Source of the DNA: Phycisphaerae bacterium
Lineage (GTDB): Bacteria > Planctomycetota > Phycisphaerae > Sedimentisphaerales > Anaerohalosphaeraceae
DNA: 32,028 bases
Direction: 5' to 3'
NCBI GenBank assembly: GCA_029858345.1
Contig: JAOUFG010000022.1
Location: 1-32,028, forward strand
Shown here: positions 1 through 32,028 of the stretch, one piece after another
Numbering within the stretch: position 1 is the stretch's first letter
Layout of the letters: every line of letters starts with the position of its first letter
Translations under genes and position numbers: made by a program
The notes under the pieces: generated by a model
Told to the model about the DNA's origin: nothing
The model's database searches: none
What the model saw: only the letters and a program-made list of their open reading frames with translations

Positions 1-70
1 CCGGGTCCAAGCATTGCGATAGTCTCCACTATAGAATTCTATTTCCATAGTGGAATATCGGCATGCTGAC

Positions 71-532
71 TCAAAATAGATCAAAATTACTCTGTTTTGT
101 TGCTACAGTCTCTTTAATTTGCAGGAAAAAGAGTCCGCCCGCAATCATTATGAAAGAAGGGGAAACTTCGGACCAAAGAGGCTCATCCTTTGGAGAAAGG
201 GGTTCTTTAAACCCTGAAATAATGACTAATACCAGAGCCGCAAAAAGCAACGACAAACACACGGAGAGCTTATGAATTCCCTTTGAAGATATCCCACGGC
301 GTAAAATTGTTGCGGTATGGAAAAAATAGATCGCAAGAAATGTGCAGGGTACCGGAAAGATAAAAAGAAAAATGAAGTCAGAGAGGGAGTTAAATTTATG
401 TATTGTTATGACGGGAATCCATACCCCCCAAAGTATATAGATTGCTGTTGTCACAAGAAGCAATGCCAATACTTTTGAAATTACTCTCTTTGCCTCAGAA
501 AAAAAAGGACCACCTGAATACTTAAGCATCAT
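71..532 (-). CDS. Small four-helix integral membrane protein, unknown function
   Basis: The 153-residue product has four hydrophobic stretches: about residues 18-40, 48-72, 88-107 and 124-142. These are joined by short charged loops, so it should sit in the inner membrane with both ends on the same side. The start is supported by GGGAG five bases before a double ATG (first ATG at 532). I recognise no enzymatic motif or named family. Its stop lies 17 bases from an 8-bp inverted repeat (25-32 with 47-54) that has no clear T tract. It stands alone: the next gene (636-1793) is on the same strand but lies upstream, with about 100 noncoding bases between. A real gene is likely; the function is unknown. 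Confidence 0.6.
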   Translation of the reverse strand: MMLKYSGGPFFSEAKRVISKVLALLLVTTAIYILWGVWIPVITIHKFNSLSDFIFLFIFPVPCTFLAIYFFHTATILRRGISSKGIHKLSVCLSLLFAALVLVIISGFKEPLSPKDEPLWSEVSPSFIMIAGGLFFLQIKETVATKQSNFDLF

Positions 533-635
533 ACTTACTCCCTTTTTATTTTGATTATACGTAAAGAGAAGTCTGCAAGCAAGGGGAATCCAGTTTTATC
601 TGGCGTGAATGGGGATCCTGAATGTGGTACCAAGA

Positions 636-1793
636 TTAGTATGACATATTGAGCGTCTCGCACAATCCTTCCAGTTGTTCCTGTGTATGATTTGTCTGTA
701 CGGAGACGCGGAGGCGGGCGGTTCCCGGCGGGACGGTCGGGGGGCGGATGGCGGAGATGAAGTAGCCGGCGTCGTAGAGTTTTTGGGAGACTTCGAGGGC
801 CTTGGCGGAGTCACCTAAAATGACGGGGATGATCTGGGTGGTACTGTTGCCGATATTCAAACCCATTTCGACAAAAACGTTTCTTACAAATGCAGCGTTG
901 TCCTGCAATCGTTTCCGGCGATCCGGTTCGGATTGGATGATTTCCAGTGATTTTAACGCCGCGGCTGCGATAACCGGCGACGGGGCGGTGGTGTAGATGA
1001 ACGGTCGGGCTTTGTTGAGCAGATAGTTGATTACGGTTTTGGGTCCCGCGATGATTCCTCCGGTTGCGGCCACGGCCTTACCCAGCGGGGCGACGATGAT
1101 ATCGACTTCGTCCAGAATCCCCTCCTGCTCGCACAGTCCGGCCCCAGTGGGTCCAAAACAGCCAAGCGAGTGTGCCTCATCGACGATCAGAATAGCTCCG
1201 TATTTATTTTTTAGTTCGACCAGTTCCCGCAGATTCGCGACATCGCCATCCATCGAAAAAACGCTTTCGGTGACGATAAAGCGGTTGTTGTATTTGCCAT
1301 CGGCCAGGAATTTTTCCAACCGCTCGGGTTGATTCCGGCGGTAGGTTCGAAACTCGGCCTCGGACGCCTTGACCGCGTCAATAATCGAAGCATGATCGTA
1401 CCGGTCCAGCAGCACCAGATCCCCTTTTTTGGGGAGGGTCGTCAACAGGGCCTGATTGGCGGTCCAGCCGGAAGGGAAATAAAGGGAATCTTCTTTGTGC
1501 AGAAACGCGGCAAAGGCCTGCTCCAACTCAGTGTGCGGGGCCATTGTGCCGGAAATCAGCCGGGATGCCGCCGCTCCAAAGCCGTATTTTTCCAATGCTT
1601 CCGCCGCGGCCTGTTTAATCCGAGGATCGTCGGCCAGATTCAGGTAGTTGTTACTGCAAAATAGGACCTTTTCGCTGCCGTCGTCCATCGTCACCACCGG
1701 ACCTTGCGCCGAAGCGATGGTCCGGTACCGCCGGAGTTGGTCCTGCCGCTCTAAATCGGTCAATTGATGGCGTAAATCGCTGATAAAATCCAT
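636..1793 (-). CDS. bioF: 8-amino-7-oxononanoate synthase-like PLP enzyme (alpha-oxoamine synthase family)
   Basis: This 385-residue protein is a full-length alpha-oxoamine synthase, a fold-type I PLP enzyme that condenses an amino acid with an acyl-CoA or acyl-ACP. BioF makes 8-amino-7-oxononanoate from alanine and pimeloyl thioester. Visible family features are His134 in RYDHAS, the ESVFSMDGD segment near 176-184, the DEAHS motif at 205-209 with its following Gly-rich turn, the PLP lysine Lys239 in PLGKA, and a C-terminal IRPPTVPPGTARLR segment typical of BioF. No other biotin genes lie nearby, so 2-amino-3-ketobutyrate CoA ligase or a sphingolipid-type synthase cannot be excluded. The ribosome binding site is weak. 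Its promoter region (1794-1880) is shared with the divergent rhomboid gene. Confidence 0.8.
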   Translation of the reverse strand: MDFISDLRHQLTDLERQDQLRRYRTIASAQGPVVTMDDGSEKVLFCSNNYLNLADDPRIKQAAAEALEKYGFGAAASRLISGTMAPHTELEQAFAAFLHKEDSLYFPSGWTANQALLTTLPKKGDLVLLDRYDHASIIDAVKASEAEFRTYRRNQPERLEKFLADGKYNNRFIVTESVFSMDGDVANLRELVELKNKYGAILIVDEAHSLGCFGPTGAGLCEQEGILDEVDIIVAPLGKAVAATGGIIAGPKTVINYLLNKARPFIYTTAPSPVIAAAALKSLEIIQSEPDRRKRLQDNAAFVRNVFVEMGLNIGNSTTQIIPVILGDSAKALEVSQKLYDAGYFISAIRPPTVPPGTARLRVSVQTNHTQEQLEGLCETLNMSY

Positions 1794-1808
1794 ATTTACA
1801 TTTTTCGG

Positions 1809-1838
1809 TTGAACTCAGTTCGATTTTGAGGATATTAT
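1809..1838 (+). promoter_or_regulatory. Putative sigma-70 promoter for the rhomboid gene in a divergent intergenic region
   Basis: TTGAAC at 1809-1814 is followed after 18 bases by TATTAT at 1833-1838, about 42 bases before the rhomboid start. The opposite strand reads TATAAT at 1839-1834, a possible overlapping -10 for the bioF-like gene, though with a poor -35. Overlapping -10 boxes would make the two promoters mutually exclusive. The call rests on sequence alone. Confidence 0.4.
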
Positions 1839-1880
1839 AAAGGTACAATTTGAAAATGGACACACTTTTTAGGAAACACA

Positions 1881-2720
1881 ATGGGAATTTATGACAGAGA
1901 CTATGTCCGGCCGGAGCATGAGCAGCATTATGCAATGGGCGGCGGGGTTCGAGGCATCCCACCGGTGGTTAAGTGGTTGCTGATTATCAATCTTACCGTT
2001 TATATCATTGCAAAGTTGGTACCCGATCTCGGAAATTATATCTATTACTATGGTTCGGTGCTGCCCGAATCATTTTTTAAGATGCTTCAGATTTGGCGTT
2101 TGGTAACGTACCAGTTTCTGCATGACCCAAGCAATATTTTTCATATTGTATTCAACATGATGGTGCTGTATTTCATGGGTCCGTTTGTGGAGCGAGCCTG
2201 GGGCTCAAGAGCTTTTCTGAAATTTTATTTGATTGCCGGAGCCGCCGGCGGCGTGGTTTATACGTTTCTTGTTTTGCTGAGAATCCTTCCGGCCGGAATC
2301 ATGATGGGGGCATCCGGGGCGATCTATGGGGTTGTCGCCGCGATTGCTGTGATGTTTCCGCGGATGAAGGTCCTGCTGTACGGGATCATTCCGATGACAA
2401 TGGTCTGGCTGGTGGCGCTGATCGTGATTATGAGTCTTCTTTTTATTGCCTCCGGAATAAACGCCGGCGGCGAGGTTGCACATCTGACGGGGCTTGCCGT
2501 GGGGTTTTTGTATGTCAAGTACAAGCCGTGGTACACGCAGTGGCGAATGGAGCGGCAAAAGGGAGCCTGGATTCGAAAGATCGAGCAAGAGCGGAATTTT
2601 CACTCGGAAGTAGATCGGATTTTAGACAAAATCAAACGCGATGGAATTGGCTCGCTCAATAAGCGGGAAAAAGAAATTCTGCAGGAAGCCACACGCCGGG
2701 AGCAAAACGGTACTGCTTAA
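1881..2720 (+). CDS. Rhomboid family intramembrane serine protease
   Basis: The 279-residue membrane protease cuts transmembrane substrates within the bilayer. The hydrophobic core spans about residues 30-212 with six predicted helices. The catalytic serine is Ser145 in GASGAIYG and the catalytic histidine is His201 in the last helix (VAHLTGLAVG); His88 and Asn92 in HIVFNMM match the oxyanion-supporting residues of helix 2. A roughly 65-residue basic, charged C-terminal tail should be cytoplasmic. The ATG is preceded by AGGA at good spacing. It converges on the coiled-coil gene that ends at 2743, with only 22 bases between and no obvious terminator. The family assignment is secure; substrates cannot be predicted. 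Confidence 0.93.
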   Translation: MGIYDRDYVRPEHEQHYAMGGGVRGIPPVVKWLLIINLTVYIIAKLVPDLGNYIYYYGSVLPESFFKMLQIWRLVTYQFLHDPSNIFHIVFNMMVLYFMGPFVERAWGSRAFLKFYLIAGAAGGVVYTFLVLLRILPAGIMMGASGAIYGVVAAIAVMFPRMKVLLYGIIPMTMVWLVALIVIMSLLFIASGINAGGEVAHLTGLAVGFLYVKYKPWYTQWRMERQKGAWIRKIEQERNFHSEVDRILDKIKRDGIGSLNKREKEILQEATRREQNGTA

Positions 2721-2742
2721 GCTGTTTATCCGGGATGAAGGG

Positions 2743-3603
2743 TCAGTCCCAATTAACTTTCTCCGTTCGTTCCATCAGTTCGTTCATCCGGTCCTGTACG
2801 GCTTTCTTCTTGTTTTTGTTGAGGGATTCCAACTCCTTGGCGCGCGTTTCAACTTTTTTTGTCAAATCGTTAAGACGTTTGCGAAGCCATTGATATTGAA
2901 GCTGTTTTTCCACTACGATGGTATCAAATCGTTGCGAGACGACACTGCCAAGCTCTTCAATGAGTTCGGGCTGCTGCTCCTTTGAGGCAATTCGAATCTG
3001 CAGCAACAGGGCGTCCCGGCGTTTCTGCAAATCGAGGTTTTTCTTCATCGTGCCTGCAAGCTTTGAGCTATATTTCTCCATTCTCTGAATCGGTTCGTAG
3101 ACTTTCATTAAGTCCGTGGACCGCTGGACATACTTTTCGGGGTCCGTAACCCGCAGTTCGATCAGTTCTTCGTGATCCTCGGGATACTGTTTTTTAAACC
3201 AAACAAGGAAAGTTTCATGTTTTTTAGAAAGCGCTTCTTTCCACTGTTCCTGCCGGGGTTGTTCGGGTGCAGTTTTTTTCCGTTGCTGCTTGATTTCATC
3301 GCGAATCGCCGTAATGAATTTTTGGGCATCCTTGTGCCTGAGTTCTTCGAACCTCACGGCTTTGGCGGGGTCTGTTTTTTTGAATTGGTCCAGAATTTCC
3401 TGAATTTGTTTTTCGGTGAGCTGCAGATCCTCTTCGGAAGCGAAAGAAAATTCTTTCCAGATGTCGTCACTTTTTTCCTGAACCGGGTTGGTTTTGGGGT
3501 CCTGCTTAGGGTTGTTTTCCTCCGCCATTGCGTACATCCCGATAAACCCTGCGCTCATCATGATGAGAAGCAGCTGCCATGCTGCTGAGTGGTTACTGCG
3601 CAT
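2743..3603 (-). CDS. Exported charged coiled-coil protein of the sigma-factor unit, with an internal duplication
   Basis: I place the start at 3603: AAAGGA precedes this ATG, and it gives an N-terminal hydrophobic signal segment (about residues 9-26, cleavage after Ala-Met-Ala plausible). An upstream in-frame start at 3657 is less likely. The mature protein is highly charged, mostly helical, and has coiled-coil character near residues 185-280. Residues about 69-106 and 131-168 look duplicated: both contain a Trp/Gln-Phe-Lys-Lys segment, then ELR, then Asp-x-x-Lys-Tyr/Phe. The gene overlaps the anti-sigma candidate upstream by 11 bases and is presumably co-translated with it. A periplasmic stress-sensor role, like CpxP-type helical proteins, is only an analogy from context. 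I recognise no named family. Confidence 0.6.
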   Translation of the reverse strand: MRSNHSAAWQLLLIMMSAGFIGMYAMAEENNPKQDPKTNPVQEKSDDIWKEFSFASEEDLQLTEKQIQEILDQFKKTDPAKAVRFEELRHKDAQKFITAIRDEIKQQRKKTAPEQPRQEQWKEALSKKHETFLVWFKKQYPEDHEELIELRVTDPEKYVQRSTDLMKVYEPIQRMEKYSSKLAGTMKKNLDLQKRRDALLLQIRIASKEQQPELIEELGSVVSQRFDTIVVEKQLQYQWLRKRLNDLTKKVETRAKELESLNKNKKKAVQDRMNELMERTEKVNWD

Positions 3604-4117
3604 AAAAAATATCCTTTCCAAGAGAGGCGTTGTCCGCCAGATGTTCGATTTCATCAAGTTCCATCATATCCAAAGAGAATGCATCGGTTGTATCATACGT
3701 TTCCAGACGTACTGGACGGGCGGAACGAGCCAGTTCAGTCAGTTCCTGCTCTATCGAGTCAACTTGTGAATTCATAGCATAAAAGTCATCTTTCCAGATG
3801 TCTTCAGTGTTGTAGCTCGCGGCTGAAAAAGGCGTTATTCTGTTTGGATTATTGACAAAATGGTTGCGTGACAATACCGCAACGATCAGAATAGCGGCGG
3901 CGGCAATCCACCTGCCGGCAGTTAAAAAACGGCGATGTATGAGCTTTTGGCGAATTTTGGCCTGAATTGATGCGAGGGCTTCCTGCCGCACAGCAGGGAC
4001 AGGATAGGCCGAAAATACATGATCGGCAAAATCCAGGTCCGCTTTGAGGTCACGAATATGGGCCTCGTCCATAAACCGGCGGAGGAGTTCATCTAATTTT
4101 TCATTTCCGTTTTTCAT
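3593..4117 (-). CDS. Single-pass membrane protein, putative anti-sigma factor
   Basis: The product has 174 residues. A charged, helical N-terminal domain (residues 1-65) would face the cytoplasm, a hydrophobic segment at about 67-84 forms the only membrane span, and about 90 acidic residues follow outside. This layout, together with an ATGA overlap with the stop codon of the ECF sigma gene, fits a membrane-bound anti-sigma factor holding the sigma factor inactive. The N-terminal domain has no HxxxCxxC zinc anti-sigma motif, so it is not a classical ZAS protein. The assignment rests on position and topology, not on a recognised domain. The exported coiled-coil gene follows with an 11-base overlap. 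Confidence 0.6.
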   Translation of the reverse strand: MKNGNEKLDELLRRFMDEAHIRDLKADLDFADHVFSAYPVPAVRQEALASIQAKIRQKLIHRRFLTAGRWIAAAAILIVAVLSRNHFVNNPNRITPFSAASYNTEDIWKDDFYAMNSQVDSIEQELTELARSARPVRLETYDTTDAFSLDMMELDEIEHLADNASLGKDIFYAQ

Positions 4118-4647
4118 GAGTCTTCCATAATTTGACGCAATTTTTTGACACCGCGATGAACCTTGGAGAGGGTTGTCCCAATGGGCTCATCCCGTATCTC
4201 AGCCAGTTCCTTAAAACTCAATTGACTGAAATATCTTAGGGTAATCAGTTCGGCCGTTTCAGGATCAAGTTTTTCTAAAGCCATATGAAGTTCGTCAAAA
4301 ATTTCCGGTGCGCGGTCCGTGTTATCGGCATCATTGCGAAGCAAATCGGCTTTTTCGGCTAATAGCCGCTTCTGGCGGTAGTGTCGTCTAAGGTAGTCAC
4401 GAAAAATATTGGACGCGACTGTAAATATCCATTTGTCAAAAGAGCCGCCCTCAAAGGAGCCGATTTTTCGAACAAGCCGGATAAACAAGTCACTGAGCAG
4501 CTCATCGCTCAGATCAGCCCTGCCCGTCAGACGGTAAAAATAAGCATAACAGCGATTGGAATAGCGTTTGATCAGGTCATTAAACGCCTGAGAATCACCT
4601 TTTTTACATCTCTGAATTAGCTTTTCCAACTCATGCTGCACAGCCAT
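4114..4647 (-). CDS. ECF-type RNA polymerase sigma-70 family factor
   Basis: This is an alternative sigma factor that directs RNA polymerase to a stress or envelope regulon. From the ATG at 4647 it has 177 residues, normal for the family. Region 2 covers about residues 5-90: an acidic-aromatic core with Trp in FDKWIFTVASNIFRDYLRR. Region 4 covers about 118-170, with a helix-turn-helix in LSFKELAEIRDEPIGTTLSKVHRG. The frame stays open back to 4890, but residues before this Met look noncoding and would overlap the preceding gene; the SD at 4647 is weak. Its stop overlaps the next start by four bases (ATGA), suggesting translational coupling to a putative anti-sigma factor. The ECF subgroup was not determined. 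Confidence 0.9.
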   Translation of the reverse strand: MAVQHELEKLIQRCKKGDSQAFNDLIKRYSNRCYAYFYRLTGRADLSDELLSDLFIRLVRKIGSFEGGSFDKWIFTVASNIFRDYLRRHYRQKRLLAEKADLLRNDADNTDRAPEIFDELHMALEKLDPETAELITLRYFSQLSFKELAEIRDEPIGTTLSKVHRGVKKLRQIMEDS

Positions 4648-4744
4648 CTCGGCATCGCTTGTATGAATATAAACGGTTACATTAATTTGATTATTGCAAA
4701 AATAGAGGCCTTTAAAGCAATAAAAAGGATTTTTTGAATAATTC

Positions 4745-5047
4745 TCAAAAAACATCCTCTTCGGGGTCATTATAAGGGTCCGGAATGTCTTCAATCTTCC
4801 ATCGGTCGGCGTCTTCAATATCGTCCAATTCGCGTTTGATATACCTGAAGATTTTGTCCTGCATCGGCGCCATTTTTCTCTGACTTGCAAGCAGAGCTTG
4901 CTGATGCGTTAAGAGCAAATCAAGGCGAAGAAGCTGCCATTTCATAAGACATTCCGGCTCTTTTATGTTCTTGAACGGATCGCATTCGAAAATGCGCTGC
5001 CCATTTTCACTCTCTTTGTAATATTCACAATCCTTACATTGGATCAT
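4745..5047 (-). CDS. Small cysteine-motif protein upstream of the ECF sigma factor
   Basis: The ATG at 5047 is preferred over the one at 5077 because GGGAG lies eight to nine bases before it. The product is about 100 residues. It begins with CxxC (IQCKDCEYY) and has two more cysteines about 14 and 26 residues later, so it could bind one zinc ion or an iron centre. An amphipathic, Leu-rich helical stretch and a strongly acidic C-terminus (DIPDPYNDPEEDV) follow. It ends 97 bases before the sigma start and is probably transcribed with it. A redox- or metal-sensing role in the sigma pathway is inference. I recognise no named family. Confidence 0.55.
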   Translation of the reverse strand: MIQCKDCEYYKESENGQRIFECDPFKNIKEPECLMKWQLLRLDLLLTHQQALLASQRKMAPMQDKIFRYIKRELDDIEDADRWKIEDIPDPYNDPEEDVF

Positions 5048-5129
5048 TGCATTGCTCCCGTTGGAAAAAACTTGCATTCTTTTTATTATATTTTATAATA
5101 CGATATATTGATTTTGGAAAGAAATAAAT

Positions 5130-5200
5130 AATACCCTTTAGGGTAATAAAATTCCGCGAGGACGACTCTAAAGTGCTTTGATAAAAAGACATAGCCGCGC
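5130..5200. repeat. Intergenic dispersed repeat, copy 1 (partial)
   Basis: The segment reads ATACCCTT(T)AGGGTA, then TAAAATTCCGCG, and further on ACATAGCCGCG. The same blocks occur in order at 27593-27700, and inverted at 19758-19884. The central block with the CCGTAACTTACGG palindrome is absent here, so this copy is diverged. The ACCCTT/AGGG end points toward the start of the minus-strand gene at 5047. Confidence 0.5.
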
Positions 5201-5229
5201 AGTAAGCGCAGTTATTAAGGGGAATTTGG

Positions 5230-5235
5230 TATAAT
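5230..5235 (+). promoter_or_regulatory. Putative -10 element (TATAAT) for the 26-residue basic ORF
   Basis: A perfect TATAAT sits 15 bases before the ATG at 5251. Transcription would then begin close to the GGAGAA ribosome binding site at 5241-5246, giving a very short leader. I see no good -35 hexamer at 17 bases, so this is tentative. Confidence 0.3.
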
Positions 5236-5250
5236 TAACTGGAGAAATGC

Positions 5251-5331
5251 ATGGCCAAGCCGAGACGCAGAAGAAAAGTTGGAAGCAAGAAACGCAAATC
5301 ACGTTGGAAAGTCCGTAACAAGATTACCTGA
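5251..5331 (+). CDS. 26-residue highly basic protein, candidate small ribosomal protein
   Basis: ATG at 5251 follows GGAGAA with good spacing and opens a 26-codon frame ending TGA at 5329-5331. More than half the residues are Arg or Lys; it starts MAKPRRRRKVGSKKRKSRWK and ends in Ile-Thr. The composition and length resemble the tiny basic ribosomal proteins of bacteria such as bTHX, bL37 and bS22 (COX24-like). The MAK-plus-basic start recalls mycobacterial bL37, but I cannot assign it to a family without a search. A TATAAT lies just upstream, and a strong hairpin with a T tract begins 57 bases after the stop, so it looks like a one-gene transcription unit. It is short enough to be missed by gene finders. 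Confidence 0.6.
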   Translation: MAKPRRRRKVGSKKRKSRWKVRNKIT

Positions 5332-5388
5332 TAATCGTGATATTGTGTTATAAGGGCGTTTTCTTCCGAATAACGCCGAAAATTGAGT

Positions 5389-5435
5389 GAATGCAAAACA
5401 AGGGCCGAATCTTGTTTTGCATTCGTTATTTTTCC
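5389..5435 (+). terminator. Rho-independent terminator between the basic ORF and the convergent RACo-like gene
   Basis: A perfect 14-bp stem (5389-5402 with 5411-5424) has an 8-base loop and is followed on the plus strand by GTTATTTTT. On the minus strand the stem directly abuts the stop codon of the gene ending at 5426, so it may work in both directions. A second, shorter hairpin (GGCGTT 5355-5360 with AACGCC 5372-5377) precedes it. Confidence 0.8.
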
Positions 5436-7237
5436 GGGAACATTAAATGCTCGCTAAATACCGTCTGGAATTCAGCTTCGTGGGCAATTTCAACATAGTT
5501 GATTTGTTTAGCGAGCCGATCTGTTAATTTGCGAGCATCCCGGCTGATGAGGGCCATTTGTGCACCTGTTCCGGCGGAATTCCCGACAAAATGAATCTTT
5601 TCAAGAGGGGCTGAGGGGAGAAGGCCGATCCGGACAGCATTTTCTTTTTGGATGTAATTCCCAAATGCCCCGGCAAGTAAAATTTGCTGGATACTGCTGG
5701 TATCGGTATGTGCTTTTTTCAGCAGCAATTCGATCCCGGCACGAATGGCCGCCTTGGCCAATTGCAGCTGCCGGATATCCTTTTGAGTCAGAAAAACCGG
5801 ATTATCCCACTGTTCATTCGTATAGGTCCCCGCAATAACAAAGGCCGGTTCATTCGTGTGTGTGATTAAACGTCTTCGGATGGGGTCCGGAAGGAGAGGA
5901 CTCAAATCGGAACTCTGCAAGAAACGTCCCGCGGTATCTATCATTCCCAAGTTCAGCATGACAGCGACGGCATCGATCAGGCCGCTTCCGCAGATGGTGC
6001 CTGCCTGGCCGGTTCCGATTACATCGACATCAATATCTTTTCCATCAAACAGGACACGCTCAATGGCCCCCGACTGTGCCCGGCTGCCAAATCTGATCCC
6101 AGCCCCCTCAAGGGCCGGCCCTGCGGCACAACTGGCGGCCAGGAGATTCGATTGGGAACCGTATACGATTTCTCCATTTGTTCCAATATCGATTAAAAGT
6201 GTATTGGCCGTCGTGATGTCCAGACCGCATGCCAGCGAAGCCGCCACGGTATCTGAACCGACAAAACCGGCAATATTGGCCAAAACATGAATGTTGCCCG
6301 CGGGGTTGATTTGAAGACCCAAATCAGCGGGAACGCGATCGCAGGCATCAAGGGAATACGCTCTGTATGGGGCCTGACCAAGCTGCCGGAGCGGATATTT
6401 GAGCAGCAGATGGGTCATCGTGGTATTACCGGCAAAAACAATTTCGTAGATATCCTTCGTTTCAACGCTGCTTTGCAGACGCACCTTCTCGATGAGGCCA
6501 TTGAGGCAGCCAATGATGGCGGCATGCAGTTTATTCAGGCCATTTTCATGTTCACAGTAACTGATCCGGCTGACAACATCAACGCCGTATCGGGTTTGCG
6601 GGTTCCCTGCAGAAGCCGTGCTGCAAACCTGTCCTGACTGTAAGTCCACGAGACGGGCGACGACGGTTGTGGTTCCAATGTCGATTGCCAGGCCCAGCAG
6701 TTTTTCCGTTGTATCTCCGTTTTCAACGGCTTTCAGGATATAGCGGGGTCGACTGGACGGTTCATTCTCGTTATATGGATGGAAAAGAACGGCTGTAACG
6801 CCTTCTTCTTCATGCAAAGACAAATTTGATAAATCCTTCAAAAGAGAATCCGGAACACAAACTTGAGCCGAAACAACAGCTGATAAAGATTCGCAAAAGC
6901 CCTGCGATTGCGGGTTGGGATTTTCAATAAAGACCTTTCGAATTGATGCCATCGCAGCAACTTTGCGGTCTATCCCGTGTTCAAGGATTTGCTGTTGATA
7001 AAACCGGCTTGATTCAGGCACCACGACGGTTAAATCTCCTTCGATGATATATTGACAAGCCAGCACCTCTTTTTCAGTAGGAAGCAAACGAACCTTGCAC
7101 TTTCCACAGCGTCCGGCACTGCCGCAGGGCGTTGAAAGAATAATCCCCACCTGTCCCGCCGCTTCAAGCAGGGTGGCTCCCTTGTGGATCAGGGCGGTCA
7201 AATTATCCGGCTGAAACTGAATTTGATAATGTTTCAC
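5426..7237 (-). CDS. RACo-type corrinoid activation protein (2Fe-2S ferredoxin plus ASKHA ATPase, DUF4445 family)
   Basis: Proteins of this family use ATP to reduce inactive Co(II) corrinoid back to Co(I) in corrinoid methyltransferase systems. The N-terminal ferredoxin domain carries Cys38, Cys44, Cys47 (C-x5-C-x2-C) and Cys61 for a plant-type 2Fe-2S cluster. A linker follows to about residue 180. The ASKHA fold then shows two phosphate-binding motifs, LAIDIGTTTVVARL and LLIDIGTNGEIV, plus Gly-rich AGPALEGAGIRFGS. A later AGAFGN segment is also typical. At 603 residues it is of usual length. The start codon is GTG, six bases after AGGGAA. No corrinoid protein or methyltransferase gene lies in the window, so its target is unknown; the family assignment itself is solid. 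Confidence 0.88.
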   Translation of the reverse strand: MKHYQIQFQPDNLTALIHKGATLLEAAGQVGIILSTPCGSAGRCGKCKVRLLPTEKEVLACQYIIEGDLTVVVPESSRFYQQQILEHGIDRKVAAMASIRKVFIENPNPQSQGFCESLSAVVSAQVCVPDSLLKDLSNLSLHEEEGVTAVLFHPYNENEPSSRPRYILKAVENGDTTEKLLGLAIDIGTTTVVARLVDLQSGQVCSTASAGNPQTRYGVDVVSRISYCEHENGLNKLHAAIIGCLNGLIEKVRLQSSVETKDIYEIVFAGNTTMTHLLLKYPLRQLGQAPYRAYSLDACDRVPADLGLQINPAGNIHVLANIAGFVGSDTVAASLACGLDITTANTLLIDIGTNGEIVYGSQSNLLAASCAAGPALEGAGIRFGSRAQSGAIERVLFDGKDIDVDVIGTGQAGTICGSGLIDAVAVMLNLGMIDTAGRFLQSSDLSPLLPDPIRRRLITHTNEPAFVIAGTYTNEQWDNPVFLTQKDIRQLQLAKAAIRAGIELLLKKAHTDTSSIQQILLAGAFGNYIQKENAVRIGLLPSAPLEKIHFVGNSAGTGAQMALISRDARKLTDRLAKQINYVEIAHEAEFQTVFSEHLMFPEK

Positions 7238-7410
7238 GATTGTTCCCTGTCGTTTCTTTTGGGGTCATTATAAACAAAAACAGCCCCCGATAAAAGCTTT
7301 AAACCTTCCTCCGGACACACCCGAATCTTAAATTGAAAAATACTTTCCAAAAGGATCAAGATACGGTATAGTAATAAAAAATTCGGGATGGATTTTGATT
7401 GGGAGTGAAA

Positions 7411-8376
7411 ATGGCAGAACGGAATCCGAAAGTCATAGTGATCGGCCCGGCCCTTATTGACATGGCCGTTAAATGCGATGAATACCCGGACCCCGGACAG
7501 GTGTCGGAGGGCAGCGAATTTACCACTGTTCCTGCCGGGAGGGGGGTCAATCAGGCCATTCAGGTTGCCCTTTGTGGATGCGATACCTACTTGTTGGCCA
7601 GGGTGGGGGAGGATTGCTTTGGCGATTTAATTTGCCAGAATCTGCAGCGTCACACGATTAAGACGGACCTGATATATCCCACTCAGGCGATGAGTACGGG
7701 GATTGTGGTTACTGTTGTCAATGGTCAGGGAGAAAATCGCAGTTGTCGCTCTTCCGGGGCCAATCGTGTACTTAGCGCTGATGAGATTGAATATGCCGCC
7801 GCGGAACAGCAGATCAGCTCAGCGGACGTGATATTGATTGATGATGCGATTCCCCGAGAAGCATCGGTCGCGGCGATTCGGTCCGCTCAAATCCACAAAA
7901 CCCGAACGATTTTTAGCGCCAAACTGCCCCAGGCAAGCCGCAAAATCATCCACTCACTCGATTGGCCGATGGAGTTTTATAATACCGACATCCTTGTTTT
8001 GCGATTCAAGGGAATGATGTGTGCTTCGGAATTGGGGGCAGGGGGCGAGGGGGACCTCAAATTCATTGGCACTGAGTTAGTGGCTCGCGGCGCCAATTGC
8101 GTCGTCATCAGTTTAGGATGGCGGGGGGCCTTGGTCATTGACTCCAAGGGACCGCGGCATCTGGAGGGCATCGTCTCTGAGGTTGTCGATCAAACCGGAT
8201 GTGATTCAGCGTTTATTGGGGCATTAGCGGCTTGTTTTGGCACGGGAGATCCGCCCGATCGAGCGGTTCAATTCGCAATTGCCGCCGAGTCACTCATGCG
8301 AAGCCGTTTCGGACTGCATGAGGCATTGCCCAGGAAGCAGGAGATTCTGACTGTTTTACATAGCCAACCCGATTAA
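7411..8376 (+). CDS. PfkB/ribokinase-fold protein with degenerate catalytic motifs
   Basis: From the ATG at 7411 (GGGAGTG precedes it; a TTG at 7399 is rejected) the product has 321 residues and the ribokinase fold from end to end. The N-terminal substrate region reads PAGRGVNQAIQVALCGCDTYLLARVGED, matching ribokinase GGKGANQA with Lys changed to Arg. The usual C-terminal DTxGAGD signature reads D260-Q-T-G-C-D-S266 in perfect register through the following AFIGAL, so the catalytic base position is Ser, with Asp one residue earlier. The NxxE magnesium motif is also not recognisable near 195-207. It may therefore bind a sugar or nucleoside without phosphorylating it. The pentapeptide ion-channel gene starts 19 bases downstream, most likely in the same operon. 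Confidence 0.78.
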   Translation: MAERNPKVIVIGPALIDMAVKCDEYPDPGQVSEGSEFTTVPAGRGVNQAIQVALCGCDTYLLARVGEDCFGDLICQNLQRHTIKTDLIYPTQAMSTGIVVTVVNGQGENRSCRSSGANRVLSADEIEYAAAEQQISSADVILIDDAIPREASVAAIRSAQIHKTRTIFSAKLPQASRKIIHSLDWPMEFYNTDILVLRFKGMMCASELGAGGEGDLKFIGTELVARGANCVVISLGWRGALVIDSKGPRHLEGIVSEVVDQTGCDSAFIGALAACFGTGDPPDRAVQFAIAAESLMRSRFGLHEALPRKQEILTVLHSQPD

Positions 8377-8395
8377 TCATTGACAGGAGCAGACC

Positions 8396-9574
8396 GTGGA
8401 ACTGAAGCAGTCCAATACGACAATTTCCGCAGAACATCTTCTTCAGGCACTCGCTGACGGGGCCGCCGTTCATCTTGATCGTTGCCATATCGCGGGAGCA
8501 TTTGATTTGAATCTTTTGTTTTCAAATGAAAATCCCCTCAAGGCTGAAAAACTGAAGGTAATTATAAGCGAAACCTCAAAAACGCTTGTCTTGTCCCAGC
8601 CGGTCCACTTCAATGCCTGCACATTTGAGAACGATGTTGTTTTTTCCGGCTCATGGGAGAAACCGGAAAGCTTAAACGTGATTTTTGAGGAAGATGTCCT
8701 CTTCAATTCGTCGGAGTTTGTCGGCCAAACACGGTTCAGCTGTGCCCAATTCAAGAAACTGGCCGGTTTTGACGGGTGCACATTCCATCGGGTCTGTACG
8801 TTTCGAAATGCCGTTTTTTACGGACTGGCCATGTTCCGGACGGCCACCTTTGAAGGATACGGACTCTTTAATGGAGCCCGGTTCCGAGGCGATACGCGGT
8901 TTACGAATACCTGCTTCGGAAAGGGGGTTAATTTTTCCGATGTCAAGTTTGAAAACAGCTGTGATTTCGCAGGGGTTTATTCCCGTCATAAATCGGTCCC
9001 GATCTATGATAATATCACATTTGCACGCAATCGTTTTGGTGATGACGCCAGTTTCTGGCGATTTATCAAACAGGTTTGTCAGGAAGCGGGCCATTACCAA
9101 CAAGCGGGAGAATGTTTTTACGCTGAGCGCTGTGCGTATTTCTGGCAGCGATTTCGGGGCTGCGGCTATGAGAAGCTGTCCGCAGTGAAAAAAGCGGCAC
9201 GGGGGCTCCTGATGGGGCTTCGGTTATTGCCGGAATTTGTTTTAGGCCGGCTGTTGTTTGGTTATGGCGAACGCCCCATACGCGTCTTGGGGGCAGGCGC
9301 TGTCATCATCATTTTATGTGCCCTTTTTTATCACTCCGATGCTGCGTCTTTTGCATTTCAATACGGTTTGGAAAGGCCCCAACAGTCTGATCATTTAGCG
9401 TTTTTAGAAGGGCTTTATTACAGTACGGTGACATTTACAACGCTGGGTTTCGGGGATATTTATCCGGCCGCGGACATCCTGACGCGTGTGGTCACCATGC
9501 TGGAGTCGCTGGCGGGGGCGTGCCTGATGGCTTTATTTGTGGTAACGCTGTCCAAGCGTTTTTCCAGAGGTTAA
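8396..9574 (+). CDS. Pentapeptide-repeat protein fused to a two-helix potassium-channel pore
   Basis: The start is GTG, with AGGAG eight bases upstream. Residues about 70-195 are pentapeptide-like repeats: aromatic-led units such as FEND, FRNA, FRTA, FEGY, FRGD, FGKG and FENS, predicting a right-handed quadrilateral beta helix. A helical Cys-rich linker (220-290) follows. The C-terminus is an ion-channel module: TM1 about 296-312, pore helix with selectivity filter T348-T-L-G-F-G-D354, and TM2 about 362-384. The TxGFGD filter is that of K+ channels of the Ion_trans_2 family. The N-terminal solenoid would be cytoplasmic and could gate or tether the channel; that is inference. The PfkB-like gene lies 19 bases upstream. 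A bidirectional-looking hairpin follows 12 bases after the stop. Confidence 0.85.
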   Translation: MELKQSNTTISAEHLLQALADGAAVHLDRCHIAGAFDLNLLFSNENPLKAEKLKVIISETSKTLVLSQPVHFNACTFENDVVFSGSWEKPESLNVIFEEDVLFNSSEFVGQTRFSCAQFKKLAGFDGCTFHRVCTFRNAVFYGLAMFRTATFEGYGLFNGARFRGDTRFTNTCFGKGVNFSDVKFENSCDFAGVYSRHKSVPIYDNITFARNRFGDDASFWRFIKQVCQEAGHYQQAGECFYAERCAYFWQRFRGCGYEKLSAVKKAARGLLMGLRLLPEFVLGRLLFGYGERPIRVLGAGAVIIILCALFYHSDAASFAFQYGLERPQQSDHLAFLEGLYYSTVTFTTLGFGDIYPAADILTRVVTMLESLAGACLMALFVVTLSKRFSRG

Positions 9575-9582
9575 AACGACAT

Positions 9583-9618
9583 AAAAAAACCGCCGAGGTT
9601 CAATGCCCTCGGCGGTTT
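9583..9618 (-). terminator. Rho-independent terminator of tpsA, shared with the convergent channel gene
   Basis: A perfect 12-bp GC-rich stem (9587-9598 with 9607-9618) has an 8-base loop. On the minus strand it is followed by a run of seven T (complement of 9583-9589), beginning about 23 bases after the tpsA stop. On the plus strand it lies 12 bases after the channel stop but lacks a long T tract. Confidence 0.85.
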
Positions 9619-9640
9619 GGTGTATCACTGTATTTGAGTG

Positions 9641-12600
9641 TTAATCTGCTGATGCAACGATGGGTTCGGCGGCAGTTTGAGCCGCTTGGATCAACCCAAG
9701 AATATAAGCTCCGATATTCGGGTTTTCGCTTGTTTCAATCGGTCCAAAATACTTGTCCATCACAAGGGCCATCGTATCGCCTACCGGAAGCTTCAGATCA
9801 TTGTCCAGAACAGCAACATAGCTGACGAACGCCTCAATGACTTCATCGGTCATGGCGTATTGCTGATACTGCTCATACTCTTCAGCAGACATCAAAGCCA
9901 GTTGCGGTTCCATCTCTCTGAAGCTTGCAAAGGCTGTTTGGATTGATGCCGACACTTCCGGAGTGAACGGCGCATCCGGAGGAGCCAATTGATTGAATAT
10001 CGCGTTCATCGCAGCCATCATTTCCGGATTGATACCCTTCAGAGCCGCAGCAGCTGTCAGCAGGTTTTCACAGGCATCACACGGCTGCAGGTTCGGGTTG
10101 GTGGCCATGGAGTTGGCGATCAGCAGTTGCAGTTCATCGGAGTTGACAGCCAGTTCAAGTGCAGCCGCTTCCATCACAGCCGGGCACCCTTTCAGTTCCG
10201 GGATTTCCAGCAGCGGCAGCGGAGCCGCGGGAATGGTCGGAGGAGTCGAGGTGTAGGATACCTGGACAGTTCCTTCCCCGTAGACCTTTGTGCGTACTTC
10301 GATATTGGTATAGTCATATTGCCCATCCCAAACATTAATTGTAAATGTTTCATTTTCAGGAGCACCCGGAGCAGGTGTATAAATCCAGACCCATTCAGTG
10401 CCGTTGAACTTAAACTCAAGCTTGCTGCCGCTTGGAAGGGTATAAATGCCCGGAACAATAGACAAGTTATCGAGGATATCCTGTTGCGGAGCATCCAATG
10501 GGTCTGTAACAAAGACCGGTGATGTCACATCGTTTTGCCGGGTAGAATCGCCCGGGGTAACTTCCCCAAGGTCGCCTGCCGCATACGGGATGATATTGGT
10601 AATTTCCATCTTGACCGTACCTTGAACGGGAACAAGAGAATTACTCTGGATTTCTCCATCAACAAATACATAATCACGCTGACCGTCGTATACTGTAATC
10701 TCAAAGCTGTCATTACCAACAAAACCTTCTATTGGCTCATAGGTGTAAGAGTAAGTGCCGTCGCCGTTATCGATCAGGGTTAAATCCCCAAAACCTGGAC
10801 TAGTGGTATCGCTGATACTTAGTGGATCAAGCTCATTGATGGGATTGCCATCCAAATGATCGGTCGCAAAGACCTTGTTTTCGATATTTTCATTCATATG
10901 TTCGATGGTTACAGTACCATCAATCGTCGGCGGGGCATTGGTAATGTCTACAGAAACGGTACCTTGAGCAGAGACGGCCTTTCTGTATATCTCCGACGGT
11001 GCATAAAACTCATAGCCATCCGGAGCCGGTTCTTCGTCGAACCAGTAGTCATATTGTTGACCCAGGTCGCTGGACAGATTCACGGTAAACAGGTCATCAG
11101 CAACATATCCACCCTGGCCGTAGTCGTCATTGTCATCACCAACATAACCCGGCAGCGTTGGGTCTGTGCTGTAGGTCCAGGTGTCGCCGTCATACACAAG
11201 CGTTCCGCCATAGTTGTCGCTGCCAATCACAGAACCGGTATATGTGTCACTGCTGACATTAACGCCGGCCCCAAAATCAACTTCAAGGTCCTGGGGACCA
11301 ACATCCTGAGAATCCATATGAACCTGACCGAACCATGCATCGCCTTCCGGCAGTTCATTGGTCAGTTCAAGGTCAATCGTACCGGAACCATAGACATTGG
11401 TTGCCGTGTCAACAACCCAAACACCATCAACCTGTTTGAACGTATAATCAATTTGTCCATCCCAGAGTTGTACGTCAAAGTCATCTTCGCCAACATAACC
11501 TGGAATATCTGTGTCGGCGCTGTAGTTATATGTATCCCCAGCAGCATAAGGATCTTTAGTACCATTGTAGTCCAGTGTTTCGCCAAAGGCCTTGTTTTCA
11601 TCATCGGTAGCAGGGGTGATATCAGTAATCGCAAAATCATCCCCGTCGCTATCAGTGAAAGTGCCGCTGTCAACAGCCAGTTCTTCGTCAACAGCATTCA
11701 TCGGGGCATCTTCGAGGACGACGGCGCCAGTTGGCACTTCATTTGTCACCTCGAGGTCAATCGTACCGGAACCATAAACTGCTTCACTGCTGCCATCTGT
11801 GTAATAGGTACGCTGTCCGTCCCAGAGTTGGGCGTCAAAATCATCTTCACCGGTGTAACCGGGTAATGCTCCATCGGCGGTGTAATCATACGTACCGTCA
11901 ACATCATCATTGTAAGGATCATTGGTACCGTTATACACCAGAGTACCGCCGAATGTTTTGTTGTCGTCGTCATCGGCCTTGGTGATTCCGGCAATGATGA
12001 AATCGTCTTCAGCATCTGTGAAACTGCCGCTGTCAACACTTAGTTCTTCATCGACAGCATCCATATGTGCATCGTCCAATATAACTGCGCCACTCGGCAA
12101 CGTGTTGGTAACTGTTACATCGAGGTTTTCGGTTTGCTTAACAACAACAGCTTGATCATCGACAATACTGCTATCTGTGACGCTGTAGCCGAACGTGGTC
12201 GATTCGCCGCCCGGAGTGACATAGCCATCATATGGAGTGTAGGTGATGGTATCACCGGAGATTTCCAGAGGATCCGGAAGACCGCCGGGATTTGTATCCG
12301 TCAGGATCGAACCGCCGCTGACCGGGGTCTGCCCTTCAACGATACCGTATGTCAAATCACCGTAGGTACCAACGAAATTGTCAGGATCTAACAATTCTCC
12401 AGGTGTGCCGTCCGGATCGGTTACTAAGCTGGACAGATCGAAGTCGGCACTCGTGTTCATATGGATTGTATCGCTGTCAGGAGCCAGGATTGGCACCTGG
12501 TTTTGAACGGTAATTGTCACGAGTGCAGATTCCGGCGAGAGATAAGTACTGCCGTCTTCCGTGGTGATTTCCACCTGGTAGTAAAACGTATCAGTGAAAG

Positions 12601-15220
12601 TAGCATACTGGCTTGAGCCGTCCCAGTAGAATACGGTGTCATTATCATAAGACGGCGGAATATACACGAGTGTATCGCCAACAACTGTTACCGTACCCTT
12701 GGCACTTCCATCAGGTATTATTGTGATAGAAGTTATGGTGACATTATCCGGGAGTGTATCATTGTCCAGCACCAAAAGGGAATCCGGGTTGAAATTGATA
12801 CTGTCGATTGTATAACCGGTGCGCCAGTTAATTGTGTCCGCATCAGGCAGCAAAGCAAAGATAACTTGTATTTCATTGGCACAATTCAGGCAACTGCCGT
12901 CTCGGGTAATATCGATATCGAGCAGTGTGCGAGTGCCCTTGATTAACTTATCGTACATCGGACTTGAACCATCTGAAAGTGGTTCTTCCGGGTCGATTTC
13001 GTATTCAGCATTCTCATGCGTGTAACCTGAATCGGCAGATACGGGATCATTCTTCGTGTATTTAATATCCTTAGCAAGAGACTCTACGCTCCCGTCCAGG
13101 TTAATCTCAGAACCGTAAATCCTGATCGTAGCATCTGCTTTTGCTACCTCGGGATCGGCTGAGGTTTTGGCATCAGCCTGAATGATCTTACTAGCGCCGA
13201 AGACCGTAACGGTCCCTTCGTAATAACGAGGATCGCCCGGTTCATACTGATTATTTGTACCGGCACCGATCCAAACAGCAGCGTCGGTCTGGCCAGCGCT
13301 TTCAGCTTCGGAAAAGACCTTGCCGTCAATATAGACATCGCCGTCAGCAATCAGGCAGGCAAAGGACTTGGCAGGTTCATTGTCAGGAGTAGAAGTCGTA
13401 TTTGTTTTTGCATGAACAGCTCCTCCCAGACTTGACTCGCCGTTTATGGTTAAATCACCCGCGGATTTAACATAAACAGAACTATATCGTCTGCCCTCAG
13501 CGTTGAGGTGCTGAACAGTTATATCGAAATCGTCAGGTGTCAGGTCCGGGTTTTCGTCTCCGTAATCAATGGTTACCTCGTTGCCATTAATTGTCAAGAG
13601 TCTGAGATGGGCCTCGTCACCAACAGCATTTTCGAAACCGATCTGCAAGGCGCCCATGTCGATTCCACCGCTGCCGGCTTCGATAATAATGTCGCCTTTG
13701 GCAGTCTTTATATTGTAGGGAGACTTGCCGGTTTTGGGTGCTATAACGGCGCCATCATAGTCGGGTGAATCCCCATGAGTGCTGGCATAGAGTTCAACAC
13801 TGCCATCCCCTTCAAAATTAATACTGCTGCCAGCCTTGAATTCGATGTTGTGATCAGCTTCAACGATCAGTGAATTGTTCGATGTTTCGCTGGCTCCACT
13901 GTGAAGCTCTCTGTCGTAATCAAAAATGATGTCGCCATTCTGTCCATCTGCAGGCGGAGTACCAAGAGTGGACAAGGTGACATTAGAATTATCCAAGTAA
14001 GTTTCCAAATCATCGACATCTAACTGGGAAACGGACGCGTCATTAGTCGGTTTCCATGTTTCCGCGGGATCTTCTGTTACATCAATGGTAACATCATCCA
14101 CAATCCAGAGATCAAGCGGATCAATGAGAAATGTCCCGTTTTGTGTGCCCGTCAGGTCGATGCTGCCCATGGTTTCGACGTATTGTTTACCGGAAAGTTC
14201 AAAGAAACCGCCATTGCCGGATTCAATGCCGCCTTTGGCCTCGACCAAAGCGCCTTTACGGAACAGAGCAGAGTCAGGTGAGTAAACGATAATGTCACCA
14301 CCATCCCCATTGTCTCCGGCATTAGCAGAGGTTATACTGTTTTCGCCGAGAACAACAACATCCGCGGCGGTTAAAGTAATTTGGCCGCCATCGCCTTCGA
14401 TGCCGTCGACAGATGCTGTTCCAAACTGACCAACCCGCCCCGTGCCGGACTCAACCTGCAGCGGAATGGAGTAAATGTCACCTGCGGCCAAGATAATCTT
14501 TCCTTCTGGCACTTCAATTTCACCAGTGTTGGTAACGCTTCCCTCGTCGATTCCGGTCATTTCAACGATAATTTTGCCGCCCGGGTCGCCAAGATAGATG
14601 CTGTCACCGGCCGCCATGACCACAACGCCACCTGAAGGAAGCGAAACAGTGCCGTCATTTAGAACGGTTTTGCCCAGAAACGCCACTTGGTCGGTTACAT
14701 TCTCGATAGTCGCATAATTCGTTACATCACCCACAATGCCTCCTTCAAACGGCACGAATTTATAGATACCGTTGGTAAAATCGTCATTGGTGATGTTCAG
14801 GCCCGCTGCGGTGAAAGCGGATGCGGTAATCGATGCATTGGGACCCACAATAACGCCGTTGGGACTAACGATGAATATATTCTTTCCTAAGGCATCTAAG
14901 ACGCCGTTGAAAACTGCCTGTTCGGAGCCATTAACACGGTTCAGCAAATAACTGCCGGCACCTGCAACTGCAAGCGTATCGATCGCTTTTCCGGCACCAA
15001 TATCCATCTTTGTCCAGTCTAAAACAGCATGATTACTGATCAAGTCAACCGAAACGGTATTACCTGAGCCAGTGAGACCTGCTGAACCGGCAGACTGAGT
15101 TATGGTCGTATCACCCATTTCAAGTGCCCAGACGGGCATGTTTACAATGCAGAATGCAAGGATGCATGCAAGCGATTTGTGCGCAATACGTACGAACGGA
15201 TTGTGTGCAAGAGTTTTCAT
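9641..15220 (-). CDS. TpsA: filamentous haemagglutinin-type exoprotein with tandem Ig/cadherin-like repeats
   Basis: This 1859-residue secreted adhesin is the cargo of the upstream TpsB. Residues 1-33 form a signal peptide ending VWALE. The haemagglutination-activity (TPS) domain follows to about residue 350, with hallmark segments SYLLNRVNGSEQAVFNGVL and NIFIVSPNGVIVGP. A GTFLIDPLDLWIVDD segment near 370 is common in FhaB-like proteins. Beta-helix-like sequence continues to about 850. About six Asp/Gly-rich repeats of 115-140 residues follow (roughly residues 900-1640), each ending WDGQ-Y..GxGTxxxxxTN and many containing a His-Met-Asp/Asn start. The last 190 residues form an Ala/Glu-rich helical domain with a CPxxxE and a CDAC pair. 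GAGGGA precedes the ATG. It lies 46 bases after tpsB. Confidence 0.9.
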   Translation of the reverse strand: MKTLAHNPFVRIAHKSLACILAFCIVNMPVWALEMGDTTITQSAGSAGLTGSGNTVSVDLISNHAVLDWTKMDIGAGKAIDTLAVAGAGSYLLNRVNGSEQAVFNGVLDALGKNIFIVSPNGVIVGPNASITASAFTAAGLNITNDDFTNGIYKFVPFEGGIVGDVTNYATIENVTDQVAFLGKTVLNDGTVSLPSGGVVVMAAGDSIYLGDPGGKIIVEMTGIDEGSVTNTGEIEVPEGKIILAAGDIYSIPLQVESGTGRVGQFGTASVDGIEGDGGQITLTAADVVVLGENSITSANAGDNGDGGDIIVYSPDSALFRKGALVEAKGGIESGNGGFFELSGKQYVETMGSIDLTGTQNGTFLIDPLDLWIVDDVTIDVTEDPAETWKPTNDASVSQLDVDDLETYLDNSNVTLSTLGTPPADGQNGDIIFDYDRELHSGASETSNNSLIVEADHNIEFKAGSSINFEGDGSVELYASTHGDSPDYDGAVIAPKTGKSPYNIKTAKGDIIIEAGSGGIDMGALQIGFENAVGDEAHLRLLTINGNEVTIDYGDENPDLTPDDFDITVQHLNAEGRRYSSVYVKSAGDLTINGESSLGGAVHAKTNTTSTPDNEPAKSFACLIADGDVYIDGKVFSEAESAGQTDAAVWIGAGTNNQYEPGDPRYYEGTVTVFGASKIIQADAKTSADPEVAKADATIRIYGSEINLDGSVESLAKDIKYTKNDPVSADSGYTHENAEYEIDPEEPLSDGSSPMYDKLIKGTRTLLDIDITRDGSCLNCANEIQVIFALLPDADTINWRTGYTIDSINFNPDSLLVLDNDTLPDNVTITSITIIPDGSAKGTVTVVGDTLVYIPPSYDNDTVFYWDGSSQYATFTDTFYYQVEITTEDGSTYLSPESALVTITVQNQVPILAPDSDTIHMNTSADFDLSSLVTDPDGTPGELLDPDNFVGTYGDLTYGIVEGQTPVSGGSILTDTNPGGLPDPLEISGDTITYTPYDGYVTPGGESTTFGYSVTDSSIVDDQAVVVKQTENLDVTVTNTLPSGAVILDDAHMDAVDEELSVDSGSFTDAEDDFIIAGITKADDDDNKTFGGTLVYNGTNDPYNDDVDGTYDYTADGALPGYTGEDDFDAQLWDGQRTYYTDGSSEAVYGSGTIDLEVTNEVPTGAVVLEDAPMNAVDEELAVDSGTFTDSDGDDFAITDITPATDDENKAFGETLDYNGTKDPYAAGDTYNYSADTDIPGYVGEDDFDVQLWDGQIDYTFKQVDGVWVVDTATNVYGSGTIDLELTNELPEGDAWFGQVHMDSQDVGPQDLEVDFGAGVNVSSDTYTGSVIGSDNYGGTLVYDGDTWTYSTDPTLPGYVGDDNDDYGQGGYVADDLFTVNLSSDLGQQYDYWFDEEPAPDGYEFYAPSEIYRKAVSAQGTVSVDITNAPPTIDGTVTIEHMNENIENKVFATDHLDGNPINELDPLSISDTTSPGFGDLTLIDNGDGTYSYTYEPIEGFVGNDSFEITVYDGQRDYVFVDGEIQSNSLVPVQGTVKMEITNIIPYAAGDLGEVTPGDSTRQNDVTSPVFVTDPLDAPQQDILDNLSIVPGIYTLPSGSKLEFKFNGTEWVWIYTPAPGAPENETFTINVWDGQYDYTNIEVRTKVYGEGTVQVSYTSTPPTIPAAPLPLLEIPELKGCPAVMEAAALELAVNSDELQLLIANSMATNPNLQPCDACENLLTAAAALKGINPEMMAAMNAIFNQLAPPDAPFTPEVSASIQTAFASFREMEPQLALMSAEEYEQYQQYAMTDEVIEAFVSYVAVLDNDLKLPVGDTMALVMDKYFGPIETSENPNIGAYILGLIQAAQTAAEPIVASAD
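10250..12500 (-). repeat. Tandem intragenic repeats encoding VCBS/cadherin-like domains in tpsA
   Basis: Units are recognised by codons for His-Met-Asp/Asn or equivalent near 12458, 12060, 11700, 11317 and 10897, spaced about 360-420 bases, with a more diverged unit near 10550. The two units starting near 12060 and 11700 are the most alike (both AVDEEL-VDSG-FTD, then YNGT-DPY, then GEDDFD-QLWDGQ), pointing to the most recent duplication. The repeats make this region prone to recombination and copy-number change. Confidence 0.7.
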
Positions 15221-15266
15221 TTTTTATCCCTCGAATATTAAATTTTAGTTTTTTCTTATCCGGTTT

Positions 15267-17150
15267 CTACCACCTTAGTAAAAACCCCGCATGTACCCGG
15301 CCCTTGCCGGAACGTGTATCGTCAGTTGGGATCAAAGGATACCCATAATAGACTGTACCTGTAAAGTTGTCTCCCAGTTCGGTAATAATCCCGCCGCCCA
15401 CCGAACAAAGTTCCTCATCGGTATCTTCAGTAGCCGTCGCATCTTTGATGCGAGCCATCCCGTAATCCAGAAAAGCCAGCGGAGCCAGTTTTTTCAGGAA
15501 CGGTTTACGCTCTTTTTCGTCCACTTCCTGTCCAAAGAGTTCAATTTGACCTTTTCTGACAAGGTCATATTCATACTGCAAAGAACCAATCAGTCCGCCG
15601 TCGGCAACGATTTCGGACTCGTCGTATCCACGAATTGTGTACATCCCGCCGAACGAGGTCATCTTCGAAGGTACCAGGCGGTCGTCCGAGGTAATAAACC
15701 GGAAACTGGCGGACGCACGCTGGATTTTATCGACGTCCAGATAGCGGCTGTGCCGTGCGTTAAAATAATAAACGTGGAAACGGTCATCAACAGTTCCCGA
15801 TCCTCGAGCTAAAGTCATTTCCGCCTGGTCAGAGCTGTTAAAGGGACTGAGCATACTGAAACCCAGGAACGTATCCGTCATGTCAGTTGTTTTATATAAG
15901 TCCGCACCCACACCCCAGAGAGCCATGTGGATATTCGAATCGAAGTCGGGGAAAGGTAAATCGGGAGATGACTTACTTTCTTCATATTGAATCGTACCTG
16001 TTACATCGAAAAACCAGTCATCCAACTGCACGGCGTTATACCGCAGGGTACCGCCCGCAAATTTACCGGATCCCAGGAAATTAATGTCAGGATCGGTGAT
16101 GTCGAATTCATTATAACCGGCAAACAAATTCAGCCGCAGTTTGGGCCCGGCGATGGGGAAGTCATAGGCGCCATAAACGGCGTATGCGTCATCCCATGTC
16201 GAATCGGGCGTGGTCTGGTAAATTGCGGTAAACTTATCATCAAAACCCAGCAGGTTCGTGTTGATCAGGCCAAATCGGGGCCGCCATTGTATATCTTTCG
16301 TGCCGGAATTATCGACCTGGATGAAATAATGCCAGGGATTCGCCTCGTACACATTATATTTGACGGCCAGCGTGTCGGGTTCGGTGCCTTTTGAAACAAC
16401 CGCAGACACATACCGGTCTGGATTCAGGTTCAGCAAATTGATATAGTCATCCAGCTTCTTGCGGTTCATCACCCGGCCCTCTTTAACAGGGGACCAGCCA
16501 AGAAGGGCGTTAGGATCTAAATAGCCATCCTCAACCGACTGATTATTGGGATCGTAATAAGCCGAAGAGACATTCGACACGGCCGCTTCAAGAACGCGAA
16601 TGGGCAGGGTGCCCTGTTCCAGAGCTCCACCCGTCTCAAGTGCCTGACCGGGCATATAAATATATATTCCTGCATAATGTTTGTTCTGGTAAAGCGAAAG
16701 AAGATATCGAAGAAATCCGTCGATGCTTCGTGCCGAAACCGATTGTTCTGTCCCGGGCACCGCCGCGATTGCTTTAATGCCGCGCAGATCAAACAGATTG
16801 GCCGATTCGATGGAACCGTCTTTAGCCGTGTTAAAGATATCAGGCATCTTTGCCAAAAGCTGCTCATCGGTAAACAAGGTATTCCCACTGAATGCGATTT
16901 GGCTAATCGTGTAGCGGGGCGTTGTATCCTCGGGCAGATTCTCAACGGCTACCTTCTCCGGAACGGGAACAGATTCGTCTGTGATGACCGCCTGTTCCTG
17001 GGCCTCTTTGGCTTCGAGGGCTTGCTGCTCTTCCGTTTTAGAAGCAGGCAGTTTGGCTGCCGTGACGACGACAGAGATACTGCTTGCCATAACCAGAGCG
17101 GCAATAAACATTGTCCCTAACGATTTGTTTGTACTGTTAGTTCTAAGCAT
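15267..17150 (-). CDS. TpsB: two-partner secretion outer-membrane transporter (ShlB/FhaC/HecB family)
   Basis: TpsB proteins form a beta-barrel pore in the outer membrane that exports the partner TpsA. I choose the ATG at 17150 because a strong AGGAGG lies seven bases before it; this gives 628 residues with a signal peptide (hydrophobic at about 12-31). An acidic linker is followed by two POTRA-like domains (about residues 75-260, the first starting YTISQIAFSGNTLFTDEQLL). The barrel occupies the rest and shows the Omp85-superfamily loop-6 motif in FGGMYTIRGYDE and a downstream FLDYGMA, matching FxDxG. It ends in an aromatic residue (LLRW), as expected of barrels. It is co-transcribed with tpsA, which begins 46 bases later, from a good sigma-70 promoter at 17301-17329. 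Confidence 0.9.
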   Translation of the reverse strand: MLRTNSTNKSLGTMFIAALVMASSISVVVTAAKLPASKTEEQQALEAKEAQEQAVITDESVPVPEKVAVENLPEDTTPRYTISQIAFSGNTLFTDEQLLAKMPDIFNTAKDGSIESANLFDLRGIKAIAAVPGTEQSVSARSIDGFLRYLLSLYQNKHYAGIYIYMPGQALETGGALEQGTLPIRVLEAAVSNVSSAYYDPNNQSVEDGYLDPNALLGWSPVKEGRVMNRKKLDDYINLLNLNPDRYVSAVVSKGTEPDTLAVKYNVYEANPWHYFIQVDNSGTKDIQWRPRFGLINTNLLGFDDKFTAIYQTTPDSTWDDAYAVYGAYDFPIAGPKLRLNLFAGYNEFDITDPDINFLGSGKFAGGTLRYNAVQLDDWFFDVTGTIQYEESKSSPDLPFPDFDSNIHMALWGVGADLYKTTDMTDTFLGFSMLSPFNSSDQAEMTLARGSGTVDDRFHVYYFNARHSRYLDVDKIQRASASFRFITSDDRLVPSKMTSFGGMYTIRGYDESEIVADGGLIGSLQYEYDLVRKGQIELFGQEVDEKERKPFLKKLAPLAFLDYGMARIKDATATEDTDEELCSVGGGIITELGDNFTGTVYYGYPLIPTDDTRSGKGRVHAGFLLRW

Positions 17151-17300
17151 TTTGGCCTCCTGTGATTCCATTCTTTCGTTGAACATTTTTCTTGTCAAAC
17201 TTCCGGCCTCTGGGGGCGTTCGTTTTCTCTGTCAGATGTTTTGCCAAATGACCAGTATTTAATATACCTGCTCCCCCGGAAAATGCAATCTTATTTCGCT

Positions 17301-17329
17301 ATTATATAGATTTTTTGAAGTCAAGTCAA
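17301..17329 (-). promoter_or_regulatory. Strong sigma-70-type promoter of tpsBA
   Basis: On the minus strand TTGACT (17329-17324) is followed after exactly 17 bases by TATAAT (17306-17301). A second overlapping TTGACT lies at 17324-17319 but is spaced too closely. The predicted start near 17294 leaves a leader of about 145 bases before the tpsB ATG, long enough to hold regulatory structure, though I see no recognisable riboswitch. Confidence 0.7.
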
Positions 17330-17453
17330 GCAAAGGGATAAAACCGTTTTGTTGGGGTAAAAGGCACGACGAAAAAAGCCGATTTTGACAGGAAAAAATG
17401 GGAGTTATCGGACTTTCGGGGAGACGGCAAAAAAAGTGCCAAAATTTTATTCA

Positions 17454-17528
17454 AGGCGGCGGTGGGATTCGAACCCACGGAATAACGGTTTTGCAAACCG
17501 TCGCCTTAGTCCGCTTGGCTACGCCGCC
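17454..17528 (-). tRNA. tRNA-Cys (anticodon GCA)
   Basis: On the minus strand a 7-bp acceptor stem GGCGGCG/CGCCGCC, a D-arm GCC...GGC, a 5-bp anticodon stem ACGGT/ACCGT with loop TTGCAAA (anticodon GCA), and a T-arm GTGGG-TTCGAAT-CCCAC fold into a normal cloverleaf. The discriminator base is U, as usual for tRNA-Cys. The 3' CCA is not encoded (TTGA follows). It lies upstream of the tpsBA promoter on the same strand. Confidence 0.96.
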
Positions 17529-18181
17529 GAAGAAACAGGGATAAAACGATAACGATTGGACCCATGGATTTCAAGGAAATTACGTCTGAAACTCAAAATT
17601 TAATTAGGGACAGTTTATGTCTCATTTTTCCGGACGATGTCAGCCGATTTCCCGAGTCAATTTTTCGGAAGCACTCTCCGCCTTTTCCGGCTATGGCGAT
17701 TCAATATTGATTTGCTCGAAATTGAGGTGCTGGTGTCGAGGTCGCTGTTTTATGAAATCCTTGAAAGAATCAAACGCTTGAAATGAATACCGATTGGACA
17801 TGACTAATGTCAACTCTCACTGAAAAAACTGATGTTTCGAACGCCAGAGCAGTCAGGGTCTACGAAAAAGTAACAAATGGAAGTGATAGGAAGCAGAAGA
17901 AACCGTATCTATACGGAATTTTGAGGAGAACTGGGCATGGAATGGATTTTTCTTGACCCTGTGGTAGTGAATTTTGTAAAATTATCGACAATGTTAGGAG
18001 TTAATCGTGTTTTTTAAACTGTGTATTTGGAGGATGACAGATAAAATTTGTCGTGATTTAAGGAGATTAGGGCCCGATAAAAGTTCTCCCCACAGTGTAT
18101 AGGATTTCCTAAAGTGCAAGGAAAGAAACAACGATAGATAAACTGTGGAACTTATTACCTGAGAAGAAAGGGGATTTTAAG
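17529..18181. other. 650-bp AT-rich intergenic region between tRNA-Cys and the FG-GAP gene
   Basis: No convincing gene is present. Two short overlapping plus-strand frames (54 codons from 17617; 49 codons from 17637 to 17786, ending ...ILERIKRLK) lack ribosome binding sites; the second reads like a protein C-terminus and may be a gene remnant. The segment ATTAGGGACAGTTTATGTC at 17603-17621 resembles sequences found beside IS200/RAYT-type elements in other genomes. A possible promoter for the downstream gene is TTGACC at 17953-17958 with TAAAAT at 17977-17982 (18-base spacer). Confidence 0.4.
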
Positions 18182-19633
18182 ATGAAAATATTATTAAAAC
18201 AATCTGAGATGGCTATGCTAATGCTTGTTTTTTTGGTTAAGCTGGTAAGTGCTGATATCTCTTTTGATCCGCCTGTGGAATACACAGTAGGCAATAATCC
18301 GAGTCAAATAATCACAGTAAATGTCAACAATGATGATAACCTGGATTTAATAGCAGTCAATTTAAGTAATTCCGATACTATTTCTGTTCTGCTGGGCAGC
18401 GGAGACGGAGCATTCAGCGATGCACAGATATATTCGTTTGACGCTTTACTTCCCAGGTATTTAACAAGCGGCTACTTTAACGGTGGTAATAGTTTAGATG
18501 TGGCAATTGTAGGTTACGATTATGGCAATGATGGTCATATTACATTGCTTATGGGAAACGGTGCCGGAGGGTTCGGTGCTGGCGATGTCATACCTTTTAG
18601 TGATGAAATACACGGCATTACAAGTGGTGATTTCGATAATGATGGAGATTCCGACCTGGCTGTATCAGCGTATCACAATGGTTTATATATTGGTTTAAAC
18701 GACGGAAACAGCAATTTTAACTTTACACCTTTTCATACCATAAATGCACCGTCGGTTGTAAAAACAGCTGATTTAAACGGTGATACATACCTTGACCTTG
18801 TTGTGGCTTGCGGTTATCCCGGTGAGGTTGCAATCCTTTTGCGAAGTGAAGGTGGTTCTTTTCAGGAACCATGTTATTTTCCGGTAGGCAATGAAACTAA
18901 TCGAAATATCTATACACCATGCGGTATGGTCGTAGGAGATTTCGATAACGATAACACCATTGACATTATCCTGATTGGCTCATACCCCCGCATAGGAGGT
19001 AATGGAGACCTTTCTGTGCTACTGGGAAACGGCGATGGTACTTTCTCGGATCCGGTCAACTATCCGGTATTTGCCTATTCAATTGCAACCGAAGATTTTG
19101 ATAAAGACAGTGACCTCGACCTTGTTTTAAGTACGAATATCCTTGGATCCGGCCATACACTCTCTATATGGAAAGGAAATAATGATGGCACTTTTACGCC
19201 GGGAGCTGCCTATACAATTGGCGCTACCTATTCAATTATAACCGGAGATTTTGACAAAAATGACAGACCGGATTTGGCCCTCACCAGAGGCAATAAAGTT
19301 TTTGTTCTTCTAAATTCTTATGATCCCATAGAAGAATCCGAAGACATTTTAGAAGAAACGATACAGACAATCAATGCTTTCGGTGATAGCAACTTCAAAA
19401 ACAAAAACTTGAAGAAATCGCTTACTAACAAAATCAACGCTGTTCTTGAACTTATTAATGAACAAAACTACAGAGCGGCTATTGATAAGCTCCAACATGA
19501 TGTTTTGCATAAAACCAACGGATGTATTAATGCCGAAAGTCCGGATGCAAACGACTGGATTCTTGACTGCAACGCTCAGCTGCAAATTTATGAATTAATT
19601 ACTGCCGCCATTGCTCTTTTGCAAGATGTTTAA
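18182..19633 (+). CDS. Exported FG-GAP/VCBS-repeat protein with a C-terminal FIMAH-like domain
   Basis: The 483-residue protein starts with a signal peptide (hydrophobic about 10-22, cleavage near VSA-DIS) after an AAGGGG ribosome binding site. Residues about 25-385 hold some seven FG-GAP units, seen as repeated GDFDNDxxxDL/I motifs (for example GDFDNDGDSDLAVSAYHNG and DFDKDSDLDLVLS) alternating with LLGNGDGTFSDP strands. These form a calcium-binding beta-propeller usually found outside the cell in adhesion or polysaccharide-binding proteins. The last 95 residues are helical, with the LxxxINAVLELINEQNYRAAIDKL pattern of FIMAH domains. Its DNA is visibly AT-richer than its neighbours, so horizontal acquisition is possible. 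It stands alone between tRNA-Cys and mdh. Confidence 0.8.
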   Translation: MKILLKQSEMAMLMLVFLVKLVSADISFDPPVEYTVGNNPSQIITVNVNNDDNLDLIAVNLSNSDTISVLLGSGDGAFSDAQIYSFDALLPRYLTSGYFNGGNSLDVAIVGYDYGNDGHITLLMGNGAGGFGAGDVIPFSDEIHGITSGDFDNDGDSDLAVSAYHNGLYIGLNDGNSNFNFTPFHTINAPSVVKTADLNGDTYLDLVVACGYPGEVAILLRSEGGSFQEPCYFPVGNETNRNIYTPCGMVVGDFDNDNTIDIILIGSYPRIGGNGDLSVLLGNGDGTFSDPVNYPVFAYSIATEDFDKDSDLDLVLSTNILGSGHTLSIWKGNNDGTFTPGAAYTIGATYSIITGDFDKNDRPDLALTRGNKVFVLLNSYDPIEESEDILEETIQTINAFGDSNFKNKNLKKSLTNKINAVLELINEQNYRAAIDKLQHDVLHKTNGCINAESPDANDWILDCNAQLQIYELITAAIALLQDV

Positions 19634-19636
19634 GGG

Positions 19637-19661
19637 CAAAAGGTGTTTCCTGTCCCTTTTG
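19637..19661 (+). terminator. Weak hairpin after the FG-GAP gene
   Basis: CAAAAGG (19637-19643) pairs with CCTTTTG (19655-19661) directly after the stop codon. There is no T tract following, so a terminator role is uncertain. Confidence 0.3.
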
Positions 19662-19757
19662 GCTGAGGTAACCAAAATCCAGTGAGAGAGTATACCAGCT
19701 CACAACAATTTTGGCGACTCAGTTGCACTTATGAGTTGAATCCGCCTAATCCAAATT

Positions 19758-19884
19758 ATATACTGATCGCGATTGAGATTTCCCGTTTCTGCGCGGCGGA
19801 GTTTATCCCGGACTTGATCCGGGATCGCCTGTGGCCGTAAGTTACGAGCTTACTCGCGGGGATTTACTACCCTGAAGGGTATAC
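19758..19884. repeat. Intergenic dispersed repeat, copy 2, upstream of mdh
   Basis: Read on the minus strand it matches 27593-27700 over its length: ATACCCTTCAGGG-AGTAAAT-CCGCG-GTAA, then CGTAACTTACGGCCAC, and at the far end TCAATCG-GATCA-TATA. It differs by an inserted hairpin, ATCCCGGA-CTTGA-TCCGGGAT (19804-19824). The rest of the 300-base gap between the FG-GAP gene and mdh holds no ORF that I can support. Confidence 0.7.
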
Positions 19885-19933
19885 AAATGCAGAATTTGAA
19901 ATAGTAATAGAACATTTACCACAGGAGAAAAAT

Positions 19934-20866
19934 GTGAGCAGAGCAAAGATTACCGTTGTCGGGGCAGGGAATGTAGGTGCAACTGCGGCTCAAATAGCCG
20001 CTTCGAAGGGCCTGGGTGATGTCGTCCTGATCGACATTGTCAAAGGACTGCCTGAGGGTAAGGCCCTGGATATGGCTCAGCTTAAAGGGGTTAACGCTTC
20101 AGCAGGGAACGTGGTTGGGACGACGAACTGGGATGCGGCCGCCGACAGCGACATCGTGATTATCACCAGCGGCATGCCGCGCAAGCCGGGCATGAGCCGG
20201 GATGACCTTCTGGCTAAAAATGCCGGGATTGTCAAATCCGTTACCGAACAGATCGTTCGCACCTCGCCGAACAGTTTTATTATCGTTGTCTGCAATCCCC
20301 TGGATGTGATGACGTATGTCGCCGCAAAGATCAGCGGGTTTGAGAAAAACCGTGTCATGGGCATGGCCGGGGCCTTGGATTCGGCACGGTTTGCCTGTTT
20401 TATTGCCGAGGATCTGGGTGTCGATATTGCCGATATTCGGGGCGTGCTGATGGGCGGCCACGGCGATGATATGGTGCCGCTGCCGCGGTTTACGTCGGTG
20501 GCGGGAATTCCGCTGGGCGAACTGATGCCGCAGAACAGGATCGATATGCACGTTGAGCGGGCACGCAAGGGCGGTATCGAGATCGTCAACCTCAAGGGGA
20601 CCAGCGCCTATTACGCACCTGCGGCCGGGGCGGTTAAAATGGCCGAATCGATTCTCCATGACAGCAAAACCATCATGAGCTGCTGTGCGTATTGCGATGG
20701 CCAGTACAACGTTGGCGGGGCCTTTGTGGGTGTCCCCGTTATGCTCGGCGCCAACGGCGTGGAAAAAATCATCGAATTGAACTTGAATGAAAAGGAGTTA
20801 TCTGAACTGGCTGTTTCTGCCAGTCATGTTAAAGAACTCGTTTCGGTGGTTGAGACGATGCTGTAG
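19934..20866 (+). CDS. mdh: NAD-dependent malate dehydrogenase (LDH-like type)
   Basis: Catalyses reversible oxidation of malate to oxaloacetate with NAD in the cytoplasm. At 310 residues it belongs to the lactate-dehydrogenase-like malate dehydrogenases. Visible are the Rossmann GAGNVGA at 10-16, Asp34 at the end of strand 2 (NAD over NADP), the substrate loop MPRKPGMSRDD with Arg83 and Arg89 (malate-type arginine, not the glutamine of lactate dehydrogenase), Asn121 in NPLDVMT, Arg152 in ALDSARF, and the catalytic His176 in GGHGDDMVP. The start is GTG after AGGAGAAAAAT; the overlapping ATG gives an immediate stop. It stands alone behind a dispersed repeat and converges on the next gene with only four bases between stops. 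Confidence 0.95.
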   Translation: MSRAKITVVGAGNVGATAAQIAASKGLGDVVLIDIVKGLPEGKALDMAQLKGVNASAGNVVGTTNWDAAADSDIVIITSGMPRKPGMSRDDLLAKNAGIVKSVTEQIVRTSPNSFIIVVCNPLDVMTYVAAKISGFEKNRVMGMAGALDSARFACFIAEDLGVDIADIRGVLMGGHGDDMVPLPRFTSVAGIPLGELMPQNRIDMHVERARKGGIEIVNLKGTSAYYAPAAGAVKMAESILHDSKTIMSCCAYCDGQYNVGGAFVGVPVMLGANGVEKIIELNLNEKELSELAVSASHVKELVSVVETML

Positions 20867-20867
20867 G

Positions 20868-20889
20868 GATTCAAATGGGTTTTTGAATC
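20868..20889. terminator. Hairpin overlapping the convergent 3' ends of mdh and the cyclotransferase fusion
   Basis: GATTCAAA (20868-20875) pairs perfectly with TTTGAATC (20882-20889) around a 6-base loop. It starts two bases after the mdh stop and includes the last codons of the opposite gene. No T tract follows, so it is at best a weak terminator or a transcript-end structure. Confidence 0.35.
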
Positions 20890-22823
20890 GGGAAAGGCGG
20901 CCGCTGAGGTTCGCCTTTTTCAATGCGCTGATTAAACAGGCGGATCTGCAGGTCAACGGCCCCCAGTGCCCAATCGATATAGTGCCGTTTGTGATAAGGT
21001 CTGTTATGGGCCTCGTGCATCAGGCCATCGTAGATTGCGTCGAGAAAACGTCCCTTGGTGGTCCGCGCGATGGGTGTCGGGTTAGCGGCCCATTCCTTGA
21101 GTTCTTCGTATTCATTACGAAGTCGCCGGCTGGCGGCAAGTTGATCGGTTGTTAGATAATCCGCCGGATTCATCGCGATTTGAAGTCCTTTCAATGCCAT
21201 GATCAGCGGTTCATAATTCGCCCGTTTTTCAAGACGGATAAATTTATATTGGTGAATAAATACGGGTTTTTTGGTGTCCTTGTTTTCGTATAAATCGCTG
21301 GACAAATGCGGTTTGCGTTTACTGGTTCTGGCGAATACCAGTTCTTCACCGTACTTACTCCGTTCAATTTCATCATTAAACAATCGTGAAATCCACAATT
21401 TTCCCGAGCGGGTGGTTTCGGTGCCTCCGCCCAGAACAAAGAGGCATTTGACAAAGCTCAACGGCAGCACATTTTGTCTGCCAATTTGACTTCGTCGAAG
21501 CTGGAAGGATAAATGGAGACTGTGTGGATTGATCGGAAAAAATGATGTGATTTCGCGGATGATCTGATTGAGGACCCATGGGTCGGCTGTGGAGGGCTTT
21601 GAGATTTCGCCCAACGTGTTTAGCCGTCCGGGCGCCAGTTCGAGAAATCCGCGGCAGTTTTTAGCATTGGTGACGGAATGATCATCGATATAGCTTCCCA
21701 GCTTCCACCCAAGGATGTCCAGGGCAAAATCCCCGAAATAACGAAAACCGTCAAAGAGCGGATCTTGATTGGCAGTTGAATTGTGGATGGCTCGATGCCC
21801 CACATTGCTCAATTCCACTTCAGTGCCCAAGGGGACCAGGCCGGGCTGAAAGTTGTTACGGATAATCTGGAGGTTGGCCTGGACCACACGCGGGTCGAAT
21901 GCATTTTCGGCGGCCGCGACGGCATATTTGACATAATCAATCAGGTCAAATGATGAGCCGGCGGGCATGGTTTCCAGTCCCCGTTGTAAAATCAGGTCGA
22001 CCGAGGAATGATTGGAGTTAATGATTCGAAGCGCAATCAGTAAGCTCAAATGACGCGTGTAATAGCGTTGATTCGGGCAAAAACGATCCAGTTCAAAGCG
22101 AAAGCGGCCATAGATCATCGACTCGAAGTGATTTAGCAGTGACTGCTTGATCAGCAGGGCCAGATAGTTTTCAAAATACGGTTCTGCTTGTTGGTTTCCG
22201 TGGAGATGCTTAAAAGACGGACAGGGGCGGTTCAGTTCGTGTTCTAAAAAATAGTCGCTGACGGCGTCATGTCCCAGGTGGCTGATAACCAGATCCCGTT
22301 CCGTTGTTCCAAGCAGTTCGCGGCGGGCACGGCGCTCAATATCCGCATCCATGGATACTTCGCCGGGGCGAGTATGCCGATGAAAGAATTTTTCGATACG
22401 CTTGCGTAACCATAATTCGTGGATCAGATTCACATGAAAACGGTCCCCGAATCGCTGCCGCATCGATTTAGGGCTGGCCAGATAGGCCTGGGCCTGTGTG
22501 ATTCCATTGGCGGTATGGACGTTGACGGTTTCACGGTCGTAGAGCCTGCCTTCATATTTGTCAATGACCTGCATGGCTGACGGCGGCACATCATAGACAA
22601 CAAACCCTTCTACTTTTGCGGTCGAATCGGGAATGGCATAAAAATACACATTATCCGGGCTGACCCGGCGGTGGCCGGACAGCATTGCTAATTCCGCATA
22701 CAGTACGTTCTCGGGTTTTGAACCTGACGGTTTCAGGGAAAAACTGTATCCGCAGACGGACTCAAAAATAGAGGGGTCACGAAGGGAACCGTAGATAAAC
22801 AAATTGACGGATTTGTCATTCAT
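20871..22823 (-). CDS. Gamma-glutamylcyclotransferase-like domain fused to a putative glutamate-cysteine ligase/amidoligase-fold domain
   Basis: The 650-residue protein has two parts. Residues 1-120 are a gamma-glutamylcyclotransferase (AIG2/GGACT-like) domain: YGSLR at 11-15 and the catalytic-type Glu91 in DKYEGRLYDRETVNV. Such domains release gamma-glutamyl groups as 5-oxoproline. Residues about 200-610 show a pattern I read as the glutamine-synthetase/GCS-amidoligase fold: GTEVEL with Glu335 and Glu337, GFLELAPGR at 392-400, H434-S-L-H437-L-S439, and IRLEKR with Arg530, Glu532 and Arg534. Enzymes of that fold form amide bonds with glutamate-type carboxylates. The second assignment is motif-based and uncertain. 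It lies 42 bases after alanine racemase, probably in one operon. Confidence 0.65.
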   Translation of the reverse strand: MNDKSVNLFIYGSLRDPSIFESVCGYSFSLKPSGSKPENVLYAELAMLSGHRRVSPDNVYFYAIPDSTAKVEGFVVYDVPPSAMQVIDKYEGRLYDRETVNVHTANGITQAQAYLASPKSMRQRFGDRFHVNLIHELWLRKRIEKFFHRHTRPGEVSMDADIERRARRELLGTTERDLVISHLGHDAVSDYFLEHELNRPCPSFKHLHGNQQAEPYFENYLALLIKQSLLNHFESMIYGRFRFELDRFCPNQRYYTRHLSLLIALRIINSNHSSVDLILQRGLETMPAGSSFDLIDYVKYAVAAAENAFDPRVVQANLQIIRNNFQPGLVPLGTEVELSNVGHRAIHNSTANQDPLFDGFRYFGDFALDILGWKLGSYIDDHSVTNAKNCRGFLELAPGRLNTLGEISKPSTADPWVLNQIIREITSFFPINPHSLHLSFQLRRSQIGRQNVLPLSFVKCLFVLGGGTETTRSGKLWISRLFNDEIERSKYGEELVFARTSKRKPHLSSDLYENKDTKKPVFIHQYKFIRLEKRANYEPLIMALKGLQIAMNPADYLTTDQLAASRRLRNEYEELKEWAANPTPIARTTKGRFLDAIYDGLMHEAHNRPYHKRHYIDWALGAVDLQIRLFNQRIEKGEPQRPPFPIQKPI

Positions 22824-22865
22824 GAATATTCTTCAGAGTTATTATAATGTTTTTGCCCCCTCACG

Positions 22866-24014
22866 TCAATGAACGATTCGATTGACATGTGCATGGACCA
22901 ATGTCAGGATTTCATAGCAAATCGTGTCGGCCATATCCGCAAGCGCGTATGCCGAGCAGGGCGAATCATGATCATTATCCAGGACGATCGCCATTTGACC
23001 TAATTGTACATTCGGAATGTCGGTTACGTCCAGAATGACCTGATCCATGCAGACTCTGCCAATGACGGGGACAAATTGATTTCCGATTTTCATTTTAGCC
23101 GTATTGGAAAAACAGCGGCGATAACCATCAGCGTATCCCAAAGGCACGATCGCGGCGATGGTGCCTCGCTGCGTGGTAAAGGATTGACCATAACTTACCG
23201 TGTGACCTGCGGGGATGGATTTTATTTGCGTAATTGGGGCCATCAATTTCATTACTGGGGTCAGTTCGATTGGAGGATTCTGCATTCGGCGTGAATAATA
23301 ACCGTACATGGAGATCCCGCAGCGAACCATATCATAGTGGGCCCGGGGCATTTTAATGGTTGCGGCACTGTTGGCGGCGTGGATCAGGATGCGGCGGTCT
23401 TTAAGCCGGTGTTCGTTTAGAAAGCGTTCAAAGTTATCCTGCTGTTCGTATGCATAGGACAGGTCCTCTTCGTCTGCGGTGGCAAAATGGGTATAGACAC
23501 CCGCCAGTTCAAGATTGGGACATGCGTCGATCTGTTCGAGCAGTTGTTGAGCCAGTTCGGGCTCAATGCCGCACCGCCCCATCCCCGTTTCGATATTCAG
23601 GTGGACCTTCAACACGCCGGATGTGCTTTGGAGGGATTCGCGGACATATTTGAGTGAATCCAGAGAGGCCAGCACGCAGTGGAACCCTTTTTGGGCGCAG
23701 GCCTGGATTTCCTGAACGGACTGTGAAGGATTCAGCGGTTCCAGAATAAAAATCATTTGCCCCTGAACCATGGTGGAAATATGCAGGGCCTCATAAAAGG
23801 TGGCCACCGCAAATGCGTCAACACCGTCGCGCACCAGAATATTGACAATCTCGGTGATGCCGTGTCCGTAAGCGTTGGCCTTGACGACGGCACAGAATTT
23901 TGTTTGTTTGGGGCAAAGCCCTTTCAGTTTGCGGACATTGCTCAGCAGCTCCCGGGAATAGATGTGGGCCTGCAGGTCCGGACGAATATATTGTTGTGTG
24001 CGATAAACTCTCAT
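22866..24014 (-). CDS. alr: Alanine racemase
   Basis: Interconverts L- and D-alanine, supplying D-Ala for peptidoglycan. At 382 residues it has the normal length and order: an N-terminal alpha/beta barrel with the PLP lysine Lys45 in AVVKANAYGHG, the METGMGRCG-like IETGMGRCGI at 141-150, the HFATADEED loop, and HAANSAA at 212-218. The C-terminal beta domain carries the catalytic tyrosine Tyr275 in HTVSYGQSF and RVCMDQ at 320-325. Its ATG overlaps the stop of the glycosyltransferase upstream by four bases (ATGA), and there is no clear ribosome binding site, suggesting translational coupling. It is followed after 42 bases by the cyclotransferase fusion. Confidence 0.95.
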   Translation of the reverse strand: MRVYRTQQYIRPDLQAHIYSRELLSNVRKLKGLCPKQTKFCAVVKANAYGHGITEIVNILVRDGVDAFAVATFYEALHISTMVQGQMIFILEPLNPSQSVQEIQACAQKGFHCVLASLDSLKYVRESLQSTSGVLKVHLNIETGMGRCGIEPELAQQLLEQIDACPNLELAGVYTHFATADEEDLSYAYEQQDNFERFLNEHRLKDRRILIHAANSAATIKMPRAHYDMVRCGISMYGYYSRRMQNPPIELTPVMKLMAPITQIKSIPAGHTVSYGQSFTTQRGTIAAIVPLGYADGYRRCFSNTAKMKIGNQFVPVIGRVCMDQVILDVTDIPNVQLGQMAIVLDNDHDSPCSAYALADMADTICYEILTLVHAHVNRIVH

Positions 24015-24742
24015 GAGGATGTTAAGATTTCTTTTCGCAGTTTAAGAAGTTCTTTGAATGCCCGCAGAATCACTTTGATATTTGCCCCCGTTTGCTGTCC
24101 GGCCAGACGCGGATAGTGATGGACGCCGGTTTGGGCAATCGTATATCCTTTTCGCTGGGCGCGGGCCAGAATTTCCGTATCGATCAGGGCACCGGTACTG
24201 TGCATTTCGATATGGTCGAAGATGTCGCGTTTATAAAGCTTAAAGGCACAGTCGATATCTTTCAGCTTTAGGTTAAAAAGAAAACAAACCAGTTTTGTCC
24301 AGCAAAAGGCGTTTATCTTTCGGACCATGTTATCCTGCCTGCGGATACGGTATGCGCTGACAATATCAGACTCTTTAATGAGCGGCAACAAATTCGGCAG
24401 CTCAGCAATGTCGAATTGCCCGTCGCCATCGGTATAAAAAACATATTCTTTTGTCGCGGCCCGAAACCCGCTCTGCAGAGCGGCGCCGTACCCTTTGTTC
24501 TGTGTGTGATGAATCACACGCACTGCTGGATAGTCTTTTGCCAATTGGTCCGCCATCTCGGCAGTGCCGTCGGAACTGCCGTCATTGACCAGAATGATTT
24601 CGTAGTCAGCACAGATTCCGGCGATCACCGAAAGGGCTTTTTCCGTGAGTGAACGAACAGAGTCCTTTTCGTTGTAGCAGGGAAAAAACACACTCAACGA
24701 GTTGATTTTAAAGGGTTGGGCTGGATCGGTGCGTTCTTCCAT
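24011..24742 (-). CDS. Family 2 glycosyltransferase (polyprenyl-phosphate mannosyl/glucosyltransferase-like)
   Basis: The 243-residue cytoplasmic GT-A enzyme resembles DPM1-type transferases that move a sugar from a nucleotide onto a polyprenyl phosphate. It shows FFPCYNEKDSV at 19-29, the nucleotide-binding VNDGSSDGT at 52-60, NKGYGAALQSGF at 82-93, the metal-binding TDGDGQFD at 104-111 and an acceptor-site SAYRIRRQDNMVRK segment. There is no C-terminal membrane anchor. It begins three bases after the upstream ORF ends and overlaps alr by four bases, so it is embedded in a tight operon. The multi-pass membrane protein upstream could be a GT-C-type enzyme that uses its lipid-linked product; this is inference. 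Confidence 0.88.
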   Translation of the reverse strand: MEERTDPAQPFKINSLSVFFPCYNEKDSVRSLTEKALSVIAGICADYEIILVNDGSSDGTAEMADQLAKDYPAVRVIHHTQNKGYGAALQSGFRAATKEYVFYTDGDGQFDIAELPNLLPLIKESDIVSAYRIRRQDNMVRKINAFCWTKLVCFLFNLKLKDIDCAFKLYKRDIFDHIEMHSTGALIDTEILARAQRKGYTIAQTGVHHYPRLAGQQTGANIKVILRAFKELLKLRKEILTSS

Positions 24743-24745
24743 GTC

Positions 24746-25639
24746 TTACCATATCCCCTCGGCACTGATCTGCTCCAATTCACTTTGAAACTGTTTGGCT
24801 TGATCCATGTATTCCCCTGCATCGGGACGAACTCTGGCCAGAAAACGCGCTGCAATGATTGCGCTCTTCAGCCGCAGTCCAAAACCGTCTGTTTTGCGGT
24901 AGGCCTCTTTGTTTTTTTGCAGGCCGTCAAGATACTGCTGGAAAAACTCAGCGATCTTCTCACGGAAGGTTGGAATTCCCGAAAATCGAATCAATGTGGA
25001 TGCAGCGGTCGGAGAGAGTTGCTCCTCGAATGCACCGGAGACCAGATCGTACAGTTCCTTAAACCGATTGCTGTCCTTGGTTTCAATGATGACCGTCGCG
25101 GTTGTTAACTGTTTGGAAAACGCATCCGGAAACGCCGCGGTATCTGCCAGGATACGTTCGATGAGGGCCTTGCCCTGCGGGGTATCCGTATCGACAAGCA
25201 GGTGCTGGGTATCGTCAATGTAGGCCGTTTTCCAATTATCGAGTTGTTTCAATGCTCTCATAAATGTCGAATTCGATTGTGTTTGCGGCATCAGCACGAC
25301 CCAGACATCGCGTTCTTTAAGCTGCGTATCGATCCATTGGCCGGAATCTTTAAGGATTTCTGAGGTAATTTTTTTTCCTTTAATCTGTGCCTGCTGGACC
25401 GCTGGGCCGCCGGAATGAATCAGTTGCCAGAGGCGAAATGTTTCATGGTTATAAGCGGCTTGGGCACGGCCGTCCATGAACAGCTTTAAGGGAACTTGGC
25501 CGGTTTCAGGATCCGGTTTTTGTCCAAAGGCGATCGCGCCGCCTTCGGTCCAATAATTAAAGACACGCCCGCGGATGTCGTTATCATTGATAAAATCACA
25601 CACCTCGAAGGGTTTCAGATGAGATGCTGTCATTCGCAT
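24746..25639 (-). CDS. C-terminal extracytoplasmic part of a frameshifted multi-pass membrane protein
   Basis: This 297-residue ORF has no membrane span or signal peptide, yet starts with sequence (FINDNDIRGRVFNYWTEGGAI, then LKLFMDGRAQAAYN) that usually forms the soluble C-terminal domain of GT-C-like membrane proteins. Reading its frame upstream past the apparent ATG gives plausible protein, DPWPTDARYYSVFMRMTASH, overlapping the end of the 618-residue ORF. One missing base near 25679-25680 explains the break. If expressed separately, it could start at the ATG at 25633, which overlaps the upstream stop (ATGA), or at 25639. The rest is helical and of unknown function. It is three bases from the glycosyltransferase start. 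Confidence 0.6.
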   Translation of the reverse strand: MRMTASHLKPFEVCDFINDNDIRGRVFNYWTEGGAIAFGQKPDPETGQVPLKLFMDGRAQAAYNHETFRLWQLIHSGGPAVQQAQIKGKKITSEILKDSGQWIDTQLKERDVWVVLMPQTQSNSTFMRALKQLDNWKTAYIDDTQHLLVDTDTPQGKALIERILADTAAFPDAFSKQLTTATVIIETKDSNRFKELYDLVSGAFEEQLSPTAASTLIRFSGIPTFREKIAEFFQQYLDGLQKNKEAYRKTDGFGLRLKSAIIAARFLARVRPDAGEYMDQAKQFQSELEQISAEGIW

Positions 25640-27486
25640 AAAGACGCTGTAGTAACGAGCATCCGTCGGCCAGGGATCAAGATAAATGCGTTATATTTCA
25701 TGCCCCAGAAGGTCCCGAGGCCCAGAACGACGAATAGTGTTCCGATACGCACAGTCTTCAGGACTGCTGGTGGCCAGAAAATCGGACGCAACGGGCCTTC
25801 TGTTTTCCATGAAAACCGTGCACTGAACATCTGCCAGCCTTGCAGCAGCATCAGGAAAACCGCCGGCGCGGCTGCCGAACCGGCAATGGCGATAAAACGG
25901 CGTGACCGGATGGCCATATACATACTTAGCAATGATATAATGAGTATGGCCAAGTCGATTTTGGGCCATTGGAATCCATCAACCGGCGTTTGATCTCGCT
26001 GTTTCTTTCGGTTGCCCTTGGTCGTTGGCCGTGGCTTGAGAAAATGTCCAATTAGCCAGAACAGCATTGCGACGCCAGTCAGAACGCACAGGACTGCAAA
26101 CGCTTCCTCGCTGCCGACTGGATTGGGCTTTGTGCTTGTTTTATCCATCCAGTCAAATGCCGGTTTCCACTCATTGACCTGCCGCCATGATTCGGCGTGC
26201 TTGCTGACGCTGATCTCAAAGGTGTGCGTCAGATTGGTCAGGTGAAACGGGTTAAAAACGATCATGGCGATAAATGAGACGATGCTGGCACCAACAGTAT
26301 GATAAATCCCTTTGGCCGAAAGGGCAACAAACCGCTCTTTCTTAAGGGCCAGGGCAAGAATGAGCAGGCAGCCGATGATTGCAACAAACAGAAACGTTAT
26401 CTGTGAGGAGAAGACGAAATGGCTGTAAATTTCCTTGAAGTGCGGCGATAATCGGCTGGGGATCTCGGCCAGGAAAAATCGGGGCGCCAAGCTGAGAAAA
26501 TAAATGATGCCAACGCCGATATGATAGGCGTAAAACAGCGGGGATTGGACGCTCTTTTGGACTGTCAGTATGACTGAGATAACAGCCAGGATTCCCCAGA
26601 TGATTAATATTTTATCCTTGAACAAGACAGGAACTGAATCCGGTTTGCCGAGCAGTTCCTGGATCTTCAGGTAATTTGTATTGCTGATGAATTTATAGCT
26701 CATCAGGTACATGACCAGCCACAATCCGACGAATCCCAGGCAGACGGACCACCGCCGCGGCAGGCGCAACAGCAGATGAATTCCCACGAACGGTACCAGC
26801 ATAATAAACGCGTAGAGATACCCGCCGTGGACATTGGCCCAAAAAACAATCAGCGGTACGATTAGCCATATCCACCGGTAGTTTTTATAGACCGCCAATG
26901 CCAGCAGGAGGATGAATACCGGCACGAGCAGATTTGAATATCCGGACGGTCGAATATCATAAAATGTTCGGCCGATGACCATCGCGAAACACGCTCCGGC
27001 GGCGGATAAAAAGTCGCCCGCCCCCAGCAGTTTACCGGTTGCATAAACGCATATGACGGCCAGAAAATAGATGCCGAACTTCCAATATACCAGTGTGTTG
27101 TAATTATAGCTGCCGTCTTCGCCGAACCACGATGCCAGTTTGTAGAAGATCAGATGGGTCAGCCAGTTCTGGTTGATCCAACCGGTCGGGTGCCATTTCT
27201 GAATGGTTTTCAGCGAAAACGGCTTACACAGTGTCTGTGCCCACCCCGGCCACTTTTGGATATCTTCTTCCGTCGGCCCGGCATGGTGCGAGTTGAAACT
27301 GAACGGCTCGACCGTATCGACCCCGTGATTGGAAAAATGCCGTCCGCATGCCATCGCGACCCATGTATCGCCCGCCGCAACCATGTGGGTCGAGGCGTAA
27401 AATGCGAACAGCAGCATACCGGCCAAAAGAACACTCTTGAACCAATGATTCGTTCCGCTGTTTTGAGATTGTATTAAATCATTCAT
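25630..27486 (-). CDS. Multi-pass membrane protein, putative GT-C-type glycosyltransferase, 3' end frameshifted
   Basis: The 618-residue product has about a dozen hydrophobic helices. The first periplasmic loop holds an acidic/aromatic pattern (GDTWVAMACGRHF, later TGWINQNWLTHLIFY) and a FYDIRPSGYSNLL segment near 170, all reminiscent of GT-C glycosyltransferases that use lipid-linked sugars. I cannot name the family. A basic loop (KPRPTTKGNRKKQR) should be cytoplasmic. The last 15 or so codons (ending VTTASLCE) read unlike the family, whereas the -1-shifted frame continues as DPWPTDARYYS into the next ORF, so this looks like one gene broken by a one-base deletion or sequencing error. AAGGAG lies 15 bases before the ATG, rather far. 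Confidence 0.65.
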   Translation of the reverse strand: MNDLIQSQNSGTNHWFKSVLLAGMLLFAFYASTHMVAAGDTWVAMACGRHFSNHGVDTVEPFSFNSHHAGPTEEDIQKWPGWAQTLCKPFSLKTIQKWHPTGWINQNWLTHLIFYKLASWFGEDGSYNYNTLVYWKFGIYFLAVICVYATGKLLGAGDFLSAAGACFAMVIGRTFYDIRPSGYSNLLVPVFILLLALAVYKNYRWIWLIVPLIVFWANVHGGYLYAFIMLVPFVGIHLLLRLPRRWSVCLGFVGLWLVMYLMSYKFISNTNYLKIQELLGKPDSVPVLFKDKILIIWGILAVISVILTVQKSVQSPLFYAYHIGVGIIYFLSLAPRFFLAEIPSRLSPHFKEIYSHFVFSSQITFLFVAIIGCLLILALALKKERFVALSAKGIYHTVGASIVSFIAMIVFNPFHLTNLTHTFEISVSKHAESWRQVNEWKPAFDWMDKTSTKPNPVGSEEAFAVLCVLTGVAMLFWLIGHFLKPRPTTKGNRKKQRDQTPVDGFQWPKIDLAILIISLLSMYMAIRSRRFIAIAGSAAAPAVFLMLLQGWQMFSARFSWKTEGPLRPIFWPPAVLKTVRIGTLFVVLGLGTFWGMKYNAFILIPGRRMLVTTASLCE

Positions 27487-27829
27487 GATTGCGTTTATTG
27501 ACTCCTTAAACGGTTTCCTTGCCTTGGCGGCTGGCTAATCGGCACAACAAAAGAAACGGATAATTCCATTTTTCTATTTCAATTTCGATATTAATACCCT
27601 TCAGGGCAGTAAATTCCCGCGGGTAAAGCCGTAACTTACGGCCACGACCCTACATAGCCGCGACCCAACGGACATTTTCAATCGGGATCACTATACAAAG
27701 TCAACACAGATCCTTCACGACAAGAAACACCTTTTATTAAACCAGCCGGCTGGAACAAAATCAAGCAAAATGACAAAGATTCGGCCATTGAATCGCCGTT
27801 AGCAGAGTTGCCCGTAAATACAAGTGGAA
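27487..27829. other. Intergenic region holding a dispersed repeat
   Basis: The 343-base gap lies between the amidase stop and the start of the membrane protein, both on the minus strand. It contains the repeat at 27593-27700 and a small palindrome (AGCCGGCT near 27745). I see no ORF, tRNA or strong terminator in it. Confidence 0.5.
27593..27700. repeat. Intergenic dispersed repeat, copy 3 (most complete)
   Basis: The element is a string of palindromes: CCCTTCAGGG (with one mispaired centre), CCCGCGGG and CCGTAACTTACGG. It is followed by ACATAGCCGCG and ends ...TCAATCGGGATCACTATACAAAG. The inverted copy at 19758-19884 matches it along its length, and 5130-5200 matches its two ends. Similarity to copy 2 seems to continue a further 20 bases (GAAATTGAAATAG against GAATTTGAAATAG). 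Confidence 0.7.
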
Positions 27830-28756
27830 TTAGAGGGAGTTGACGATGCCGTCGGCGATGGCGCGGGCAACGCGATCCTGGAAATCGCTGTCATAAAGAA
27901 GGCCCGCCTCATATGGATTGGTCAGATACCCGCATTCCACCAACACCGCCGGACAGGATGTTCTGACCAGAACTCGGAAATCCTGGTTTCGTATTCCGAT
28001 ACTCTCAAGCCCTGTTTGTCCCATGGATTGCTCGATGGCGGCGGCTGTTTTTTTGGAGGCCCAGCTTGCGGAGCGGGCGACATAAATTGTGTACCCGTTT
28101 TGTGAGCTTTTGGGGTGAGAATCACAGTGGATTGAGACGAACAGATCGGCGTTGGCCCGGTTGGCAATGTCCGCTCTTTCGTTCAATTCGATAAAGGTGT
28201 CGCGGTTGCGGGTCTTGATGACCCGGATGCCTTGGGCCTCAAGATAAGATGCGACTTTTCGTGCAATACTCAGATTGACGCCTTTTTCATAATATCCCGA
28301 ATAGCTGGTTGCTCCCGGGTCATTGCCGCCGTGACCGGGGTCGATGACTACTGTTCCGGAGGCGGTTCGATAACTGGGAGTTACAGCTTTGGGTGGGGTA
28401 TAGGATGAAATAAGGCTCCCCCGAATCTGGGGCACCAAAAGCTCCGAAACATACGTTACGCCGCCGCTTTTCGTGACGGTGCCGATGGGACAGACCGCCG
28501 TGCCGTTGACATAAACCCGCCCGTTTTCATAGGTGAACAGCAGCACACGATTATTCGCGTTTTTCAATTCATAATAGGGGTCGCCCGCTTTTTGGACGAC
28601 CAGTCCCAGACGGGAGGCCAGTTGATTAACGGTAATGGCATAAGATGGCCTGCCGCTGATTTTTGGAGAATGATCAGGCCCCCCGCATCCGATAAATGCA
28701 AAACTGCCAACAAGGATAATCAGTACGATTAGATATTTTTGGATACGCAACAGCAA
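27830..28756 (-). CDS. N-acetylmuramoyl-L-alanine amidase lipoprotein (Amidase_3)
   Basis: Cleaves the amide bond between N-acetylmuramic acid and the stem peptide of peptidoglycan. The 308-residue product begins with a lipoprotein signal whose lipobox ends FIGC at Cys24. A copper-amine-oxidase-N-like region (about 40-115, with YAITVNQLASRLG and VYVNGTAVCPIG) precedes the catalytic domain from about residue 127. That domain has zinc ligands in IDPGHGG, YYEKGVNLS and SIHCDSHP and the catalytic glutamate in VLVECGYLTN. The start is TTG, five bases after GGGA; there is no ATG in the signal region and an in-frame stop lies close upstream. It lies 49 bases after the Fur-family gene and may share its transcript. 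Confidence 0.92.
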   Translation of the reverse strand: MLLRIQKYLIVLIILVGSFAFIGCGGPDHSPKISGRPSYAITVNQLASRLGLVVQKAGDPYYELKNANNRVLLFTYENGRVYVNGTAVCPIGTVTKSGGVTYVSELLVPQIRGSLISSYTPPKAVTPSYRTASGTVVIDPGHGGNDPGATSYSGYYEKGVNLSIARKVASYLEAQGIRVIKTRNRDTFIELNERADIANRANADLFVSIHCDSHPKSSQNGYTIYVARSASWASKKTAAAIEQSMGQTGLESIGIRNQDFRVLVRTSCPAVLVECGYLTNPYEAGLLYDSDFQDRVARAIADGIVNSL

Positions 28757-28805
28757 ATATTCCCAAGATGAATCAGTTTAGTTCCTATAATTCCTATTGA
28801 ATCGG

Positions 28806-29246
28806 TCAAATCTGCCCAATTTCTTTAGTTTTGTTTCTTGTTCGGCAATCGGGGCAAACTCCGTCAATGTGAATTTGCTGCCGCTGTATCGAAAACCCCT
28901 TTGGCAACTCAACCAGCGGCGTTGAAACCCCGGTCAGGCAGTGGGTTTGTTCGCACTGTCTGCATGTAAAATGGGGATGACAGCACTGTTTGCCGCAGTG
29001 ATGAGCCAGTTCATAGTGTTGGCTCCGGTTTTCCAGAAAGGCCTCGTGGACCAGTCCCGTTTCGACCAGGTGAGTCAAGGTGCGGTAAATGGTGGTCTTA
29101 TTGGGTGCAGAATCACCAATGGCATCTGCAATCTGATCCTGTGTCAGGGGGGCATCGGCATTCAGCAAAGCTTCAAGGATCGCCAACCGCGGGCCGGTGC
29201 GGCGAAGCGAAACGGAATTTAGTAGTTCGATCGCTTTATTTTTCAT
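28806..29246 (-). CDS. Fur-family metal-dependent repressor
   Basis: The ATG at 29246 gives 146 residues, normal for Fur/Zur/PerR; the 28 codons upstream are out of character. The N-terminal winged helix (about 1-80) has LRRTGPRLAILEALL, the recognition helix NKTTIYRTLTHL and LVETGLVHEA. The C-terminal dimer domain carries HHCGKQCCHPHFTCRQCEQTHC, with a CxxC, and a second pair CPDC near the end, the structural zinc site. Which metal it senses is not clear; the His-rich membrane partner encoded just upstream, overlapping by 11 bases, suggests zinc or another divalent metal. Two palindromes in the promoter of that partner are candidate operators, making autoregulation likely. Confidence 0.9.
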   Translation of the reverse strand: MKNKAIELLNSVSLRRTGPRLAILEALLNADAPLTQDQIADAIGDSAPNKTTIYRTLTHLVETGLVHEAFLENRSQHYELAHHCGKQCCHPHFTCRQCEQTHCLTGVSTPLVELPKGFSIQRQQIHIDGVCPDCRTRNKTKEIGQI

Positions 29247-30039
29247 CGGACGTGTCCTTTTTGCGGCAAAAGACGCAGGCATGGGGCTGGTGTTCGGCAT
29301 CGGAACCGGCAAACAGCAGCGGGAAGACAATATCGCTCACACAGCAGGGCAGCCAGACCGCAAGGAACAATACGATGAACATCCCCAATAGCAGCATCGC
29401 GGTCATATCCGCATGGGTATTCATCAGCATGTGCGCCGAGGACGCCCAGGTACTCAGCAGGACATGGCTGGCGTGCGGCAGGTGAGTTCTGGGGCGAAAA
29501 TAAGCCAGCAGCACCCCGATGATCGCGGCGGGAAATACCAGGTACCATTCTTCGATAAAGCCGATGTGCAAAAGCGGATGCCCGCAATCTTCGCTGTGCT
29601 CATGTGTTTCAGGGACCGGCTCGTCATCATGAACGCATCCTTCGGTGTGTTCATGGACGTTTTGGAGGACTTCCGGCTCACTGCCGTGGGCATGCAGGTC
29701 AGCGTGTTTCGGAATCGCTGCCCCAAGAATCGTTTCGCCGAAAAACGGCAGGATACTGTCGCTCAGGGTTGCGATGCCGATGGAGCCGACAATGCCGATG
29801 ATGAGGATCACAAAGAAATTTTTCGCCTTCCGGTGGATTTCGAAAAGGGCTGCGGTGACCATGGCACTGAGCACGACATGCAGCGGATGAAATATCGAAA
29901 AGAGCGTGTCCGCCTGTCCTTGAAACCATTTTTGCCCGGCCAGCATGAACAAAATGCCCGTGACGGCCCCAATCAGGGTGAACGGCGAATGGCTTTTCAG
30001 TTCCAAACCGATGAGTTTAAGTTTTTCCAGTATTGCCAT
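29236..30039 (-). CDS. His-rich multi-pass membrane protein, putative metal permease under Fur-family control
   Basis: The 267-residue protein has about six hydrophobic segments: near residues 19-35, 49-66, 74-95, 157-177, 187-203 and 211-232. Between the third and fourth lies a 55-residue loop dense in His, Asp, Glu and Cys (HADLHAHGSEPE, HEHTEGCVHDDE, ETHEHSEDCGH), typical of metal-chelating loops in transporters. More His/Cys occur in WLPCCVSD and in the tail HQPHACVFC. I do not recognise the family. It is the first gene of a unit with the Fur-family regulator (11-base overlap), behind a promoter with two 15-bp palindromes. A role in uptake or efflux of zinc or a similar metal is inferred from this. 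Confidence 0.7.
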   Translation of the reverse strand: MAILEKLKLIGLELKSHSPFTLIGAVTGILFMLAGQKWFQGQADTLFSIFHPLHVVLSAMVTAALFEIHRKAKNFFVILIIGIVGSIGIATLSDSILPFFGETILGAAIPKHADLHAHGSEPEVLQNVHEHTEGCVHDDEPVPETHEHSEDCGHPLLHIGFIEEWYLVFPAAIIGVLLAYFRPRTHLPHASHVLLSTWASSAHMLMNTHADMTAMLLLGMFIVLFLAVWLPCCVSDIVFPLLFAGSDAEHQPHACVFCRKKDTSDEK

Positions 30040-30077
30040 AATGTAGTTCTTAGTTCGTAGTTTTTAGTTCATAATTT

Positions 30078-30092
30078 TGCAACCGGGTTGCA
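30078..30092. promoter_or_regulatory. Candidate Fur-family operator 1 (TGCAACCGGGTTGCA)
   Basis: Perfect 6-bp inverted arms TGCAAC/GTTGCA around CGG, placed about five bases downstream of the predicted transcription start of the permease-fur unit. It is nearly identical to the palindrome at 30117-30131, with centres 39 bases apart. Confidence 0.65.
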
Positions 30093-30103
30093 TTTATCGA
30101 GTG

Positions 30104-30132
30104 AGTATACCGTATCTGCAACTGGGTTGCAA
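30104..30132 (-). promoter_or_regulatory. Promoter of the permease-fur unit, framed by the two operators
   Basis: On the minus strand TTGCAA (30132-30127) and TATACT (30109-30104) are separated by 17 bases. The -35 box lies inside operator 2, and operator 1 covers the start of the transcript. A repressor bound there would block polymerase directly. Confidence 0.6.
30117..30131. promoter_or_regulatory. Candidate Fur-family operator 2 (TGCAACTGGGTTGCA)
   Basis: Same palindrome as operator 1 with one change in the centre (TGG for CGG). It overlaps the -35 box of the minus-strand promoter. The perfect arms, repetition and position upstream of a Fur-family gene are the evidence; the binding protein is inferred. 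Confidence 0.65.
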
Positions 30133-30161
30133 GTAGTATTATGAATTAAAGTATGCACTTT

Positions 30162-30263
30162 GTCATGCCGGACTTGCCTGTCCCGCCGTAGCTCATAGAG
30201 CGAAGGGGGAATCCGGCATCCAGCCGTTGACGCCCTGGACCCCGGCTCGGAGGCCGGGGTGAC
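30162..30263. repeat. Palindromic intergenic element with GTCA/TGAC ends
   Basis: It starts GTCATGCCGGA and holds the complementary TCCGGCA 40 bases on, then ends with a strong hairpin ACCCCGGC-TCGGAG-GCCGGGGT followed by GAC. The outer GTCA and TGAC are inverted. The layout is that of short mobile palindromic repeats (REP or MITE-like) common in bacterial intergenic DNA. The final hairpin lies 28 bases beyond the ridA stop but is not followed by a T tract on the minus strand. Confidence 0.5.
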
Positions 30264-30290
30264 ACGTTTGTTCTTTTCTACAGAAAAAAA

Positions 30291-30677
30291 TCAGTCCTTC
30301 ATGGCGGTTGCGAGGATTTCCACGCTCGCCCCGGCCGGAAGTGCCGCCACCTGGACCGCTGCGCGGGCCGGATAGGGTTCGGCAAAGAAGGTTTTGTACA
30401 CCTCGTTGACGGCGGCAAAGTCGCCGATGTCGGTCAGAAAAACCTGCACCTGCACGACATTGTGCATGGACATATTCTGGTCCATCAGGATGGACATAAT
30501 GTTTTGCAGTGCCTGGCGTGCCTGTGCCGCGGTGCCGCCCTCGGCGAGTTTTCCCGTGGCCGGGTCGAGGCCGAGTTGGCCGCTGATGTAGAGGGTGCTG
30601 CCCGCCAGCAGCGCCTGTGAATACGGCCCGATGGCTTTCGGGGCTTTGTCCGTTTGTATCGCTTTTCGTTGAGTCAT
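30291..30677 (-). CDS. ridA: RidA family reactive intermediate/imine deaminase
   Basis: RidA proteins hydrolyse reactive enamine/imine intermediates, for example from PLP-dependent threonine dehydratase, to keto acids plus ammonia. The ATG at 30677 gives 128 residues, the standard length; 22 codons upstream are not family-like. Diagnostic segments are KAIGPYSQAL near the N-terminus, LYISGQLGLDPATGKL, a VVQVQVFLTDIGDFAAVNEVY stretch and the substrate-binding arginine in YPARAAVQVAALPAGASVEI. The protein should be a cytoplasmic homotrimer. The ribosome binding site (GAGA) is weak. It is not evidently in an operon. Confidence 0.93.
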   Translation of the reverse strand: MTQRKAIQTDKAPKAIGPYSQALLAGSTLYISGQLGLDPATGKLAEGGTAAQARQALQNIMSILMDQNMSMHNVVQVQVFLTDIGDFAAVNEVYKTFFAEPYPARAAVQVAALPAGASVEILATAMKD

Positions 30678-30717
30678 AGGTTTCTCTGTTTTGTTAAATC
30701 CGAAGGTTGGTATTTTT

Positions 30718-30857
30718 GTAGCCGGAGGTGTCAACCTCCACAAAATTATTTAGTCATCCTCCTCTCAAATCCGGAGGATTGGGTTGTTCGTAGCCGGTGG
30801 TGTCAACCACCGGTAAAGGATCAAAAAAAATCCCAAGCCCCGATAGGGGCGACATAA
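30718..30857. repeat. REP-like hairpins on the 3' side of the RAYT gene
   Basis: Three hairpins: GGAGGT-GTCA-ACCTCC (30724-30739), CCGGTGGT-GTCA-ACCACCGG (30794-30813) and GCCCC-GATA-GGGGC (30837-30850). The first two are preceded by GTAGC. The segment 30786-30857 matches 31401-31475 on the other side of the transposase in the same order and orientation. Confidence 0.75.
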
Positions 30858-31304
30858 TCATCCCGGAAAATATTTTGGATTATACTCAATATGATGCTTT
30901 TTGAGAAAACTTTTCAACTCCTCTTCGAAAGAAATCGTTTTGTGATGCTCCCTTTGATTCTGAATATATTTTGTGACCGATTGGATGTTGGATTTGGAAA
31001 CCGAGAATGCCGAGTATCCTTCCTGCCACGCAAAATCGCGTAATCCCTCAAAACGCTCATGAATCCATCGGGACGTATTGGCTTTGATTGTCCGGGCGCA
31101 ATCTGAAATTGAAACATCCGGACTCATTGACAGGGCAATATGAACATGATCTGATGGGCCGTTTACAAGAAAGAGTTTTGCTTTCATACTTTTGATAACG
31201 CCTGACATATACTTGTACATTTCTTCAAGCTGGGCGTCATCCAGATAGGTATTTCTGTTTTTCGTTGAAAAGATGATGTGGTAGTAAAGGCTGTGATACG
31301 ACAT
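30858..31304 (-). CDS. REP-associated tyrosine transposase (RAYT, IS200-like Y1 family)
   Basis: The 148-residue single-domain Y1 transposase cuts single-stranded hairpin DNA through a covalent phosphotyrosine. The metal-binding HUH motif is H53-V-H55 in SDHVHIALSM and the nucleophile is Tyr113 in VTKYIQNQ, with the conserved HIIFSTKNR at 9-17 and FAWQEGYSAFSVSKS near 91-105. AAGGAG precedes the ATG. All key residues are present, so it could be active. It is bracketed by hairpin repeats (30718-30857 and 31385-31555), the expected REP substrates; the 3' end of the gene abuts the left repeats by a few bases. No second transposase gene (TnpB) is present, which separates RAYTs from IS605-type elements. 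Confidence 0.92.
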   Translation of the reverse strand: MSYHSLYYHIIFSTKNRNTYLDDAQLEEMYKYMSGVIKSMKAKLFLVNGPSDHVHIALSMSPDVSISDCARTIKANTSRWIHERFEGLRDFAWQEGYSAFSVSKSNIQSVTKYIQNQREHHKTISFEEELKSFLKKHHIEYNPKYFPG

Positions 31305-31384
31305 TGTTTTTGCTCCTTTTTCAAAGACAAAGTTGTTGTATTGCAGTATTCATCCATTCATTCTTTTAGCGTAAACTCATTTCA

Positions 31385-31580
31385 GGGCCGGTAGGCCCGT
31401 TCTATTCGTAGCCGGTGGTGCGAACCACCGGACCCTGATCAACAAACAACACCAAGCCCCGGCAGGGGCGACATATAACATGCCACCTCTTCGAGGTTCA
31501 CACAGAAAAAAAGATAGTTGTAATTTCCTCTTCTTCCGGAGGTTTACACCTCCGGCTACGAACATGCCAAGCCCTCCGGG
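31385..31580. repeat. REP-like hairpins on the 5' side of the RAYT gene
   Basis: Hairpins GGGCC-GGTA-GGCCC (31385-31398), CCGGTGGT-GCGA-ACCACCGG (31412-31431), GCCCC-GGCA-GGGGC (31456-31469) and CCGGAGGT-TTAC-ACCTCCGG (31536-31555). The second and third repeat those at 30794-30813 and 30837-30850 in the same orientation; the last is inverted, being followed by CTACG where the others are preceded by CGTAG. The region 31305-31602 contains no other supported feature. Confidence 0.75.
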
Positions 31581-31602
31581 CCTTAAGAGGAATTTCCATT
31601 TT

Positions 31603-31923
31603 TTATATTGCCAAAAAGGAATCGTTTTTGCATTTCGCGTCATTTTCCGGACTGCGGCTGGTTGGCGCCGTGCCGCCCTGAATATCCTGCTCCGTCGGAT
31701 TTTCCTCAGTGGACCAGAAGGTGTAGATGTTGTCGTTGTTGATACCTTTGTTTGGGCTTTGAGTGAAAGCCATTTCGCCATCCGCATATAAAATATTTTG
31801 CCCGTTTTTACCAAAAGGATTTTTGTGATTTAGAGAATTCCCGAACTTCCAAGTCTCAGGATTTGAAAAAGAAAGAATCTGTGGATATTTGCTCTGGGTA
31901 CTAGTTTTACTGTCCAATTTCAT
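31603..31923 (-). pseudogene. Fragment of a prepilin-like (DUF1559/H-X9-DG type) protein
   Basis: The 106-residue ORF contains LNHKNPFGKNGQNILYADGEM, close to the C-terminal His...Asp-Gly motif of the type II secretion-like prepilins abundant in planctomycetes, then INNDNIYTFWS and a Thr/Ser-rich tail. The N-terminal prepilin cleavage site and hydrophobic helix are missing: a stop codon lies three codons before the ATG and there is no ribosome binding site. So this is most likely the surviving 3' end of a longer gene, perhaps broken by the neighbouring RAYT/REP element. It could instead be a short real gene, but I think that less likely. Confidence 0.45.
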
Positions 31924-32028
31924 TTTCGTTCTTTAACCCTTAGTGGAGCCAATAGCTTATGTCGCTTGTAATGATAAAACCGAGCAAGCTCTCTGCGTTT
32001 GCTTTTTCGTTTGATACAGCGTCTGGCC

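Follow-up and report, generated by a model that had tools for sequence, protein, structure and literature searches.

The window, that is, the whole 32,028-nucleotide stretch of DNA that was analysed, carries on its reverse strand an open reading frame with an ATG start that occupies exactly positions 20871-22823 and encodes a protein of 650 amino acids. The domains of this protein and the genes that adjoin it are as follows.

20871..22823 (-): 650-aa fused protein with a GGACT domain, a helical middle region and a carboxylate-amine-ligase-fold domain (open reading frame, homologues)
22470..22802 (-): GGACT/AIG2 gamma-glutamyl cyclotransferase domain, residues 8-118 (Pfam PF06094, Foldseek)
22782..22793 (-): YGSL motif for substrate binding, residues 11-14; distant members have YG[ST]L (alignment)
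22551..22553 (-): E91, candidate catalytic glutamate of the cyclotransferase (invariant in 66 sequences)
21849..22463 (-): helical middle region, residues 121-325 (model, alignment)
20904..21848 (-): carboxylate-amine-ligase-fold (GS/GCS/PafA fold) domain, residues 326-640 (AF2 model, Foldseek)
22866..24014 (-): alanine racemase (alr), upstream neighbour in the nearest clade (Pfam/NCBIfam, synteny)
24011..24742 (-): GT2 glycosyltransferase, polyprenyl-phosphate-sugar-synthase-like, order-wide neighbour (Pfam/NCBIfam, synteny)
24746..27486 (-): multi-membrane-span protein, probably GT-C-like (open reading frames, synteny, relatives)

The reading frame was judged to be a real gene because collinear, full-length, single-copy homologues are present in more than 100 genomes and because dN/dS was about 0.04-0.07 (calculated only for pairs with estimable dS, with dS near saturation), values at which the gene appears to be under strong purifying selection. 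Neither a hydrophobic leader nor a membrane span was apparent when the sequence was inspected by eye. Outside residues 8-118 there were no Pfam matches, NCBIfam and PHROGs returned the cyclotransferase and nothing further, and PADLOC found nothing, leaving about 530 residues of a single-copy, conserved protein without Pfam, NCBIfam or PDB annotation. The initial annotation of this region as a cyclotransferase fused to a second domain is upheld by the reading frame, Pfam and the homologues, and its motifs were correctly placed (YGSLR at residues 11-15, E91 as the glutamate of YEG, GTEVEL at 333-338, HSLHLS at 434-439 and IRLEKR at 529-534). A ligase-like domain is likewise present, with limits at about 326-640 rather than the 200-610 originally proposed.

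Identification of the N-terminal domain as a cyclotransferase was confirmed by the match to PF06094 over residues 8-118 (E 9.2e-13, 49.2 bits against a gathering cut-off of 22.8) and by structure, as the full-length model matched 2jqv/2g0q (Foldseek, E 1.3e-5) together with GGCT/GGACT structures. Pfam detected GGACT in 45 of the 46 family members (E<=10). Across the 66 sequences used for all conservation counts, with identities down to 32%, Y11 and G12 of the substrate-binding motif are invariant and position 13 is S or T; E91, also invariant, is the candidate catalytic residue, a role known for this glutamate in the family. By its Pfam score, its YG[ST]L motif and this glutamate, the domain is a member of the GGACT/AIG2-like family, from whose matched solved members, all single-domain or small, it differs in being fused to a ligase-fold domain. 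The stretch that follows, residues 121-211, is the most conserved of the protein (mean modal identity 0.80, versus 0.72 in the ligase part), and residues 121-325, which have no known match, appear from the model to form a separate conserved helical region.

Fold and motifs of the C-terminal domain

The C-terminal domain was modelled with AlphaFold both within the full-length protein (46 sequences, pLDDT 82.9, pTM 0.80) and alone, as residues 318-641 (59 sequences, pLDDT 81.2, pTM 0.85). Against the PDB, the full-length model matched GGACT/GGCT structures first, followed by PafA (prob 0.97) and GshF (0.77), and in a search of a viral model library it matched a phage 'Amidoligase' model (prob 0.94). 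The best Foldseek match of the domain alone was PafA (4bjr, E 4.8e-4, prob 1.00), and further matches were found to Dop (9cku, prob 0.99; 4b0r, 0.95; 7oxy, 0.77), GshF (3ln7, 0.97) and glutamine synthetase (9n4x, 0.51). As the TM-scores of these matches were moderate, at about 0.45, the ligase assignment is a statement made at the level of the fold. At that level the PafA, Dop and GshF matches bear out the initial guess of a GCS/amidoligase-type fold, and the predicted fold of this part of the protein is not unrelated to that of GCS/amidoligases.

Sequence profiles placed the domain in none of the named families. Residues 326-640 (approximately) have no Pfam or NCBIfam match, and a sequence search of the PDB with the ligase profile found nothing. 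The family described in 2008 as 'new CAL' by Iyer et al. is presumably Pfam Amidoligase_2 (PF12224); no match to it was seen at E<=10 in the 46 family members, and hhalign comparisons with 5 and 8 Amidoligase_2 sequences gave probabilities of 2% or less. Against 24 Pup ligases from planctomycetes, hhalign likewise did not reach significance, and Pfam detected neither Pup_ligase (PF03136) in the family members nor GCS2 (PF04107) in the fused protein or the family members. The profile comparisons were also run with a profile of 64-66 sequences reaching down to 32% identity. Because hhalign was non-significant for both Amidoligase_2 and the Pup ligases, membership of either was rejected and no named family is claimed; a profile search against Gcs/amidoligase families, which had been proposed as a check of the original guess, thus produced no Pfam match and no significant hhalign match.

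The motifs considered in the ligase-fold domain are the following.

21813..21827 (-): GxExE on core strand 1 (G333, E335, E337; model, alignment)
21684..21686 (-): D380, acidic residue on core strand 2 (model, alignment)
21639..21641 (-): E395, acidic residue on core strand 3 (model, alignment)
21507..21524 (-): HSLHLS on core strand 4 (H434, H437, S/T439; model, alignment)
21384..21386 (-): R480, arginine in the stretch preceding core strand 5 (model, alignment)
21315..21317 (-): R503, arginine on core strand 5 (model, alignment)
21234..21251 (-): QYKFIR on core strand 6 (Q525, K/R527, R530; model, alignment)

The features of the superfamily as defined in PMC2588565, namely the strand motifs and the helices after strands 3 and 6, map in order onto the predicted strands of the domain (332-338, 378-380, 393-396, 433-441, 498-504 and 521-530), with helices after strands 3 and 6 at residues 415-428 and 538-551, as expected of the six-strand saddle sheet that characterises the superfamily. 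The strand-1 motif GhExE / Ex[EH] is present, G333, E335 and E337 each being found in 65 of 66 sequences and the h position being mostly A, C, I or T; the acidic residues of strands 2 and 3 are D380 and E395 (64/66 each); and the two expected arginines are R503 on strand 5 and R480 in the preceding loop, both invariant. Two motifs deviate. On strand 4, the domain has H437-x-S/T439 against the superfamily's [HD/Q]x[NH], the second position departing from N/H, and an additional invariant H434. On strand 6, Q525-x-K/R527-x2-R530 stands against Ex[RK]x2D (or [QH]x4D), the first two positions fitting and arginine replacing the aspartate. In total, Y11, G12, E91, H434, R480, R503 and R530 are invariant in 66/66 sequences, and G333, E335, E337, D380, E395, H437 and Q525 are kept in at least 64, a level of conservation that, judged from the alignment, far exceeds chance motif matching.

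The prominence of Dop among the best structural matches, together with the deviation of both the strand-4 and strand-6 motifs from canonical ligases, raised the possibility that the domain runs in reverse, hydrolysing an amide or isopeptide in the manner of Dop, such that both domains would break gamma-glutamyl-type bonds. However, the top match is PafA, the forward ligase GshF is matched as well, and PMC2588565 treats the superfamily members that it discusses as ligases. Furthermore, no partner gene resembling Pup was seen, the gaps flanking the fusion gene (42 bp to alr and 4 bp to the convergent mdh) leaving no room for a Pup-like tag gene beside it. A Dop-like reversal is therefore regarded as unlikely.

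It had been proposed that the Glu, His and Arg motifs should recur in close homologues, and they do, in 64-66 of the 66 sequences; the exception is family f111. In its two copies (L172:7816-10050 and L173:3831-6002), several of GxExE, D380, E395 and H437 are lost, yet YG and E91 are intact, which suggests that the ligase domain of these copies is dead and that one activity can occur without the other. This pattern speaks for an alternative in which the ligase-fold domain is a pseudoenzyme that ligates nothing and serves to bind gamma-glutamyl substrates and offer them to the cyclotransferase. This explanation, however, is considered rather improbable, since the other 64 sequences keep the ligase residues at identities down to 34%, which points to catalysis.

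Phyletic range and genomic neighbourhood

Within its own order the fusion was detected in 120 of 161 genomes, with more than 100 of the matches being full length and two (G489 and G490) covering the GGACT part only. All 120 belong to families f1, f7, f3 and f6 (130 genomes), and none of the 31 genomes of families f2, f4 and f5 carries it. A scan of a genome collection identified 139 relatives, of which 80 were kept; apart from one 'uncultured bacterium' record these were from Planctomycetota, mostly Phycisphaerae / Sedimentisphaerales, one being titled Candidatus Kuenenia, and every relative uninterrupted by a contig end had the whole fusion. In a phylum-wide sample of 392 genomes the fusion was found in its own family only, and a class-wide search recovered more distant copies outside the order, in families f108, f111 and f112. 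All 20 out-of-order copies retrieved were full-length fusions with 32-40% identity. Searches of phages, viral contigs and plasmids with the ligase domain or the whole protein found no copy. The survey for the same fusion suggested at the outset thus showed that carriers have a single, collinear copy, both throughout the order and in three more of the class's families.

In its own order, the fusion gene ends a conserved block of the form GT-C-like protein - GT2 - (alr) - fusion, which is often preceded by an aspartate-type aminotransferase gene; in family f7, alr lies outside the block. Such neighbours had initially been taken to point to the envelope, and the arrangement would suit a protein or envelope modifier in which the ligase attaches glutamate or another small tag to a protein, or to a lipid or glycan precursor processed by the adjacent GT2 and GT-C proteins, and the GGACT domain removes it. 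However, families f2 and f4 have the aminotransferase - GT-C - GT2 (- alr) block but no fusion gene with it, the GT-C gene being present in 155 of 161 own-order genomes, and in a GT-C tree built by a quick method the fusion-less entries formed two separate groups. Conversely, in 20 loci read outside the order, none of the GT-C, GT2, alr or aminotransferase genes adjoined the fusion. As operon and fusion each occur in the absence of the other, the case for an envelope role is weak and the functional tie to GT-C, GT2 and alr was downgraded: the linkage to alr and the glycosyltransferases is order-specific, and the block is no evidence of a shared pathway. Given also the apparent lack of a hydrophobic leader or membrane span, a role in modifying proteins or the envelope is thought improbable.

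Several other features of these neighbourhoods were recorded. In relatives, the GT-C-like protein is encoded by one reading frame of about 900-1000 aa, and three relatives had no Pfam match, while in the window it is covered by two overlapping reading frames (618 + 297 aa); this split at 24746-27486 would represent a frameshift, either real or due to assembly error. In L079, L064, L110, L112, L161 and others, the aminotransferase and GT-C genes are separated by genes for an ECF-type sigma factor and for a small membrane protein that may be an anti-sigma factor (clusters 9 and 14, both functions judged by eye). Elsewhere in the window, at 9641-17198 on the reverse strand, there is a two-partner secretion pair consisting of an 1859-aa protein, in which a TPS secretion domain is combined with an Ig/cadherin-like one, and, upstream of it, a 643-aa ShlB/FhaC-type transporter with POTRA.

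Known ligase-cyclotransferase pairs and the proposed function

Pairs of this kind are known as separate genes. In firmicutes, an amidoligase lies beside an Aig2 cyclotransferase (Iyer et al. 2008, PMC2588565), and in Arthrobacter phages AIG2 (gene 97) adjoins an amidoligase (gene 98) (PMC5513430). In four of four clostridial phages, an annotated amidoligase was found to be followed closely by an annotated gamma-glutamyl cyclotransferase. The make/break pairing therefore recurs independently in firmicutes, Arthrobacter phages and these four clostridial phages, and on the strength of these neighbours the window protein was interpreted as a fused version of the recurring pair. The same activity pair, a GCS-type ligase and an Aig2 cyclotransferase, is predicted here, and by inspection the superfamily motifs are shared with 'new CAL'/Amidoligase_2; the window protein differs in being one polypeptide, with GGACT first and a helical region of about 200 aa between the domains, in matching neither PF12224 nor its profile and in having the motifs H-x-S and Q-x-K-x2-R. 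What is new is thus the fusion of a pair known as neighbouring genes, built on a ligase domain recognised by no family model; a literature search found no paper on it. Separately, L122, L123 and L130, from planctomycetes, were seen to encode large proteins that apparently carry a signal peptide and two tandem Amidoligase_2-type domains (the second judged by eye).

PafA and Dop are the best structural matches of the ligase domain, and its glutamine as first polar residue of strand 6, in place of glutamate, is permitted in PafA (Q/H), but PF03136 was not matched, the profile comparison was not significant and no Pup-like gene adjoins the fusion. Pup ligases occur elsewhere in the phylum and are absent from the own-family and own-order genomes listed in the phylum sample. 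With gamma-glutamylcysteine ligase (GCS2, GshF) the domain shares the GS-type fold and the GxExE motif, though not a match to PF04107. As classical GCS2 was matched nowhere in the fusion's own genome and in only one of 40 relatives, ordinary glutathione synthesis via GCS2 is an unlikely context.

The reading somewhat favoured here is that the protein is a soluble bifunctional enzyme in which the ligase and GGACT domains form a make-and-break device for a gamma-glutamyl amide. The C-terminal domain would form a sequence family of its own among the ATP-dependent carboxylate-amine ligases, the superfamily with the glutamine synthetase / gamma-glutamylcysteine ligase / PafA fold. Its substrate carboxylate, most probably the gamma-carboxylate of glutamate, would be activated to an acyl phosphate and coupled to the amine of an acceptor. 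The GGACT domain, with E91 as general acid/base, would then remove the gamma-glutamyl group as 5-oxoproline and free the amine, so that an intermediate might be capped and uncapped or the level of a gamma-glutamyl metabolite controlled. The gene, the cyclotransferase family, the ligase fold at fold level, the motif conservation and the phyletic range were all obtained here. Both activities, their action on the same bond and the direction are inferred, as is the editing or cycling role suggested at the outset. Against a ligase stand the non-significant profiles, the TM-score of about 0.45, the two deviating motifs and the degradation in f111. A more specific form of the make-and-break reading is put forward tentatively: a single-chain cap-and-uncap enzyme, combining ATP-dependent gamma-glutamylation with cyclotransferase release on the same acceptor, that would serve a core function in much of the class and define an undescribed ligase family.

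With the last 315 residues placed in the PafA/GCS fold, both the active site and the reaction of this domain become open to experiment. That the two predicted activities are joined in one chain raises the likelihood that the enzymes of the phage and firmicute pairs likewise act on one bond, and the fusion may point to a gamma-glutamyl metabolite or cap in bacteria that lack classical GCS2. Should the cap-and-uncap form prove true, its core function would extend over much of a planctomycete class in which this enzyme is mostly missing.
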